DNA from: Clostridium beijerinckii
Lineage (GTDB): Bacteria; Bacillota; Clostridia; Clostridiales; Clostridiaceae
Reading direction: 5' to 3'
Length of the DNA stretch: 64,000 nt
Assembly: GCF_036699995.1 (NCBI RefSeq)
Contig: NZ_CP144906.1
Span: 2,103,501 to 2,167,500, forward strand
Part shown: positions 1-64,000 of the stretch, in pieces
How the letters are laid out: every line of letters begins with the position of its first letter
Numbering within the stretch: position 1 is the stretch's first letter
Notes under the pieces: model-generated
The model's database searches: none
What the model was told of the DNA's origin: nothing
Seen by the model: the letters and a program-made list of their open reading frames with translations, nothing else
Made by a program: the position numbers and the translations under genes

Positions 1-103
1 AGGATACGAAGTTACACCTTTGAAAGGATTACCAGGAGAAAAACCAGGATATTATTTTGTGACTGATCCAGATGGATATAAAGTGGAAGTTATACGAAGA
101 TAA
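1..103 (+). CDS. C-terminal end of a glyoxalase/VOC family protein (partial)
   Basis: Only the last 33 codons are in the window, in frame from base 2 to a TAA at 101-103. The end reads PGYYFVTDPDGYKVEVIRR, the typical last strand of lactoylglutathione lyase and other vicinal-oxygen-chelate proteins. The Glu in KVEVI is at the place of the metal-ligand Glu of glyoxalase I. A terminator follows at 141-186. Because the N-terminal half lies outside the window, true glyoxalase I cannot be told from another VOC enzyme. Confidence 0.7.
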   Translation, partial: GYEVTPLKGLPGEKPGYYFVTDPDGYKVEVIRR

Positions 104-140
104 TACTCTTATGCTTAAAAAATAAGTGAATTATATTGGA

Positions 141-186
141 TTAAGAGAGATTACGAAAATATAAAAGTAGTCTCTCTTTATATTTT
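141..186 (+). terminator. Rho-independent terminator after the VOC gene
   Basis: Stem TAAGAGAGATTAC / GTAGTCTCTCTTA, with a 12-nt loop, followed by a T-rich tail. It separates the VOC gene from the penicillin-binding protein gene. Confidence 0.8.
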
Positions 187-270
187 CATAATGTGGAATT
201 GGAGATGTAAAGATATACATTTATATGATATAATTTATTTAGAGATTTAGGATAGAGAAGGTTAGATTTT

Positions 271-2304
271 ATGGATAAAAAGAAAAATATTTATATATTA
301 ATTGGAGCAGGAATAGTAGTGATTCCATTTATTATTAGTTTAACTGCTTTCTTTTTTTACAATAAGACGCATAAACCAGAAACTAAATTACTGGAGTACT
401 TTAGTTTATTAAATTCAAAGGAATATGAAAAAATGTATGATTTGGCGGATGGTGAAATCATACAAAAGATGTCCAAAGATGATTTTATTACAAGAAACAA
501 AAATATTTATGAAGGTATTGGTGCTAGCAATATTGAAATTCACATAAAAAATGTAAAAAAAGATGGTGATAAAGCTACTGTGGACTATGAAACCAGCATG
601 GATACAATATGTGGAAAATTAGAATTTTTAAATAGTGCAACTATGAGTAGGAAGATTGGAAAAGATTATGCTTTAATGTGGAATTCTCAAACAATATTCC
701 CGGACTTAGCTGATAGTGACAAAATAAGAGTTAAAATAATAGAATCTAAAAGAGGAGACATATTAGATAGAAATGGAGCTAAACTGGCAACAGATTCTTT
801 TTCATCTAACGTTGGAATTGTTCCAGGAAACTTAGGTGAAAACAAAGATAAATCAATTGATGAAATTTCAAAAATATTAGGGATAACTGTTGACTATATA
901 AACAGTCAACTAAATGCATCATATGTTAAGCCCGATATGTTCATTCCAGTGAAGACAATACCATATGGTGATGAGAGAATTCCGAGCCTTCTTAAAATTC
1001 CGGGAGTTAAAATTAATGATAAAGATGCAAGAGTTTATCCTTTAGGAGAGCAGGCGGCACATCTAACAGGATATGTACAAACTATAAATGCTGATGAATT
1101 GGACAAACACAAAGGCGAGGAGTATACTGAAAATTCTACAATTGGTAAATCAGGACTTGAAAAAACATACGAAGATACATTAAGAGGAATCGATGGGGCT
1201 GAAATATATATTCAAAGTATTCAGGGCGAAAAGAAGAAATCAATTATAACAAAAGATGTTAAAAACGGTATGGATTTAAAATTAACAATTGATGGCAATT
1301 TACAAAGTTTATTGTATAGTCAGCTTGGTAGTGATAAAGGAACTTCAGTTGCTATGAATCCTAATACAGGAGAGGTTTTAGCGTTGGTTAGCACACCAGC
1401 ATTTAATCCAAATGATTTTGTTTTGGGTATGTCAGGTGATAAATGGAATAGTTTGAATAATGATCCTAAGAAACCTATGTATAATAGATTTCAAGCAACA
1501 TTAGTGCCAGGTTCTTCCTTTAAGCCAATTACTGCGGTTATTGGTTTAGATACAAAAAAGATAGATCCTAATGCCAATAAAAATATAACTGGTCTTAGTT
1601 GGAAAAAGGATAGCAGTTGGGGAAATTACTCAGTTACAAGAGTAAGCGATTATAAAGGACCGTCAAATCTATTGAATGCACTTGTTTATTCTGATAATAT
1701 CTACTTTGCTCAGGCTGCGTTGGATATTGGAAAGGATATACTTAAAGATAAGTTAAATAGCTTTGGATTTTTTGATAAAATCCCATTTGAATATCCATTA
1801 TATAATTCACAATATTCAAGTGATAAGGAGTTTAAATCTGAGGTACAACTAGCGGACAGTGGATATGGTCAAGGTGAAGTTTTGGTAAACCCTGTGCATT
1901 TGGCAGCGCTTTATACTATGTTTCAAAATGAAGGAAATATATTAACACCTTATCTTGTGACAAAGGATAATTCAGATAAAAAAGTATGGAAAGCAAATGT
2001 TGTGTCAAAAGACTCAGCTAATATAGTACTTCAAGATTTAATACAAGTAGTAGAAAATTCAGGCGGAACAGGTCATGGAGCTTATACTAATGGATTAACT
2101 ATAGCTGGAAAGACAGGAACGGCTGAGATAAAAGCATCTCAGGATGATAATAATGGTACAGAATTAGGATGGTTCGTTGGGATGACCACTAATAAATCTC
2201 CAAACAATCTATTGGTAGTAATGATGATTGAGGATGTTAAAGATAGAGGTAGTAGCCACTATGTAGTTCCTAAGGTAAAGAAAGCTCTGGAAACTGTAAA
2301 TTAG
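271..2304 (+). CDS. Class B penicillin-binding protein, transpeptidase (PBP2a/PBP3-like)
   Basis: 677 aa peptidoglycan transpeptidase anchored outside the membrane by one N-terminal segment (about residues 7-29). Domain order is a MecA_N/NTF2-like domain (about 36-145), a PBP dimerisation domain (about 155-320, with TIGKSGLEKTYED) and the transpeptidase domain (about 345-670). All three catalytic motifs are present: SSFK with nucleophile S415, SDN at 474-476 and KTGTA at 614-618. The ATG is preceded by GAGAAGG. The gene stands alone between two terminators, not in a division cluster. The MecA_N plus dimer plus transpeptidase layout is that of low-affinity PBPs, so reduced beta-lactam affinity is possible, but nothing in the sequence proves it. 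Confidence 0.9.
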   Translation: MDKKKNIYILIGAGIVVIPFIISLTAFFFYNKTHKPETKLLEYFSLLNSKEYEKMYDLADGEIIQKMSKDDFITRNKNIYEGIGASNIEIHIKNVKKDGDKATVDYETSMDTICGKLEFLNSATMSRKIGKDYALMWNSQTIFPDLADSDKIRVKIIESKRGDILDRNGAKLATDSFSSNVGIVPGNLGENKDKSIDEISKILGITVDYINSQLNASYVKPDMFIPVKTIPYGDERIPSLLKIPGVKINDKDARVYPLGEQAAHLTGYVQTINADELDKHKGEEYTENSTIGKSGLEKTYEDTLRGIDGAEIYIQSIQGEKKKSIITKDVKNGMDLKLTIDGNLQSLLYSQLGSDKGTSVAMNPNTGEVLALVSTPAFNPNDFVLGMSGDKWNSLNNDPKKPMYNRFQATLVPGSSFKPITAVIGLDTKKIDPNANKNITGLSWKKDSSWGNYSVTRVSDYKGPSNLLNALVYSDNIYFAQAALDIGKDILKDKLNSFGFFDKIPFEYPLYNSQYSSDKEFKSEVQLADSGYGQGEVLVNPVHLAALYTMFQNEGNILTPYLVTKDNSDKKVWKANVVSKDSANIVLQDLIQVVENSGGTGHGAYTNGLTIAGKTGTAEIKASQDDNNGTELGWFVGMTTNKSPNNLLVVMMIEDVKDRGSSHYVVPKVKKALETVN

Positions 2305-2331
2305 TAAGTTTAATAATTGAAATTTATATAT

Positions 2332-2363
2332 TAAATGGCTGTAGATTTATACAGCCATTTTTA
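2332..2363 (+). terminator. Terminator after the PBP gene
   Basis: Stem AAATGGCTGTA / TACAGCCATTT with a short loop and a T-rich 3' side, about 30 bases after the stop codon. Confidence 0.85.
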
Positions 2364-2444
2364 GTCAAATATATCATAAATATTTATGTTAATTAGCGTG
2401 CAGATGAAATTATAGATAGATTATGAAGTTAAAATAAAATTAGG

Positions 2445-3794
2445 TTAAAACTCACGTTCAAAAATGCTCACTTTTTCATGATCGTGAAAGTCTTCTATTG
2501 AGTTTATACCAAGCTTATTCAACACCTCATCAAGTACTTTACTATGAACTGGAACCTTTATGGGGGAATCATAAGCAAATTTATCAGCTGACTCCTTACC
2601 TTGTTCTGTAGGAATTATTGCTTTAGGACCACCAACACATCCGCCAACGCATCCCATTCCTTCTAAGAAGTTTGCATCAACATTTCTATTTAGAGCGTTT
2701 TCAAGAAGTTCTTTACAATCTTTTACTCCAGAGGCTTTTGCAGCTTTAAAATACTTGTGCTTTTCAGGGAAAAGTTCTTCAACTGTTTCTGATACAGCAA
2801 TTGAAACGCCACCACTACGGGCGTATAATCTTCCGCCTCTAGAAGCGTACTCAACGGATGGCACTCCATCCAAATTACCAGGCTTTATGTCTAAAGCTCT
2901 GAATACTTCGTCAAGTTCCTGAAATGTTAATACAAAATCTACTGCATCGTTTAAATCCTTATCTTTAGCTTCCGCTTTTTTTGCAATACATGGGCCTATA
3001 AAAACTACTTTTGCATCGGAATCAAGACTTTTTATCATTCGTGCAGCAGCAACCATAGGTGAAACCGATGGGGATAAATCAGGAACAAGTTCCTTGTAAA
3101 CTTTTCTAAGCATTCCTATCCAAATAGGGCAGCAACATGAAGTAATCATCAAGTTCTTAGGCCCATTTACATGCTTATCAAACTCAACAGCTTCTTTTAT
3201 TGTTAATACATCTGCTGCAAAGGCAACTTCGATCATATCAGTAAAACCTATTTTTATAAGGGCAGCCCTGATTTGATCCATAGTAACTTCATCACCAAAT
3301 TGACCGCTAATAGCAGGAGCAACTGCGGCAAAGACTTTTTCATTGTTCTGTATTAAGTCTAAAACAGGAAGAAAATAAACTTTATCTAATATTAATCCAT
3401 GCTTACATGAATCGACGCATACACCACAATTTAGGCATTTATCATTATCTATGTAGGTTGATTTTTCATTTTTATCATAAAGAATGGCATCAAAAGGACA
3501 AGCAACCTGACAGCTAAATTTACCATCTTCATTTCTAGGACATGATTCATCACAGCCTTTAAGTTTTTCAATTAATCTTGTATTAACTGTATATTCTGTA
3601 ATTGCTTTTTTTAAATTATATACATAATTATTATCGAACTCCATATCAACGCCACACAACGATCTAATAATTTCAAAAGTTTCTTGTGGAGACTTTTTAT
3701 GACATACCATAATACGTTTAAGAGTTTCGTCAAAATTACCATTGTAATATGATTTGACTAACTCATCGAATAAATCATTATATTTATTATTCAT
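2445..3794 (-). CDS. Group B [FeFe] hydrogenase (CpIII-like)
   Basis: 449 aa iron-only hydrogenase. A ferredoxin-like region comes first, with Cys motifs around residues 81-97 and a CLNCGVCVDSC cluster. The H-cluster domain follows, with its three signatures altered: TSCCCPIW in place of TSCCPGW, PCIAKKAEA, and EGMGCVGGCVGG. The CCCP form and these loops are the mark of group B enzymes such as C. pasteurianum hydrogenase III. It would interconvert protons and H2 with ferredoxin in the cytoplasm. An ATG 21 bases upstream is in frame, but GGAGGT lies 6 bases before ATG-AAT-AAT at 3794, so that start was chosen. It is monocistronic. Redox bias and physiological role cannot be read from the sequence. 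Confidence 0.88.
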   Translation of the reverse strand: MNNKYNDLFDELVKSYYNGNFDETLKRIMVCHKKSPQETFEIIRSLCGVDMEFDNNYVYNLKKAITEYTVNTRLIEKLKGCDESCPRNEDGKFSCQVACPFDAILYDKNEKSTYIDNDKCLNCGVCVDSCKHGLILDKVYFLPVLDLIQNNEKVFAAVAPAISGQFGDEVTMDQIRAALIKIGFTDMIEVAFAADVLTIKEAVEFDKHVNGPKNLMITSCCCPIWIGMLRKVYKELVPDLSPSVSPMVAAARMIKSLDSDAKVVFIGPCIAKKAEAKDKDLNDAVDFVLTFQELDEVFRALDIKPGNLDGVPSVEYASRGGRLYARSGGVSIAVSETVEELFPEKHKYFKAAKASGVKDCKELLENALNRNVDANFLEGMGCVGGCVGGPKAIIPTEQGKESADKFAYDSPIKVPVHSKVLDEVLNKLGINSIEDFHDHEKVSIFEREF

Positions 3795-4041
3795 TAAGAC
3801 ACCTCCAAATTGCAAAAATATCTATTATATATTATTATATATTTATTTGCATATATTAATACTAAAATTCAGCATAAGTTAAATTAAAATAGAGAAAAAT
3901 AAGAAAATGGAAGGAAAAACAAACAGAGATGTAGAATAAATATTTAAATTACAATTAATAAATTTTATGTTAATCTTGAATTTTACTAATTGTAAACGTA
4001 TAATTAGAATTGAATTTTGTTCTTATTGGGGAGATGTAGAA

Positions 4042-4398
4042 ATGTTTATTTATATATTAAATATTTTAAATGATGGGGCACGGAAAAATAAAATTAATGA
4101 GTTATCAAACAGTGAAATTATTAATGATACAGATTATATCTCGAGGTTAGCAAATATTAAAAGAGGTTCTGATATTAAAAGTTTTAATAGTAAAATAGAA
4201 GATATTGTAGCAATTTTGGATAAATATAAATTGAATAGAAATGACAGAATTGAACTTTTAAGTAAGTTTATAGTTTGTAATGACTATAATTGGATAATTG
4301 AAAATGCACATGATAATTTTTATATTAAAAAAAAAGAAAAAGTAATCATAGATTCAATATCAATGTTAGAAAATATGTTAATGAAAGCAATGTTTTAG
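4042..4398 (+). CDS. Hypothetical protein, 118 aa
   Basis: Not recognised. The frame is open from 3967, but GGGGAG eight bases before ATG 4042 (MFIYILNILNDGARK) makes that the better start. The protein is hydrophilic and probably helical, with no membrane segment, no Cys pair and a Lys-rich C-terminal third. It lies between two minus-strand genes. The AT-rich codon use matches its neighbours. Confidence 0.5.
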   Translation: MFIYILNILNDGARKNKINELSNSEIINDTDYISRLANIKRGSDIKSFNSKIEDIVAILDKYKLNRNDRIELLSKFIVCNDYNWIIENAHDNFYIKKKEKVIIDSISMLENMLMKAMF

Positions 4399-4429
4399 AT
4401 TCAGAAAGAGATTTGATTGAAATATTAAT

Positions 4430-4465
4430 TTAAAATAAAAAGGAGCACTAAATATAGTGCTCCTT
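4430..4465 (-). terminator. Terminator of the aldolase gene (possibly bidirectional)
   Basis: Perfect stem AAGGAGCACTA / TAGTGCTCCTT with a 4-nt loop. On the minus strand it is followed by TTTTTATTTTAAATT, so it ends the aldolase transcript. It may also stop the plus-strand gene ending at 4398. Confidence 0.85.
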
Positions 4466-4478
4466 ATATTCAATGAAA

Positions 4479-5345
4479 TTAAGCTCTGTTTACTGAACCG
4501 AATAATTCCATTTTTTCTTTAACTGTAGCTTTGATAGCTTCGAATCCAGGATTTAATAACTTTCTTGGGTCAAATCCTTTTCCTTCTAAATCTTTTCCAG
4601 CTTCAATATATTTTCTAGTAGCTTCTTGGAATGATAATTGGCATTCAGTATTAACATTGATCTTAGCTACTCCAAGAGATATAGCTTTCTTTATCATATC
4701 TTCAGGGATTCCAGTACCACCATGTAATACTAATGGCATTGAAGTTCCTACAGCTTCTTCAATTTTAGCTAATGCATCAAAATCTAATCCAGCCCAGTTT
4801 GCAGGGTATTTTCCATGAATGTTTCCAATACCAGCAGCTAACATAGTAACTCCTAATTCAGCGATTTGTTTACATTCATTTGGATCAGCAACTTCACCTT
4901 TACCTACAACTCCGTCTTCTTCTCCACCAATTGAACCAACTTCTGCTTCTAAAGAAAGTCCTTTTTCATTAGTTATAGCAACTAATTCTTTAGTTTTTTC
5001 AATATTTTCAGCTATTGGATAGTGAGATCCATCGAACATGATTGATGAAAATCCAGCTTCGATACATTTTTTTGCACCTTCATAGCTACCGTGATCTAAA
5101 TGTAAAGCAACTGGTACAGTGATGTTTAATTCTTCTATCATTGCTTTAACCATTGCAGATACAGTCTTATATCCTGTCATATATTTTCCAGCACCTTCAG
5201 ATACACCTAAGATAACTGGTGAATTATTTTCTTGTGCAGTTAATAATATAGCTTTAGTCCATTCTAAGTTGTTGATGTTGAATTGACCAACTGCGTATTT
5301 TCCTTGTCTAGCTTTGTTTAACATTTCTTTAGCTGATGTTAACAT
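4479..5345 (-). CDS. fba: Class II fructose-1,6-bisphosphate aldolase
   Basis: 288 aa zinc aldolase of glycolysis and gluconeogenesis that cleaves fructose-1,6-bisphosphate to DHAP and glyceraldehyde-3-phosphate. LHLDHGS gives catalytic D84 and zinc ligand H85. Further zinc ligands are H178 in GNIHGKYP and H208 in LHGGTG. Length is normal for the short Gram-positive class IIB form. The start is ATG with GGAGG eight bases upstream. It is a single-gene unit: the terminator is just downstream and a long leader with its own hairpin lies upstream. A tagatose-bisphosphate aldolase is the main alternative, but the stand-alone setting favours Fba. Confidence 0.93.
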   Translation of the reverse strand: MLTSAKEMLNKARQGKYAVGQFNINNLEWTKAILLTAQENNSPVILGVSEGAGKYMTGYKTVSAMVKAMIEELNITVPVALHLDHGSYEGAKKCIEAGFSSIMFDGSHYPIAENIEKTKELVAITNEKGLSLEAEVGSIGGEEDGVVGKGEVADPNECKQIAELGVTMLAAGIGNIHGKYPANWAGLDFDALAKIEEAVGTSMPLVLHGGTGIPEDMIKKAISLGVAKINVNTECQLSFQEATRKYIEAGKDLEGKGFDPRKLLNPGFEAIKATVKEKMELFGSVNRA

Positions 5346-5687
5346 TTTACGACCTCCGTATACTTGTATATTTATTATAATAACTATAATAGCTTAAGAA
5401 AACTGATTTATGTACTTTACACATCAGTTTTTCCTTTTTCAAACTTATTATACTCTAAAATTAGCTATATGAAAACAATAAATTGAAAAATCTGCTTCTT
5501 TTAATAAGTCATATGTATCTTTATACGAAATTTACATAATATATATTTAGATAATAAAGAACTTATTTTATGAAAGAGTGGTAATATGTAGGATTATGTA
5601 TAAGAAAAAGATTTTTAAGGGAAAAATTGAAACATTCTAAAAATGATTAAGATGTTAAAATTTTATTACATGTGAGGAGGTCATTTT
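5346..5687. promoter_or_regulatory. Divergent intergenic region fba / carD, with fba leader hairpin
   Basis: This 342-base gap holds no gene. On the minus strand a TATAAT box (GAGTATAATAAG, around 5445-5456) would start an aldolase transcript with a leader of about 90 bases. The leader contains a stem AAAACTGAT / ATCAGTTTT (about 5399-5431). Read on the plus strand, the same stem is followed by several T. Nothing else is supported. Confidence 0.4.
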
Positions 5688-6191
5688 TTGTTTAACATAG
5701 GAGATAGAGTTGTATACCCAAGTCAAGGAATAGGAATAATTGATGTTATAGAAGAAAAAGAACTCAATGGTGAAAAAATAAAATGCTATATAATACACTT
5801 AATTAATAATACTATGAAGTTAACTTTGCCTATTAGTACAGCAAATACATCTAATATGAGGTTAATAAGTGATATTAAAACTTTGGAGAATAGCTTAAAA
5901 CATGTAGATAGATTTGTGGCGGAGGCAGAGAAGTTTTCTAAAATTAATTATAAAGAAAGAAGAAGCGTGAGCAAAATAAAAATAAAATCAGGTACATTTG
6001 ATGAATTTCTTGAATTAATCTTTGATCTAACACAATTAAAAAAATGGCATAGTTTAAATTCAAGTGAAAAACAAATGTTAAATTATATAAAGAAAATTGT
6101 TATAGAGGAGATAGCTCAAGCTAAAGGATTAACAAGCAATGAAGCTTCTGAGTTATTAGATCTTTCAATCAATTTAAATAAGTTAAGTTAA
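5688..6191 (+). CDS. CarD-family transcription regulator
   Basis: 167 aa. The N-terminal CarD/CdnL/TRCF RNA-polymerase-interacting domain (about residues 1-60, FNIGDRVVYPSQGIG) is followed by a helical C-terminal domain (about 70-165). The family binds the beta subunit of RNA polymerase and stabilises open complexes, especially at rRNA promoters. The start is TTG: AGGAGG lies seven bases before TTG-TTT-AAC, and no ATG gives the conserved N-terminus. It stands alone. The reading as CarD-like is firm; target genes are unknown. Confidence 0.85.
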   Translation: MFNIGDRVVYPSQGIGIIDVIEEKELNGEKIKCYIIHLINNTMKLTLPISTANTSNMRLISDIKTLENSLKHVDRFVAEAEKFSKINYKERRSVSKIKIKSGTFDEFLELIFDLTQLKKWHSLNSSEKQMLNYIKKIVIEEIAQAKGLTSNEASELLDLSINLNKLS

Positions 6192-6196
6192 AAGGT

Positions 6197-6224
6197 TTGC
6201 TATTTTACTGAAGTATGTTATAAT
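6197..6224 (+). promoter_or_regulatory. Sigma-A promoter of the zinc-ribbon gene
   Basis: TTGCTA, 16-base spacer, TATAAT, with TG one base before the -10. It predicts a start near 6231 and a leader of about 95 bases before the coding start at 6325. Confidence 0.65.
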
Positions 6225-6265
6225 AGTTATTGTAAATAAAAGGTTTTTTATAGATATGTAAATTT

Positions 6266-6315
6266 CTCCTTTAGAGAATTATATGAATCAATATATTAAT
6301 CTTTAGTTAAAGGAG
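6266..6315 (+). promoter_or_regulatory. Leader anti-Shine-Dalgarno pairing
   Basis: CTCCTTTA (6266-6273) is perfectly complementary to TAAAGGAG (6308-6315), which contains the ribosome site of the gene at 6325. A leader hairpin could hide the ribosome site. The match is seen in the sequence; any control role is inference. Confidence 0.4.
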
Positions 6316-6324
6316 GAACTTTAT

Positions 6325-6480
6325 ATGACAGATAAGACTTTAGTATGCAGAGATTGTGGAGAAGAATTTGTTTTCACTGTGGGAGAACAAGAATTCTACC
6401 AAGAAAAAGGATTTACTAATGAACCTACAAGATGTATATCTTGCAGAAGAATTAAAAAGGAACAAAATAATAGAAGATAA
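6325..6480 (+). CDS. Small zinc-ribbon domain protein, 51 aa
   Basis: Starts MTDKTLVCRDCGEEF with AGGAGG at 6311-6316, and contains a second Cys pair in RCISCRR. The two CxxC knuckles spaced about 30 residues apart match the short 'probable zinc-ribbon domain' family common in Firmicutes, whose job is unknown. A promoter lies upstream and a strong terminator follows, so it is a one-gene unit. Confidence 0.8.
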   Translation: MTDKTLVCRDCGEEFVFTVGEQEFYQEKGFTNEPTRCISCRRIKKEQNNRR

Positions 6481-6492
6481 TATTATTTTATT

Positions 6493-6526
6493 AAGAGTTG
6501 TAAGATTTTCTTACAACTCTTTTTTG
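6493..6526 (+). terminator. Terminator of the zinc-ribbon gene
   Basis: Perfect 12-bp stem AAGAGTTGTAAG / CTTACAACTCTT, 5-base loop, then a T run. Confidence 0.9.
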
Positions 6527-6619
6527 ATATATAAAGGTATAAAAGAGTAAATATTGAAATCTAATTATGTTAATTGAGTAAGTAGTATAAGGTAGGAAAA
6601 TAAATTACCGCGAAGTGTG

Positions 6620-6709
6620 TGTGGTTAAGTCACATTTATTTTATAGGAGTCTATATGATTATTTTATATAGCATTGACTGAAATTTTTAATCATTGTGAT
6701 AAAGTCACA
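6620..6709 (+). promoter_or_regulatory. Pair of 15-bp CRP/FNR-like operator sites before the sulfur reductase gene
   Basis: TGTGGTTAAGTCACA (6620-6634) and TGTGATAAAGTCACA (6695-6709) agree at 13 of 15 bases. Each is an inverted repeat of TGTG(A)/TCACA. The centres are 75 bases apart, close to seven helical turns. The second site overlaps the -10 of a possible promoter (TTGACT 6674-6679, 17-base spacer, TGATAA). The pattern fits a Crp/Fnr-family dimer, but the regulator is not in the window and binding is inferred. Confidence 0.55.
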
Positions 6710-6780
6710 GAAGATATCAACCATTTTAGCTAAACTTAAATTAAAGAAATGCATTGCATTTATAAAAGGAGAGAGCTATT

Positions 6781-9267
6781 ATGGATAGAAAAATTATTAT
6801 TATTGGTGGAGTTGCTGGAGGTGCCTCAACAGCAGCTAGACTTAGAAGGTTAGATGAAAATGCTGAAATTATTATGATAGAAAAAGGTGAATATATATCT
6901 TTTGCTAATTGTGGACTTCCATATTATATAGGAGAGACCATTGATGAAAGAGGGAAACTAATAGTTCAAACTGTAGAGGAAATGAGTAGTAAGTTTAATT
7001 TAGATATAAGAAATTTAAATGAAGCTATTAGCATAGATAAGGAAAACAAAAAAGTTAGAGTAAGAAATATTAGAACAAAGGAAGAGTATGATGAAACTTA
7101 TGATATTTTAGTTTTATCTCCAGGAGCAGCACCAATCAGACCTAAAATACCTGGAATAGAGGAATGTAGTAGTTTATTCACTCTTAGAAATATACCAGAT
7201 ACAGATAGAATTAAAGCTTATGTGGATAATAATAAACCAAAACATGCAACAGTAATAGGTGGAGGATTTATAGGCTTAGAGATGGTAGAAAATCTTCATG
7301 CTAGGGGAATAGATGTTACACTTATAGAAGCAAGTGATCAGGTTATGGCTCCTCTTGATATAGAAATGGCAAGTATATTACATGAACATTTAATAGATAA
7401 AAATGTTGAACTAATATTAAAAAATGGAGTGTCTGAATTTAAAGACAATGGAAAAAAAATTATACTTGATAGCGGAAAAGAAATAAAAACGGATATGATA
7501 ATATTATCAATTGGAGTTAGGCCAGAAACAGCAATTGCAAGGCAAGCTAATCTTAAATTAAATGAAAGAGGCGCTATTATAGTTGATAAATTTATGAAAA
7601 CTTCAGATTCAAGCATCTATGCATTGGGAGATGCAGTAGAAGTCATAGACTTTGTAAATAAAAAACCAACAATGATTCCTTTAGCTTGGCCTGCAAACAG
7701 ACAAGGTAGGATAGTAGCCGATAATATATGTGGAAAAAACGTTGAATATAAAGGTACTCTTGGATCATCTGTTGCAAAGATATTTGATTATACGGTAGCT
7801 ACAACAGGCAATAATGAAAAGATATTAAAAAGGTTAGGTATAGAATATGAAACAATACATATACACCCAGGTTCTCATGCTGGATATTACCCAGGATCTT
7901 TTCCTATATCCTTAAAGATGTTGTTCGATCCAAAGTCAGGGAAAATATTTGGAGCACAAGGTGTGGGAATTGATGGCGTTGAGAAACGTATAGATGTTTT
8001 AGCAACAGCTATTAAAGGGAATCTTACAGTTTTTGATTTGCAAGATATTGAGCCGTGTTATGCACCTCCATACAATTCTGCAAAAGATCCAGTTAATATG
8101 CTTGGATATTATGCATCAAATATTGTGGAAGGAATAACGAAAACAATTCAATGGGATGAAATTGATAGCTTAGATAAAGAAAAATCAGCAATTATAGATA
8201 TAAGAGAAGAATTTGAATTAGTTACAGGTACTTTAAAAAATTCTATTCATATTCCTCTAGAAAAATTAAGAGATAGATTAAATGAAATCCCAAGAAACAA
8301 GGATATATATGTTACATGCCAAGTCGGTCTAAGAGGATATATTGCTTGCAGAATACTTGAACAAAATGGAATAAAATGTACAAATATAGATGGAGGAATG
8401 AAAACATATCTATATGTAAAGAGAGCTAAAGAAATGATTAGAAATCAGTTTGAAAAGAGTGAGAGAATTAATAATGAGGTAGCCGCAATGAGGGAAGAAA
8501 ATATAGATTTAGGCAAAGTAAATGCTGATATTAAGCTGAATGCATGTGGCCTTCAATGTCCAGGACCAATAAAAAGAGTGTTTGAAGAAGTTAAGAAAAT
8601 GGAAAGTGGAAGTGTTTTAGAAGTTAAAGCAAGTGACCCTGGATTTAGTAAGGATATAAAATCATGGTGCGACTCAACAGGAAATACATTACTAAAATCA
8701 GAATTTGATAATAAAGGAAAAGCATTTGTAGCGTATATTCAAAAGGGAAGAGAATTAAAATCAGTAGAAAAAACACTATCTCCGAAAACTGCTGAAAAAA
8801 ATGGAGCTACATTAGTAGTATTTAGTGGGGATCTAGATAAAGCAATAGCTTCGTTTATTATAGCTACAGGAGCGGCATCTATGGGAAAAGAAGTTACTAT
8901 GTTCTTTACTTTTTGGGGATTAAATATATTAAAAAGCCAAGATAAGCCTAGTGTAACTAAAGATATTATGGAAAAAATGTTTGATACTATGCTCCCAGCA
9001 CATGCTGGTAAATTACCATTATCACAAATGAACATGATGGGTATGGGGCCTGTTATGATAAAGAAGATAATGAAAAAGCATAATGTTGATAGCTTAGAAA
9101 CATTAATAAAAAATGCTATAGATATGGGGGTTAAAGTGGTAGCGTGTTCTATGAGCATGGAGTTAATGGGTATTAAAAAAGAAGAATTTATTGATGGGGT
9201 TGAAATTGGTGGAGTTGCTTCATATTTAGGATCAACAGAAGGTTCTGGACTAAATTTATTTATTTAA
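6781..9267 (+). CDS. CoA-disulfide reductase with rhodanese, TusA and DsrE domains
   Basis: 828 aa cytoplasmic flavoprotein. An FAD/NAD(P)H disulfide reductase domain (about 1-450) begins IIIIGGVAGGASTAAR and carries the single redox Cys of the CoA-disulfide reductase family in FANCGLPYY (C44). Next is a rhodanese domain (about 460-555) with active-site C513 in CQVGLRGY. A TusA domain (about 585-655) has CPGP with C593. A DsrE/F-like domain (about 675-828) ends the chain. Each later domain can carry persulfide sulfur, so the protein probably links CoA-SSH or polysulfide reduction to sulfur transfer. Start: AAAGGAG seven to eight bases before ATG. It is a single-gene unit with its own operators and terminator. 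The exact sulfur donor is unknown. Confidence 0.9.
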   Translation: MDRKIIIIGGVAGGASTAARLRRLDENAEIIMIEKGEYISFANCGLPYYIGETIDERGKLIVQTVEEMSSKFNLDIRNLNEAISIDKENKKVRVRNIRTKEEYDETYDILVLSPGAAPIRPKIPGIEECSSLFTLRNIPDTDRIKAYVDNNKPKHATVIGGGFIGLEMVENLHARGIDVTLIEASDQVMAPLDIEMASILHEHLIDKNVELILKNGVSEFKDNGKKIILDSGKEIKTDMIILSIGVRPETAIARQANLKLNERGAIIVDKFMKTSDSSIYALGDAVEVIDFVNKKPTMIPLAWPANRQGRIVADNICGKNVEYKGTLGSSVAKIFDYTVATTGNNEKILKRLGIEYETIHIHPGSHAGYYPGSFPISLKMLFDPKSGKIFGAQGVGIDGVEKRIDVLATAIKGNLTVFDLQDIEPCYAPPYNSAKDPVNMLGYYASNIVEGITKTIQWDEIDSLDKEKSAIIDIREEFELVTGTLKNSIHIPLEKLRDRLNEIPRNKDIYVTCQVGLRGYIACRILEQNGIKCTNIDGGMKTYLYVKRAKEMIRNQFEKSERINNEVAAMREENIDLGKVNADIKLNACGLQCPGPIKRVFEEVKKMESGSVLEVKASDPGFSKDIKSWCDSTGNTLLKSEFDNKGKAFVAYIQKGRELKSVEKTLSPKTAEKNGATLVVFSGDLDKAIASFIIATGAASMGKEVTMFFTFWGLNILKSQDKPSVTKDIMEKMFDTMLPAHAGKLPLSQMNMMGMGPVMIKKIMKKHNVDSLETLIKNAIDMGVKVVACSMSMELMGIKKEEFIDGVEIGGVASYLGSTEGSGLNLFI

Positions 9268-9296
9268 TTAATAATTGTTTGTAATATAAATAATTT

Positions 9297-9336
9297 ATAG
9301 ACTTGGTGATTAATAATTTCATCAAGTCTATTTTTT
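9297..9336 (+). terminator. Terminator of the sulfur reductase gene
   Basis: Stem ATAGACTTGGTGA / TTCATCAAGTCTAT followed by a run of T. Confidence 0.88.
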
Positions 9337-9507
9337 ATTGTTTGTTTTTACAATGATTGGTGATAATATAAAATTATAGAAGACAAGTATTGGAATTAAA
9401 ATATATAATTAAAATGGGATATATTTTAATTTGAAAATATTATAATCCAGGTAAAACAATTTAATAAACGTTTATATAAAGATATTAATATGAAAGCGAG
9501 GAATTCT

Positions 9508-9789
9508 ATGAGAGATTTAGAAAAGGGCTCAAATTTAAAGACAAAAAAGAAAAATACGAGTATGATACTAGCTGCGTTCATGATTTTCATTTTGCCAATA
9601 ATATTGGTATTTATAGGGGCTTTTATAGGTGGAATAATAGGTGAAAATATGCTAGTGGCTTCTAATAGAACTTTTCAAATCGTAGGTGGAGTAATTGGCT
9701 TTTTGTTATCAGCTATAATAGTCAAAGCGTTTGATAAACATTCAAAAGCAGATGAAAAGGCTGAGAAGATTTATTGGGATGATTTATAA
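9508..9789 (+). CDS. Small membrane protein, 93 aa
   Basis: Not recognised. Two hydrophobic helices (about residues 18-45 and 56-74) are followed by a charged tail ending KAEKIYWDDL. An upstream in-frame ATG at 9490 exists, but GCGAGGA sits six bases before ATG 9508 (MRDLEKGS), which is preferred. The glycine-rich helices suggest a small integral membrane protein. No partner is evident. Confidence 0.55.
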   Translation: MRDLEKGSNLKTKKKNTSMILAAFMIFILPIILVFIGAFIGGIIGENMLVASNRTFQIVGGVIGFLLSAIIVKAFDKHSKADEKAEKIYWDDL

Positions 9790-9916
9790 ATAACTGATAG
9801 AGATAATGAGGAATTGCTAAATAAAAAATATTTGTTGACAATTGTTTAATATATAGTAACTAAGCATATATTTCCTACATAATTTATAAGTACAAGAACT
9901 TTTATAGGAGAAATAT

Positions 9917-11317
9917 ATGATTAACTTAGTATTAACACCGCTTCACTATATTTATCTTATTTTTATAATTATAATTATATTGGCTATGGTGAAGAAGAAA
10001 GATATCTCTCTTTTATGTATACTAGGCATTTTTATTCTGGGATTGGCTGGAACAGAATCAATTTATAAATCTGTAATGGGAGTATTTAATAGTTTTGTTT
10101 ATGCAGCAAAGGAATTGATGCCAACAATTTTTATAATATCAATAATAACAGCAATGAGTAATACATTAATGGACTCTGGAATAAATGATGAGATGGTGTC
10201 TCCTTTTAGAAAAGTGATTAAAAATTATTGGATTGCTTATTGGGTAATTGGAATTTTTATGATGGTTTTATCGTGGTTTTTCTGGCCATCTCCAGCAGTT
10301 GCACTTATAGGGGCATTGTTTCTACCTATTGCTAAGAAAGCTGGACTTCCAGCTATGGGAGTAGCTATTTCAATGAATTTATTTGGACATGGTATAGCTT
10401 TATCAAGCGATTATATAATTCAGGCAGCACCAAAACTTACTGCTGATGCAGCAAGTATACCGGTTTCTGAGGTTATATCTGCAAGTATTCCACTTGAACT
10501 AACAATGGGAATAGTTACAACTGTTGCTGCATTTTATTTCCTTAGAAGGGAGATTAAATCAGGAGAGCTGCCTAGTCAATACGAGGAAATAGAAGATTCA
10601 ACATCAATTTCAAGATCTTCAATGCTTATTTCTTCAAAAAAAGTAAGAAGGTTTTTAGCATTATTAATTCTAGTATTGTTTGCATTAGATATTTTTATAA
10701 TGTATATTGCTAAATTACAAGGTGGTGATGCAACAGCGCTTATTGGAGGTACTGCCATATTTATCCTGAGTTTAATTTCGATACTAGCTTATAAAGAAAA
10801 ATCCCTAGATAAAATTACTGATAATCTTGTTAAAGGGCTTCAGTTTGGTTTTAAAATATTTGGAGTCGTTATACCAATAGCTGCATTTTTTTATTTAGGT
10901 GACTCGGCGTTTACAGATATATTTGGAAAGATACTTCCAGAAGGCTCAAACGGCATAGTTAATGACTTAGGTGTTGCGCTTGCAAATAACGTTCCAATAA
11001 ACTCAACTATTTCTGCTGGTACACTTACAGTGGTTGGTGCAATTACAGGATTAGATGGGTCAGGCTTTTCAGGAATATCTTTGGTAGGATCCATTTCCAA
11101 AATATTCTCAACTGCTTTGGGAGGTGGCGTTGCAACGTTGACAGCCTTAGGACAAATTGCAGGAATATGGGTAGGTGGAGGAACCGTGATCCCATGGGCA
11201 ATAATACCAGTAGCAGCTATTTGCGGTGTGGATGCATTTGAATTAGCCAAAAAAAATCTCAAACCCGTTGTTATAGGATTAATCATTACAACAATAGTAG
11301 CAATAATTATTATTTAA
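9917..11317 (+). CDS. Multi-pass membrane transporter, ion-transporter superfamily-like
   Basis: 466 aa with about a dozen predicted membrane helices and two half-repeats, each with a re-entrant Gly/Pro-rich loop (near WPSPAVALIGALFLPIA and ALANNVPINSTISAG). This layout recalls the ion-transporter superfamily (C4-dicarboxylate, GntP and NhaC-like carriers). The substrate cannot be told. TAGGAG lies seven bases before ATG. No enzyme gene is in the same unit; a terminator follows at 11379. Confidence 0.6.
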   Translation: MINLVLTPLHYIYLIFIIIIILAMVKKKDISLLCILGIFILGLAGTESIYKSVMGVFNSFVYAAKELMPTIFIISIITAMSNTLMDSGINDEMVSPFRKVIKNYWIAYWVIGIFMMVLSWFFWPSPAVALIGALFLPIAKKAGLPAMGVAISMNLFGHGIALSSDYIIQAAPKLTADAASIPVSEVISASIPLELTMGIVTTVAAFYFLRREIKSGELPSQYEEIEDSTSISRSSMLISSKKVRRFLALLILVLFALDIFIMYIAKLQGGDATALIGGTAIFILSLISILAYKEKSLDKITDNLVKGLQFGFKIFGVVIPIAAFFYLGDSAFTDIFGKILPEGSNGIVNDLGVALANNVPINSTISAGTLTVVGAITGLDGSGFSGISLVGSISKIFSTALGGGVATLTALGQIAGIWVGGGTVIPWAIIPVAAICGVDAFELAKKNLKPVVIGLIITTIVAIIII

Positions 11318-11378
11318 CAAGTAAAATAAGGCTAAATTAAATAACTACATCATTATTAAAATAGAAGATTCCGATTAA

Positions 11379-11418
11379 AAGACTCCACTAATTTGTGATT
11401 TAGGGAGTCTTATTTTTT
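11379..11418 (+). terminator. Terminator after the transporter gene
   Basis: Stem AAGACTCC / GGAGTCTT, extended by TAA/TTA pairing, followed by ATTTTTTTC. The rest of 11318-11649 holds only the next promoter. Confidence 0.85.
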
Positions 11419-11567
11419 TCATATATATTGAAAAATAATTCTTCATTAAATTTCTAAAAACATTGCAAGAATTCTAGCCGTAATTGTGAATTATGAAATG
11501 TGCATTGTAAATTTAAACATAATATATAATAAAAGATGCAATGTGAAATATAAATGAACCCATACAA

Positions 11568-11596
11568 TTGCTAGAGAACTCCTATAGTGTTATAAT
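11568..11596 (+). promoter_or_regulatory. Sigma-A promoter of the ECF S-component gene
   Basis: TTGCTA, 17-base spacer, TATAAT with an extended -10 TG. The predicted leader is under 50 bases, too short for a riboswitch. Confidence 0.6.
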
Positions 11597-11649
11597 AATC
11601 ACAACATTTTCCTATGAAGATAGAATAATACAATAAGGGGGACTATTAT

Positions 11650-12261
11650 ATGGAAAATAAGAATTCAAGAATTGTAAAAGTAATTCAGACGGGTGTCCTT
11701 GCAGCATTATGCTTTGTATCATTTACTTTTCTTTCAATAAAAATACCTGTAGGTGAAGATGCGGTTTCACTGCACATTGGGAATGCGTTTTGTGTATTAG
11801 CAGCATTACTTCTAGGAGGCTGGTATGGTGGATTATCAGGGGCTATAGGTATGACAATATCAGATCTATTAGATCCAACATATGCAATCGGAGCACCTAA
11901 AACTTTCATTTTAAAGTTATGCATTGGTTTGATAACTGGTTTAATTGCTCATAAATATGCAAAAATAGATGAAAGTAGCGATAAAAAGTATATAGCTAAA
12001 TGGACCATTATTGCTGCAATTGGAGGATTAGCTTTTAATGTTGTTTTTGATCCTATAGCTGGATATTTTTATAAACAATATATTCTTGGGCAGCCACAGC
12101 AAATGGCAGCAGCCTTGGCAAAAATAAGTGTATTTGCAACCTTTGTTAATGCCATAGTATCAGTAATATTAGTAAGTATTATTTATAATGCTATAAGACC
12201 CGTTTTATCAAAGTCTGGATTATTATTGCCAGTTGGAGAAAGAAAATCTATAGTAAAATAA
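11650..12261 (+). CDS. ECF transporter S component
   Basis: 203 aa substrate-binding membrane subunit of an energy-coupling-factor vitamin importer (ECF-type S family). It has about six helices. Conserved features are the hydrophobic first helix with TGVLAALCFVSF, the LHIGNAFCVLAALLLGGWYGG stretch and the DLLDPTYAIGAPKTF loop. It would work with the shared EcfAA'T module, which is not in this window. The substrate is unknown: no riboswitch or pathway gene sits next to it. AGGGGG lies nine bases before ATG. Confidence 0.8.
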   Translation: MENKNSRIVKVIQTGVLAALCFVSFTFLSIKIPVGEDAVSLHIGNAFCVLAALLLGGWYGGLSGAIGMTISDLLDPTYAIGAPKTFILKLCIGLITGLIAHKYAKIDESSDKKYIAKWTIIAAIGGLAFNVVFDPIAGYFYKQYILGQPQQMAAALAKISVFATFVNAIVSVILVSIIYNAIRPVLSKSGLLLPVGERKSIVK

Positions 12262-12283
12262 TAACTTTATTTTTTTATGTAAT

Positions 12284-12322
12284 AAACCATCAAAATCAAA
12301 ATTTCTGATTTTGGTGGTTTTT
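12284..12322 (+). terminator. Terminator after the ECF S-component gene
   Basis: Perfect 15-bp stem AAACCATCAAAATCA / TGATTTTGGTGGTTT, then T-rich sequence. Confidence 0.92.
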
Positions 12323-12452
12323 ACTAATTTAAAATACAATAAATTTTAATTTTTATAAGACCATATTATCATATAGATGAGAGTTTTATTCTTTGTGATT
12401 AGGTTAATGTTCGTGTTTGTAAGAAAAAAAAGAAGAAAAAAATAATTTGTTA

Positions 12453-12481
12453 TTGATTTTTATTAATATATGAGCTAAAAT
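12453..12481 (+). promoter_or_regulatory. Promoter upstream of the purine riboswitch
   Basis: TTGATT, 17-base spacer, TAAAAT. The predicted start near 12488 places the aptamer about 38 bases into the transcript. Confidence 0.55.
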
Positions 12482-12525
12482 TACCTAGTAATAAGAACTA
12501 TTTTTGAAAAAAAGTTAATAATATT

Positions 12526-12599
12526 CACTTATATAAATCTGATAATAAGGGTCGGATGTTTCTACCAAGCTACCGTAAATTGCTATAGGACTATAAGTG
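12526..12599 (+). ncRNA. Purine riboswitch aptamer, guanine type
   Basis: P1 is the perfect 8-bp stem CACTTATA / TATAAGTG. P2 is TCTGAT / GTCGGA with loop AATAAGG. The conserved core TTTCTACC is followed by P3 with loop CCGTAAA, and J3/1 reads GACTAT. The C in GACTA is the specificity base of guanine/hypoxanthine riboswitches (U in adenine ones). P3 is uneven, with about three extra bases on its 3' side, so this is a divergent member. No clear terminator lies before the gene at 12640. A short TAAGT/ACTTA alternative stem sharing the 3' side of P1 (12593-12606) may be part of the switch. Confidence 0.85.
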
Positions 12600-12639
12600 T
12601 CTACTTAAAAATTATATTTAATGTCAAGGAGAGATAAGA

Positions 12640-14034
12640 ATGAATTATGATGTAATAATAGTAGGTGCTGGTCCAGCAGGAATATTTACTGCATATGAAC
12701 TAAAGAAACAAAAACCTCAATCTAAAATCCTTTTAGTTGAATCAGGGAAGAGCATTGACAAGAGACATTGTCCAAAAGATAAAACTAAAAAGTGTGTGTC
12801 ATGCAAACCTTATTGTCATATTACTACTGGATTTTCTGGCGCAGGAGCGTTTTCAGATGGAAAGCTATCTTTAAGCTATGAAGTGGGTGGAGATCTACCT
12901 GAACTTGCAGGTGCTGATTTAATACAAGAATACATAGACTATACAGATTCAATTTATTTGGACTTTGGAGCAGATACTAAAGTTGAAGGTGTAGGAAATA
13001 ATGAAGCAGTTAAAGAAATAAGAAGAAAAGCAATACAAGGTGGATTAAAATTAGTAGATTGTCCAATAAGACATTTAGGAACTGAAAAAGCTCAAGAGAT
13101 ATATTTGAAGATTCAAAAACATCTATTAAATGATGGCGTTGAAATTAAATTTGATACAACAGTTAAAAATCTTTTGATAAGAAACAATGAAGTATCTGGG
13201 GTATTAATAACAGATTCATTAACTAGAACTAATGATGAAGAAATGTTTTCAGATAAAGTAGTTGTAGCAACAGGTAGAAAAGGGGCTGATTGGTTAAAAG
13301 ACATGTGTATTGAGCACAAGATAAATCATAGTGCAGGACCAGTTGATATAGGTGTTAGAGTTGAGCTCAGAAATGAAGTAATGGAAAGTGTAAATAATGT
13401 ACTTTATGAATCGAAACTTATAGGGCATCCAGCACCATTTAAAGATAAGGTTAGGACTTTCTGTCAAAATCCAGGTGGTTTTGTAAGTCAAGAGAATTAT
13501 GATAATAATTTAGCAATAGTTAATGGCCACTCTTATAAAGATAAGAAATCTGATAATACAAACTTAGCAATTTTAAGTTCACATAATTTTTCGGCTCCTT
13601 TCAATGAACCAATTGAATATGGGCAGAAGGTTGCGGAACTTGTTAATATGTTGGGAAATGGAAAAATATTAGTTCAAAGATATGGAGATATATTGGATGG
13701 TAAAAGAACTTGGGAAAAGGAATTGTACGAATCAAACGTTAGACATACATTACCAGACGCAGAAGCTGGAGATTTAACATCAGCTATGCCATATAGAACT
13801 ATGACAAATATTTTAAACTTTATACAAGCCATGGATACAGTAGTTCCAGGATTTGCAAGCAGAGAAACATTATTATATGGTCCAGAAATAAAATTCTACA
13901 GTAATAGAATTGATTTAGATAAAAATTTCGAAACTAATATAAAAGGCTTACATTGTTTAGGTGACTCAAGTGGATGGACTAGAGGACTTATGATGGCATC
14001 AGCCATGGGTGTGATAATGGGTAGAAAACTTTAA
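12640..14034 (+). CDS. COG2509-type FAD-dependent dehydrogenase
   Basis: 464 aa flavoprotein of the uncharacterised FAD-dependent dehydrogenase family COG2509. An N-terminal Rossmann motif VIIVGAGPAGIFTAYEL binds FAD. A Cys-rich segment follows (HCPKDKTKKCVSCKPYCH, about 46-63). The C-terminal FAD contact is CLGDSSGWTRGLMMASAMG. AAGGAGAG precedes the ATG. It is the only gene on the transcript that begins with a guanine-type riboswitch and ends at the terminator at 14106, so its expression probably follows purine levels. The substrate is unknown. Its link to purines is inferred only from the riboswitch. Confidence 0.85.
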   Translation: MNYDVIIVGAGPAGIFTAYELKKQKPQSKILLVESGKSIDKRHCPKDKTKKCVSCKPYCHITTGFSGAGAFSDGKLSLSYEVGGDLPELAGADLIQEYIDYTDSIYLDFGADTKVEGVGNNEAVKEIRRKAIQGGLKLVDCPIRHLGTEKAQEIYLKIQKHLLNDGVEIKFDTTVKNLLIRNNEVSGVLITDSLTRTNDEEMFSDKVVVATGRKGADWLKDMCIEHKINHSAGPVDIGVRVELRNEVMESVNNVLYESKLIGHPAPFKDKVRTFCQNPGGFVSQENYDNNLAIVNGHSYKDKKSDNTNLAILSSHNFSAPFNEPIEYGQKVAELVNMLGNGKILVQRYGDILDGKRTWEKELYESNVRHTLPDAEAGDLTSAMPYRTMTNILNFIQAMDTVVPGFASRETLLYGPEIKFYSNRIDLDKNFETNIKGLHCLGDSSGWTRGLMMASAMGVIMGRKL

Positions 14035-14105
14035 AAATATTGAAAATACTAAGTTGTATTAATATTAAGTATTCATAAATTCAGGGGATGATAACATCCA
14101 TTAAA

Positions 14106-14157
14106 CAGTATTCTACATAATTTTTTCTGAAAATTATGGGGGATGCTGTTTTTTTAT
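14106..14157 (+). terminator. Terminator of the FAD dehydrogenase gene
   Basis: Long stem: ACAGTATTCTACATAATTTT pairs with AAAATTATGGGGGATGCTGT using several G-T pairs, then a run of seven T. Confidence 0.85.
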
Positions 14158-14289
14158 AAAAGATATATTAATTTAAATGATGTAGTTATCAGTAATAACC
14201 TAAAGTTAAGATTATAAATTGTATAAAGAAATATGTAGATAACACAATAATAACTATATTTGAACTATGAAATATCTTCTAACTAGAAA

Positions 14290-14660
14290 TGAGTAATATA
14301 CTTTTGTAACCACAAGGGTCATAATATGGAATGTTTCATTGGTAATTTTGATGGATGTGATTATTTGGCTATAAGTTGTTCCAAATGTGCTAGTTCAAAA
14401 AGTGATGCTCCAAATTTTACATTTGGTAAGCAGAACTTTCTCTATGAGCGCTTGTTCTTTGAGGCTAGCACTTTGGGTGCAACTTTATAGCCTTAGAATC
14501 ACCCATCAGAATTACCTAGAAACTGGAACAAAAGTATGTTATTCATTTTGGTGAGACATACGCATAAGTTCAGATCTTAGTTGGGTTATCTATATGGGAA
14601 TTGCAAAAGCAACAAGGGTAACTTATTATTACAATACATAAATAAGTTACCCATAAACGA
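14290..14660. repeat. Long imperfect palindrome / structured RNA element
   Basis: Two arms, 14333-14400 and 14456-14523, pair almost end to end: GTTTC/GAAAC, GGTAATTTTGATGG / CCATCAGAATTACC, GGCTATAAGTTG / CAACTTTATAGCC and CCAAATGTGCTAG / CTAGCACTTTGG. Inner hairpins lie at 14407-14431 and 14433-14459. Side hairpins are GTATGT/ACATAC (14534-14561) and GGGTAACTTATT / AATAAGTTACCC (14616-14652). A 54-codon reading frame (14326-14490, MECFIGNFDGCDYLA...) with AAGGG before its ATG runs through the structure. The element could be a MITE-like repeat, an unclassified structured RNA, or a small gene in a palindrome. No second copy is in this window. Confidence 0.55.
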
Positions 14661-14881
14661 TTTTATATAGAAGGATAAATAGTTAATAAGAAATTATCTT
14701 ATTTTCTTATTATAGCTTATAATTATTACAAAATTATAACAAATATGTTAATTCAATATAAACATTATATTAAAATAAGCTTAAATATGATATTTAGGGA
14801 CAGTAAATAAAATTTTTTATACATTTAATAATTACCTTTAAATATGTAACAATTATTGTAAGGTAATTATTGCATTTAATG

Positions 14882-14909
14882 TTGATTTTTCTTATATTAT
14901 TGTTATAAT
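14882..14909 (+). promoter_or_regulatory. Strong promoter of the small RNA unit
   Basis: TTGATT, 16-base spacer, TATAAT with TG one base upstream of the -10. The predicted start is near 14916. Confidence 0.65.
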
Positions 14910-14915
14910 ATATAC

Positions 14916-15064
14916 ATAGAAAGACATAAAGCAACATAAATATACAAAGATTGGGAACTGTGAAGAATTCTCTGTATTTGGGCATCTTGAGAATTTGGAG
15001 TTAATGATGCAACCCACCAATCAAAACTAATTAATTTTTTTAATTAGTTTTGATTGGTTTTTTA
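14916..15064 (+). ncRNA. Candidate small non-coding RNA
   Basis: A promoter at 14882-14909 and a very strong terminator (19-bp perfect stem 15016-15034 / 15040-15058, T run to 15063) enclose about 100 bases with no reading frame behind a ribosome site. The body can form GGGCATC...GATGCAACCC and AATTCTC...GAGAATT pairings that overlap, as in a pseudoknot. It matches no riboswitch class I recognise. It may be a trans-acting sRNA or an attenuating leader of the small gene at 15143. Confidence 0.5.
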
Positions 15065-15142
15065 TATTTTTGGAATTAAACATAATAGAGTTAAAAGTAA
15101 ATAAAATAGTTTTTAAAGTTAATATATGAGAGGTGATATGCT

Positions 15143-15346
15143 ATGAAGATACATAATGAAATCATGAAAGTTATAAATGATAATTTGGCAAAGTGTTCTA
15201 AATTTGAATTTGTTGCAGAGTTAAGAGATTTAACTTTAGCAGATATGTATTATATTGAAAAGATATCGAGTATTGATAGTATAAAAGCGAAGTTCAATTA
15301 TAAAATAATAAATAATACTTATATAAAGATTAATTATTCACGTTAA
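15143..15346 (+). CDS. Small hypothetical protein, 67 aa
   Basis: Not recognised. GAGAGGTGAT is followed by ATG 15143. The sequence starts MKIHNEIMKVINDN. It is soluble and mixed alpha/beta by eye, with no Cys. The 31-codon gene at 15371 follows 24 bases later, and the two probably share a transcript ended by the terminator at 15471. Confidence 0.6.
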   Translation: MKIHNEIMKVINDNLAKCSKFEFVAELRDLTLADMYYIEKISSIDSIKAKFNYKIINNTYIKINYSR

Positions 15347-15370
15347 TTAATATGTAGGAAGAGGAAAGAC

Positions 15371-15466
15371 ATGACACTAACTATTAAGATTAAATTAGGT
15401 AAAATAAAGAAAACAGAAGATGATGAGAATAAAATAATTACAGACTTTTCTCATATAGAGGTTTAA
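15371..15466 (+). CDS. Tiny hypothetical protein, 31 aa
   Basis: ATG 15371, preceded by GGAAGAGGAAAG, encodes MTLTIKIKLGKIKKTEDDEN... and stops at 15466, five bases before a terminator. The ribosome site, the spacing after the 67-aa gene and the terminator support it as a real small gene. Function unknown. Confidence 0.45.
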   Translation: MTLTIKIKLGKIKKTEDDENKIITDFSHIEV

Positions 15467-15470
15467 TTAA

Positions 15471-15517
15471 TAAGAATCATGGACATTAGAAATATTGTTT
15501 ATGATTCTTATTTTTTT
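15471..15517 (+). terminator. Terminator after the two small genes
   Basis: Perfect stem TAAGAATCAT / ATGATTCTTA with a 20-base loop, then seven T. Confidence 0.85.
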
Positions 15518-15557
15518 GCTATAATAATATAGTAGATTTTACGAGGAGAGCAATGGT

Positions 15558-15731
15558 ATGAATAAAAAGGTATATGAGTTATTAGAAGAGATAAAATTAC
15601 ATTCAGAGAAAATTAGTGATTGGGAGCAAATGACAAATATATTTGCTAATGCTATTAAAAGAAAAGGATTGAATAATGAAGAAGTTGAAGAGATAAGTGA
15701 GAGAATATTTAGAGAAGTCAGAAAAAAGTAG
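15558..15731 (+). CDS. Small hypothetical protein, 57 aa
   Basis: ATG 15558 with GAGGAGAG eight bases upstream; an earlier ATG at 15553 stops at once. The product MNKKVYELLEEIKLHSEK... is acidic and almost wholly helical, and could form a helical hairpin. A TATAAT sits near 15520. It ends before a shared terminator. Not recognised. Confidence 0.6.
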   Translation: MNKKVYELLEEIKLHSEKISDWEQMTNIFANAIKRKGLNNEEVEEISERIFREVRKK

Positions 15732-15755
15732 AAGTGGATCTAGTTGATTTATAAT

Positions 15756-15802
15756 ATAAATGAGTTTCCTTAATTTTATAATTTAAAGAAACTCATTTTT
15801 TA
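15756..15802. terminator. Terminator between convergent genes
   Basis: Stem AAATGAGTTTC / GAAACTCATTT followed by TTTA on the plus strand. It lies between the 57-aa gene and bioY and may act both ways. Confidence 0.75.
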
Positions 15803-15823
15803 TTAATATATATATTTTAACTA

Positions 15824-16369
15824 TTATAATCCAGCGCTTTTAATTCGTTTTCTAATCTGAGGCCCTATTAGTGATGCAATTACCATCTTTGCGAGGTCAG
15901 CAGGAATAAATGGAAGAACACCAATTGTTAAGGCCTTATTAAATGGTAGATGTGCAACATATGCTAGCCATACTGTTCCAAATATGTAGGTTACTAGTGT
16001 ACCTAGCAGCATACCTAAAAAGCACATGAAAATTTTATTAGGAAATTTATCAATAAATAATCCACTTATAAATGCCATAAAAGCGAATCCAATTAGGTAT
16101 CCACCTGTTGGCCCTGCTAATTTAGTAAATCCCCCAGAGAATCCCGAAAAAACTGGCAATCCCAATGCACCTATGAGAAGATAGATAAGATAACTAATTG
16201 TTCCTTCCCTTTTTCCAATTATATATATAGTAAGGTAAATTGCTAAATTTGTTAATGTAATTGGTACTATACCAATAGGAATTGAAAACGGCGCAGATGT
16301 ACATATAAAAGCACTCATTATTCCGATTATTGTTAACTGACGCGCGTTAGTTCTACGTATATTTTCCAT
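15824..16369 (-). CDS. bioY: BioY, biotin-specific ECF transporter S component
   Basis: 181 aa membrane protein with about six helices that binds biotin for uptake. BioY family features are PIPIGIVPITLTNLAIYL-like first segments and the GPTGGYLIGF motif. GGAGAT precedes the ATG. It follows bioB by 35 bases on the same strand, so the pair forms an operon for biotin supply. No EcfAA'T genes are adjacent. BioY can use the shared module or, in some bacteria, work alone. Confidence 0.92.
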   Translation of the reverse strand: MENIRRTNARQLTIIGIMSAFICTSAPFSIPIGIVPITLTNLAIYLTIYIIGKREGTISYLIYLLIGALGLPVFSGFSGGFTKLAGPTGGYLIGFAFMAFISGLFIDKFPNKIFMCFLGMLLGTLVTYIFGTVWLAYVAHLPFNKALTIGVLPFIPADLAKMVIASLIGPQIRKRIKSAGL

Positions 16370-16404
16370 AATTTTAAATCTCCTTTATATATTATATTTC
16401 TTTT

Positions 16405-17367
16405 CTATAATTCCTTTTTAATTGAAAAACCGAGTGTTTGCAACATTATTTTATCTTGACATGTATTGTTACCTACAGTAGTCAGCATATCACCAGTTAT
16501 CGTTGCATTAGCTCCAGATTGAAAAATTTCTATGCCGCCATCTTCAAAATAAGTTCTTCCGGCAGCCATACGAATATAAGCTGTTGGATTTATGTAACGA
16601 AAAATTGCAATCGTTCTTAAGATATCATCATTAGAAATCCTTTTTAAATTCTCTAATGGAGTACCTTTGATAGGCATTAATACATTTATTGGTATAGATA
16701 TAACTCCAAGTTCTGATAAGCTTATAGCCATGTCAATTCTGTCATACCAAGTTTCACCCATTCCTATAATACCACCGGAACAAACTTTTAAACCTGCATT
16801 TTGCGCTAGTTTAATTTCTTTAATCTTGTCATCATATGAATGAGTAGTACAAATATTGTGAAAGTTTCTTTTAGAAGTTTCGATGTTTGCATGGTACATT
16901 GTGACTCCTGCTTCTTTTAAAAGTACAAATTGTTCTTCACCTAAAAAACCGTGAGATGCACATAGGTTGATAGAACATTCTTTATTCATCATTTTGTATG
17001 CTTGTACAGCTTTATCAAAATCGCTTCCAACTAATGCTCTTCCGGCTGTAACAATAGAGTATCTATGTACACCATTAGCTTCATTTTTTTTGCAGTCTTT
17101 TAAGATTGCATTAGGATCTAAAAAATCATATTCTTTAATTTCTGTTTTGTGGTGTTTTGATTGAGCACAAAACTTACAGTTCTCGCTGCATTTTCCACTG
17201 CGACCATTAATAATTGTACAAAGGTCCACGTTTTCTCCGCATAGTGTTTTACGAATTTTATTAGCACCATCACAAATTTTCTTTAAATCACAAGTTAATA
17301 AAAATTCTAAATTATCAGATCTAGTTAATCGTCTTCCGTTAATAATTTCTTCTGCTAATTTTTCCAT
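16405..17367 (-). CDS. bioB: Biotin synthase
   Basis: 320 aa radical SAM enzyme that inserts sulfur into dethiobiotin. The SAM cluster motif is C60-x3-C64-x2-C67 (GKCSENCKFCAQS). Family landmarks include YSIVTAGR, ASHGFLGEEQF, NIETSKRNFHNICTTH and RMAAGR. GGGG lies upstream of the ATG. It is the first gene of the bioB-bioY operon behind a good promoter. The other biotin genes (bioA, D, F) are not in the window, so the cell may make biotin from dethiobiotin or rely on uptake. Confidence 0.95.
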   Translation of the reverse strand: MEKLAEEIINGRRLTRSDNLEFLLTCDLKKICDGANKIRKTLCGENVDLCTIINGRSGKCSENCKFCAQSKHHKTEIKEYDFLDPNAILKDCKKNEANGVHRYSIVTAGRALVGSDFDKAVQAYKMMNKECSINLCASHGFLGEEQFVLLKEAGVTMYHANIETSKRNFHNICTTHSYDDKIKEIKLAQNAGLKVCSGGIIGMGETWYDRIDMAISLSELGVISIPINVLMPIKGTPLENLKRISNDDILRTIAIFRYINPTAYIRMAAGRTYFEDGGIEIFQSGANATITGDMLTTVGNNTCQDKIMLQTLGFSIKKEL

Positions 17368-17409
17368 ATAATTTTACCACGCCCCAATTTATTAAATAAT
17401 TTCAAGACA

Positions 17410-17438
17410 AGTATATAATTAATATTTAATATTGTCAA
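17410..17438 (-). promoter_or_regulatory. Promoter of bioB-bioY
   Basis: On the minus strand TTGACA, 17-base spacer, TATACT, ending about 43 bases before the bioB start. A BirA-type operator was looked for and not found with confidence. Confidence 0.7.
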
Positions 17439-17530
17439 CTAAATATAAAAAAAGAGTTAACAATGTTAGCTGTGCTTAATATATGCATATAAATCAAATA
17501 GTTTAACAAAATATTTTATAAGTATATATA

Positions 17531-18912
17531 ACTATAATAGTGCAGTTTTACTTGAATAATTTTACAGTTAAATAAAAAAACAGATTCTTAAGCTATTTTT
17601 AATGACTCAAAAATTTTTTCTATCGGCGTACCGCTTGCGGCAGCTTTGTAAATATATATTACTTTGGACTTTTCTAAATTTTTTTTAGCAACTTTATATC
17701 CAGTATTAAAGTGAAGAGAATCAGTACAGTATATTTTGCAATAAGTATAATTTACTAACATTATGATTAGATATCTATTAATGCTTTTTCCACTTCTTAC
17801 TTGATATCCATCTAGTCCTAAGTACGTTTTGCAATCTCTAAAAAATGGTTCGATTGCCCATCGGTCGGTATATTGAGTTAAAATATCTAACGGTGCTAAT
17901 GATTTCTCTAAGGAAATAAAAGTTTTCAATGCTCCATCTTTTTGGAAAGCATCTTTAGGATAACTTAAAACAATAGAGACATTCTTTCGATCTTTTAAGT
18001 TGCCAACATAATTGTAAATGTAGTATTGCTTATCTTTGACGGTGACGAGGTCAAAGTCTTCAATCTTTAATAATGTAGCAAACTTATGAAGTTTTATTCC
18101 TAGTCTTTCATGGCCATACGGAAAAATGACCCTATTAGTTTTTAAAGCACCAATATAGCTATAGCCGGCTTTTTCAGAAGCATTAAAAATATCCTTACAA
18201 CTATACCAACTATCTGCTAACACATAGCCTTTATTTTCAGGCTTTGGAAGTGTTGTAATTAATTTTTTAGTTAATTCTATTTTACTCATATATTCTTTAT
18301 CATAGATATCAATTGAGTATGGCAGCACTAATCCGTCACACGATAGTAAAGAAACTACTACTTGATGACCATATACATTCTTACCTTTTAAATGAGAATT
18401 ATGAAACGAACACTTTTCAATTGGATTTTTAGCCTTTGACGAGGGCTTTGTCTTTTCAGAAATAGTGTCATCAATAATAAAGTATATTGGCTGTTTGGAT
18501 TCTCTTGATTTCCCCCAAATAAGTTCTATGATATATGCTTTTAATGCTCTTTCTAAAAGTTTTTCATTCCAATTACTATTTGAAAAAAATCTAGTAATAC
18601 TAGTTCGATGTTTCGAAGGAGCAAGCTCCGCTATGTCGGAAATTTTACCGTTATAACCTTTTGATATCATAGCATTCATTATATTTTCTAAATGTCTTAA
18701 TTGAGGCTTAGTTAAGTAAAAATCAAAATTTAGTTGTTTTAAAAAATTGTATATTGATAGATCATCTGATATAATTGTGTTCTGAAACATTTATGTATAG
18801 CTCCTTGCTGTCATTGTTGTGTGGTAACTCAATTATAACAAGGATTTATCATAGATGTTTTTTTATTTTATTCAGTTGTAAAATTATTCAAGCATTTTTG
18901 CACTATTATAGT
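17531..18912 (-). mobile_element. Insertion sequence, IS4-type, complete
   Basis: 1382 bp bounded by imperfect inverted repeats of about 40 bp. The left end begins ACTATAATAGTGCA and the right end finishes TGCACTATTATAGT; an inner block CTTGAATAATTTTACA (17551-17566) is repeated inverted at 18877-18892. The flanks read ATATA on both sides (17526-17530 and 18913-18917), consistent with a 5-bp target duplication, though in AT-rich DNA this is weak proof. It encloses one intact transposase gene. Confidence 0.85.
17588..18790 (-). CDS. IS4-type DDE transposase
   Basis: 400 aa DDE transposase. Catalytic acidic residues sit in YFIIDDTISEK, VLADSWYSCKD and WAIEPFFRDCK. The last shows the IS4 hallmark spacing Y-x2-R-x3-E-x6-K (YTDRWAIEPFFRDCK). 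AGGAGCT precedes the ATG. The frame is intact and lies inside well-preserved terminal repeats, so the element may be active. An IS701-like assignment is the alternative. Confidence 0.9.
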   Translation of the reverse strand: MFQNTIISDDLSIYNFLKQLNFDFYLTKPQLRHLENIMNAMISKGYNGKISDIAELAPSKHRTSITRFFSNSNWNEKLLERALKAYIIELIWGKSRESKQPIYFIIDDTISEKTKPSSKAKNPIEKCSFHNSHLKGKNVYGHQVVVSLLSCDGLVLPYSIDIYDKEYMSKIELTKKLITTLPKPENKGYVLADSWYSCKDIFNASEKAGYSYIGALKTNRVIFPYGHERLGIKLHKFATLLKIEDFDLVTVKDKQYYIYNYVGNLKDRKNVSIVLSYPKDAFQKDGALKTFISLEKSLAPLDILTQYTDRWAIEPFFRDCKTYLGLDGYQVRSGKSINRYLIIMLVNYTYCKIYCTDSLHFNTGYKVAKKNLEKSKVIYIYKAAASGTPIEKIFESLKIA

Positions 18913-19134
18913 ATATAATATATTTCAATTAAGTTTCTATAATTATGGTCTTAATTAAGCTCTTGGTTTGCTATAGATTCAAATATAAATTTAGTATTTT
19001 AATCTATATAAGAAATTGCATAGCACTAATAAAAATAAAGTTTAGTTTAATAAGAACAAATTTTCATAGAATAGAGTAATGTAATATGTAGAGTATTCGA
19101 ATGGATTAAAATATGGTTATGAGTAGGTGCTAGA

Positions 19135-19599
19135 ATGACTATTGATTTTGATAAAATTATGTTTAATATAAAACAAGGCTATTATAAATATATTGGTTCA
19201 GGTTCTGGCAGGAAAGTATTCGATTTAGGAAATGGATATGTTTTGAAGATAGCAAAAAATAAGGCTGGAATAGCACAAAATAAAGCTGAATATATTATTT
19301 CGGATAATGATCATACTAAGTTATTTGCAAAAGTTATACAAGTTTCAAGTGACTTTAGCTTACTTATAATGCAAAAAGCAAGCAAGATAAGTGATATTTT
19401 ATATGTATGGAAGTATTTTAATGTATCGAATAGAGATGAATTTTTAAAAACTCAGGAATTGCAAGAAATAAAGAAAAACTATAGGTTGTTATTGGGGGAT
19501 TTTTGTAGGAAAAGCAGCTGGGGAATGATTGATGGAAAGCCAGTTATAATTGATTATGGCTTTACAAGAGAAGTGGTGGAAAAACATTATTCTTTTTAG
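19135..19599 (+). CDS. Small protein-kinase-like fold protein, 154 aa
   Basis: Residues 15-40 read like a kinase glycine loop and beta-3 strand: YIGSGSGRKVFDLGNGYVLK, with the Lys at the ATP-binding position. LLIMQKA resembles a hinge. GDFCRKSSWG followed by VIIDYGF (about 121-143) resembles the catalytic loop and DFG motif of aminoglycoside/lipopolysaccharide kinases. The usual Asn of the catalytic loop is not visible and the C-lobe is almost absent. It could be a minimal kinase, a pseudokinase or a nucleotide-binding remnant. A TAGGTG ribosome site precedes the ATG. Confidence 0.55.
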   Translation: MTIDFDKIMFNIKQGYYKYIGSGSGRKVFDLGNGYVLKIAKNKAGIAQNKAEYIISDNDHTKLFAKVIQVSSDFSLLIMQKASKISDILYVWKYFNVSNRDEFLKTQELQEIKKNYRLLLGDFCRKSSWGMIDGKPVIIDYGFTREVVEKHYSF

Positions 19600-19626
19600 G
19601 ATTTTGAATTCAGTAAAGTATATTTA

Positions 19627-19662
19627 AGGCTTAAATTTTAGATAAATTTAAGCCTATTTCTA
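19627..19662 (+). terminator. Terminator after the kinase-like gene
   Basis: Perfect 12-bp stem AGGCTTAAATTT / AAATTTAAGCCT, then ATTTC. Confidence 0.75.
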
Positions 19663-19763
19663 ATTATAAAGAATTCCGAACATTGATGTATGTAGTTTAG
19701 AGACATTTCTAATGATTCATCATATTATGAAGTAATGACTAATTTTTTGAAGGGAAAAATGAG

Positions 19764-20441
19764 ATGCATACTTTAGGGCAGGGAGGTATATATAGCTTAA
19801 ATGATTTGAACAATGATCAATGTTCACCTAATAAGCTAAAAGTTATAGGAAAAGGAACGATAAGTGTAAAACCAGATTTAGCAGAAATAGTCGTTGGAGT
19901 TATAACTGAAGATTTGCAATTGGAAGTTGCACAAGAGGAGAATGCTAAGATAACTCAAGATGTTATAAATAGTCTAAGAGCCTTGGGAATACCTCTTAAG
20001 AATATACAAACAGAAAACTATAGCATACGTCCAAATTATGATTATATCAATGGAAAGCAGGTTTTTAGAGGATATGAAGTAATAAATAATTTGAAAATTT
20101 TAATTAGCAATGTTAATAATGTAGGTGTAGTAATTGATACTGCAGTAAGCAATGGGGCAAATTCATTAACGGGGATTATCTTTATTGTCTCAGATGAAAC
20201 AAAGTATTATTATGAAGCGTTAAGAAGAGCTCTCCAAGATGCTCAAAATAAAGCTCGAGTTGTAGCTGACCAACTTAAAGTAAAGCTAAATATTATACCA
20301 ATTCAAATAAATGAACAAAATGAGACCACTAGTACACCACTAGTAATGACTCTTAAATCTACTAGTAATACTACCCCTATTGAAGCAGGAGAAAATATTA
20401 TAAATGCAGATATAGAGGCCATATTCACATATGTAGGATAA
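19764..20441 (+). CDS. SIMPL (DUF541) domain protein
   Basis: 225 aa. The SIMPL domain covers about 30-225, beginning KVIGKGTISVKPDLAEIVVGV and including NYSIRPNYDY, GYEVINNLKI and an Ala-rich helix near ALQDAQNKARVVADQ. There is no signal peptide: the N-terminus MHTLGQGGIYSLNDL is polar. The E. coli relative YggE lowers oxidative stress by an unknown mechanism. GAAGGGA precedes the ATG. It stands alone. Confidence 0.85.
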   Translation: MHTLGQGGIYSLNDLNNDQCSPNKLKVIGKGTISVKPDLAEIVVGVITEDLQLEVAQEENAKITQDVINSLRALGIPLKNIQTENYSIRPNYDYINGKQVFRGYEVINNLKILISNVNNVGVVIDTAVSNGANSLTGIIFIVSDETKYYYEALRRALQDAQNKARVVADQLKVKLNIIPIQINEQNETTSTPLVMTLKSTSNTTPIEAGENIINADIEAIFTYVG

Positions 20442-20504
20442 TAAAAATAATTAGAAGAAGAGTAGTTATTAGTTTAAGTTTTTAAACATTTACCTTAGTT
20501 TTAA

Positions 20505-20546
20505 TTTAGGAAAATAAAAAGCCAATGCTTAATATTAAGCATTGGC
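20505..20546 (-). terminator. Terminator of 6S RNA copy A
   Basis: Perfect palindrome of 26 bases at 20521-20546 (half-site GCCAATGCTTAAT), followed on the minus strand by TTTTTATTTT. The stem is almost identical to the one after copy B at 29531-29565. Confidence 0.88.
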
Positions 20547-20561
20547 ATAGAATGTCTTATA

Positions 20562-20761
20562 TAATATCCAAAATACCGGTACTCTAATTTTGACCCCTAT
20601 CCTTCGATAGGTGGGTGCCCTCACAGATGATTCAATCGCCTTCAAAGCCGTAAAAGGACTCATATGAAAGTACATTTCCACATCTAGATAATTGAACTCC
20701 CGTAATTTAAGTGTAGGTTCAAAATAAGAGCTTAACGAATATCCCAGAATTTATAATCAAT
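20562..20761 (-). ncRNA. ssrS: 6S RNA, copy A
   Basis: The minus strand reads ATTCTGGGATATTCGTTAAG at its 5' end, close to the 5' stem of 6S RNA (E. coli CTGAGATGTTCGCAAGC). Its 3' end, TACCGGTATTTTGGATAT, pairs back with that start through G-C, A-T and G-T pairs, making the long closing stem. Between lie TTTTGAACCTAC, CGGGAGTT and CCCACCTATCG...GATAGGGGT, all shared with copy B at 29.6-29.8 kb. The family sequesters sigma-A RNA polymerase by mimicking an open promoter. A 45-base leader with a GAACAA/TTGTTC hairpin precedes it. The class call rests on the closing stem and the duplicated structure. Confidence 0.72.
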
Positions 20762-20813
20762 ATATAAGCCTGCTTGAACAACTTAATATCATTTGTTCTT
20801 AGGCCGTGAAGAT

Positions 20814-20842
20814 ATAATAACATATTTAAATTTCTTATGCAA
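20814..20842 (-). promoter_or_regulatory. Promoter of 6S RNA copy A
   Basis: Minus strand TTGCAT, 17-base spacer ending in ATGT, TATTAT, then TTCACGGC at the expected start. The spacer end, -10 and start region are the same as in the SRP/6S promoter at 30086-30114. Confidence 0.75.
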
Positions 20843-21047
20843 GAGGTTTTTATGATAATTTAGACTAATGTTTATAGATAATTTGTAATAGTATTTACAC
20901 AAGGAATTTAAGCGGTTTTTATTAAGGTTGTTTAGAATTAATATAACAATATCTTATAAAGAAATCTGTTAAACCTAAAGGTATAGAGAAAATATGATAC
21001 AACTAAATTATGTTTTAGAAACAAAATAATATATTTTTAAAAATATA

Positions 21048-21076
21048 TTGAAACAAAATTTCAAAAGTGTTATGAT
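21048..21076 (+). promoter_or_regulatory. murQ operon promoter with RpiR-type operator
   Basis: TTGAAA, 17-base spacer, TATGAT forms the promoter (with TG upstream of the -10). Overlapping its -35 is the perfect inverted repeat TTGAAACAAAATTTCAA (21048-21064), the shape of operators used by RpiR/MurR-type regulators. A half-like copy TTAGAAACAAAATAA lies at 21015-21029. The MurR-like gene at 24681 is the obvious candidate repressor. Confidence 0.6.
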
Positions 21077-21133
21077 GTATATATCAAGTGAAAACGTAGT
21101 CAAAATTAAATGTTTTATATGGAGGCGATGATT

Positions 21134-22048
21134 GTGGATAGTTTAAATTTAAAAAATCTAACAACTGAAAGCAGAAATGAAACTACAATAAATATAGATA
21201 AAGTATCGACTTTAGAAATGGTAAAAATCATGAACGATGAGGATAAAAAGGTGGCAAACGCTGTAGAAAAAGAGATTCCTAAAATAGCAAAAGCTATAGA
21301 TATGATAGCTGAAAGAATTCATAGAGGAGGAAGATTAATTTATATAGGTGCAGGAACATCAGGAAGGCTTGGCGTATTAGATGCCTCAGAATGTCCACCA
21401 ACATATGGAGTTTCAGAAGAATTGGTGCAAGGAATTATAGCTGGGGGAAAAGAAGCTATATTTAGAGCAAAAGAGGGAGCAGAGGATTCAGAAGAATTAG
21501 CAGTGAAAGATTTAAAGAGTAAAAATATAACAGAGAATGATACAATAATAGGACTTGCAGCTTCTGGAAGAACCCCTTATGTTATAGGAGGATTAAGGTA
21601 TGCTGAGCAAATAGGTGCGTTAACAGTTTCAGTGACTTGTAATGAAAATTCAGATGTTGCAAAGGAAGCTTATATTTCAATTGCGCCAGTAGTTGGTCCG
21701 GAAGTTGTAACAGGTTCAACAAGACTAAAGTCTGGGACAGCTCAAAAGCTAGTATTGAATATGATATCAACTGGTGTCATGATTAAGCTTGGAAAAGTAT
21801 ATGGAAATCTAATGGTAGATTTAAGAGCTACAAATGAAAAGCTAATTGAAAGAGCGAAAGGAATAGTTTGTAAAGCAACGGGTATAAACATGGAAGAGGC
21901 AACAGAAGCACTAAATAAAACAGATTATGATGTCAAACTAGCAATATTTATGATACTTTCAAAGCTAGATAAAGATGAGGCGAGAATTAAATTAGATAAA
22001 AATAAAGGTTATATAGCTAAAGCGTTACAAGAAATAGATAATAAGTAA
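21134..22048 (+). CDS. murQ: N-acetylmuramic acid 6-phosphate etherase
   Basis: 304 aa SIS-fold enzyme that cleaves the lactyl ether of MurNAc-6-phosphate, giving GlcNAc-6-phosphate and D-lactate in cell-wall recycling. Landmarks are [23 protein letters not shown] (split here for its phosphosugar site: GAGTSGRLG), AASGRTPY and [13 protein letters not shown]. In-frame ATGs at 21110, 21119 and 21128 exist, but GGAGG stands eight bases before GTG 21134, which gives the family's usual length. It is the first gene of a four-gene MurNAc cluster. Confidence 0.93.
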
Positions 22049-22062
22049 AGGAGAGGAGATTT

Positions 22063-23424
22063 ATGACAAATAAAGAGATTGCTATAAGATTAGTAGAATT
22101 AGTTGGAGGTAAAGATAACGTAAAATCAGTTACTAATTGTATGACACGCTGTAGATTTGAATTAAATAACTTTTCAAAAGCTAATGTAGAAGATATTAAG
22201 AAATCAGAAGGGGTTCTTGGTATAGTTGAGACTAAAGAACAACTACAAGTTATTTATGGACCAGGAAAGGTAAATAAAGTAACTGAAGAAGTAAAGAAAA
22301 TAATAGGAACAAAGGTAGTTATAGGAGAAGATGCAGTAGCTGAAACAAAGGCTAAATTGAAGGAAAAGAATGATACTAAGTTTAAGAATATTCTTAAAAA
22401 ACTAGGAAATGTGTTCATTCCTTTGATTCCATTATTTGTGGCTTGTGGACTTGTGCTTGCAATAAATAATATTGCAGGAGTGTATTTTAAAGATGCTTAT
22501 ACAAAAACAACAGCTGCTCAAATTATAGGGCTTATAGGAAATGGAGTATTTTCTATATTATCAGTTTTAGTTGGTGTAAATGCAGCAAAAGAATTTGGCT
22601 CACAAATGCCAATGCTCGGTGGAGTATTAGGCGGAATTCTCTCATCAGCAACCCTTGCAAACATAACTCTTTTTGGACAAAAATTAACTCCAGGACGTGG
22701 AGGGGTTATATCAGTAATATTGGTAGTAGTATTAGCTTGTTTTATTGAGAAAGCATGCAGAAAAGTTGTACCAGATGTATTAGATTTGTTTGTTACTCCA
22801 TTAGTTACACTTTCAGTTTCAGCCTTAGCGGCATTATTTATCCTTCAACCAGTTGGGGGAGCTATTTCAGATAGTATAGGATTCTTAGTTGCAAAAACAA
22901 TAGCATCAGACAATATTCTTATAGCAGTTATATCTGGTGCTGTATCAGGAGGTTTATTCTTGCCATTAGTTATGACAGGAATGCATCAGGCGTTAACTCC
23001 AATACATGCAGATTTAATAGCCAATGTTGGGTATACTGTATTATTGCCTATACTAGCAACAGCTGGAATGGCGCAGGTAGGAGCAACTATAGCTGTACTA
23101 AGAAAAACAAAAAATGAAAGATTAAAGAAAATTGCTAAAAATGGATTAGTACCAGGATTTTTAGGAATAGGAGAACCGTTAATATATGGAATAACTTTAC
23201 CTCTTGGTAAACCATTTATTGGAGCTTGTTTAGGAGCTGCAGTGGGTGGCGCAGCAATGGCGATATTTAAAGTAGGAGCAGTTGCAATGGGGGTATCAGG
23301 ACTACCTTTAGCATTGTTAATTGCAAATGGGAAAATTGGAGTGTTCTTAATAGGAGTATTGGTTTCATATGCAAGTGGATATCTATTTACTAACATTTTA
23401 GGCTTCGACGACCCAATTGAATAA
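22063..23424 (+). CDS. murP: PTS EIIBC transporter, MurNAc-type
   Basis: 453 aa. The N-terminal EIIB domain (about 1-85) has phosphorylated Cys in NCMTRCRFEL; an EIIC membrane domain with about ten helices follows (about 110-450). No EIIA is fused, as in MurP, which borrows EIIA-Glc. It imports and phosphorylates a sugar of the sucrose/trehalose/MurNAc subfamily. The neighbour murQ and the 6-phosphomuramidase gene make MurNAc, or the disaccharide MurNAc-GlcNAc, the likely substrate. AAAGGAGAGG precedes the ATG, 14 bases after murQ. Confidence 0.85.
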   Translation: MTNKEIAIRLVELVGGKDNVKSVTNCMTRCRFELNNFSKANVEDIKKSEGVLGIVETKEQLQVIYGPGKVNKVTEEVKKIIGTKVVIGEDAVAETKAKLKEKNDTKFKNILKKLGNVFIPLIPLFVACGLVLAINNIAGVYFKDAYTKTTAAQIIGLIGNGVFSILSVLVGVNAAKEFGSQMPMLGGVLGGILSSATLANITLFGQKLTPGRGGVISVILVVVLACFIEKACRKVVPDVLDLFVTPLVTLSVSALAALFILQPVGGAISDSIGFLVAKTIASDNILIAVISGAVSGGLFLPLVMTGMHQALTPIHADLIANVGYTVLLPILATAGMAQVGATIAVLRKTKNERLKKIAKNGLVPGFLGIGEPLIYGITLPLGKPFIGACLGAAVGGAAMAIFKVGAVAMGVSGLPLALLIANGKIGVFLIGVLVSYASGYLFTNILGFDDPIE

Positions 23425-23429
23425 AGTTT

Positions 23430-23455
23430 AAAAAGACCCGAAAGGGTCTTTTTAG
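23430..23455 (+). terminator. Terminator after murP
   Basis: Perfect stem AAAAAGACCC / GGGTCTTTTT with a GAAA tetraloop. It divides the cluster into murQP and mupG-murR units, or acts as a partial stop. Confidence 0.9.
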
Positions 23456-23568
23456 TTAATGAATAAGAGAATAGAATTATAGTAGTTATATAAATAAATT
23501 ATCATTATATGTGAATTATAAAAAAACTTTTATTTAATTTCATATAAATCTAGCAAAGGGGCATTATT

Positions 23569-24642
23569 ATGAATTATGGATTTTCTGTTTATTTTGGATT
23601 GGATAATACTAAAGAAGAAAATATAAAATTGTTAAAGGATGCACATAATCTTAATATTACAAGGATATTTACATCCCTTCAGATACCAGAGGCAAATTAT
23701 GATGTTTTAAAGTTGGAAGTAATAGAATTCTTTAAGTTAGCAAAAGAATATAATATGGATATAATAAGTGATATATCACCTAATACTTTTAAGTTTTTAG
23801 AATTAGAAAACATGGACTTAAAAGGATTAGGTAACATGGGTGTTAAGACTATTAGAATAGATTTTGGGTATATCGAAGAAGAAATAGCGAGAATGAGCAA
23901 AAATCCTTATGGAATTAAAATTCAATTAAATGCATCAACAATTACTAAGAGATTTTTTGAGAGATTAGATAATTATTCACCACACTATGAGAATATAGAT
24001 GCACTTCACAATTTTTATCCAAGGGTAGGAACTGGAATCTCTGAAGAATGTATGAAAGAAAAAAATGCTATTTTGAGCGAGCGAGGGATTAAAGTCTCTG
24101 CTTTTGTGCAATCAAATAATAGAAGAAGAGCGCCTTTGAAAGATGGATTACCAACATTAGAGGATCATAGAGGGAAAAATGTAAGAGAAGCTGCTAACCA
24201 TTTATTTGCATTAGGAAATCAATGCGTTTTCATTGGAGATTCTCTTCCAAGTAAAAAAGAACTAGAAGATTTATCATCATTAGATCCTAATGCAGTTGAG
24301 CTACTAATAGAGTTAAAAGATTATAATGATATAACTCTAAAATTGCTAAAAGAAACTTATACCCAAAGAATAGATGAGGCTAGAGATGCAATAAGAGCAG
24401 CTGAAAGTAGATTACTTCTTAATGGAGAAACTATAGAGCCATTTAATACAATAGACAAGAACTTCGGTGATATTACATTGGATAATGTAAATTATATGAG
24501 ATATATGGGGGAATTACAGATTCTTAAAACAAATCAAAAAGCTGATATTAGAACAAATGTCATAGCTTCAGTTACGAAAGATTACTTATATTTATTGAAA
24601 TATATAGATGGTGGTAAAAGATTTTATTTTAATATAAAATAA
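23569..24642 (+). CDS. mupG: 6-phospho-N-acetylmuramidase (DUF871)
   Basis: 357 aa protein of the DUF871 family, whose characterised member MupG of Staphylococcus aureus splits MurNAc-6P-GlcNAc inside the cell. It opens GFSVYFGLDNTKEENI, continues as a TIM-barrel-like domain (about 1-235, with HNFYPRVGTG and LEDHRG) and ends in a small C-terminal domain. Its place between murP and a MurR-type regulator agrees with use of the disaccharide delivered by the PTS. GGGG precedes the ATG. Confidence 0.88.
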   Translation: MNYGFSVYFGLDNTKEENIKLLKDAHNLNITRIFTSLQIPEANYDVLKLEVIEFFKLAKEYNMDIISDISPNTFKFLELENMDLKGLGNMGVKTIRIDFGYIEEEIARMSKNPYGIKIQLNASTITKRFFERLDNYSPHYENIDALHNFYPRVGTGISEECMKEKNAILSERGIKVSAFVQSNNRRRAPLKDGLPTLEDHRGKNVREAANHLFALGNQCVFIGDSLPSKKELEDLSSLDPNAVELLIELKDYNDITLKLLKETYTQRIDEARDAIRAAESRLLLNGETIEPFNTIDKNFGDITLDNVNYMRYMGELQILKTNQKADIRTNVIASVTKDYLYLLKYIDGGKRFYFNIK

Positions 24643-24680
24643 TTGTAAGAGCAAAACCAAGTACGATAAGGTGTGAGATT

Positions 24681-25526
24681 ATGAATGTATTACAGTATAT
24701 TAAGCAAAATTATGACAGTTTTACAGATAGAGAAAAGTTAATAGCAGATTATTTAATAGAAACTAAGGAACGGATTATATCAATGTCTGCAAGAGATATA
24801 GCTGAGGCTACAAAAACTTCAGCTCCAACGGTAGTAAGATTTGCTAAAAAAATAGGGTTTAATACTTTAAATGAATTGAAACTAAAATTATCTATTAATA
24901 TTAGCAAAGAAGAGGAAGCAGGAGCTATACAATTTCAATATTTAGACAACGATTTAGGAACAAAAAATATTATCTATGGAATTAAACAATCAGTAGATTC
25001 AATTATGGAACAAACGGTCAGCTTACTAGATGAAGAATGTTTAGATAAAGCAATTGAATTACTTATAAGCGCTAAAAATATTTATATCTTTAGTGTAGGG
25101 GTATCAGGACTTGTTGGCCAGGATTTCTATTATAAACTAAGCAGGATGAATAAGAGATGTATATGTAATACAGATACTCACCTTCAAATAACTTCATCTG
25201 TATTATTAGAAGAAGGAGATGTAGCACTAGCAATATCATATTCAGGAGAGACTAAGGAAGTCATTAAGTGTGTAAAAAATGCAAGACATAGAAAAGTTCC
25301 AGTTATATCAATAACAAAGGCTAGTGTAAATAATACCATAGCTGATATTTCTGATATAGTAATTCGTATACCAGCTGTAGAAAAATCAATAAGAGAAGGA
25401 GCAATTAGCTCGAGAATTTCTCAATTAGCAATAATAGATATGTTATATATTGGGATGATTAGAAATAACATAAAAGAAGTAGAGGAGAAATTAATTTCTA
25501 CAAGGAAAGCTGTTAAAGAACTATAA
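24681..25526 (+). CDS. murR: MurR/RpiR-family transcription regulator
   Basis: 281 aa. An N-terminal HTH_6 domain (about 1-77, SARDIAEATKTSAPTVVRFAKKIGF) is followed by a SIS sugar-phosphate-binding domain (about 105-260, with ISYSGETKEVI). This is the regulator layout of MurNAc operons, where MurNAc-6-phosphate is the inducer. It lies 38 bases after mupG. It probably controls this cluster through the TTGAAA/TTTCAA site at 21048. The symbol rests on context. Confidence 0.85.
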   Translation: MNVLQYIKQNYDSFTDREKLIADYLIETKERIISMSARDIAEATKTSAPTVVRFAKKIGFNTLNELKLKLSINISKEEEAGAIQFQYLDNDLGTKNIIYGIKQSVDSIMEQTVSLLDEECLDKAIELLISAKNIYIFSVGVSGLVGQDFYYKLSRMNKRCICNTDTHLQITSSVLLEEGDVALAISYSGETKEVIKCVKNARHRKVPVISITKASVNNTIADISDIVIRIPAVEKSIREGAISSRISQLAIIDMLYIGMIRNNIKEVEEKLISTRKAVKEL

Positions 25527-26019
25527 AAGTAAAACTACATAAGAATTAAAACATATTTACGTTTAAAAGTAAAAAATGTTTAAAATTAATAATTTAAAAA
25601 GGTATGAAGAAAACAATTTATGAAGGAAAAAGTATACAAATTTAACAAGAAAACAATTTAAAAATATAACAATTTATGGAAAGAACGGGAATGCAGAGGA
25701 TTTGTATCGAAGAAGCAACTACGAAAGCAGCAATTTTTAATGACAGAATAAAAGGCTATGAAATGCAATAGGTCGGAAGATGTGTGGTAAATAGCTTATG
25801 AAAATATTAATAAAGAGGGACATAGGGAGGAGAAGAAAAATTATAAATATCATAAGATTAAAATAAAAGCTATGGTTATAAGAGTGTTTGATATCTTATA
25901 ATCATAGCTTTTGAACTAATGAATTCTTAAAAATATTTAGAGAGAGTTAAAATGCTTTAAAAAGTATTTAACTCTTATTATTTTTCAAAAATTTTAATAT
26001 CTAATAATGAAAATAGTAG
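25527..26019. other. Intergenic region with two terminators, no gene
   Basis: 493 bases. Two strong hairpins lie at the right: AAAGCTATG(G)TTATAAGA / TCTTATAATCATAGCTTT (25866-25912) and AGAGTTAAA / TTTAACTCT (25943-25985), each T-rich downstream. The second probably serves both murR and aguB. At left AAGAAAACAATTTA occurs twice (about 25606 and 25648). No supported reading frame was found; the middle may be decayed DNA. Confidence 0.6.
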
Positions 26020-26898
26020 CTATTTAATTATTAGATCTCCATCATATGATGTAATTATTTTATATAAATCAGGGCGACGATCTCTGAATATTCCCCATTC
26101 AATACGTTGTGTCTCCAATTGATCTAAATCAAATTCAGCAACTAATACTGTTTCTTCTGTACGATTAGCTTCAACAAGTTTATTTCCTTGAGGACCTGCT
26201 ATAAAAGAAGAACCATAAAATGTTATTTTAGAATCTTCATCTTCTTCAACCCCAACACGGTTTGATGCAATTACAGGAACTAAATTTGCAGCAGCATGAC
26301 CTAACATGCAAGCTTGCCAATGGTCTTTTGAATCAATAGAACCGTCTTGTGGCTCAGAGCCAATAGCAGTAGGATAGAATATCATTTCAGCTCCCATTAA
26401 AGTCATGCATCTAGCAGCTTCAGGATACCATTGATCCCAGCAGATACCTACACCGATTTTTCCGTAGCGTGTATTCCATACTTTAAATCCGGTATCTCCA
26501 GGATTAAAGTAGAATTTTTCTTCATATCCAGGACCATCAGGAATGTGACTCTTTCTGTAAGTTCCAAGTACTTCACCATTAGCATCTATTATTGCTATAG
26601 CATTATATCTAGCATAATTCTTCTTTTCATAGAAGCTGATTGGTAACACTACCTTAAGCTCTTTAGCAATTTCTTTAAAATGATTTATTGCTTTATTTTG
26701 TGCTACTTCGGTAGCATATACGTAGTAATCAGATTTCTCTTTTTGACAAAAATATGGAGTTTCAAATAATTCTTGAAGTAGAATAATTTGAGCACCTTTT
26801 CCGGCTGCTTCTCTTACGAATTTTTCTGCTTTAGAAATATTTTCGTCAATATTGCATGAACAGCTCATTTGTGTAGCTGCAACTTTAACTTTTCTCAT
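26020..26898 (-). CDS. aguB: N-carbamoylputrescine amidase
   Basis: 292 aa nitrilase-superfamily amidase that releases putrescine, CO2 and NH3 from N-carbamoylputrescine. The catalytic triad is visible: Glu in LQELFETPYF, Lys in YRKSHIPDGPGYEEK and Cys in GVGICWDQWYPE. GAGGTGAT precedes the ATG. It is the second gene of an aguA-aguB operon with a 22-base gap, so the cell turns agmatine into putrescine. Confidence 0.93.
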   Translation of the reverse strand: MRKVKVAATQMSCSCNIDENISKAEKFVREAAGKGAQIILLQELFETPYFCQKEKSDYYVYATEVAQNKAINHFKEIAKELKVVLPISFYEKKNYARYNAIAIIDANGEVLGTYRKSHIPDGPGYEEKFYFNPGDTGFKVWNTRYGKIGVGICWDQWYPEAARCMTLMGAEMIFYPTAIGSEPQDGSIDSKDHWQACMLGHAAANLVPVIASNRVGVEEDEDSKITFYGSSFIAGPQGNKLVEANRTEETVLVAEFDLDQLETQRIEWGIFRDRRPDLYKIITSYDGDLIIK

Positions 26899-26920
26899 GT
26901 TATCACCTCATCTTATTTTT

Positions 26921-27964
26921 CTATAGTACTTTTAGGTTTCTTGGAAATGGCATTTGTTGTGTTGTGCAATGTACATTACCGCCTTCTTTAATAACAGCCA
27001 TTCCATCTACAGTTCTTATTCTTCTTTTTGGGAAAGTTAAACTTAATACTTTCTCAGCCATTTTGTCTGCTTCTGATGCATTTCCACCAAAAGTAGGTAA
27101 GATAATACCATCATTAACAAAATAAAAGTTTAGATAACTTAGAGTTAGCCTTTCACCTTTGTATTCAGCTCTAGGTGGTTGATTAATTGGGATAATTTCA
27201 AACTTTCTGCCTTTTGCGTCTGTTGAATTCTTTAAGATTTCAATATTTTCCAAAGTAATTTTGTAATTTGCATCATTTGGATCATCACAAGTTTGAATAA
27301 TTATTTTAGTAGGTTCAGCAAAGCAGGCTATATTATCGACATGCCCGTCAGTTTCATCACCATCTAGTCCGTTCTTTAGCCAAATAATTTTTTCTATGTT
27401 CAAGTATTGTTTTAAATATGTTTCAATTTGCTCTCTAGTAAGGTTAGGATTTCTGTTAGGATTTAGCAAACATTCCTCAGTAGTAATCAATGTTCCCTCA
27501 CCATCAGTATGAAGAGAACCTCCTTCCATAATTAAAGGAGCATCAAATTTTTTAATATTGTAATGTTCTAAAATTTGCGGAGCTACTTTATCATCTAAAT
27601 CCCATGGTGCATATTTTTCACCCCAGGCATTAAACTTCCAATTTACACCTGCTCTATTTCCTTCATCGTCAATTAGGAATGTAGGGCCATTATCTCTAAG
27701 CCATGCATCACTATGTTCAATAGGGAGTAGTTCTATATTAGACTCACTAAAAAGTTTTTTTACATTATCCAATTCATATGGATTAACAATTACTGAAACT
27801 GGTTCAAATTCAGCAATTGCTTGAATATATTCTGCATATCCAGCACAAACATCTTTATAGTTATCTGGATGACACATTGAATCTTTTACTGGCCAAGATA
27901 TGAATGTACGCTCATGAGCAGTCCATTCAGCAGGCATTTTATAATTAAAATCTTTTGGATACAT
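26921..27964 (-). CDS. aguA: Agmatine deiminase
   Basis: 347 aa guanidino-modifying enzyme that converts agmatine to N-carbamoylputrescine and ammonia. Family motifs are PAEWTAHERTFISWP, the substrate and catalytic segments WLRDNGPTF, MEGGSLHTDGEGT, ETDGHVDNIACF and the C-terminal GGNVHCTTQQMPFPR with the catalytic Cys. An ATG 18 bases upstream is in frame, but AGAGG before ATG 27964 (MYPKDFNYKMP) decides the start. It heads the aguAB operon. Confidence 0.94.
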   Translation of the reverse strand: MYPKDFNYKMPAEWTAHERTFISWPVKDSMCHPDNYKDVCAGYAEYIQAIAEFEPVSVIVNPYELDNVKKLFSESNIELLPIEHSDAWLRDNGPTFLIDDEGNRAGVNWKFNAWGEKYAPWDLDDKVAPQILEHYNIKKFDAPLIMEGGSLHTDGEGTLITTEECLLNPNRNPNLTREQIETYLKQYLNIEKIIWLKNGLDGDETDGHVDNIACFAEPTKIIIQTCDDPNDANYKITLENIEILKNSTDAKGRKFEIIPINQPPRAEYKGERLTLSYLNFYFVNDGIILPTFGGNASEADKMAEKVLSLTFPKRRIRTVDGMAVIKEGGNVHCTTQQMPFPRNLKVL

Positions 27965-28296
27965 ACAATACCTCTTTTTCATGCTTATATTTTATATTTT
28001 TAATACTATATATAGTATCTATCATATAATAAACTCCACATTGCATCAATGTCAAGGCCTGAATTATAGGAAGAATATAGATGAATTTTTAACGGTTACA
28101 TTTTTAAGAATAAGGTATATTTTTTACCTTGTTTATGTTTTTATGAAAATTGTAGAAATATACATCTATAAACGTTATCATAAGCCTAATACAAAATATT
28201 ACACTATTTTTATAAATTAAACGTATAATTCATTGTGCTAAAATTATAGTGGTTATTATAACCATGTTTCATAGAATAAAGTATGGAGTGATTATT
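27965..28296. promoter_or_regulatory. aguA / MFS divergent promoter region with palindrome
   Basis: The gap carries the perfect 16-bp palindrome ATACTATATATAGTAT (28003-28018), about 40 bases before the aguA start, and GGTTATTATAACC near the MFS gene. Either could be an operator. An open frame across 27981-28220 has no ribosome site and an odd composition, and was not accepted. Confidence 0.35.
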
Positions 28297-29502
28297 ATGA
28301 GCTATATTCAAAAAGGTACACGTGAATTTCGCCATGCTAGTATTGCTTTATTTGCTGGCGGTTTTAATACATTTGCGATTTTATATTGTACACAACCATT
28401 AATGCCTTATTTGTCTAAGGAATTTGGTATATCACCTACAATGGCAAGTTTGTCGCTGTCAGTTACAACATGTACATTGGCTGTTAGTATGTTGATTTTT
28501 GGTTCATTGTCAGAGGTTCTTGGGAGAAAGCCAATTATGTGTTTTTCTCTTTTTGCTTCATCAATACTAGCAGTATTGACGGCTATTGTTCCTAATTTTA
28601 ACAGTATGCTAGTAATACGATGTTTGCAAGGATTTGTCTTAGCGGGATTGCCTGCAATAGCTATGGCTTATATTAGTGAGGAAATTGACAAATCAAGTTT
28701 AGGATTAGTAATGGGATTATATATAAGTGGTAATTCTATAGGTGGAATGAGTGGACGTATTATTATAGGAGTAATTAATGATTTTTTTAACTGGAGATTA
28801 GCCTTAGCGGTTATAGGTATTTTAGGCCTTATTTCAAGTTTTTTGTTTTGGAGAAAGCTGCCTTTATCAAAGCATTTCGAGGCTAGGTCCTTTGAAATTA
28901 AAAATTTAATTAAATCGAGTTTTAATCATTTAAAGAATCCTAATCTTCTTTGCTTATATTGTATTGGATTTTTAATTATGGGAAGTTTTGTTTCGTTATA
29001 TAATTTTATAGGTTTTCAATTAATTGAACGACCATACAATTTGAGCCAAACTTTAGTGAGCTTTATTTTTGTAATATATATAGTAGGAACATTTAGTTCA
29101 ACATTTATGGGACGTCTAGCAGATAAACATGGACAATATATAATGTTATGCATTTCAATTTTTATAATGTTATTTGGGATAAGCATTACATTAAATGTAA
29201 GTCTTTTGCTAAAGATTATTGGAATAGCTCTTTTAACATTTGGTTTCTTTGCAGGACACTCAATAATTAGTAGTTGGATTGGCAAAATAGCAACTCATGA
29301 TAAGGCTCAGGCGTCATCCCTTTATTTATTGTTTTATTATGTTGGCTCAAGCGTTGGTGGAACTGCTGGAGGAACGTTTTGGTCTTTATATGGATGGGAA
29401 GGCGTTGTTATTATGATATCATGTTTTTTAGCAGTTGCATTTTTTATTCTAATTGGCTTATCATCAGTTTTAAAACTTATTAAGGTAGAAAATCATGGAT
29501 AG
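28297..29502 (+). CDS. MFS transporter, drug/arabinose-efflux type
   Basis: 401 aa major facilitator with about 12 helices. The motif between helices 2 and 3 reads GSLSEVLGRKPIM, and its repeat in the second half reads GRLADKHGQY. The N-terminal half resembles YnfM-like exporters. GGAG nine bases before ATG 28297 (MSYIQKGTREFRHA) was preferred to the earlier in-frame ATGs. It is divergent from aguAB, so polyamine or agmatine transport is possible but unproven. Confidence 0.8.
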   Translation: MSYIQKGTREFRHASIALFAGGFNTFAILYCTQPLMPYLSKEFGISPTMASLSLSVTTCTLAVSMLIFGSLSEVLGRKPIMCFSLFASSILAVLTAIVPNFNSMLVIRCLQGFVLAGLPAIAMAYISEEIDKSSLGLVMGLYISGNSIGGMSGRIIIGVINDFFNWRLALAVIGILGLISSFLFWRKLPLSKHFEARSFEIKNLIKSSFNHLKNPNLLCLYCIGFLIMGSFVSLYNFIGFQLIERPYNLSQTLVSFIFVIYIVGTFSSTFMGRLADKHGQYIMLCISIFIMLFGISITLNVSLLLKIIGIALLTFGFFAGHSIISSWIGKIATHDKAQASSLYLLFYYVGSSVGGTAGGTFWSLYGWEGVVIMISCFLAVAFFILIGLSSVLKLIKVENHG

Positions 29503-29520
29503 AATTTGGTTTGTTTCTAG

Positions 29521-29565
29521 AAAAAACCAAAAAGCCAATGCTTAATATTGTTAAGCATTGGCTTT
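29521..29565 (-). terminator. Terminator of the SRP-6S RNA unit
   Basis: Stem AAAGCCAATGCTTAA / TTAAGCATTGGCTTT (29531-29565) followed on the minus strand by a TTTTTGGTTTTTT tail. It shares its stem with the terminator of copy A. Confidence 0.88.
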
Positions 29566-29579
29566 AAATCTCTAAAATA

Positions 29580-29774
29580 AGATCCAAAATATCGGTACTC
29601 CAATTTTGACGCCTATCTCTCGACAGGTGGGTGTTTTCAAAGATGCCTCAATCGCTTTTAAAACCGTAAAAGGATTCACTCAAAAGTACATTTCATCATC
29701 TAAATATTAAACTCCCGAATTTAATTTGTAGGTTCAAAATAAGAGCTTAACGAATATCTCAGAATTAATAATCA
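29580..29774 (-). ncRNA. ssrS: 6S RNA, copy B
   Basis: The minus strand begins TTCTGAGATATTCGTTAAGC, very close to the 6S 5' stem, and ends GTACCGATATTTTGGATC, which pairs back with it. The interior shares TTTTGAACCTAC, TCGGGAGTTT, CCTTTTACGG, GGCGATTGA-like blocks and the ACCCACCT...GATAGGCGT hairpin with copy A. It starts about six bases after the SRP RNA 3' end and has no promoter of its own, so it is probably cut from a joint precursor. Confidence 0.75.
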
Positions 29775-29779
29775 AGGAA

Positions 29780-30046
29780 ACGTGCACTCATTGTTGACAA
29801 TTAACATACTTGCGCTACTAATATAGTTAGCTCAAACTAGGTTTATCCACGGCACTCAGAAGTTATCATTTACCGCTGCTTCCTTCCAGATCTGACGGAA
29901 TTCATGAGTTTCTGCTGCATGGGACCCGATTCTCAACACCACTTGTATTAGGCTGACCAAATAGATTAAAGCCTATAATGAGAATTCAATCCTGCTATAG
30001 CGGATTGCAGGTTACAGGGCACCGCTAGCTCCCCATCTAGCACGAA
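29780..30046 (-). ncRNA. ffs: Signal recognition particle RNA (large bacterial type, scRNA)
   Basis: About 267 bases on the minus strand. The Alu domain begins GTGCTAGATGGGGAGCTAGC followed by GGTGCCCTGTAACC. The conserved S-domain tip reads GTCAGATCTGGAAGGAAGCA followed by GCGGTAAATG, the Ffh-binding site. The ends pair, CGTGC at the 5' side with GCACG at the 3' side. The length agrees with the roughly 270-nt Gram-positive scRNA. The RNA joins Ffh to target membrane proteins. In most Firmicutes it lies near dnaX; here it heads a unit with 6S RNA. Confidence 0.93.
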
Positions 30047-30085
30047 AATTACTTATAATGACAAGCATTTTCTTGCCGTGAAATA

Positions 30086-30114
30086 ATAATAACATCTTTG
30101 AAGCTTATATTCAA
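30086..30114 (-). promoter_or_regulatory. Promoter of the SRP-6S RNA unit
   Basis: Minus strand TTGAAT, 17-base spacer ending ATGT, TATTAT, then TTTCACGGC. The predicted start near 30078 leaves a 32-base leader that would be removed from the SRP RNA. Confidence 0.75.
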
Positions 30115-30275
30115 GAGACATTTCCGTGGGAATTTAAGTTCATATTTGATAAGTTTGCAGTATTTGAAAAAATATTCTTATAAAAAGTTGTATGATCAGT
30201 TAGGAATAAATTATCTTAACTTGTTGAACAATAATAACGAATATGTTCATATAACTTGAGTAAGGAGTACTATTT

Positions 30276-31913
30276 ATGAGTATTAAAAATGTTCAGCGTC
30301 AAGAAATAGAAAAAGTTTATGGTAAAATAAGTCCATTTGAATTCAAAAATGAATTAATAAATTTAGCTGAAGGTCAAAGAAAAAAGAGCGCACGTACGCT
30401 ATTAAACGCAGGAAGAGGCAATCCTAACTGGACTGCTGCAACACCTAGAGAAGCTTTTTTTACTTTTGGAATTTTTGCAGTAGAAGAAACAAGAAGAGTT
30501 TGGAATGATGGCGATTTAGCTGGCATGCCTAAAAAAGAGGGGATAGCTGAAAGATTTTATAACTTTCTAGACAAAAATAAAGAGATGCCAGGAATAGAGC
30601 TTTTAAGAAGAATAATCGATTATGGTATTAAAAATCAAGTTTTTGATGCAGACTCATGGATATTTGAGCTTACAGATTCTATTATAGGAGATAATTATCC
30701 GGTGCCAGATCGGATGCTAATACATATTGAAAAAATTGTTCATGAGTATCTTGTCTCAGAGCTTTGTTACAATAAACCGCCTGTAGGTAGATTTAACATT
30801 TTTGCAGTTGAAGGGGCTACTGCAGCAATGTGTTATATATTCGATAGCTTAATCGCAAATGAATTGCTGGCTCCTGGAGACAAAATAGGACTAATGGTTC
30901 CAGTTTTTACACCTTATTTGGAAATACCACATTTGCCGCGTTATAACTTTGAAATTATACATATTGAAGCGATAGAACTTACAGAGGATGGAACTCATAC
31001 GTGGCAATACCCAGAATCAGAACTTAATAAGCTTAAAGATTGTAGTATTAAGGCTCTATTTGTTGTTAATCCAAGTAATCCTCCTTCTGTAGCAATTAAA
31101 CCAGAGAGCGTTAAGCAGTTAATAAATATAGTAGAAAATTATAACCCTAATTTAATGATTATTTCAGATGATGTCTACAGTACTTTTGTAAATAATTATA
31201 GATCTCTAATGGCAGACTTGCCATATAATACGATAGGTGTTTATTCTTTTTCAAAATATTTTGGAGTAACTGGATGGAGACTTGGAACAATATCACTTTA
31301 TTCAGAGAATGTCTTTGATAAATTATTAAAGAATTTACCAGAAGATAAAAAGGTTGAGTTAAGGCAGCGGTATGGAGATCTTTCAACGACTCCAGATGAT
31401 ATAAAATTTATAGATAGAATTGTAGCAGACAGCCGACAAGTAGCTCTTAATCACACGGCAGGATTATCAACTCCACAGCAAGTTCAAATGGCCTTCTTTT
31501 GTGCGTTTGCTCTATTAGACGAAGAAAACATATATAAAGAACAAACCAAAGATATTTGCAAACGAAGACAAAAACTTTTGTTTAATGGCCTCGGATTAGA
31601 TTTAAGAGAAGATCCGTATGATGCTGCATATTATACAGAATTTGATTTATTAGAATGGGCTACTTGCTATTATGGAAGTGAATTTGGTGAATATCTTCAA
31701 ATTAATTATAAGCCGGTAGATATTTTATACAAATTAGCTGAGGAATCAGCTATAGTTCTATTAAGTGGTGGAGGGTTTAAAGGACCAGAGTGGTCAATTA
31801 GAATATCTCTGGCTAATCTTAATGATGATGCATATTCAAGGATTGGAGAGGCACTTCATAAAATTTTAGATGAATATGTTAATTCATGGAGAAATCAAGG
31901 AAATAAGTCATAA
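30276..31913 (+). CDS. asdA: Aspartate 4-decarboxylase (bifunctional aspartate aminotransferase)
   Basis: 545 aa fold-type I PLP enzyme that decarboxylates L-aspartate to L-alanine and CO2. The PLP lysine is K327 in YSFSKYFGVTGWRLG. The long N-terminal extension with GRGNPNWTAATPREAF and the total length separate it from ordinary 390-430 aa aminotransferases. GTAAGGAG precedes the ATG. A shared terminator follows. Many such enzymes act with an aspartate/alanine exchanger to build proton-motive force, but no exchanger gene is next to it. Confidence 0.93.
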   Translation: MSIKNVQRQEIEKVYGKISPFEFKNELINLAEGQRKKSARTLLNAGRGNPNWTAATPREAFFTFGIFAVEETRRVWNDGDLAGMPKKEGIAERFYNFLDKNKEMPGIELLRRIIDYGIKNQVFDADSWIFELTDSIIGDNYPVPDRMLIHIEKIVHEYLVSELCYNKPPVGRFNIFAVEGATAAMCYIFDSLIANELLAPGDKIGLMVPVFTPYLEIPHLPRYNFEIIHIEAIELTEDGTHTWQYPESELNKLKDCSIKALFVVNPSNPPSVAIKPESVKQLINIVENYNPNLMIISDDVYSTFVNNYRSLMADLPYNTIGVYSFSKYFGVTGWRLGTISLYSENVFDKLLKNLPEDKKVELRQRYGDLSTTPDDIKFIDRIVADSRQVALNHTAGLSTPQQVQMAFFCAFALLDEENIYKEQTKDICKRRQKLLFNGLGLDLREDPYDAAYYTEFDLLEWATCYYGSEFGEYLQINYKPVDILYKLAEESAIVLLSGGGFKGPEWSIRISLANLNDDAYSRIGEALHKILDEYVNSWRNQGNKS

Positions 31914-31965
31914 GAAAGCTAAGAAGATAACTAGTATTAATTTAGTTATCTTTTTAGCTTTCTTA
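31912..31965. terminator. Bidirectional terminator between asdA and the minus-strand gene
   Basis: Long stem AAGAAAGCTAA(G)AAGATAACTA pairs with TTAGTTATCTT(T)TTAGCTTTCTT. Its left edge overlaps the asdA stop and its right edge overlaps the stop of the gene at 31963. Confidence 0.85.
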
Positions 31966-32481
31966 CTGTTTCTTTAATTCAAAAAGTGCTCCACCTAATA
32001 GAGCATAGACTTTTTCATCATCTGTAATAAAAAGAGTTGCAGAATGAGTTGTCTTTTCAGGCTCAGTTATTTTTATATATTTAATTTTATCACCTGAAAT
32101 ACCAAGATTTTTGAAAGTATCATTATAAGTGCTATAAAATTCTGTAGCTGTAATTGTTCCTTCATTAATAGTTGGATCAGATACAGCTCCGTAAATTGAG
32201 GAAATCTTATCTTTCTCTATAGTAAATTTTTGACCTATACATAGAGAAATAGTAGACTCACTTAGAGTAGTTTTTATATTGGAAGGTATATGCTTTTCAA
32301 TAGTCCAAGTACCATATAGACTTTTATAATATGAAGAGTCTTGGCTTTCATTATTTGATAAATCACTATTGCCTTTGGGCGGATTACTATTGGAATATCT
32401 GAAAAAAGAAAATGCAGATATGAGTACTATAAACAATATTATTACTAATATATATAAGCCTTTTGATCTAGGGTTTTTCAT
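31963..32481 (-). CDS. Membrane-anchored hypothetical protein, 172 aa
   Basis: One N-terminal helix (about residues 8-28, LYILVIILFIVLISAFSFF) is followed by a Ser/Asn-rich linker and an extracytoplasmic domain (about 50-172) containing SLYGTWTIEKHIPSN. GTW-type starts are common in small lipocalin-like beta-barrels of Clostridium surface proteins. There is no lipobox Cys. AAGGAGG precedes the ATG. Function unknown. Confidence 0.65.
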   Translation of the reverse strand: MKNPRSKGLYILVIILFIVLISAFSFFRYSNSNPPKGNSDLSNNESQDSSYYKSLYGTWTIEKHIPSNIKTTLSESTISLCIGQKFTIEKDKISSIYGAVSDPTINEGTITATEFYSTYNDTFKNLGISGDKIKYIKITEPEKTTHSATLFITDDEKVYALLGGALFELKKQ

Positions 32482-32571
32482 TTTTGTGATCCTCCTTGCG
32501 ATATTTTATTATATAGTTTTTTTCACATTAAAAAAATAATTCTAATTTATTGATAAAAATAACTTGAATTT

Positions 32572-32679
32572 TTAATTTATTTCATTAAAGAGGATACAAC
32601 CTGCTTGCTGTTTTGAACCTTCAGCGATATTTTCATAGCTTTCTGAATCAAAATATATATGATTTCCATAAGTTATCAC
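32572..32679 (-). pseudogene. Possible gene remnant, about 35 codons
   Basis: An open stretch starting GTG ATA ACT TAT GGA and ending at a TAA has protein-like composition (ITYGNHIYFDSESYENIAEG), but it has no ribosome site and stops lie directly upstream in frame. It may be the 3' end of a lost gene. The rest of 32482-32756 holds nothing supported. Confidence 0.25.
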
Positions 32680-32756
32680 ATAAATCTAGTTTCAAAGTTG
32701 TTTATAGTTATCTACATATAAGCAGTTAAAGATTAATTTACCAAGAAAATTGCAAA

Positions 32757-33302
32757 CTATAAATGCATCTTTCTTAAACAATCTTCCAGCCAATCTATGT
32801 ATGATTTCTCTCGCATAATGGCTCCATTCAATATTATATAGTCCCCGAAACCTGGAGAGGATACTGCTGAAATGTCTTTTATTTTTAAAAGTTCATCCAT
32901 TGAATTTTCAAGGTATTCCAATCTTTCAATGTGTTTGGTTAGTGTATTTTTAAACTGCTTTATTAAAGTATCGTGATCCATCTCATCACAAAAATAAGCT
33001 TTAAGTTTAAAAATATCTTTTGGGGTTGGCTCTAAAGGATCGTCTTTTGAAAGCCATTTCTGCAATGACTTTCGCCCTTTTTCAGTTATAGTATATAACT
33101 TTTTTTCTAACTTTTCTCCTTGTATAACAGTCTCATATGAAATTAATCCTTCATCGGTTAATTTTTTTAATTCGGGGTATATTTGACTATGCTTAGCATA
33201 CCAAAATTCAACTAAACCAGAATTAAATTCTTTTGTTATATCATATCCGGTTAAAGGATTTCTATTAATAAGTCCTAAAATAGCATATTTTAAAGTTCTC
33301 AT
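32757..33302 (-). CDS. PadR-family transcription repressor
   Basis: 181 aa. An N-terminal PadR winged helix (about 1-80, MRTLKYAILGLINRNPLTGY and YWFAKHSQIYPELKKL-type helix) is followed by a C-terminal dimer coiled coil of the Vir_act_alpha_C type. The frame is open 63 bases further upstream, but GAGGTG five bases before ATG 33302 decides the start. It is divergent from the oxidoreductase at 33512 and faces a 24-bp palindrome at 33404, so it likely represses that gene, as PadR does for phenolic-acid enzymes. Confidence 0.87.
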   Translation of the reverse strand: MRTLKYAILGLINRNPLTGYDITKEFNSGLVEFWYAKHSQIYPELKKLTDEGLISYETVIQGEKLEKKLYTITEKGRKSLQKWLSKDDPLEPTPKDIFKLKAYFCDEMDHDTLIKQFKNTLTKHIERLEYLENSMDELLKIKDISAVSSPGFGDYIILNGAIMREKSYIDWLEDCLRKMHL

Positions 33303-33403
33303 ACATGCACCTCTAATATTTCTGTAGCTTATTTGCTTGAGTTTATCCAATGACAATTTTAGCATAGTAAAATATAAAGTGAAATAGAAAAATATTAACT
33401 GTT

Positions 33404-33427
33404 AAACATGTCAATATTGACATGTTT
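33404..33427. promoter_or_regulatory. PadR-type operator, perfect palindrome
   Basis: 24-bp perfect inverted repeat with half-site AAACATGTCAAT. The ATGTCA/TGACAT core resembles known PadR operators (ATGT...ACAT). It overlaps the -35 of the oxidoreductase promoter, so a bound dimer would block transcription. Confidence 0.75.
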
Positions 33428-33446
33428 GTTTTTTCGGTATTATAAT
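33417..33446 (+). promoter_or_regulatory. Promoter of the old-yellow-enzyme gene
   Basis: TTGACA, 18-base spacer, TATAAT: consensus boxes. The -35 lies within the palindrome. Confidence 0.75.
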
Positions 33447-33511
33447 ATAGTTAAATAAGGAAATTAATGTAATCAGATAATTAAACGTTTAAATATTATA
33501 GGAGGAAATTT

Positions 33512-35506
33512 ATGAATAAGTATAAAAAGCTATTTGAACCTATTAAAATTGGTAACTGTGAGATAAAAAATCGTTTTGCATTAGCGCCAATGGGACCACT
33601 TGGACTAGCTGATAGCGAAGGTGGATTTAATCAAAGGGGAATTGATTACTATACTGAAAGAGCTAAAGGTGGGACAGGCCTAATTATCACTGGAGTTACT
33701 TTTGTGGATAATGAAGTAGAAGAACATGGTATGCCAAGTACTCCATGTCCTACACATAACCCAGTACATTTTGTTAGAACAAGCAAAGAAATGACTGAAA
33801 GGATACATGCATATAATGCAAAAGTATTTTTACAAATGTCAGGTGGATTTGGAAGGGTTACAATTCCTACTAATCTTGGAGAATATCCACCAGTTGCACC
33901 ATCAGCAATTCAACATAGATGGCTTGATAAAATATGTCGTGAACTTACAATAGATGAAATTAAATCTATAGTTAAAAAATTTGGAGATGGGGCTTATAAC
34001 GCAAAGAGAGCAGGATTTGATGGTGTACAAATTCATGCTGTACATGAAGGTTATTTAATAGATCAATTTGCTATTTCATTATTTAATCATAGAACTGATG
34101 AATATGGTGGAAGCCTAGAAAATAGACTTAGATTTGCACGTGAAATAGTAGAAGAAATTAAAGATAGATGTGGAGAGGATTTCCCTGTAACTCTTAGATA
34201 TTCTCCAAAGAGTTTTATTAAAGATTTAAGAGATGGAGCACTTCCAGGAGAAGAATTTATTGAAAAAGGAAGAGATTTAGAAGAAGGTATTGAAGCTGCT
34301 AAGTTACTTGTATCCTATGGATATGATTCATTAGATACAGATGTTGGATCTTATGATTCATGGTGGTGGAGTCACCCACCAATGTATCAAGAAAAGGGGT
34401 TATACAGACCATATGCTAAATTAATGAAAGAAACTGTTGATGTTCCAGTAATATGTGCTGGAAGAATGGATAATCCTGATATGGCTCTTGAGGCAATTGA
34501 AAATGGAACTTGTGATATTGTGAGTCTTGGAAGGCCACTTCTTGCAGATCCTAATTATGTAAATAAATTAAGGGCAAATAAGTGTAATTCAATTAGACCT
34601 TGTATATCATGTCAAGAAGGATGTATGGGACGTCTTCAAAATTATGCTATGCTTAACTGTGCGGTAAATCCACAAGCATGTAAAGAAAAGGACAATGCAT
34701 TAACTCCTATATTAGGAAAGAAAAAAGTACTTATAGTTGGTGGTGGAGTTGCAGGTTGTGAAGCAGCAAGGGTTTTAGCTCTTAGAGGGCATGAACCAGT
34801 ACTTTATGAAAAGACTGATAGATTAGGTGGAAATCTTATACCAGGAGGTTCGCCAGACTTTAAAGAAGATGATATTGCATTAGCTAACTGGTATGCAAAT
34901 ACATTGAAGGAACTAAATGTAGAAGTTAATTTAAATAGCGAAATTACAAAAGAACAAATACTAAGTTATAAGGCAGATTCTGTGATAATAGCAACAGGAT
35001 CTACTCCTAAAGTATTTTCATTGGGAGATGATGAGAAAGTATTTACAGCAGCAGATGTATTATTAGGAAAGAAAGAGTCAGGTAATAATACTGTAGTAGT
35101 TGGTGGTGGATTAGTTGGCTGTGAATTAGCACTTCATCTAGCTAAGAAGGGTAAGAAAGTTACTATAGTAGAAGCATTGCATAAGATTCTTGCACTAAAT
35201 GGTCCTTTGTGTTCTGCAAATAGTGAAATGCTTGAAAGATTAATACCATTTAACGGTATTGAAGTAAAAGTAAATTCAAAAGTTAAAGCTTATAAGGATG
35301 GAAATCTTGAGATAGAAACAGAAAACGGAGTAGAAAAAATTAAATGTGATTCAGTAATACTTTCAGTAGGATATAAGGAAGAAAATTCTTTATATAGAGA
35401 ATTGGAATTTGAGATTCCAGAAATTTATCTATTAGGAGATGCACGTAAGGTTTCGAATATTATGTATGCTATCTGGGATGCATATGAGGTCACAAATCAT
35501 ATATAA
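33512..35506 (+). CDS. NADH:flavin oxidoreductase, 2,4-dienoyl-CoA reductase type
   Basis: 664 aa. The N-terminal old-yellow-enzyme FMN barrel (about 1-365) carries HEGYLIDQF and GRPLLADPNYV. A [4Fe-4S] site follows in RPCISCQEGCMGR (about 368-380) with a further Cys at CAVNPQA. The FAD/NAD(P)H domain (about 405-660) has VLIVGGGVAGCEAARVLALRG (FAD-binding GGGVAGCEA) and VVVGGGLVGCELALHL. The family reduces enoate, dienoyl-CoA or cinnamate-like double bonds and includes BaiCD/BaiH. A PadR partner suggests a phenolic or unsaturated acid substrate. AGGAGG precedes the ATG. The substrate is not determined. Confidence 0.88.
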   Translation: MNKYKKLFEPIKIGNCEIKNRFALAPMGPLGLADSEGGFNQRGIDYYTERAKGGTGLIITGVTFVDNEVEEHGMPSTPCPTHNPVHFVRTSKEMTERIHAYNAKVFLQMSGGFGRVTIPTNLGEYPPVAPSAIQHRWLDKICRELTIDEIKSIVKKFGDGAYNAKRAGFDGVQIHAVHEGYLIDQFAISLFNHRTDEYGGSLENRLRFAREIVEEIKDRCGEDFPVTLRYSPKSFIKDLRDGALPGEEFIEKGRDLEEGIEAAKLLVSYGYDSLDTDVGSYDSWWWSHPPMYQEKGLYRPYAKLMKETVDVPVICAGRMDNPDMALEAIENGTCDIVSLGRPLLADPNYVNKLRANKCNSIRPCISCQEGCMGRLQNYAMLNCAVNPQACKEKDNALTPILGKKKVLIVGGGVAGCEAARVLALRGHEPVLYEKTDRLGGNLIPGGSPDFKEDDIALANWYANTLKELNVEVNLNSEITKEQILSYKADSVIIATGSTPKVFSLGDDEKVFTAADVLLGKKESGNNTVVVGGGLVGCELALHLAKKGKKVTIVEALHKILALNGPLCSANSEMLERLIPFNGIEVKVNSKVKAYKDGNLEIETENGVEKIKCDSVILSVGYKEENSLYRELEFEIPEIYLLGDARKVSNIMYAIWDAYEVTNHI

Positions 35507-35522
35507 TTAATCTAATGTTAGC

Positions 35523-35560
35523 AAAGTGTCATATAAGCTATTTATATGGCACTTTATATT
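35523..35560 (+). terminator. Terminator of the reductase gene
   Basis: Stem AAAGTGTCATATAA / TTTATATGGCACTTT followed by ATATTT. Confidence 0.7.
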
Positions 35561-35645
35561 TAGAAGGTTTTTCATATAGTATTTTAGGAGTAAATTTTAT
35601 TTACAAAATCAATATTGTAATATATGTATAGGAATTATAAAAAGG

Positions 35646-35683
35646 CAGTGAATTTGTATTTATAAATTTACTGTTTTTTTTTG
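35646..35683 (+). terminator. Second, orphan terminator
   Basis: Stem CAGTGAATTT / AAATTTACTG with nine T after it, about 90 bases beyond the first terminator and with no gene between. It may be a backup or the end of a very short RNA. Confidence 0.7.
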
Positions 35684-35779
35684 TATAGAATGTAAAAATA
35701 AAAAGTGATATTATAATGATATTGGAACTGATTTACAATATTAGAAGGTTAGTTTCTTAGTAAGAAAGGAACATTGAGA

Positions 35780-36886
35780 ATGGGAAATTTACTAAAAAGA
35801 AAAAAGAATATATCAATTAAAACTAAGTTTATAATAAGTGGATTACTACTTGGATTCAGCATCATTTTATTTGCAATGGCACGGTATATATATGGATTTT
35901 CAAATTTCTATTACAAGTATATTTATTTAACACTGGTAAATACACTTTCAAGATGTTTGTCATTAATACCATTTTCAGTATACGAAATAATATTATATGC
36001 TTTCCTTATATATATTCTTGTAAGAATATTAAATTATACATATCTACTCTTTTCAAAACAACATTCATTAAAAAAAATAATAATAAGAGCTACTTCAAAT
36101 GTGCTTATATATATATCAGCATTTGTATTTTTAAATATAATGACTCTAGGGATAAACTCATTCAGATCAAATTTTGTTGAATTAACTGGATTAAAAGTGC
36201 AGGATAATTCAGAAGAAAAATTAATAGAACTTTGTGACTATTTAAAAGTTAGATTGAATGAGTTAGATGGAAAGATAAAAAGAGATGAAGATGGACTATT
36301 AAAGCTAGATTATGATGCAAAAAAAGAAGGAATAATTAGTATGGAACATATAGGAGAAATTTATCCGTCTTTGCAAGGTTTTTATCCAAATCCAAAGCCA
36401 GTTGTTTTTTCAAAACTTATGTCATATCAATTGTTGGAAGGAGAAACAACTTTTACCATTGAAGCTAATTATAATAATGATATGCCCAAATGGAATGTTC
36501 CAAGTACAATTTGTCATGAATTGAGCCATGTAAGAGGTTTTAATAGTGAAGATGAAGCAAATTATATAAGTTTTCTAGCATGCACTAACTCTAAAAATTA
36601 TGAATATCAATATAGCGGATATCTTATGGCGTATTCTTACTGCATGAATGATTTATATTATTTCAATCAAGAAGCCTTTAAAAGAATAAATAATGAACTT
36701 TCAGATAATGTGAAATTAGAATTAAAAAATGATTCGTTATACTGGAGCAATTATAGAGGTAAAATATCAAAGCTGTATGATAATGTATATGATAAGATAT
36801 TAAAAGCTGGTGGTCAAACAGAAGGAATTAAAAGTTATAATGCTGTCGTGAAACTACTCATATCAGGGTATAAAGTTCAATTTTAA
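35780..36886 (+). CDS. DUF3810 family membrane protein with HExxH motif
   Basis: 368 aa. Three N-terminal membrane helices (about 13-35, 55-77, 98-120) are followed by an extracytoplasmic domain with CHELSHVRGF, an HExxH zinc-protease-like site, and a downstream EDEANYISFLAC that could give the third ligand. The DUF3810 family is uncharacterised. A TTG at 35774 is in frame, but AAAGGA lies nine bases before ATG 35780. It has its own promoter region and ends at a convergent terminator. Peptidase activity is inference. Confidence 0.78.
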   Translation: MGNLLKRKKNISIKTKFIISGLLLGFSIILFAMARYIYGFSNFYYKYIYLTLVNTLSRCLSLIPFSVYEIILYAFLIYILVRILNYTYLLFSKQHSLKKIIIRATSNVLIYISAFVFLNIMTLGINSFRSNFVELTGLKVQDNSEEKLIELCDYLKVRLNELDGKIKRDEDGLLKLDYDAKKEGIISMEHIGEIYPSLQGFYPNPKPVVFSKLMSYQLLEGETTFTIEANYNNDMPKWNVPSTICHELSHVRGFNSEDEANYISFLACTNSKNYEYQYSGYLMAYSYCMNDLYYFNQEAFKRINNELSDNVKLELKNDSLYWSNYRGKISKLYDNVYDKILKAGGQTEGIKSYNAVVKLLISGYKVQF

Positions 36887-36890
36887 TAAG

Positions 36891-36932
36891 AAATGACCAA
36901 GGAGATAAACTTTCCTTTGGTCATTTATTTTT
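36891..36932. terminator. Convergent terminator, DUF3810 gene / kinase gene
   Basis: Stem AAATGACCAAGGA / TCCTTTGGTCATTT, with ATTTTTTT on the plus strand. The kinase stop codon lies in it. Confidence 0.8.
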
Positions 36933-38408
36933 TTGCTTTTTCTCTTTTTCTTTTCCATTACCGTTACCATTGCCATTATTATTATTATTGCTATTATTTT
37001 TTCTTGTTTCTGGTGCAGGTTGAGTAACTTTTTGTCCTTGGCTTATAATCAAATCTATCTTTCCACTTTTTTCATAAGAGGTACCAACAGTAGGAGATTG
37101 ACTTATAACTAGACCATTTGCTACATTATCGCTGTATTCATAACTTATATTTCCAAGTAAAAATTCATTACTATTTATAATAGATTCAGCAGTATCTTGA
37201 GATTTTCCAACTAATAGTGGTACTTGCCTTTCTTCACTTGGTTGCAACTTGTCATTATTTTCTTTACTAGTGGTTCCTAAAGTATTTTCTTCGATGCTGC
37301 TATTTATAGGAGAATCTTTATATCCTGTACTTTTAGAGAATCCTCCATAGAAATATTCGCCTAAGGCAAAGGCAGCAATGCAAAACGCAATCATCCCAAT
37401 TGGTAAAATAAATTTTTTGGATTTACTTTTTAGGTTGTTTATATGTAAAGTATTAGTAACGTTCTTTAATAGCACAGTTTCTTGTATTGGCTCTTTGCTC
37501 ATAATCACAGTGGGATCAATTTCTTTATGGGTATCAATCATGACAGTTGAATCTTCTATTAATGTGCTATCAAAGTCTATTTTTAAGTTAGGATTTTCTT
37601 TTATTGAGCTTAAAACATTAGCAAATTCTTTAGCTGATTTAAATCTATCAGCTGGATTTTTTTCTAAGGCTTTTAGAATTACTAAATTAATGTTCTCAGG
37701 TATATCTGAAATAAAATTCTTTGGAGGAATAACAGGCTCTTGTATATGCATAATTGCTACTGAAATAGACGTTTTCCCATTAAAAGGAACATTCCCAGTA
37801 ATCATTTCATACATGACAATACCAAGAGCATAGATGTCAGTTCTGAAATCAACGTATCCTCCTTTAGCTTGCTCAGGTGAAAAGTAGTGTACTGAACCTA
37901 TAATTTTATTTGAATTTGTTATTGTTGAAGAATTTGGAAGTTTTGCAATTCCGAAGTCTGTTAATTTTGCAATGTTATCATCTGAAATTAAAATATTATC
38001 ACACTTTATATCTCGATGAATTATATTATTTTTATGAGCGTATATTAAAGCTTCAGCCATTTGTAAAGATATATTTAAGGTAGTATCAGGGCTGAGACGT
38101 ACATTATCCCTTAATACTTGTTTTAATGTTTTACCATTAATATATTCCATAACAATAAAATTAATATTATTCTCTGAGCCAATATCATAAATATTTACTA
38201 TATTTGGATGTGATAAACTTGCAATTGAATTTGCCTCTCTCTTAAATCTGAGAATAAATTCTTCATTATTACTTAATTCTGATTTTAATATTTTTACAGC
38301 TACAAATCTATTTAATAAATGGCATTTTGCTTTATAGACAATTCCCATACCACCTTCACCTATTTTTTCAAGCAACTCATACCTGTTTATAAGTAATGTT
38401 CCAATCAT
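36921..38408 (-). CDS. Serine/threonine protein kinase with one PASTA domain
   Basis: 495 aa transmembrane kinase. The Hanks kinase domain (about 10-270) has GEGGMGIVYKA, ATP-binding K39, HRDIKCDN with D133 and N138, and DFG at 151-153. A Thr/Ser-rich juxtamembrane stretch follows, then a single helix (about 334-355). Outside are one PASTA repeat (about 395-465, VPLLVGKSQDTAESII) and a low-complexity Asn/Gly then Lys/Glu tail. PrkC-type kinases usually have three or more PASTA repeats and sit next to the phosphatase prpC; here there is one and no phosphatase gene, so this is probably a second kinase. Ligand and targets unknown. Confidence 0.9.
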   Translation of the reverse strand: MIGTLLINRYELLEKIGEGGMGIVYKAKCHLLNRFVAVKILKSELSNNEEFILRFKREANSIASLSHPNIVNIYDIGSENNINFIVMEYINGKTLKQVLRDNVRLSPDTTLNISLQMAEALIYAHKNNIIHRDIKCDNILISDDNIAKLTDFGIAKLPNSSTITNSNKIIGSVHYFSPEQAKGGYVDFRTDIYALGIVMYEMITGNVPFNGKTSISVAIMHIQEPVIPPKNFISDIPENINLVILKALEKNPADRFKSAKEFANVLSSIKENPNLKIDFDSTLIEDSTVMIDTHKEIDPTVIMSKEPIQETVLLKNVTNTLHINNLKSKSKKFILPIGMIAFCIAAFALGEYFYGGFSKSTGYKDSPINSSIEENTLGTTSKENNDKLQPSEERQVPLLVGKSQDTAESIINSNEFLLGNISYEYSDNVANGLVISQSPTVGTSYEKSGKIDLIISQGQKVTQPAPETRKNNSNNNNNGNGNGNGKEKEKKQKNK

Positions 38409-38831
38409 ATATGTCCCCCTAAAACAGTTGTATATCTATTATATCATAACTAATTTTATATTTGTTTTCAAATAATAGCAAAGAAAAAAGAATATTATTA
38501 CAGGAAATGTCATTTTGTTTAAATTTATGATTTTATTTTATAGGAAAAAATGTCGTTTTCTTTCACATAAATATTTATTACAGAATATATTATAAACATA
38601 GGAAGCACATTAAATATTTTCATTAAAGATCCGTTACTGATAAAGCAGTGCATATGTGCAATAAATGCGTTTTAAAGATACTCAGTTGATTTTGGAGAAC
38701 ATATATCAACTTATACTTTATGTTGAAGATATATTTTAATGATATATGTAACTATAAAAAATTTAAAATGACCAAGTCAATATAAGTAATTTTTATTTCA
38801 TTTTGAGTTTATATGCAAGGAGTTGTATAGA
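38409..38831. other. Gene-free divergent region
   Basis: 423 bases between the kinase gene and the Cys-rich gene. Several AT-rich -10-like boxes exist but none has a convincing -35. A sporulation-type promoter is possible but could not be assigned. Confidence 0.3.
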
Positions 38832-39200
38832 ATGGAAAGATATGAAAATAAATGTAAGTGTACTAAGCATGACTGCGAATTATGTAGTACAATCAAATCA
38901 AAACCAGTTAATTTGGAAAAGCATGGTGCAAAATTAGTAACAGTAAAAATAAAAGTAAATAATGTTTGCTTAGGCAAAAAAGTAGCTATTGCAGCTATTT
39001 TATATGATGATTGCGATAGAATACTTGCATTCAAAGGATTTGTAACAATGGCACATGAAGATCCTTGCGATCGTGATGCATGTGGAACTATTGAGCGTAA
39101 AATAGTGTTCGTAATTCCAGAACACGAAGAATGTGATCCAGAAAGATTAAGAGTTCGTACTATAGGAAATTATATATATCCATGTGAACCCAATAAATAG
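38832..39200 (+). CDS. Cys-rich hypothetical protein, 122 aa
   Basis: Not recognised by family. It starts MERYENKCKCTKHDCELC, continues into a beta-rich domain (LVTVKIKVNNVCLGKKVAIAA) and has about ten Cys in all, including paired CDRDAC and EECDPER. AAGGAG ends nine bases before ATG 38832; the TTG next to it is too close to serve. Cys-rich beta proteins of this size in Clostridium are often spore-coat or exosporium proteins, but that is inference. Confidence 0.6.
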   Translation: MERYENKCKCTKHDCELCSTIKSKPVNLEKHGAKLVTVKIKVNNVCLGKKVAIAAILYDDCDRILAFKGFVTMAHEDPCDRDACGTIERKIVFVIPEHEECDPERLRVRTIGNYIYPCEPNK

Positions 39201-39208
39201 GTAATTAT

Positions 39209-39262
39209 AAAAAAGCAATTGCGGGATAGGTAAATGAAGCAACCCTGCAGTTGCTTTTTAGT
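39209..39262 (+). terminator. Terminator after the Cys-rich gene
   Basis: AAAAAGCAA(T)TGC(G)GG pairs with CC(T)GCA(G)TTGCTTTTT, followed by AGTG. Confidence 0.75.
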
Positions 39263-39367
39263 GCAAAAAATTAAAAAAAGATATTTAGATATTCAAGATT
39301 TAGGAATAATAGTTTAAACATAGTGAAAAAATACCACTGAATAAAAGTATAAAAGGAGGTATTTTTT

Positions 39368-39826
39368 ATGAAGATAGAAGGTTATTTTAGCGGTATAAAA
39401 GCAGCTAATCAAGCTGTAGAAGCATTAAATAAAATAGGCATAAAAGATGCTGTGGCAGATATAAATGATCATTATACAAATGATAACCCAGGACAAAACA
39501 GGCCAGGTACTGAAAGCAGCACAAATAGTTTAGCAAACTTAATACTATCTAACGATAATCCTACGGTTGATCCAGGTTATGGGCCAATGGCAGCTGCAAA
39601 TCCAATGGTAAGCGGTATGGGCGGTTTTGAGGAAATAGCTGATGTAAATTATAAGGTGATTGTAAATACAGATGAAAATAATGCCGAAAGGGCAAAACAA
39701 ATTATAGCTAAAGCTGGTGGAGAGTTAGACGATCCTAATTTTATAGTTCCTAGTGGGCTAGAAAATATAGGAATGGATGATCTAGTCACCAACATGATAA
39801 ATGAAATGAATAACATCACACTCTAA
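39368..39826 (+). CDS. Hypothetical protein, 152 aa
   Basis: The start MKIEGYFSGIKAANQAVEAL and the later block NYKVIVNTDENNAERAKQII are two beta-alpha units of the kind seen in small stress-related proteins that scan for adjacent sequence (YflT/GsiB-like). The middle is low-complexity, rich in Asn, Pro, Gly and Ser. AAAGGAGG precedes the ATG. No signal peptide. Function unknown. Confidence 0.6.
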   Translation: MKIEGYFSGIKAANQAVEALNKIGIKDAVADINDHYTNDNPGQNRPGTESSTNSLANLILSNDNPTVDPGYGPMAAANPMVSGMGGFEEIADVNYKVIVNTDENNAERAKQIIAKAGGELDDPNFIVPSGLENIGMDDLVTNMINEMNNITL

Positions 39827-40191
39827 AGGTCTTTAAATAGAAAAATAAAAATCTAAAACTTAGAATGTTGGTAATATTTTAAATAATATCATTTATTTTA
39901 ATATAAAACTTTAGGAGTGTATTTTTTATAATGCAATATCTTAAATTTAGTTTAATAATATAATTTTAACTTATATGTATTCAATAATAAATTTTTATTT
40001 GAAGCTGTGATAGGTTAAGTATTCAATTGATACTAACTTCTTGTAAGATGAATTTACTCTTGCAATCAAGAAGTTAGTTTTTCATTTTACTATTTTATTC
40101 ATATATTTCTCTTGACTTAGAGTTGTCTCGAAGGAGTAATATATTATTAAAGAACTTAATACTAAATTAGAAATAAGGAAGTGCATTAATA
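39827..40191. other. Intergenic region with a terminator
   Basis: 365 bases without a gene. A strong hairpin CTAACTTCTTG / CAAGAAGTTAG with TTTTTC lies at 40033-40083. The stretch before it contains only a 10-codon frame with a distant ribosome site, which was not accepted. Confidence 0.6.
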
Positions 40192-41370
40192 ATGAAGAAT
40201 TTTGAATTTTATGCTCCTACGAGAGTGATTTTTGGAAAGGATTCAGAAAAACAGATCGGCACTATTATAAAGAATCAAAATTGTAAGAAAGTCCTAGTTC
40301 ATTTTGGTGGAAGCAGTGCGAAAAAGTCTGGGCTTTTAGATAAAATTTTTGAATCTTTAAAGAAAGCTGAAATCGATTATGTTAACTTAGGCGGAGTTGT
40401 ACCTAATCCTAGACTTTCAAAAGTATATGAAGGAATCAATTTATGCAAAAAGGAAAAGGTAGATTTTATATTAGCTGTTGGAGGAGGCAGTGTTATTGAT
40501 TCAGCAAAAGCAATAGGATATGGCATAGCTAATGAGTGTGATGTATGGGATATATATAGTAAAAAAGTTATTCCAACCGGCTGCTTACCTGTTGGGGCAG
40601 TTTTAACTATTGCAGCTGCAGGAAGTGAAATGAGCAATTCATCGGTTATTACAAATGAAGAAGGATGGCTGAAAAGAGGATGTAATTCTGAGTATGCACG
40701 TTGTAAATTTGCAATTATGAATCCGGAACTTACTTATACATTACCTAAATATCAGACTGCCAGTGGAGCTACTGATATATTAATGCATACTATGGAACGT
40801 TATTTTACAAAAGAACAGAGCATGGAGATAACAGATAGAATTAGCGAAGGATTAATGAGAACAGTAATTCATAATGTAAAAATATTAATGGAAAATCCAA
40901 CAGATTATAATGCACGTGCTGAAGTAATGTGGGCAGGAAGTCTTTCGCATAATGATTTAACTGGATGTGGTTCAGTTGGTGATTGGTCATGTCATCAATT
41001 AGAACATGAACTTGGAGGTATGTTTGATGTTGCCCACGGAGCTGGTTTGGCAGCAGTTTGGGGAAGCTGGGCTAGGTATGTGTACAAAAGTAATATAAGC
41101 CGTTTTGTACAATTCGCTGTAAACGTAATGGGAATAACCAATGACTTTTATAATCCAGAAAAAGTTGCATTAGAGGGAATCGAAGCAATGGAAAGTTTTT
41201 ATCATTCTATTGATATGCCAATATCAATAAAAGAGCTTGGAGTTAATTTGACAGATGATCAAATTGATGAACTAGCTTATAAATGTAGCTTCAAAGATAC
41301 TAGAACCATAGGGGAATTCCAAAAACTTAATATGGAAGACATGAAAAAAATTTATATAATGGCTAGATAA
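40192..41370 (+). CDS. Iron-containing alcohol dehydrogenase, butanol-dehydrogenase type
   Basis: 392 aa group III alcohol dehydrogenase. The cofactor loop is AVGGGSVIDSAKAI, and metal ligands are in SGATDILMHTMER and HQLEHELGGMFDVAHGAGL. Close relatives are the NADPH-dependent butanol dehydrogenases BdhA/BdhB of solventogenic clostridia and YugJ/YqhD-like aldehyde reductases. It is a single gene with its own terminator, so it probably reduces butyraldehyde or other short aldehydes. The exact substrate is not shown. Confidence 0.88.
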   Translation: MKNFEFYAPTRVIFGKDSEKQIGTIIKNQNCKKVLVHFGGSSAKKSGLLDKIFESLKKAEIDYVNLGGVVPNPRLSKVYEGINLCKKEKVDFILAVGGGSVIDSAKAIGYGIANECDVWDIYSKKVIPTGCLPVGAVLTIAAAGSEMSNSSVITNEEGWLKRGCNSEYARCKFAIMNPELTYTLPKYQTASGATDILMHTMERYFTKEQSMEITDRISEGLMRTVIHNVKILMENPTDYNARAEVMWAGSLSHNDLTGCGSVGDWSCHQLEHELGGMFDVAHGAGLAAVWGSWARYVYKSNISRFVQFAVNVMGITNDFYNPEKVALEGIEAMESFYHSIDMPISIKELGVNLTDDQIDELAYKCSFKDTRTIGEFQKLNMEDMKKIYIMAR

Positions 41371-41409
41371 AAATTATTTCAGGAATTATAGTCAGCGTTA
41401 TAAATTTTT

Positions 41410-41452
41410 AAAGAGCCAAAAAGCAGACAAGATCAGCTTTTTGGCTCTTTTA
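41410..41452 (+). terminator. Terminator of the alcohol dehydrogenase gene
   Basis: Perfect 15-bp stem AAAGAGCCAAAAAGC / GCTTTTTGGCTCTTT with an 11-base loop. Confidence 0.92.
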
Positions 41453-41570
41453 TACGTTAATAAGTGGTGATAAATTTTTAGAGAATTTGATCAGTAAACA
41501 TGATAAGACTCAACTTAGACAAAAAATTGAATACAATATATAATAGATAACTATTTTAAAGGAGAATAAA

Positions 41571-42848
41571 ATGAAGGTTATAATTATAGGTGGAGGATGG
41601 GCAGGGTGCTCAGCCGCATTAGAAGCAGTAAAATTAGGTGCAGAAGTTGAGTTATATGAGAGAACTGACTTGCTACTTGGAGTAGGAAATGTTGGTGGGA
41701 TAATGAGGAATAATGGAAGATATACTGCTGCAGAAGAGCTGATAAATCTTGGCGCAGGTGATTTCATAAGAATTATGGATTCGATAGCAATTCATAAGAA
41801 TATAGATTTCCCAGAACACAAACATGCATGGCTATGTGATATAGGTAAAGCTGAACCTATTGTTCGAAGATATTTAATAGAATGTGGAGTTAAAATATTT
41901 TTGCAAAGTAGAATAATAGATGTAAATATGGAAGGCAATAAAATAAAATCATTGGTATTATTTAATAAAGATATTGTAACTGGAGATGTATTTGTAGAAA
42001 CTACAGGTTCAACAGGATCAATGCCTAATTGTGTGAAGTATGGAAATGGATGCGTTATGTGTACATTAAGATGTCCTAGCTTTGGTGCAAGAGTTAGTAT
42101 AAGCAGTAAGGCAGGAGTAAATGACTTAGTAGGAGAAAGAGCAAATGGAATGAAGGGCGCAATGAGCGGATCATGTGAATTTCCTAGAGAATCTTTATCA
42201 AAAGACATAATAAAAGAATTAGAGAAAAGTGGAGTTGTAGTTATTCCTATACCCAAGGAAGATATACATTTTGAAAAGTTAGAACAAAAAGTATGTCAAC
42301 AATATGCGACCTTAGAATTTGCGGAGAATATTATATTATTAGATACAGGACGCGTAAAGCTTATGACATCTCACTATCCACTAGATAAATTAAGGAAAAT
42401 AAAAGGATTAGAAAATGTAGTTTATATAGATCCACTAGTTGGAAGTAATGGTAATTCAATTAGATATTTATGTGCTGCGCCTAGAAATAATTCAATGCAA
42501 GTAAATGGCGTTGAAAATTTATTTTGTGGAGGTGAAAAAAGTGGATTCTTTGTAGGTCATACTGAGGCTATGACTACAGGGACTTTAGCAGGTTATAATG
42601 CAGTTCAATATTTGGTGAAAAAGCCTTTATTAGAATTGCCAAGAGAGCTTGCTACAGGTGATATTATTGCATATGCAAATGACAAAGTTAAGGAAGGAAA
42701 AATGAGTGAAAGATATACATTTTCAGGAGCAGAATATTTTGAAAGGATGAAAGGTTTAGGATTGTATAGCATAGATAATGATGAAATAAGATCAAGAGTT
42801 AAAAAACTAAATCTAACAAATATATTTTCAAAGCAATGTAAAAACTAG
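41571..42848 (+). CDS. GidA-like FAD-dependent oxidoreductase
   Basis: 425 aa. The N-terminal Rossmann fold VIIIGGGWAGCSAALEAVKLG binds FAD (GGGWAGCSAA). The C-terminal GGEKSGFFVGHTEAMTTG is the second FAD contact of the GidA/BaiN-like group. A Cys cluster GCVMCTLRCPSFG (about 160-172) might hold a metal or Fe-S site. AAAGGAG precedes the ATG. It is monocistronic. It is too short and too different for the tRNA-modifying MnmG. Substrate unknown. Confidence 0.75.
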   Translation: MKVIIIGGGWAGCSAALEAVKLGAEVELYERTDLLLGVGNVGGIMRNNGRYTAAEELINLGAGDFIRIMDSIAIHKNIDFPEHKHAWLCDIGKAEPIVRRYLIECGVKIFLQSRIIDVNMEGNKIKSLVLFNKDIVTGDVFVETTGSTGSMPNCVKYGNGCVMCTLRCPSFGARVSISSKAGVNDLVGERANGMKGAMSGSCEFPRESLSKDIIKELEKSGVVVIPIPKEDIHFEKLEQKVCQQYATLEFAENIILLDTGRVKLMTSHYPLDKLRKIKGLENVVYIDPLVGSNGNSIRYLCAAPRNNSMQVNGVENLFCGGEKSGFFVGHTEAMTTGTLAGYNAVQYLVKKPLLELPRELATGDIIAYANDKVKEGKMSERYTFSGAEYFERMKGLGLYSIDNDEIRSRVKKLNLTNIFSKQCKN

Positions 42849-43125
42849 GTTTCTATAGTTAAAAATATTAAATTTTGGGGAGCTTTTATTAGCTTCCCAA
42901 TAATTATGAATAAAAATAAGAATATAAATTCTATGAATTCATGTTATAATAAATATAAAATATGGTAATGTACATAAAGAATTATTTTTAAGGAATAATA
43001 ACGCAATGTTAAGTAAAAATAAATAAGTAATTATTAATAATAATTACGTCCTAAATAAAGAGAGATAATTTATTTAATTAAAACGTTATATCCAATTAGT
43101 GTAATACATTGTTATGGAGGATATT

Positions 43126-43485
43126 ATGAAAAGTATAGAAAAAGGAAAAAAACTATTTTTATCCATGGTAATAGCAATATTAGCTGTAAGTATAGTTACA
43201 ACTGCATTTAGCTATTTTATGCAAGGAAACATAGGAATAATTTCAGGACTAACTAGGACTGTAGTAGAAGCTATTCTCTTATATTTTATATTTAAAGGAA
43301 AAGCATGGGCTAAGATTATAATGATAATTTTGCTTATAATTGTCATTCTAGCGGCAGTTGCAGCAATTATGATTTCGCCTAATATAATGATTACTATTTT
43401 AATGATAGTGTATATCTTTAGCGTATATATTATAGGAATATCGCCAAGTGTTAAAGAATATTTAAAGTCAATTAATAATAAGTAA
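43126..43485 (+). CDS. Small integral membrane protein, 119 aa
   Basis: Four predicted helices (about 9-31, 36-56, 60-85, 88-110) with almost no loops; starts MKSIEKGKKLFLSM. GGAGG five bases before ATG 43126 is preferred to the ATG at 43114, which overlaps the ribosome site. A promoter-like region and a terminator make it a single-gene unit. Not recognised. Confidence 0.6.
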   Translation: MKSIEKGKKLFLSMVIAILAVSIVTTAFSYFMQGNIGIISGLTRTVVEAILLYFIFKGKAWAKIIMIILLIIVILAAVAAIMISPNIMITILMIVYIFSVYIIGISPSVKEYLKSINNK

Positions 43486-43489
43486 AGAA

Positions 43490-43538
43490 ATAAATAAAGA
43501 GGTATTTTGATTTTTATCAAAGTGCCTCTTTATTTATT
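43490..43538 (+). terminator. Terminator after the small membrane protein gene
   Basis: Stem AAATAAAGAGGTATTTTGAT pairs with ATCAAAGTGCCTCTTTATTT. Confidence 0.85.
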
Positions 43539-43760
43539 GCCTTAAGTAATATGGGTAGAATTCTTTTATGTAGAATACATCCGAATCATTTTATAGCAAA
43601 GATTACTAATTGTAAAACCAGCTTAACTTTATTAAGTTTCTATTTATAAAGAAATAATATAAATAAGTTTTTGTATTATTTAATAAAATTTAATTAAAAT
43701 AAAATTATGATATAATAGGCATAAAACTCTTATAGTTTTATATAAAATTGGGGTGATAAT

Positions 43761-44915
43761 ATGTCAATTACTGTAGGGAAATTATTTGGAAATGGGGCTG
43801 TTTTATATCAAATGAAACTGCTAGCAGGACAGAAAGGTCTTAATAATCTAGTGGAATGGGTACATATTATTGAAAATGATGAGGTGAGTGAATTTCTTCA
43901 TGGAAATGAAGTTGTCCTTACGTCAGGCATTCTAAATGATGGTGATGGATGGTTGTTAGAATATACAAAAAAACTATATGCTGCTCGGGCAAGCGCTTTT
44001 GTTGTAAATATTGGGCCATACACCAAGTCAATACCTAACGATGTTATAGAATATTGTAACCAAATAAAAATGCCTCTTTATACTATTCCATGGGAAACAA
44101 GAATGGTAGATTTAACACGGAATATATGTTATCGAATAATGCAAAGTGAGCAAGTAGAAATAAGTATAGCAAGTACGATTAAGAATATTATATTTAAAAC
44201 AGGTGATATAGAAACATTAATTTTACAGATGGAGAGATATGGGTATTTGAGAGACAGTCATTTCTGCTTTATAGTCATGTCCTTTGAACACAAAGAAGAC
44301 AATCAATTAGAATTTGATATGAATAAAATTAAAATGTATTCAGAAAGATTAGCTAGAAGTATTCATGAATTATATATTTCATTTTCATATAAAGATTCTT
44401 GGGTTCTGGCTCTTGTGAATTATGGAAATTACGATGTCACTAATTTTGTTGATACTTTTTTTAAGAATTGGAATGAACCTTCATGGAAGGTTCATATGGG
44501 AATAAGTGAAAATAAAGCAGGCATTAAAATGCAGGCGGAGAATTTTAATAATGCTTTCACAGCAATGACGATGGCCAAAAAACAAGGCAAAGAAATGGTG
44601 TTTTATGATAAACTAGATATTCATAAATTGCTTTTAAATGCTAAGGATAAAGAAGTGCTTAAAGAATATTACAAGGATACTCTAGGTAAGTTAGAAAAAT
44701 ATGATAAGGAAAATAACACTGATTTAATGAGCTTCTTATATATGTTTTTACAGAACAACGGTAGTCAAAGTCTTGTTGCTGAGAAACAATATATTCATAG
44801 GAATACAGTAAATAATCAGCTTAAAAAGATTGAAAAGATTACTGGATATAATCCATCAAATTTGGAAGAAAAACTACGATTTTATTTAGGTTTTTTTGTG
44901 AAGGATGTTATGTAG
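43761..44915 (+). CDS. pucR: PucR-family transcription regulator
   Basis: 384 aa. The N-terminal PucR domain (about 5-125) opens VGKLFGNGAVLYQMKLLAGQ; a GGDEF-like middle follows; the C-terminal HTH_30 domain (about 320-378) has KQYIHRNTVNNQLKKIEKITG. In Bacillus PucR activates purine catabolism; homologues next to pyrimidine genes control pyrimidine breakdown. It sits just upstream of the pyrimidine cluster and is its probable activator. GGGGTG precedes the ATG. A strong hairpin (44947-44985) follows. Confidence 0.87.
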   Translation: MSITVGKLFGNGAVLYQMKLLAGQKGLNNLVEWVHIIENDEVSEFLHGNEVVLTSGILNDGDGWLLEYTKKLYAARASAFVVNIGPYTKSIPNDVIEYCNQIKMPLYTIPWETRMVDLTRNICYRIMQSEQVEISIASTIKNIIFKTGDIETLILQMERYGYLRDSHFCFIVMSFEHKEDNQLEFDMNKIKMYSERLARSIHELYISFSYKDSWVLALVNYGNYDVTNFVDTFFKNWNEPSWKVHMGISENKAGIKMQAENFNNAFTAMTMAKKQGKEMVFYDKLDIHKLLLNAKDKEVLKEYYKDTLGKLEKYDKENNTDLMSFLYMFLQNNGSQSLVAEKQYIHRNTVNNQLKKIEKITGYNPSNLEEKLRFYLGFFVKDVM

Positions 44916-45062
44916 GGCAACTTGGGACTTGTTATTTATATTCATGTGACTAAATGTGCAGTTGCACAAATAAACTTAGTCACTTATTCATTGATATAAC
45001 AGTTTTACTAGTATATAATAAAAACAACTTAAAGGAAAAACGAATTTAATAGAGATAACAGC

Positions 45063-45101
45063 AACGGAGCTTGTTCACTTGAATAAGTTCCGTTTTTTTA
45101 T
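45063..45101 (+). terminator. Leader terminator before the aminotransferase gene
   Basis: AACGGAGCTT / AAGTTCCGTT with an internal bulge and seven T. It lies after a TATAAT (near 45014) and before the coding start at 45142, so it would attenuate the operon. Confidence 0.7.
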
Positions 45102-45141
45102 TTGAGGAAAATATTAAATGTATATGAGGGAGTGTATAAAG

Positions 45142-46467
45142 ATGAATGGTGAAGAAATTAGGAGTACTTTAAAAGAATATAATTTACAATCATGGAGCAA
45201 ACAAAGAAATTTAAATCCTATTTCAGTTGAAAAAGCTGATGGTATTTACTTTTGGGATTATGATGGAAATAGATATTCAGATATGTCGTCACAACTTGTT
45301 AATATGAATTTAGGTTTTGGAAATAAAGCGATTGGAGATGCAATAAAAGAACAAGTAGATAAATATTGTTTTGTAGGGCCATCTTATGGAGCCGAATCTA
45401 GAGCCAAGCTTGCAAAGAAGATCATTGAATTAATGCCTGATAATATGGGCAAGGTATTTTTCACAAATGCAGGTGCAGAATCAAATGAGAATGCTGTAAA
45501 GATAGCAAGAATGTTCACAGGTAAGACAAAGGTGTTCAGCCGTTATAGAAGTTATCACGGATCTTCGTTTGGTGCTGGTAATTTAACAGGTGAACCTAGA
45601 AGATATCAATTAGAACCTGGTATTCCAGGATTCGTAAAATTCTTTGATCCATATATTTATAGAGAACCAATAGAATTCGAATCAGAAGAAGCTGCAACAA
45701 AATATTACTTGGCCAAGTTGAGAGAACAAATAATTTATGAAGGACCTGATAGTGTGGCTGCAATAGTTTTAGAGACTATAACAGGTTCAAATGGAGTTAT
45801 CATTGCGCCAAAAGGATATCTTCCAGGAGTTAGAGCTTTATGTGATGAATTTAAAATCTTAATGATTTGTGATGAAGTTATGACAGGCTGGGGCAGAACG
45901 GGTAGAATGTTTGGCTTTGAGAATTTTGATGTAAAACCAGATATAGTAACTTTTGCAAAAGGTGTTACTTGTGGATATGTTCAACTTGGTGGAGTTGTAG
46001 TAAGTAAAGAAATAGCAGCTTACTTTGATGATAATTTATTATCTTGCGGACTAACTTATAGTGGACATCCCCTAGCTTGTGCAGCAGGTGTAGCGTGTAT
46101 AAACTATTATGAAGAAGCAGGTATACTAAAAAATGTTAACGAAGTAGGTAGTGTACTTGGTGAAAAACTAGAAGAGATGAAAGCTTCTCACCCATCAGTT
46201 GGAGATGTGAGGTATATTGGATTATTTTCAGCAGTGGAATTAGTAAAGGATAAAGGAAGCAAGGAACCCTTAGTACCATATGGAAAGGATCCAGAAGGAG
46301 TTATGGGGAAAATTTTAGGATTATTAAAGGAAAGAAAGTTTATGACATATACTCATGAGAACATGATACTTGTTGCCCCTCCACTAATAATTACTAAGGA
46401 GCAATTAGAAGAAGAGTTAGCTAAATTAGACGAAGTACTTGGAATTGTAGACAAACAATTTATCTAG
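45142..46467 (+). CDS. Class III aminotransferase, probable beta-alanine transaminase
   Basis: 441 aa omega-aminotransferase with the PLP lysine in FAKGVTCGY and landmarks FTNAGAESNENAVKIAR, YRSYHGSSFGAGNLTGEPRR and CDEVMTGWGRTG. GGGAG lies nine bases before ATG 45142 (MNGEEIRSTL). Overlap with pyrimidine-degrading genes suggests that it moves the amino group of beta-alanine (or 3-aminoisobutyrate) to pyruvate or 2-oxoglutarate, giving malonate semialdehyde. It resembles taurine/beta-alanine:pyruvate enzymes. The downstream dehydrogenase gene is 13 bases away. Confidence 0.83.
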   Translation: MNGEEIRSTLKEYNLQSWSKQRNLNPISVEKADGIYFWDYDGNRYSDMSSQLVNMNLGFGNKAIGDAIKEQVDKYCFVGPSYGAESRAKLAKKIIELMPDNMGKVFFTNAGAESNENAVKIARMFTGKTKVFSRYRSYHGSSFGAGNLTGEPRRYQLEPGIPGFVKFFDPYIYREPIEFESEEAATKYYLAKLREQIIYEGPDSVAAIVLETITGSNGVIIAPKGYLPGVRALCDEFKILMICDEVMTGWGRTGRMFGFENFDVKPDIVTFAKGVTCGYVQLGGVVVSKEIAAYFDDNLLSCGLTYSGHPLACAAGVACINYYEEAGILKNVNEVGSVLGEKLEEMKASHPSVGDVRYIGLFSAVELVKDKGSKEPLVPYGKDPEGVMGKILGLLKERKFMTYTHENMILVAPPLIITKEQLEEELAKLDEVLGIVDKQFI

Positions 46468-46480
46468 ATGAGGTGAGAAA

Positions 46481-47632
46481 ATGGCATATGAGTTTAGTTT
46501 ACCAAGACGTACGATTATTGGAGATAACGCATTAGAATCAAGCGAGAGCTTGATAAAATCCCTTGGGAAAAAAGCATTTATTGTATCTGGAAAAAATGTA
46601 ACTAGAATTGGAACAGTTAAAGTTTTGACAGACTGTTTAGATAACTTAGGAATTGAATATGAAATTTTTAATGATATTATTGGAGAGCCAACCGATTTAA
46701 TGATTGAAAGTGGAGTAAAAGCCTATAAAAACGCTAAATGTGATTTCTGCATAGCAATTGGAGGAGGAAGTCCATTAGATAGCGGTAAAGCTATTGCTGC
46801 CATGACAAAATTAGAAGGTTCAATATCTGATTACATGGGAAAAACAATTGAAGGAGATTTTCCACCATTGGTTTTGATTCCAACTACAGCAGGAACAGGT
46901 TCAGAAGCTACCAAATTTACGGTTATTACAGATTCAAAGAGGAATATAAAAATGCTTCTAAAGGGAGAAGCATTACTACCTGATTTGGCAGTGATTGATT
47001 CAAAATTCTCAATGACATCACCTAAAAGCGTAACAGCGGCAACGGGCATGGATGCGTTAACTCATGCAGTAGAAGCGTATACATCAAGAAAAGCAAATTC
47101 ACTAACAGATACCTTTGCATTATCTGCAATCAAAAGAATTTTTGAGTTTTTACCATTGGCTTATAAAGATGGTGAAAATAAAAAGGCTAGAGAAGAAATG
47201 GCCATTGCTGCATATGAAGCTGGTGTATGTATAAATAATTCTTCAGTTACCTTGGTGCATGGCATGAGCAGACCAATTGGAGCTAATTTTCATGTTGCTC
47301 ATGGAATTTCAAATGCTATGCTTATAAAGGAATGTTTATCTTATGTTTTAGATGGAAGCTATGAACGTTTTGGTACAATAGGTAGAGCAATTAATGTAGC
47401 AGACGATAAGAAAAGTGATAAGGAAGCAGCAGAAGCTTTTCTAGAAAAATTAACAGAGTTATGTAACATATGTGAAATACCAACTTTAAAAGAGTATGGA
47501 ATTAATAAAGAAGAATTCAATAAAGTAGTAGATAAGATGGCGCAAGATGCTATGAACAGTGGAAGTCCATCGAATACTATAAAAGAAGTTAAAAAGGAAG
47601 ACTTATTAACTATATACAGTAGATTATGGTAA
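46481..47632 (+). CDS. Iron-containing alcohol dehydrogenase, probable malonate-semialdehyde reductase
   Basis: 383 aa group III dehydrogenase. NAD(P) loop AIGGGSPLDSGKAIAAM, phosphate site TTAGTGSEATKF and metal ligands in AATGMDALTHAVEAY, LVHGMSRPIGANFHVAHG. AGGTGAG precedes the ATG. It is translationally close to the aminotransferase gene. In reductive pyrimidine pathways such an enzyme turns malonate semialdehyde into 3-hydroxypropionate, disposing of electrons during fermentation. That role is inferred from position. Confidence 0.82.
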   Translation: MAYEFSLPRRTIIGDNALESSESLIKSLGKKAFIVSGKNVTRIGTVKVLTDCLDNLGIEYEIFNDIIGEPTDLMIESGVKAYKNAKCDFCIAIGGGSPLDSGKAIAAMTKLEGSISDYMGKTIEGDFPPLVLIPTTAGTGSEATKFTVITDSKRNIKMLLKGEALLPDLAVIDSKFSMTSPKSVTAATGMDALTHAVEAYTSRKANSLTDTFALSAIKRIFEFLPLAYKDGENKKAREEMAIAAYEAGVCINNSSVTLVHGMSRPIGANFHVAHGISNAMLIKECLSYVLDGSYERFGTIGRAINVADDKKSDKEAAEAFLEKLTELCNICEIPTLKEYGINKEEFNKVVDKMAQDAMNSGSPSNTIKEVKKEDLLTIYSRLW

Positions 47633-47647
47633 ATATAAAATAATTGC

Positions 47648-47683
47648 AACGGTGCAAAACAAATAGTTTTGTACCGTTTTTTG
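47648..47683 (+). terminator. Internal terminator-like hairpin before the ABC genes
   Basis: AACGGTGCAAAAC / GTTTTGTACCGTT, then six T. Its first bases, GCAACGG, match the leader hairpin at 45063. Confidence 0.75.
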
Positions 47684-47704
47684 TTTAAAAGGAGGCGTAA
47701 ATCA

Positions 47705-48538
47705 ATGAGTATGTTGAATGAAATAGATACAGAATTTGAAAGCAGAAATGTTTTTAGGACAAGAGAAGAAAAAGTAGAAATTAAAATTGAAGATTTAAGT
47801 ATGGTTTATCAAGATAAGAATGGGGGCGAACCAGTAACAGCACTTAAGAATGTTAATTTAGAAATTAAAGAAGGAGAATTTATTTCATTACTAGGTCCTT
47901 CTGGTTGCGGAAAGACAACGTTACTTCGTATTATAGCTGATCTATTGCAACCTTCTTCAGGAAAAGTGATAGTACGAGGACAAAGTCCAAGAGAAATAAG
48001 ACTTCAAAAGAAATATGGCATCGTATTTCAAAATCCAGTTCTATACGATTGGAGAACAGTAAGAAGAAATGTTTGTATGCCAATGGAGCTTCTAGGAATG
48101 AAGAAGCAGGATCGTACTTCAAGAGTTACGGAAATGCTTGATCTAGTAGGACTTACTAACTTTGGTACGCATTATCCTTATGAATTAAGTGGAGGGATGC
48201 AGCAAAGGGTTGGTATAGCAAGAGCATTAGCCATTAATCCGGAAATACTTCTTATGGATGAACCATTCTCAGCTTTAGACGAATTTACACGTGAAAAGCT
48301 TCATGAAGATCTTTTAGAAATATGGACAAAGACCAAAAAGACAGTAGTTTTTGTAACCCATAATATTTCAGAAGCAGTATTTTTATCGGATAAAGTTGTG
48401 GTTTTATCTCCACATCCAGGACGTGTTTCTGCTGTGATTGATATTGACATACCAAGACCAAGAAATATGGAATCAAAGCAGTCAAAACAATTTTATGATT
48501 ATATAACCAAAATAAGAAATAGCTTTGAGGGGGTATGA
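47705..48538 (+). CDS. ABC transporter ATPase, SsuB/TauB/ThiZ type
   Basis: 277 aa. Walker A GPSGCGKTT, signature LSGGMQQRV, Walker B ILLMDEPFSALD and the switch His in VFVTHNISEA. It powers the two permeases encoded next. The frame is open back to 47669, but AAGGAGGCG lies before ATG 47705. The family serves nitrate, sulfonate and pyrimidine/HMP importers; here pyrimidine bases are likely from context. Confidence 0.92.
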   Translation: MSMLNEIDTEFESRNVFRTREEKVEIKIEDLSMVYQDKNGGEPVTALKNVNLEIKEGEFISLLGPSGCGKTTLLRIIADLLQPSSGKVIVRGQSPREIRLQKKYGIVFQNPVLYDWRTVRRNVCMPMELLGMKKQDRTSRVTEMLDLVGLTNFGTHYPYELSGGMQQRVGIARALAINPEILLMDEPFSALDEFTREKLHEDLLEIWTKTKKTVVFVTHNISEAVFLSDKVVVLSPHPGRVSAVIDIDIPRPRNMESKQSKQFYDYITKIRNSFEGV

Positions 48539-48540
48539 TT

Positions 48541-49317
48541 ATGATTAGCAGGAAAGAGAAATATAAAGTTAATCTAGTTTGGGCTATAGGCATCTTTATA
48601 GCTTGGGAATTAGTAGCTTTCTTTCTAGAACAAGTGATGCATGATCCAATGGCTGGAGCAAAATTGCCTTATCCACATAGTGTCATCATATCAATAGCAG
48701 AAAATTTCACTGATTTAATGAGCGCAGCTGGACTTACTTTTTCAAGAGCTGTATTTGGGTTTGCACTTGGAGCTGCAATAGGATTTGTTTTAGCAATAAT
48801 TATGAGTTTATCGAAAATAGCAGAAAAAATATCATTACCTTATTTAATAATATCACAAATGATACCTGTTTTAGGGTTAGCTCCTATAATCTTTACTTTA
48901 GTCAGGGATATGAATACTTCTAGAATAGTAATTGCGGCATATATCACATTTTTCCCAGTTTCAGTAAATATGCTTAGTGGATTAAATAGTGTAGAAAGCG
49001 ATAAAAAAGAATTGCTATACTCATATGCTGCAAAAAAGAAAAGCATATATTATAAGCTTATGATTCCATATTCAATGCCATATTTATTTGCTGGTTTAAA
49101 AATAGCGGCACCAATGTCAATAACAGCATCTATCTTAGTTGATATGTTAGGTTCAAGTGGTGGAATTGGAGTGAAACTTTTATACTCGTTATACTCAGGA
49201 ACAAAAGATGTATTCTGGGGATCAGTAGTTACCAGCGCTTTAATGGGGATTTTGAGTTATTTTATAGTAATATTATTCGAAAAAATTTGTATGCCTTGGA
49301 GAAAACAGACTACATAG
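48541..49317 (+). CDS. ABC transporter permease 1
   Basis: 258 aa, six helices, with the EAA-type cytoplasmic loop SYAAKKKSIYYKLMIPYSMP that docks on the ATPase. Two starts compete: ATG 48535 overlaps the ATPase stop codon as ATGA, while ATG 48541 has GAGGGGGT at better spacing and was chosen. It pairs with the next gene as a heterodimeric channel. Confidence 0.9.
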   Translation: MISRKEKYKVNLVWAIGIFIAWELVAFFLEQVMHDPMAGAKLPYPHSVIISIAENFTDLMSAAGLTFSRAVFGFALGAAIGFVLAIIMSLSKIAEKISLPYLIISQMIPVLGLAPIIFTLVRDMNTSRIVIAAYITFFPVSVNMLSGLNSVESDKKELLYSYAAKKKSIYYKLMIPYSMPYLFAGLKIAAPMSITASILVDMLGSSGGIGVKLLYSLYSGTKDVFWGSVVTSALMGILSYFIVILFEKICMPWRKQTT

Positions 49318-49329
49318 GGAGGTAATTTT

Positions 49330-50097
49330 ATGAATGAAAAAATTAAAAATGTCTTATGGCCTTTAGGCTTTGGAATATTAATGATAATCGCATGGCAAGT
49401 TGGTATCATTCATGATGCATTAGGTTTTAAACCCTTTCAATTACCAGTACCATCACAAATTATTAAAACTTTAAGTGATAATTTTTCTAAAGCTCTAACT
49501 GATACGATGATTACAGTTTCAGGGGCATTGGTAGGACTTGCTTTAGGATGCATAATTGGATTTATTGTCGCAGTGATAGCTACGCAGTTTCCAAAGTGGG
49601 GATATACAGGACTTAGTGTAATAGCAGCATTTAATGCAATTCCAATAGTTGCATTATCGCCTATTATGAATCGTTGGTTTACAAGTGGTTTTGCACAAAA
49701 GGTTGGTGTTGTAACGGTTGTATGTATGGCAGCTATGGCAATTAACTCATATAGGGGATTAAATGATTTAAAACCATTTGCAAAAGATTTATTAGAGTCA
49801 TATGCAGCACCAGAAAAAATTATATTTTTCAAGCTTCGTTTACCTAATTGTCTTCCGAGTGTTTTAACTGCATTAAAAATTAATGTGGCAGCAGCAATAA
49901 TGGCGGCTATGATAAGTGAATACTTTGCAGCATCAACTTCAGGTATTGGTTTTGGAATTAAAGATAATTTAAGAAAAGGAATGATGGCCATGGGGTGGTC
50001 CTATATAGTAATGGCAGCATTAGTTGGGATTGTTTTATACTTAATTATTTTATTAATAGAACGTAGAACCATAAAATGGCATGCATCACAAAGATAA
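49330..50097 (+). CDS. ABC transporter permease 2
   Basis: 255 aa, six helices, EAA loop SYAAPEKIIFFKLRLPNCLP. GGGAGG precedes the ATG, 12 bases after permease 1. It is homologous to, but clearly distinct from, permease 1, so the importer uses two different membrane subunits. Confidence 0.9.
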   Translation: MNEKIKNVLWPLGFGILMIIAWQVGIIHDALGFKPFQLPVPSQIIKTLSDNFSKALTDTMITVSGALVGLALGCIIGFIVAVIATQFPKWGYTGLSVIAAFNAIPIVALSPIMNRWFTSGFAQKVGVVTVVCMAAMAINSYRGLNDLKPFAKDLLESYAAPEKIIFFKLRLPNCLPSVLTALKINVAAAIMAAMISEYFAASTSGIGFGIKDNLRKGMMAMGWSYIVMAALVGIVLYLIILLIERRTIKWHASQR

Positions 50098-50252
50098 TAC
50101 CAACTTTAAAATAGAAAAGTTTAGTTCAACCTAATATACTATTTGCTTTATAAGCAAAATTGAAAGTCACCGATATCTCTTAGAATTTCAAGAGAACACA
50201 CAGATGGCATGTATAAGATAAATAATATTTATTTAATAAGGAGGAATTTATT

Positions 50253-51314
50253 ATGAAAAAGAAGTTATTAGCTTTAGGGTTAGCTGTATTAATGATGGGG
50301 ACGATGCTTATAGGATGTGGATCAAAAACATCAGAAACAACAGCGAAAGATGCAACTAAATCAGAGGATACTACAAAGAAGGATGGGGAGTTAGAAAAAG
50401 TAACACTTCAATTAAAATGGCTTCCGCAATCACAATTTATGGGATATTACGTAGCAGCAGCAAAAGGTTACTATAAAGATGAAGGAATAGATATTCAAAT
50501 TCTTCCAGGAGGAAGTGACATTATTCCAGAGCAAAATGTTTATAATGGTGTAGCCAATATAGGGGTAACTTGGGTTTCAAGTTTGATGACTTACCAAGCT
50601 CAAGGGTATGATTTACAAGAAATCGCTCAAGTATTTCAAAAATCAGGCATGTTACTAGTATCTAAAAAAGAAAAAGGTATTAATTCGCCAAAAGATTTAG
50701 CTGGTAAAAAAGTAGGTAACTGGTTTGGTGGTAATGAATATGAACTTCTTGCTCTGCTTTCAAAATACAATTTAGATAAAGACAAAGACCTAAAACTTGT
50801 ACAACAAGACTTTACAATGGATCAATTAAAAGAAGGATCAGTTGATGCAGCATCAGCAATGACTTATAACGAATTTGGTTTATTACTTGAAGGCGGCATG
50901 AAGAAAGAGGATTTAAATGTAATTGATATGAACAATGAAAGTGTTGCAATGATGGAAGATTGTTTATTTGTAAACTCTGAATGGGCAGGTAAGAATAAAG
51001 ATTTATTAGTTCGTTTCTTAAAAGCATCTATAAAGGGGTGGAAAGATGCAGTCCAAGATCCAGAAGCAGCAGGAAAAACAGTTTATGATGTAGATAAATC
51101 AGTTTCATTAGATCACCAAGTTTATATGGCGAAAGAAGTTGCTAAACTTGTTGCACCTCAAGGATTTGATACTTCAAAAATTGGACAAATCGATATGAAT
51201 GCAATTAAGCAAACAGGGGATTTCTTAAAACTTTATAATAAAGATTTAGCTAAAACTCCAGTGGTAGATGATACAACATTCACTTCAAAGTATTGGGAAG
51301 AAGCAACAAAATAA
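50253..51314 (+). CDS. ABC transporter substrate-binding lipoprotein, NMT1/THI5-like
   Basis: 353 aa. Lipoprotein signal peptide with lipobox LIGC (Cys at about 23) and a Ser/Thr/Lys-rich linker. The NMT1/THI5-like binding domain begins LQLKWLPQSQFMGYYVAAA, the motif of HMP- and pyrimidine-binding members. AAGGAGG precedes the ATG. It lies 155 bases after the permeases, with short hairpins in between that may stabilise the RNA ends. Uracil, thymine or a related base is the likely ligand from the catabolic genes that follow. Confidence 0.9.
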   Translation: MKKKLLALGLAVLMMGTMLIGCGSKTSETTAKDATKSEDTTKKDGELEKVTLQLKWLPQSQFMGYYVAAAKGYYKDEGIDIQILPGGSDIIPEQNVYNGVANIGVTWVSSLMTYQAQGYDLQEIAQVFQKSGMLLVSKKEKGINSPKDLAGKKVGNWFGGNEYELLALLSKYNLDKDKDLKLVQQDFTMDQLKEGSVDAASAMTYNEFGLLLEGGMKKEDLNVIDMNNESVAMMEDCLFVNSEWAGKNKDLLVRFLKASIKGWKDAVQDPEAAGKTVYDVDKSVSLDHQVYMAKEVAKLVAPQGFDTSKIGQIDMNAIKQTGDFLKLYNKDLAKTPVVDDTTFTSKYWEEATK

Positions 51315-51552
51315 TATGATAAAAATTGATTCCTGTGTGGTTAAATCCACACGGAATCATCTTAAAATTTATATAACAAAATTTTAATTTGAGAAAGTAA
51401 TTTATCACAAAAGAACTAATTTATTAAAAAACAAATACATTAGGAAGCTTAAATCAAAAGTACAACAAAAAGCAGAAGCATTAAAGAGAAAATTATTAAC
51501 TAAATTAGTTATTTAGATATTAAGGATATATATAAATGGAAGGAGAATACTT

Positions 51553-52920
51553 ATGGATTTAATTATTAAGAATGGAACTATTGTAACACCATTAGAATCT
51601 TATGTAGCTGACCTTGCTGTAAAAGGTGGAAAGATTGTAGCGATTGGAACAGGTTTTTCAGAAGAAGGTGCAAGTGTTGTAGATGCTAAAGGCAAGTTAA
51701 TATTACCAGGGGCTATAGACGCACATACTCATTTAGCTATGCCGTTTGGAGGTACTGTTTCAGCTGACAGCTATCTTGCCGGAACACGGGCAGCTGCATG
51801 TGGAGGTGTTACAACAGTATTTGATTATCCAATGCAAAGAAAAGGCAACGGAATAATTGAAACCATTGAAACAAGAAAAGAAATGTGTGATCCAGAGGCG
51901 TGCGTAGATTATGCATTTCATTGTATCATAACTGATTTAAATGAAGGAACTATCTTAGATGAATTTGAAGATGCAGTTGAATATGGAGTACCTAGTTTTA
52001 AATGTTTCTTAGTTTATAAAAAAGAGGGGATGATGGTGGATGATGCGACTTTAGTGAAAATACTATTGAAGGCTAAAGAAACTGGGGCGATGACAAACAT
52101 CCATGCTGAAAATCCCGATTTGATTGACTTAAATATTGAAAACTTCTTAAAAGAAGGAAAAACTTCAGCATGGTATCACTACTTAAGCAGACCAGAATTT
52201 GTTGAAGCTGAGGCAGATAAAAGGGCAGTGCATTTAGCTAAATCCATAGGAGCGCCACTATATTTAGTTCATATGGCAGACAAGGAAGGATTAGAAACTG
52301 CTATTGAAGCCAAAAGAGAAGGTCATGATATATATGTTGAAACATGCCCACAATATTTGGAATTTACGTGCGATGTTTATAAAAGAGAAGATGGCAGAAA
52401 TTTTGTATGTTCACCACCAATGAAAGGGCAAGAAAGTCAAGATGCACTTTGGAAAGCTATTAAATCAGGAGATATTGATACTGTAGCTACAGACCACTGC
52501 CCATTCCAAAGCTATGAAAAGGACTGGGGGAAAGATGATTTTACGAAGATTCCAAATGGGTGTGCAGGTGTAGAAAATTTATATCCATATATGCTTTCAG
52601 CAGCAAATGAAGGAAAAATCACTTTTAATAGAGCGGTAGAATTATGTTCATTTAATCCAGCTAAAATATTTGGATGCACAGAAAAAGGTTCTCTAACAGT
52701 TGGAAAAGATGCAGACATTGTAATTTATGATCCAAATAAAGACTTCACAATTTCGGTAGAGAATATGCATTCAGATTATGATCATACAATTTGGGAAGGT
52801 AAAACTCTTCATGGATATCCAGTACAAACTTATGTGCGTGGAAATTTAGTTTATGATAATGGTGAATTCGTTGGAAAAGCAGGATTTGGACAATTTGTAA
52901 AACGAGTAGGAAGAAAGTAA
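51553..52920 (+). CDS. hydA: Dihydropyrimidinase (D-hydantoinase family)
   Basis: 455 aa cyclic amidohydrolase that opens dihydrouracil to N-carbamoyl-beta-alanine. Two-metal site: HTHLAMPF near residue 59, the carbamylated lysine K156 in FKCFLVYK, NIHAENPD, LVHMAD and TVATDHCPF. AAGGAG precedes the ATG. Next to a dihydropyrimidine dehydrogenase and a carbamoyl-amino-acid hydrolase, it is the middle step of pyrimidine breakdown. Confidence 0.93.
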   Translation: MDLIIKNGTIVTPLESYVADLAVKGGKIVAIGTGFSEEGASVVDAKGKLILPGAIDAHTHLAMPFGGTVSADSYLAGTRAAACGGVTTVFDYPMQRKGNGIIETIETRKEMCDPEACVDYAFHCIITDLNEGTILDEFEDAVEYGVPSFKCFLVYKKEGMMVDDATLVKILLKAKETGAMTNIHAENPDLIDLNIENFLKEGKTSAWYHYLSRPEFVEAEADKRAVHLAKSIGAPLYLVHMADKEGLETAIEAKREGHDIYVETCPQYLEFTCDVYKREDGRNFVCSPPMKGQESQDALWKAIKSGDIDTVATDHCPFQSYEKDWGKDDFTKIPNGCAGVENLYPYMLSAANEGKITFNRAVELCSFNPAKIFGCTEKGSLTVGKDADIVIYDPNKDFTISVENMHSDYDHTIWEGKTLHGYPVQTYVRGNLVYDNGEFVGKAGFGQFVKRVGRK

Positions 52921-53066
52921 ATTGGAACTTGGCTTTGGTGATATTTAGTACCTTGACTGTAGTTCAAGCTATCTAGGATTATGATAATGATGTTATCTAC
53001 AGATTAAGAATAATGAGAGTTACAGAGGCTAAACATCAGATAAATTATAATTTAGGAGGAATGGAA

Positions 53067-54566
53067 ATGAGTAGTTTATTTTATAAAGATATTTCAACAA
53101 ATGAATATGTGTCAGGATGTTTGTTATGTGATGAAGCACCTTGTCGCAAAGCTTGTCCCAACTCCCTTGAAGTGGATACTATTATTCGCTCTTTAAGGTT
53201 TGAAAATAAGGCTGGGGCAGTAAATAAACTGCCCAATCTACTTCCTTGTGACACATGTGAAGAAAAGCCATGTAAGGAGGCTTGCTTAAAAGGAAAAATT
53301 AATGAATCAGTACCAATTGACAAAGTTATGAAAGCAATATCAACTGAATCTAGAGTTAAAGAAAATGAAGTTGATTTAGTAATAGATTTCTGTGGTGTGA
53401 AGTGTGAAAATCCATTTTTCCTTTCATCATCAGTAGTTGGAAGTAATTACGAAATGGTAGCTAAAGCATTTGAAATGGGCTGGGCAGGGGTAGCATTTAA
53501 GACTATTGGTATGTTTGTACCCAAGGAGGTTTCACCAAGGTTTACTGCTTTAAGTAAAGAAAGTGTTCCATTTGTTGGTTTTAAAAATATAGAACAGATT
53601 TCAGATCACACGCTAGAAGAGAATATAGAATTCTTAAAAAGATTGAAAAAAGACTATCCAAGCAAAATTATTGTTGCATCAATTATGGGGCAAAATGAAG
53701 AAGAATGGACTAAATTGGCCAAGCTAATGACAGAGGCAGGAGCAGATATTATTGAATGTAATTTCTCATGTCCACATATGACAAGTAAAGGCGTAGGTTC
53801 AGATGTTGGACAAAATCCAGATTTGGTAGCACTATATACTAAAGCTACTAGAAAGGGAACAAATTTACCTATACTTGCGAAGATGACACCTAATATTGGA
53901 AATATGGAAATACCAGCAATGGCTGCAATGGAGGCAGGAGCAACAGGGATTGCAGCAATTAATACAATTAAGAGTATTATGAATTTAAACTTAGAAAACT
54001 TTGAATCAGAACCTAATGTTGAAGGTAAGACTAGCGTAGGAGGATACTCAGGAAAAGCAGTAAAACCAATTGCTTTACGATTTATTCATGATATGAAAGC
54101 TTGTGAAGAACTAAAAGATGCGCCAATAAGTGGGATGGGCGGCATTGAGACCTGGAAAGATGCAGCTGAATTTATGGCCTTAGGATGTGAAAATTTGCAA
54201 ATAACAACGTCTGTAATGCAATATGGCTATAGAATTATCGATGATTTAATTAATGGGATGAAATTGTACTTAAGTTCACAAGGTTATAAAAATATATCTG
54301 AAATTGTTGGTAGTGCTTTACCTAATATTGTGCCAACAGATAAACTTGATAGAGATAGCATTTGTTATCCAAGGTTTGATAGGCAAAAGTGCATAGGATG
54401 TGGAAGATGTTACTTATCATGTTATGATGGAGGGCACCAGGCAATTAAGATAGATGCAAATACAAGAATGCCAATCTTGTTAGTAGATAAATGTGTAGGC
54501 TGTCAATTATGCAGTACTGTATGTCCTGCAAGAGCAGTAGAACCAGGAAAGAGAGTGAAAAAATAA
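53067..54566 (+). CDS. preA: Dihydropyrimidine dehydrogenase with N-terminal Fe-S domain, no FAD domain
   Basis: 499 aa. Domain order: N-terminal GltD-like Fe-S region (about 1-95) with CLLCDEAPCRKACP and CDTCEEKPCKEAC; an FMN TIM barrel of the dihydroorotate/dihydropyrimidine dehydrogenase type (about 105-420) with catalytic C235 in NFSCPHM; and two C-terminal [4Fe-4S] motifs CIGCGRCYLSC and CVGCQLCSTVCP. It would reduce uracil or thymine to the dihydro form. In animals the FAD/NADPH domains sit between the first two parts, and in E. coli the N-terminal Fe-S part belongs to PreT. Here those domains are missing, so the electron donor may be ferredoxin or a separate flavoprotein. AGGAGG seven to eight bases before ATG 53067 decides the start. 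Confidence 0.9.
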   Translation: MSSLFYKDISTNEYVSGCLLCDEAPCRKACPNSLEVDTIIRSLRFENKAGAVNKLPNLLPCDTCEEKPCKEACLKGKINESVPIDKVMKAISTESRVKENEVDLVIDFCGVKCENPFFLSSSVVGSNYEMVAKAFEMGWAGVAFKTIGMFVPKEVSPRFTALSKESVPFVGFKNIEQISDHTLEENIEFLKRLKKDYPSKIIVASIMGQNEEEWTKLAKLMTEAGADIIECNFSCPHMTSKGVGSDVGQNPDLVALYTKATRKGTNLPILAKMTPNIGNMEIPAMAAMEAGATGIAAINTIKSIMNLNLENFESEPNVEGKTSVGGYSGKAVKPIALRFIHDMKACEELKDAPISGMGGIETWKDAAEFMALGCENLQITTSVMQYGYRIIDDLINGMKLYLSSQGYKNISEIVGSALPNIVPTDKLDRDSICYPRFDRQKCIGCGRCYLSCYDGGHQAIKIDANTRMPILLVDKCVGCQLCSTVCPARAVEPGKRVKK

Positions 54567-54598
54567 TTACTATACTAAATTTAAAGGGGGATATTCAT

Positions 54599-55819
54599 AT
54601 GTTAACTTGTAATAAAGAAAGGCTTCAAGATAAAATCACAACATTTAGTAAATTCGGAGATACAGGTAAAGGAGGAATCACAAGATTGTCTTTATCACCT
54701 GCTGCTTTAGAAGCAAGAGAGGAATTTTGCAAAAGATGCAAAGCACTTGGTATGGAGATAAAAACCGACGATATGGCGAACATATACGCAACCATTCCGG
54801 GAGAGGAAAAGTTACCTGCTATTATGATGGGATCTCATGCTGATTCAGTTAAACAAGGTGGTAATTATGATGGTATTTTGGGAGTTCTTACTGGATTAGA
54901 AGTTGCAGAAACTATAGTAACTGAAAAAATAGCTCATAAACATCCAATAACAGTTGTTATATGGACTAATGAAGAAGGGGCACGCTTTGAACCAGCAATG
55001 ATGTCATCAGGTGTTATTACAGGAAAATTTGATAAAGATGTTATGTTAGCATCCAAGGATGCTGAAGGAGTTACATTTAAGGAAGCATTAGAAGCCAGTG
55101 GATATATGGGAAAAATAGAAAATAGAATGAATCCAGAAAAATACAGGGCACTAGTTGAATTACATGTTGAACAAGGACCTGTTTTAGAAGATGAAAAAAT
55201 TGATATAGGAGTAGTTGAAGGTGTTTGCGGAATGATAAATTATGAATTTACATTTACAGGGCAAGCAGATCATGCTGGAACAACTCCAATGAAATATAGA
55301 AAAGATGCTCTATATGCGGCTGTAAAAACTATTCAATATCTTCATGATGAACTTGACAAGCTTGATAGTAAGCTTGTATATACAACAGGAAAGATTTCAG
55401 CTCATCCAAATATCCATACAGTTATTCCTGATTGTGTTAAATTTACTTTGGATGCAAGGCATCAAGATCCAGAAGTAATTAATCAGGTTCTTGAAATAAT
55501 TAAAGCTATTCCTAAAGTTGTTGAAAAATGTGAAACAAGTTATGAAAAAGCTTGGGCAAGAAATACAGTTCATTTTTATACTGAGTTTGTAGATTACGTT
55601 GAAAAAAATGCAAAAGAATTTGGATATTCAACAAAAAGAATGTATAGTGGTCCTGGACATGATGCACAATTTATTACAGATATCATTCCAACTACAATGA
55701 TCTTTGTTCCAAGTGAAAAGGGACACAGTCATTGCGAAAAAGAATTTACACCACTTGAAAACTGTTTAAAGGGTGCAAATGTTTTGTTGAAAACAATATT
55801 AGATATTGATAATAATTGA
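54599..55819 (+). CDS. N-carbamoyl-beta-alanine amidohydrolase (M20 family)
   Basis: 406 aa zinc or manganese amidase of the allantoate/ureidopropionase group. Metal site residues are in MGSHADSV, NYDGILGVLTG, TNEEGARF, LHVEQGPVLE and the C-terminal SGPGHDAQ; the dimer domain starts TFTGQADHAGTTPM. The frame opens at 54491, overlapping preA, but GGGGGAT before ATG 54599 decides the start. It releases beta-alanine, CO2 and ammonia, the third step of the pathway. Allantoate hydrolysis is the alternative; the neighbours argue against it. Confidence 0.88.
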   Translation: MLTCNKERLQDKITTFSKFGDTGKGGITRLSLSPAALEAREEFCKRCKALGMEIKTDDMANIYATIPGEEKLPAIMMGSHADSVKQGGNYDGILGVLTGLEVAETIVTEKIAHKHPITVVIWTNEEGARFEPAMMSSGVITGKFDKDVMLASKDAEGVTFKEALEASGYMGKIENRMNPEKYRALVELHVEQGPVLEDEKIDIGVVEGVCGMINYEFTFTGQADHAGTTPMKYRKDALYAAVKTIQYLHDELDKLDSKLVYTTGKISAHPNIHTVIPDCVKFTLDARHQDPEVINQVLEIIKAIPKVVEKCETSYEKAWARNTVHFYTEFVDYVEKNAKEFGYSTKRMYSGPGHDAQFITDIIPTTMIFVPSEKGHSHCEKEFTPLENCLKGANVLLKTILDIDNN

Positions 55820-55836
55820 TTTTTACAAAATTAATT

Positions 55837-55878
55837 AAAAACAATTTCATGACGGTTATGCCATGAAATTGTTTTTAT
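55837..55878 (+). terminator. Terminator of the pyrimidine cluster
   Basis: Stem AAACAATTTCATG / CATGAAATTGTTT followed by TTA-rich sequence; marks the end of the operon. Confidence 0.88.
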
Positions 55879-55929
55879 ATTTACAATTAAAAAATAGTAT
55901 AATTATACTATTTTTTACTGATATAACAT

Positions 55930-56364
55930 CTATATATGATTGTTTGTTCCAGGCTCTGAAATATTTTTAAGAGCAACTTCAGCATTATCTTGTAGATTTG
56001 GTTCTTGTGAAATATCACCAAGAGAAACGATACCGATAACACTGTTATTTTCTACAATAGGTAATCTTCTTATTTGATGTCTGCTCATTAGCCTTACTGC
56101 ATCATGAACATCCATATCAGGACTTCCTGTAACAGGATTTGAAGTCATATAATCACATATCTTTTGTTGATCTGCACTTGCACCTGATGCTACGCAATCC
56201 AAAGCAATATCTCTATCTGTAATCATTCCAACTAATTTGTTTGAGTTATCACAAACAGGTATTGCGCCCACGTCAAATTGTCTCATCATTTGAGCAGCTC
56301 TTTCAATAGAATCTTCTGAATTTAAACTCACTATATCTTTTGACATTACATCTTTTATTTGCAT
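55930..56364 (-). CDS. Two-CBS-domain protein
   Basis: 144 aa with a tandem CBS pair: MQIKDVMSKDIVSLNSEDSI (about 1-60) and ICDYMTSNPVTGSPDMD (about 68-125), each with the MITDRDIA/VSLGDIS strand-helix ending. Such modules bind adenine nucleotides. Similar stand-alone pairs occur in Bacillus and as Hrp1 in mycobacteria. GGAGGTGAT precedes ATG 56364; an ATG 15 bases upstream overlaps the ribosome site. Role unknown. Confidence 0.87.
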   Translation of the reverse strand: MQIKDVMSKDIVSLNSEDSIERAAQMMRQFDVGAIPVCDNSNKLVGMITDRDIALDCVASGASADQQKICDYMTSNPVTGSPDMDVHDAVRLMSRHQIRRLPIVENNSVIGIVSLGDISQEPNLQDNAEVALKNISEPGTNNHI

Positions 56365-56644
56365 AATGATCACCTCCAAAAATATATTTCCCTATGAATA
56401 TGTTTTTTATTATTAAAATTTCTTAGCTAATAAAAATTTAGAATGAATAGATTTATCGAAATACTTATGTTAATTCTTGAAATAAAAAATGCAGAAAAAG
56501 CATCTATTTTTTAAGAGAGGTGAAATATTATTAAATTTTAATTAATAGGATAAAGTTAACATTTAAAATGTTATAATATTGTAGAGTAATATTACTTAAT
56601 ACTTTCACGCTATAAAAAGTGAAAAAGAGAAGTAGGAGGATAAA

Positions 56645-57601
56645 ATGAATAATATTGTGTTTCTTAATGCAAGCAGAATAAACTTTGATGGACAACTTGA
56701 TTTTTCATCGCTAGATAATTTAGGTAAAGTGACTAAATATGAAGATAGCAGCAATGATGAAATCTTAGAACGGGTAATAGAACAAAATATTGTAATTACA
56801 AAGGAACTTACAATTAGCAAGGAGTTAATAGAAAAGTTTCCATCCAGTGTTAAATTAATTTGTGAGGCTGGTACTGGGTATAATAATATTGACATTATAG
56901 CAGCGAGAGAAAAAGGTATATCTGTATGCAATGTACCAGGATATAGCAGCGAAGCGGTTGCACAACTAGTAATCACATTTATTCTAAATTTAAGTTCATC
57001 ATTAGCGCAGCAGCAAAGAATGATTGAAAATAAAAATTACAGTAATTTTACTAAATATCTTCAGGTTCCTCATATAGAAATACAAAATAAAACACTTGGA
57101 GTTATAGGTGCTGGATCTATAGGAATACAAGTCATGAATGTAGCTAAAGCATTGGGAATGAAAATACTTGTATACAGTAGAAGCTATAAAGATTTAGGAG
57201 ATTCAAACATCAAATTTGTAAGCCTTGAAGAACTTCTAAAAGAAAGTGATTTTGTTACAATACATTGTCCACTTACTACAGAAACAAGGTATCTTATTGA
57301 CAAGTCCAGATTAGATTTTATGAAACCGTCATCATTTATTATAAATACATCTAGAGGCGCCATTATAAAGGAAACAGATTTAATTGAAGCTTTGAAAAAT
57401 AAAAAGATTGCAGGTGCTGCACTTGATGTTCAAGATCCAGAACCTCCAGAATTAAATAATCCACTTTTTAATATGGAAAATGTCATTCTTACTCCACATA
57501 TAGGTTGGAAATGTTTTGAGTCTAGACAAAGGCTTATAAATTTATTAGCAAATAATATAGAAGCTTTTATTAAGAAAGAACCTGTTAATATTATTGTTTA
57601 A
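56645..57601 (+). CDS. D-isomer 2-hydroxyacid dehydrogenase
   Basis: 318 aa NAD-dependent dehydrogenase. Rossmann motif VIGAGSIGIQV near residue 157; catalytic Arg in INTSRGAII, Glu in DVQDPEPPE and His in TPHIGW. Relatives act on glycerate, phosphoglycerate, lactate or hydroxypyruvate. AGGAGG precedes the ATG. It is a single gene that ends at a convergent terminator. Substrate not determined. Confidence 0.87.
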   Translation: MNNIVFLNASRINFDGQLDFSSLDNLGKVTKYEDSSNDEILERVIEQNIVITKELTISKELIEKFPSSVKLICEAGTGYNNIDIIAAREKGISVCNVPGYSSEAVAQLVITFILNLSSSLAQQQRMIENKNYSNFTKYLQVPHIEIQNKTLGVIGAGSIGIQVMNVAKALGMKILVYSRSYKDLGDSNIKFVSLEELLKESDFVTIHCPLTTETRYLIDKSRLDFMKPSSFIINTSRGAIIKETDLIEALKNKKIAGAALDVQDPEPPELNNPLFNMENVILTPHIGWKCFESRQRLINLLANNIEAFIKKEPVNIIV

Positions 57602-57680
57602 GATTAAGTATCAAGCAATAACAAGCAATAAGGATATTTTTGAATTTACAATAGATTCACTAGGTTTTATATGACAAAAA

Positions 57681-57722
57681 CTATATCCCAGCAATTAGTT
57701 AATAATAATTGTTGGGATATAT
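57681..57722. terminator. Convergent terminator, dehydrogenase / MBL hydrolase
   Basis: Stem TATATCCCAGCAATTA / TAATTGTTGGGATATA, a single mismatch-free pairing with a short loop. Confidence 0.85.
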
Positions 57723-57766
57723 ACTAGTTGTTTATTGCTACTTAGAAAATTAGTGAGGTTATTTGC

Positions 57767-58591
57767 TCATCTATTTGCTTTACATATTTTAACCATCTCA
57801 CCATGATCTCCAATCCAACATTTAATTTCAGGATATTTTGCATTAAGATAATCATAGAACAATATAGGATTTTCGCTATTATCATCAAACATTTCATAGT
57901 GCCCTGGAACGACCAAATTCGGTTTAATAGTTCCAGCCAAATCAACGGCTTCTTGGTAAGTTATATTTCCTATTATATTTTCCGTATATCTTTTAGCATC
58001 TCGTCCATTGATAGGAAGAAATATAATGTCAAAGTTATCCCACTGCTTTAATTTTGAGAAGATACCATCATACATACATGTATCACCAGAATGGTATACA
58101 GTACATCCATTTCCCTCAATTATATAACCTAAGTATGGATAATGCCCGGAGGAATCTTGATCTAAAAACTCATGAGCTGAAGGAATTGCAGATATCTTTA
58201 AGTCTTTTTCTGAAATTGATAATCCATCATCCAGACCTATAAATCTATTTTTAGGTATTTTTAAGTCATCTGAAAGTTTATTGATATGAAGCTTTGGCAC
58301 TACAAACTTTGCGTTGGGTGAACTAATAGATAATTGGTGCCATACATCTCGATCAATATGGTCAGGATGATCATGAGTGCCAATTATAAAATCTGCATTT
58401 ACAATTTCCGCTGGTTTTAATAGTGGAGGAATCTTTCTGTTAGGCCAATCCGATAGAAATACGTCTAAATAGATAGTGGTTTCAGCCATCTTAATAACGT
58501 ATCCCAGCTGTCCAAGCCACCAGAACGCAGCATCTCCCTTTTCTAAAATACAGTCATCAATATCTTTTATCAATTCAATTCCAGTTTTCAT
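57767..58591 (-). CDS. MBL-fold metallo-hydrolase, UlaG-like
   Basis: 274 aa. Zinc motif GTHDHPDHID, the later His in YHSGDTCMY and PGHYEMF. The layout and the start FWWLGQLGYVIKM fit the UlaG/YtkL-type branch of metallo-beta-lactamase hydrolases (UlaG opens L-ascorbate-6-phosphate lactone). No ascorbate genes are near, so the substrate is open. AAAGGA before ATG 58591 (MKTGIELIKD) decides the start over an upstream frame extension. Confidence 0.82.
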   Translation of the reverse strand: MKTGIELIKDIDDCILEKGDAAFWWLGQLGYVIKMAETTIYLDVFLSDWPNRKIPPLLKPAEIVNADFIIGTHDHPDHIDRDVWHQLSISSPNAKFVVPKLHINKLSDDLKIPKNRFIGLDDGLSISEKDLKISAIPSAHEFLDQDSSGHYPYLGYIIEGNGCTVYHSGDTCMYDGIFSKLKQWDNFDIIFLPINGRDAKRYTENIIGNITYQEAVDLAGTIKPNLVVPGHYEMFDDNSENPILFYDYLNAKYPEIKCWIGDHGEMVKICKANR

Positions 58592-58745
58592 AATAACACC
58601 ATCCTTTTCGAAATAATTATATATTACCACAAATGGTTCATATTGTAATTATTTTTTTGAATAGTAAGAATTTGAGAATAGAAAAAATATGTTATAATTA
58701 GAGAAATAGTTTTGAGAAAATAAGATAATGATAGGATGAACGAAA

Positions 58746-59309
58746 ATGAATCTAAAAGAACTAAATAATGAAGATATTGAAATTATCTATAATGAACATA
58801 TGATAAAAGATTTTCCGTATGGGGAATTAAAGCCTCTTGATGTAATACAGAAACTTAATAAAAGAAAAAATTACATATGTATAGGCTTGTATAATAATAA
58901 TGAACTTCTAGCATACGCACTTTTAGCTTCATCAAAATCATATTTGTTAATTGATTACTATGCGGTATGTAAAGAACATAGAGATGAAGGAATTGGAAGT
59001 GAATTTTTAAGTATACTACAGGAGCATTTTAGAAATTATGATGGAATTATAGTAGAAGTAGAGAGAGTAGAATGCGGACCTAATGAAAGCGAGAAAGTGA
59101 TTAGGAAAAGAAGAATTGACTTTTATAAAAGAAACGGGATGAGAATGACAGATATTTATTGTAAATTATTTGATATAGATTATTGCATTATGTGTTTATG
59201 TAATGTAGATCTTGAAGATCTGGCAATTTATGCAGGATTAAAGGATATATACAAAGAAATAATTCCAGGAAGCTTATATTCAAAATATGTTGAATTAAGT
59301 TATGTATAG
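58746..59309 (+). CDS. GNAT-family N-acetyltransferase
   Basis: 187 aa. Acetyl-CoA site CKEHRDEGIGSEFLSIL (about 77-93) fits the R/Q-x-x-G-x-G/A motif, with the beta-bulge strand LLIDYYAV before it. The last 45 residues form an extra C-terminal part. AGGATG precedes the ATG. The substrate is unknown. Confidence 0.82.
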   Translation: MNLKELNNEDIEIIYNEHMIKDFPYGELKPLDVIQKLNKRKNYICIGLYNNNELLAYALLASSKSYLLIDYYAVCKEHRDEGIGSEFLSILQEHFRNYDGIIVEVERVECGPNESEKVIRKRRIDFYKRNGMRMTDIYCKLFDIDYCIMCLCNVDLEDLAIYAGLKDIYKEIIPGSLYSKYVELSYV

Positions 59310-59474
59310 TTTAAATTCTTAAAATGTAAAAGTTCTATTTTTACTACATTGAGATAAGAGCAAAGGCTTATTGAAAAATGTAATTTTAAAATATATAATA
59401 ATATTATTAAACAGCTACCTAAACCAAAGCTGTAAAAAAAATAAAGATAAATTAATTCTTTCATAATGGCTATG

Positions 59475-59522
59475 AAGTCTAATTTTTATACTGAAAAAGT
59501 ATATAAATTAGACTTTTTTTAT
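59475..59522 (+). terminator. Terminator after the acetyltransferase gene
   Basis: Stem AAGTCTAATTTTTATAC / GTATATAAATTAGACTT with seven T. Confidence 0.9.
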
Positions 59523-59616
59523 TTCTGTTAATTAAAAAGATTAAATGCTTTTGTAACTAAAATAAAATTTATTATAAAAGAATTTACAGAAATTAAGTAT
59601 AAACATGGAGGTATTT

Positions 59617-60264
59617 ATGGTTAATGAAATTGCAGTTTGTGTAAATGATTTTGGAGAGGTTACTGAATATGAGAAAACCAAATTTATTAAGGTTTTTACA
59701 AAGCAGAGAAATGAATGGAGAGTGGTTAAAGAATTAGTATTTGAATTCTGTTATACAAAGGATAGTAAAGAAAGTTACTTAGAAGTTTTAAATATTGTGC
59801 AAGAGCTAGGAAAATGCAAAGTTTTTGTTGCTAAGAATTTTTCGGATTTAGTTCATACTACATTGGATAAAATGGGATTGAGTTTGTGGAATATGGATGG
59901 AAATCCATTATGTTTTTTGGATTATATATTAGAACAAGAAAAAGAGGAAGAGAAAGTAAGTAAATTTATAAATCATTCAGATATAAGTAATGATGGGCAA
60001 TTTATTATCTCATTAGGTAATGGAGAATGTGGGCGTTATATATTAAATCTTAAGAATTTGCAGAAGGATAATATAGGTATTACGTCTAAGCAAGCTTTGA
60101 GGCCATTTCTAAATAGAAAAATTTTTAATGAGTTAATAATAGCCTGCAGCCATATTCCAAATTGGTTAGAAGAAGATTTAACAAAATTGCATCTTAATTT
60201 TCAGTTTTCAAAGATTGGAGAAAGTGATTATATTGTGGTAATAAATAATTATGATGAATATTAG
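59617..60264 (+). CDS. anfO: AnfO-like protein (Fe-only nitrogenase accessory family)
   Basis: 215 aa. The start VNEIAVCVNDFGEVTEYEKT, the EWRVVKE block, KCKVFVAKNFSDL and LWNMDGNPLCFLDYI follow the pattern of AnfO, encoded with Fe-only nitrogenase anfHDGK. Family function is unknown; it may help cofactor supply or protection. GGAGG before ATG 59617 is preferred to the ATG at 59605. No nitrogenase structural gene is in the window, so this is either an orphan or the edge of a larger cluster to the right. Confidence 0.65.
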   Translation: MVNEIAVCVNDFGEVTEYEKTKFIKVFTKQRNEWRVVKELVFEFCYTKDSKESYLEVLNIVQELGKCKVFVAKNFSDLVHTTLDKMGLSLWNMDGNPLCFLDYILEQEKEEEKVSKFINHSDISNDGQFIISLGNGECGRYILNLKNLQKDNIGITSKQALRPFLNRKIFNELIIACSHIPNWLEEDLTKLHLNFQFSKIGESDYIVVINNYDEY

Positions 60265-60307
60265 GATTTAGATTCTGGATTCAGTATTAAATGCAGGGAG
60301 GGAAAAA

Positions 60308-60757
60308 TTGGTGGATATTGAAGTGCGTAATAATAGAAAAATAAATGTAAGTTCTTTTTCAAAAATTATTTCTGAACATTTAAATATTGATAGTAACATT
60401 ATAAGAAATTATATATTTGCTAATATAAGTATAAGTCTAACAAGAAGCAAAGAAATGAAAAAAGATATTGATAAAATATATTATGAAGATAGACTGAAAT
60501 ATTATAATGCGGCTATAAATGACACTTGTATAAACTATACTACTATAAAGCAAGCAAATATTGAACAAGAAATATATTCACGTAGGATTGTTGGGGTACT
60601 TATAGAAGGGGAAACGGATAGTACATTAAGAAGCAAGATTATTAAAGTTCTTAGAAAGTATTATCCAATTATATCTCATATTTCGCTGAATGCTATGCAT
60701 TTCAGTGAAATATCTTTTCTTTATTTAAAGTTTGGAATAATATATATCTATATGTGA
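60308..60757 (+). CDS. Hypothetical protein, about 149 aa
   Basis: Not recognised. GGGAGGG is followed by TTG 60308 and GTG 60311, either of which can start it. Charged, helix-rich, no membrane segment. It follows the anfO-like gene by 43 bases and probably shares its transcript. It ends about 20 bases before the insertion sequence, in a hairpin GGAATAAT / ATTATTCC, so its native 3' end may have been changed by the insertion. Confidence 0.5.
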   Translation: MVDIEVRNNRKINVSSFSKIISEHLNIDSNIIRNYIFANISISLTRSKEMKKDIDKIYYEDRLKYYNAAINDTCINYTTIKQANIEQEIYSRRIVGVLIEGETDSTLRSKIIKVLRKYYPIISHISLNAMHFSEISFLYLKFGIIYIYM

Positions 60758-60776
60758 ATTATTCCATAGTAAATTT

Positions 60777-62591
60777 CTAAACTATCCCTAATGGAATCAT
60801 TATTAAATTTTTTGAAATATATACTTGTTAAATAGCATGTCCAACAAAAATACTTTCATCCAAACCTAAATAATTCAATATCTGCCGTTGATTATCTTTT
60901 AGTGGTTTTTGAAACTTTCTTATACAATTGTTATTAACTTTAATTACTTGTATAGGCACATACTCAAAGATACCCATTATAGCTTTTAAACTCGGCTTGG
61001 ACATTTTTATTTTTCCAGGTCCAAGTATAATCGTATTATCTTTCTTCATCTCACGTCTGACTACATGTTCCATTACTGATAAAATCATTAAACCAATAAG
61101 TATCATGTATGTTAAGGCTTCAACTCTTTTGGGAGTTTTTACAAAAAGGTCATCTATAAACTCTGGTGCTTTTAGCTGCTGAAACTTTTTCTCTACGCTG
61201 CTTTGAGTTTTGTATTCTTTCAGCATTTCTTCACATGAAATATCAGAATCATTACTTGCTAAGATGAAAGTACACTCTCTTTCAATTGCTGCTTCAATTT
61301 TTGAATCTTCACGGTTAATTTCTAAATTAATAGTATATTCATATTCCTTTTGTGAATCCTTATTATCAGCTTTTTTACGCTTACGTTTTTCATTCATTTC
61401 AATATTCAAATTAACAGAATGGTATTTTAATTTTTTCCCTTTAGTCTTTAAAAACTCTTCTATTTCTTTTTGTGAATCTGCTTCGCACGCGAAGCTACGC
61501 TTGGAAAATACTTTGATTTTTTTCTCTAATTCGGCATATTCTTTTTCTGCATGCCTAGAAATAGTTTTCCTTTTGGTTTCTTCAAGAGTGAAGGAATAAC
61601 AGACTGCCAGTTTAACTGGAATCCCCTTATATTCTGATTTATAATCTAATACTTGATATTTAACTTTTTTACCTTGGGCATTTTCAAAAATAACATCTTT
61701 TGTTAACTGTCTTTCACTAAAAAATTTACCAATATAGATTTTAGACATATTTGTTGTTTCAGGAGCTCTTGTTATAAATTTTATATCTCTACCATTTGCT
61801 TTATTAATATTTTCTTCTGTAAAAAATGCACTATCTGCAACATAGTAGAATGAATCTTTACTAGTTTTGGATTTTTTTAAAATTTCATCAACATCATCTA
61901 TAGCGTCATTATTATAAGTTTTATCATCTGTATTACCCGAAAGAACTTTTGCGTCTACAACTATACCGTTAGCTGTTCCAATTCCAATTTTTATTTGTTT
62001 CTTATCATTTCTTTTATCTTTACTATATCCATAATCAATTGATATTTCATCTATTTTACCTTCTTCTGTTTCATACTGGCCCCACATTACCTTTGAGGTA
62101 GTATCGTAATTAATATTCTTTATACTCAATCCATACGTAGCGAAAGCAGTCATACTTATTTCAGAAAAAATTTTTCTTGGACCAGCTTCATGAAAATTAT
62201 CAAGAAAACAGCCAAATCTATCATCTGTAAGATTATGAGGCTTCGCATCGCTGTTAAATGTCCCTTCAATATCAATATGTTCAAAATACTCATCCATAAG
62301 ATATAATGGTCGTCTTGAATGACAAAGATTTGCTAAAATCATTTGAGCCATTATCCCATAAGCTATATCAGGCTTTCTCCCATTTTGTTTAGTCAAATAT
62401 TGATCAAAGATGTTGATAACTCCTAGTTTCTTACACATACCTGCTACAAGCGTCGCTTTTCCATGGCTATATGCTTCCATTTCAATATTTTCCAATAACA
62501 ACTCTTTATCCATTCCAATCCCCCCATTAAATATTATTTGCATACCGTAATCATAATAATTTTTAGTCAAATAATATAGTGAATAGTTGAG
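60777..62591 (-). mobile_element. Insertion sequence, IS1634-type
   Basis: An intact transposase gene is enclosed by weak inverted ends: CTAAACTATCCCTA at 60777-60790 and, inverted, CTCAACTATTCACTA at 62577-62591. No target duplication was seen, so the borders are approximate. Confidence 0.55.
60828..62513 (-). CDS. IS1634-family DDE transposase
   Basis: 561 aa. The first Asp lies in NINYDTTSKVMWG, the second in YYVADSAFF, and the Glu lies in QSSVEKKFQQLK. The long beta-rich insertion between D2 and E, and the length, fit IS1634. Frame intact. The frame extends 57 bases further, but GGGGGGATTGGA before ATG 62513 (MDKELLLENI) decides the start. Confidence 0.88.
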   Translation of the reverse strand: MDKELLLENIEMEAYSHGKATLVAGMCKKLGVINIFDQYLTKQNGRKPDIAYGIMAQMILANLCHSRRPLYLMDEYFEHIDIEGTFNSDAKPHNLTDDRFGCFLDNFHEAGPRKIFSEISMTAFATYGLSIKNINYDTTSKVMWGQYETEEGKIDEISIDYGYSKDKRNDKKQIKIGIGTANGIVVDAKVLSGNTDDKTYNNDAIDDVDEILKKSKTSKDSFYYVADSAFFTEENINKANGRDIKFITRAPETTNMSKIYIGKFFSERQLTKDVIFENAQGKKVKYQVLDYKSEYKGIPVKLAVCYSFTLEETKRKTISRHAEKEYAELEKKIKVFSKRSFACEADSQKEIEEFLKTKGKKLKYHSVNLNIEMNEKRKRKKADNKDSQKEYEYTINLEINREDSKIEAAIERECTFILASNDSDISCEEMLKEYKTQSSVEKKFQQLKAPEFIDDLFVKTPKRVEALTYMILIGLMILSVMEHVVRREMKKDNTIILGPGKIKMSKPSLKAIMGIFEYVPIQVIKVNNNCIRKFQKPLKDNQRQILNYLGLDESIFVGHAI

Positions 62592-62685
62592 GTTAAATAG
62601 GAAAAATTAGTTAGGCGGAATATGAGTTATATATAATGCCGTAAAGAAGCATGATAAGAAAATATTGAAAAATAGGTACATGAAA

Positions 62686-63822
62686 ATGGATTTAATAACT
62701 AGGAATATAGAAGCAAAATTTGATGCGGCAGTATATCTATATTTTGCTATTTATATTTCACCAGAAATAGTCGATCAAGGGTTCGTAATTTCTATTCTAA
62801 ACGATATTGAGGAGTTTGAATCTAAGAAGTTTATAAATGAAAATATTGGGATTGAGCTTGAAAATTATAAGAATAGAATAAAGGAAGTTAAATTGCTAAT
62901 AAAGCGAGAATTTGGCAAAATATATAATTTTAAAGATATTTTAAGACATAATAATGAGCATGCTAGAATACTAGGAGAAACTTTAGAGGATTTGTTTATA
63001 ATCAATGGGATTAATATAGAGAGTATGTTTGAAGACTCACAATTTATTTGTATTGAGAAAGTTATACTGCCTTATGTGAGAATGGTAAAAAATGAAGACT
63101 CAGACATAATTTTATTTTGTATTATTAGTGGAATATTTATACAATCACTTATTAATGAGTATAAGAAGGCAAGAAACTTATATTTTAATAATATTGAGGA
63201 GTCAAGTAGCTATAAATTAAGCACATTAGAGGAGCAGATGATTGAAGTTAAAAAAGAAAACATTAGCTTAAAAAATAAACTTGATTATTTTAATAAAGAA
63301 AAGTTAATGTATGAAAAGAGGCTGAAGTCTGAATTAAGCAAGCTAGATAATATACATAAATTAGAAATGAAGAAGAAGGAAGATCGAATTAGAATTCTTG
63401 AGAATAAATTAAATGAAGAAAAGATTTTAAAATTGGATTTAGAATATTTAAAAGAATATGAGTTTAATTCTGATACTATTCACAGAAATTCGGATTCTAA
63501 CAAAAGATTAGAGAAATATACTATGAGCAAAAAAATTATTATAATTGGCGGAGATAAGGAATGGAGAAGGCGATTTAGAATAAAATATCCAGAAATAAGA
63601 ATGTTAAATGGTTTCAACGAAAACTTTGATATAAGAATTTTAAATACAGCTGATTACATATTTTTTTATACCCAATATATGAATCATTCGACGTTTCATA
63701 GAGCTATGGATTTTATTAAGCTTAATAAATGTAAATTTGGATATATAGGAAAGACGAATATAGATCTTGTAGAGGGAGAAATTATCGAAAAAATAGTTAC
63801 ATGCGAAGGAAATGACGAATAA
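62686..63822 (+). CDS. DUF2325 domain protein with coiled coil
   Basis: 378 aa. A helical N-terminal part (about 1-170) is followed by a long coiled coil (about 180-265, Lys/Glu-rich). The C-terminal DUF2325 domain (about 285-378) begins KKIIIIGGDKEWRRRFR and contains FFYTQYMNHSTFHRAMDFI. DUF2325 proteins are uncharacterised. Starts at TTG 62665, ATG 62680 and ATG 62686 are all possible; a weak AGG favours 62686. Confidence 0.65.
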   Translation: MDLITRNIEAKFDAAVYLYFAIYISPEIVDQGFVISILNDIEEFESKKFINENIGIELENYKNRIKEVKLLIKREFGKIYNFKDILRHNNEHARILGETLEDLFIINGINIESMFEDSQFICIEKVILPYVRMVKNEDSDIILFCIISGIFIQSLINEYKKARNLYFNNIEESSSYKLSTLEEQMIEVKKENISLKNKLDYFNKEKLMYEKRLKSELSKLDNIHKLEMKKKEDRIRILENKLNEEKILKLDLEYLKEYEFNSDTIHRNSDSNKRLEKYTMSKKIIIIGGDKEWRRRFRIKYPEIRMLNGFNENFDIRILNTADYIFFYTQYMNHSTFHRAMDFIKLNKCKFGYIGKTNIDLVEGEIIEKIVTCEGNDE

Positions 63823-63968
63823 TCTATATATTTAGAAATAATTGATTTTATATATAGAATTATTTTTATACTTTTTAGGGGACTAGTTGGGTATGTAATT
63901 AGAAAATTTGAATTACAAAAAAAGTATTGGGGAAAATAATTACAACCACACTAAAGGAGGATAAATAT

Positions 63969-64000
63969 ATGGAGAAAAACACTAAGGAGTGTCCAAATTG
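63969..64000 (+). CDS. Start of an unknown gene (partial)
   Basis: AAAGGAGG is followed by ATG 63969 and ten codons, MEKNTKECPN, before the window ends. The ribosome site makes a real gene likely; the product cannot be named. Confidence 0.5.
   Translation, partial: MEKNTKECPN

Follow-up and report, generated by a model that had tools for sequence, protein, structure and literature searches.

Can a protein-targeting RNA and an RNA that controls RNA polymerase be made together, as one transcript? The question is raised by a locus in a 64,000-nucleotide stretch of the Clostridium beijerinckii genome (the window), in which a preliminary description had placed, on the minus strand, a full large-type SRP RNA, a spacer of about six bases and a 6S-like RNA, with one promoter ahead of them and one terminator behind. 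Covariance searches bear out the SRP RNA, which is the second of its genome (SRP2): it scores 180.9 bits against the RF01854 cut-off of 60 and covers model positions 1-256 of 256. The 6S RNA also gives a covariance hit, the lack of which would have refuted the description; the hit covers the whole model (RF00013, positions 1-187 of 187), but its score of 44.5 bits (E 3e-7, relaxed setting in a 1.8-kb search) falls 1.9 bits short of the 46.4-bit cut-off. The tandem 6S is absent from the gathering-threshold list because of this shortfall. The spacer is 11 nt long, about twice the length first given (Table 1). RF01854, the bacterial large SRP RNA, includes the scRNA of B. subtilis, and RF00013 includes the 6S-1 and 6S-2 RNAs of that species.

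Table 1. Features of the SRP2-6S locus, and a further 6S gene, in the window.
Feature	Position	Strand	Basis
SRP2, second large-type SRP RNA	29780-30045	minus	Rfam RF01854
SRP2 core with GGAA loop	29875-29896	minus	within the RF01854 match
Tandem 6S RNA (second type), downstream partner of SRP2	29577-29768	minus	Rfam RF00013
SRP2-6S linker, 11 nt, predicted place of the cut	29769-29779	minus	gap between the RF01854 and RF00013 matches
Predicted extended -10 promoter, TTGAAT-17-TATTAT, TG before the -10	30086-30114	minus	promoter scan and conservation
Predicted regulatory element, upstream box TTAAATTCCCA, TTACCA type with one mismatch	30127-30137	minus	recurrence at a fixed distance
Predicted leader with a small hairpin, running from the probable start near 30080 up to the SRP RNA	30046-30080	minus	sequence and fold
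Predicted intrinsic terminator, 15-pair stem followed by a T-rich tail	29531-29565	minus	terminator scan
Solitary 6S RNA of the tandem's type, 9 kb from the tandem	20561-20753	minus	RF00013, 55.6 bits

Scanning of the window unit revealed no terminator-like site between SRP2 and 6S, and the linker holds no minus-strand promoter-like site of the sigma-70-type consensus. The promoter scan returned 6 sites where 4.2 (sd 2.3) were expected from shuffled sequence; because this barely exceeds the shuffles, our promoter call rests on conservation across 12 genomes. The window promoter is conserved both in an alignment of seven units from the genus and in the consensus of 51 units, which reads roughly AATTACCATA, then CTTG.ATA, then ATGTTATTATA. 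The leader hairpin has a z-score of -2.0, with 11 of 200 shuffles equally stable, and for the precursor as a whole, folding predicts a structure that exceeds 99 of 100 shuffles in stability (z -2.4). In that predicted fold the leader pairs with the SRP part and the usual SRP rod is absent, which counts against reading the locus as a unit of two RNAs.

To place the locus among its relatives, we ran covariance models over 68 genomes from the genus and 206 from the family, followed by closer searches of two selected sets of 17 and 21 genomes. Synteny in other Clostridium genomes, which the preliminary description had proposed as a check, favors the arrangement: among the matches listed, SRP RNA followed by 6S recurs as at least 14 units in at least 12 of the 206 family genomes, in two genera. 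The tandem genomes of genus g1 are that of the window (G000), G002, G003 (C. beijerinckii HUN142), G007 (C. chromiireducens DSM 23318), G030 (Clostridium sp. LS), G048 and G056; those of genus g9 are G093 (C. carboxidivorans P7), G095 (C. magnum DSM 2767, with three copies), G096 (C. muellerianum P21), G097 and G098. At the DNA level, 225 genomes from the order were searched, with two candidate places scored in each; among the matches listed, at least 11 genomes carry a near-whole pair, all from g1 or g9, and G056 gives a partial match.

Anatomy is conserved along with adjacency. The order of extended -10 type promoter, leader, SRP2, linker and 6S is kept in 14 of 14 units, the linker measures 11-14 nt except in G056, where it reaches 22 nt, and a terminator stem of the GCYAATRCTTA type is found in 12 of the 14, G056 and G097 having another type. 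Against the RF00013 cut-off, eight of the 14 tandem 6S copies pass, five fall below and one is unreported, the second copy of G095, which we read from sequence. The unit lies between MFS transporter and aspartate 4-decarboxylase genes in G000, G002, G003, G030 and G048. In C. chromiireducens the same spot (L054:5561-8642) holds a 6S without SRP2, and the tandem of that genome is on a different contig. We reject chance adjacency of SRP2 and 6S, as 12 genomes share the order, the spacing and the promoter. Spread by plasmid or phage is unsupported: distant searches with an 801-base query matched 18 plasmid records and 2 phage records within the SRP part only, over at most 33% of the query.

The pair recurs in at least 10 related genomes, and the two RNAs are therefore likely to form one transcript. 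We favor, at a probability of roughly 0.65, a two-RNA transcription unit in which SRP2 and 6S are made as one precursor, cut apart in the linker, with SRP2 as an auxiliary supply of SRP RNA. One promoter ahead, one terminator behind and a joint precursor, as first described, fit both the sequence and its conservation. From a single start near position 30080, transcription would run through both RNAs to the single terminator, and a cut in the 11-base linker, plausibly by an RNase, would leave two working RNAs. SRP2 would then join the single Ffh protein to provide additional targeting particles, and the main RNA polymerase holoenzyme would be the target bound by 6S. The shared promoter, together with the upstream box, would set the amounts of both RNAs in the same physiological state. 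In B. subtilis, RNase III is reported to mature the SRP RNA (PMC3328962). For C. acetobutylicum, a report discusses SRP RNA and 6S within the metabolite stress response (PMC3879012), which by analogy makes a shared stress promoter for SRP2-6S a reasonable idea. The main text of a C. beijerinckii RNA-seq paper (PMC3271303) does not contain the terms '6S RNA', 'signal recognition' or 'small RNA'.

What such a unit could coordinate is bounded by the other copies in the genome. The preliminary description had supposed that linkage ties the amounts of SRP and 6S RNA together; the main pools cannot be tied by the SRP2-6S unit, because the genome contains, outside this unit, a higher-scoring SRP RNA and two more 6S matches. 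The main SRP RNA (G000:C1:5389465-5389731) scores 203.9 bits and differs from SRP2 at 71 of 265 positions. Relocation of the main SRP RNA to the tandem locus is rejected, as this better-scoring gene sits elsewhere in the genome; no tRNA was found near it (L004), and the main SRP RNA of C. magnum (L101) lies behind tRNA-Ser genes. In the single 5.55-Mb contig we found three 6S matches: the tandem copy, the solitary gene in the window and, at C1:1614892, a match of a different type (54.3 bits). The solitary gene has a promoter similar to that of the tandem and a short leader, 60 nt after the -10, in which no SRP remnant was detected. The window also carries a purine riboswitch (12509-12613) and a cyclic di-GMP-II riboswitch (14944-15027), both on the plus strand.

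Like other members of RF01854, SRP2 gives a full-length covariance match and has both the Alu domain and the S domain, with a GGAA-type core loop for Ffh. It differs from them as a second copy beside the main one, linked to 6S and on a branch of its own. A tree of 67 SRP RNAs, including 20 of the 30 main SRP loci retrieved for the genus, splits 44 main copies from 23 second copies with support of 100/99; neither this tree nor the SRP alignments include the truncated SRP part of G056. Within the promoter family, a clade of all 16 SRP2 genes lacks support (64/6), and with G097 removed the other 15 form one at 100/94. SRP2 genes of g1 nest inside those of g9, which could reflect transfer or old paralogues. 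All 21 genomes tested for Ffh, some carrying SRP2 and others lacking it, gave a single match each. A second Ffh partnering SRP2 was thus not found in these genomes, and SRP2 would share the single Ffh.

Whether SRP2 itself has work to do is where the main competing explanation departs from ours. It holds that SRP2 is a mere structured 5' leader that protects or matures 6S and has no protein-targeting role, and we consider it unlikely. In its favor, SRP2 diverges more than the main copy (SRP1) in 15 of 15 genome pairs compared, with 24 versus 8 differences of 266 between G000 and G030, 23 of 265 versus 2 of 267 between G007 and G030, and 9 versus 7 of 266 between G093 and G096. Because of this excess we count the comparison against a fully constrained role for SRP2. 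The Ffh-binding core stands on the other side, being almost invariant in an alignment of 16 SRP2 genes, and the window copy aligned to the model without loss. Pairing has also been kept while sequence changed. With the Rfam structure imposed on the 16 full-length SRP2 genes, 14 pairs are changed on both sides versus 9.3 in shuffled alignments (0 of 500 as high), slid pairings reach only 3-8, and 82.7% of cells are paired versus 80.3 in shuffles; further pair types, one of five measures, show no excess (45 versus 44.6). RNAalifold recovers 84 pairs from the same alignment, 10 of them compensatory, and compensatory changes in helix 5 again speak against a mere leader.

Relatives of the unit bear on this choice from both directions. 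Judging by sequence, each half is lost separately among them. A leader role would fit the losses of SRP2 with 6S kept. In G056 (L043:17948-18048) the SRP part is a 101-nt Alu domain with a short stem before an intact 6S, and it folds well by itself (z -2.3; 2 of 200 shuffles as stable); decayed SRP2 lies in the 6S leaders of G099 (G099_a, E 9.6e-8) and L081 (L081_s, E 9.3e-4), compared with a best shuffled E of 0.23. The same role might explain why tRNA-Leu (anticodon GAG, by ARAGORN) lies directly upstream of a second-type 6S in eight loci of other Clostridium-type genomes (L057, L063, L072, L138, L139, L143, L146 and L149), where it may be a similar helper; tRNA-Leu and 6S there likely form a second two-RNA unit. 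A mere leader would not be expected without its 6S, yet three units of the promoter family (G098, second copy; G090; G092) carry SRP2 without 6S, while sharing the -10 and the terminator stem of the tandem units, and a second SRP RNA without 6S behind it occurs in seven genomes of three other genera, g14, g15 and g18 (L107, L108, L110, L112, L113, L114 and L129). The second SRP RNA of L108 sits behind tRNA-Ser. That the long leaders of solitary 6S genes are all SRP remnants is unsupported: only 2 of 34 beat 1,700 shuffled leaders, and the remaining 32 show no significant SRP remnant (G007_a, E 1.8).

The 6S half shows comparable signs of a maintained structure. The consensus fold of the 14 tandem copies contains 55 pairs, 7 of them compensatory, and forms a long rod with a closing stem and an open central region (unpaired columns 36-52 on the 5' side); closing stem, open center and full-length covariance match are shared with the 6S RNA of RF00013. 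In contrast to this likeness, a tree of 59 rows puts the tandem type far from the canonical 6S of its own genome, with a split of 100/100 that involves only three canonical rows and a branch flagged as long. Tandem, solitary and tRNA-linked copies are intermixed within the second type, whose placement behind SRP2, behind tRNA-Leu or alone differs from that known for 6S. This tree does not show a single tandem origin: the bootstrap is unsettled, the branch is long, and the tandem label takes 8 changes, of which no fewer than 3 are forced.

Conserved upstream signals bear on a further alternative, which we regard as improbable, in which 6S is transcribed separately from a promoter, so far unrecognised, towards the end of SRP2. 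Promoter-like sites placed for a 6S start occur in G007 (10/12) and in the third copy of G095 (9/12). In the window, the sole other minus-strand match between promoter and 6S, at 29849-29820, reaches 9/12 without a TG and lies inside the SRP RNA; the scan covers the sigma-70-type consensus only. Set against these, no suitably placed promoter-like site is found in 12 of the 14 units, the window's among them, so that the scan shows no promoter for the separate start near 6S that the preliminary description had named as its possible undoing. Moreover, 34 solitary second-type 6S genes have the SRP2-type promoter 16-148 nt upstream, and since they share it, no other promoter of their own is visible.

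Related promoters precede SRP2-6S, SRP2-only and 6S-only units, and many of them share the upstream box. Allowing one mismatch, TTACCA stands at a constant distance from the -10 in 13 of 14 tandem units, in 24 of the 34 solitary ones and in 1 of the 3 that have SRP2 only. Among the seven other second SRP RNAs (g14, g15 and g18), four have an exact TTACCA at this distance, two have the box shifted by one base (one exact, one with one mismatch) and one, G121, is without such a -10. Upstream of main SRP genes (38 regions), 0 of 8 such -10 sites come within two mismatches of TTACCA, and of all 321 such -10 sites in the loci examined, units included, 27 have it exactly. This count is clearer than a comparison of promoter profiles, which alone is weak: its background contains real units, and the 99% mark is passed as well by the regions upstream of 5 of 38 SRP1 genes. 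We know of no factor for a TTACCA-type upstream box. Searching the window's own genome with the upstream-box pattern of these units gave the tandem promoter and, 2 kb apart on the plus strand, two stretches of identical sequence (G000:C1:3226287-3226317 and 3228289-3228319).

The box accompanies second SRP RNAs in genera where no 6S link was seen, which suggests that 6S genes may have taken over the SRP2 promoter. A wider interpretation, possible and offered tentatively, extends this idea. SRP2 would be an old and distinct class of auxiliary SRP RNA in bacteria, expressed from a TTACCA-box promoter of its own, and 6S would have been put behind it in some Clostridium lineages, so that the supply of targeting particles changes as RNA polymerase is parked. 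Many free-standing 6S genes would then be SRP2-6S units minus SRP2, still on the SRP2 promoter.

Least credible, and very improbable in our estimate, is that SRP2 in the C. beijerinckii-like lineage is a decaying remnant nearing loss and still read with 6S: its scores of 171-181 bits versus 202-204 for the main copies of G000, G002 and G003, and the Alu-only form of G056, point that way, but SRP2 is full length with a complete core in G000, G002, G003, G007, G030 and G048, and that of G000 differs from its two nearest relatives by only 5 and 3 changes in 266.

Pairs of 6S with another non-coding RNA are known already, and what appears to be new here is an SRP RNA as the partner; we found no SRP-6S pair in the open-licence literature searched. 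The closest demonstrated case is the 6S-1/6S-2 (ssrSA-ssrSB) precursor of B. thuringiensis, for which co-transcription is reported by RT-PCR, reporter and 5'-RACE (PMC7726162). As reported there, that locus resembles ours in having two non-coding RNAs, one promoter, a short linker and proposed processing of a precursor. It differs in that its partners are two 6S RNAs with demonstrated co-transcription (PMC7726162), whereas in our locus 6S is paired with an SRP RNA and we infer that the two are co-transcribed. In Streptococcaceae, 6S and tRNA-Lys are described in one likely transcript, another case of 6S likely co-transcribed with a housekeeping RNA; the tRNA there is downstream of 6S, whereas SRP RNA, or elsewhere tRNA-Leu, is upstream of it here (PMC8414754).

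Together, our results join a protein-targeting RNA and an RNA that controls RNA polymerase in one likely transcription unit, and describe a separately evolving second SRP RNA beside a single Ffh. The losses of either half in close relatives, and the 6S without SRP2 in C. chromiireducens, offer natural experiments on why the two would be made together. The unit also provides a possible origin for the extra 6S genes of Clostridium.
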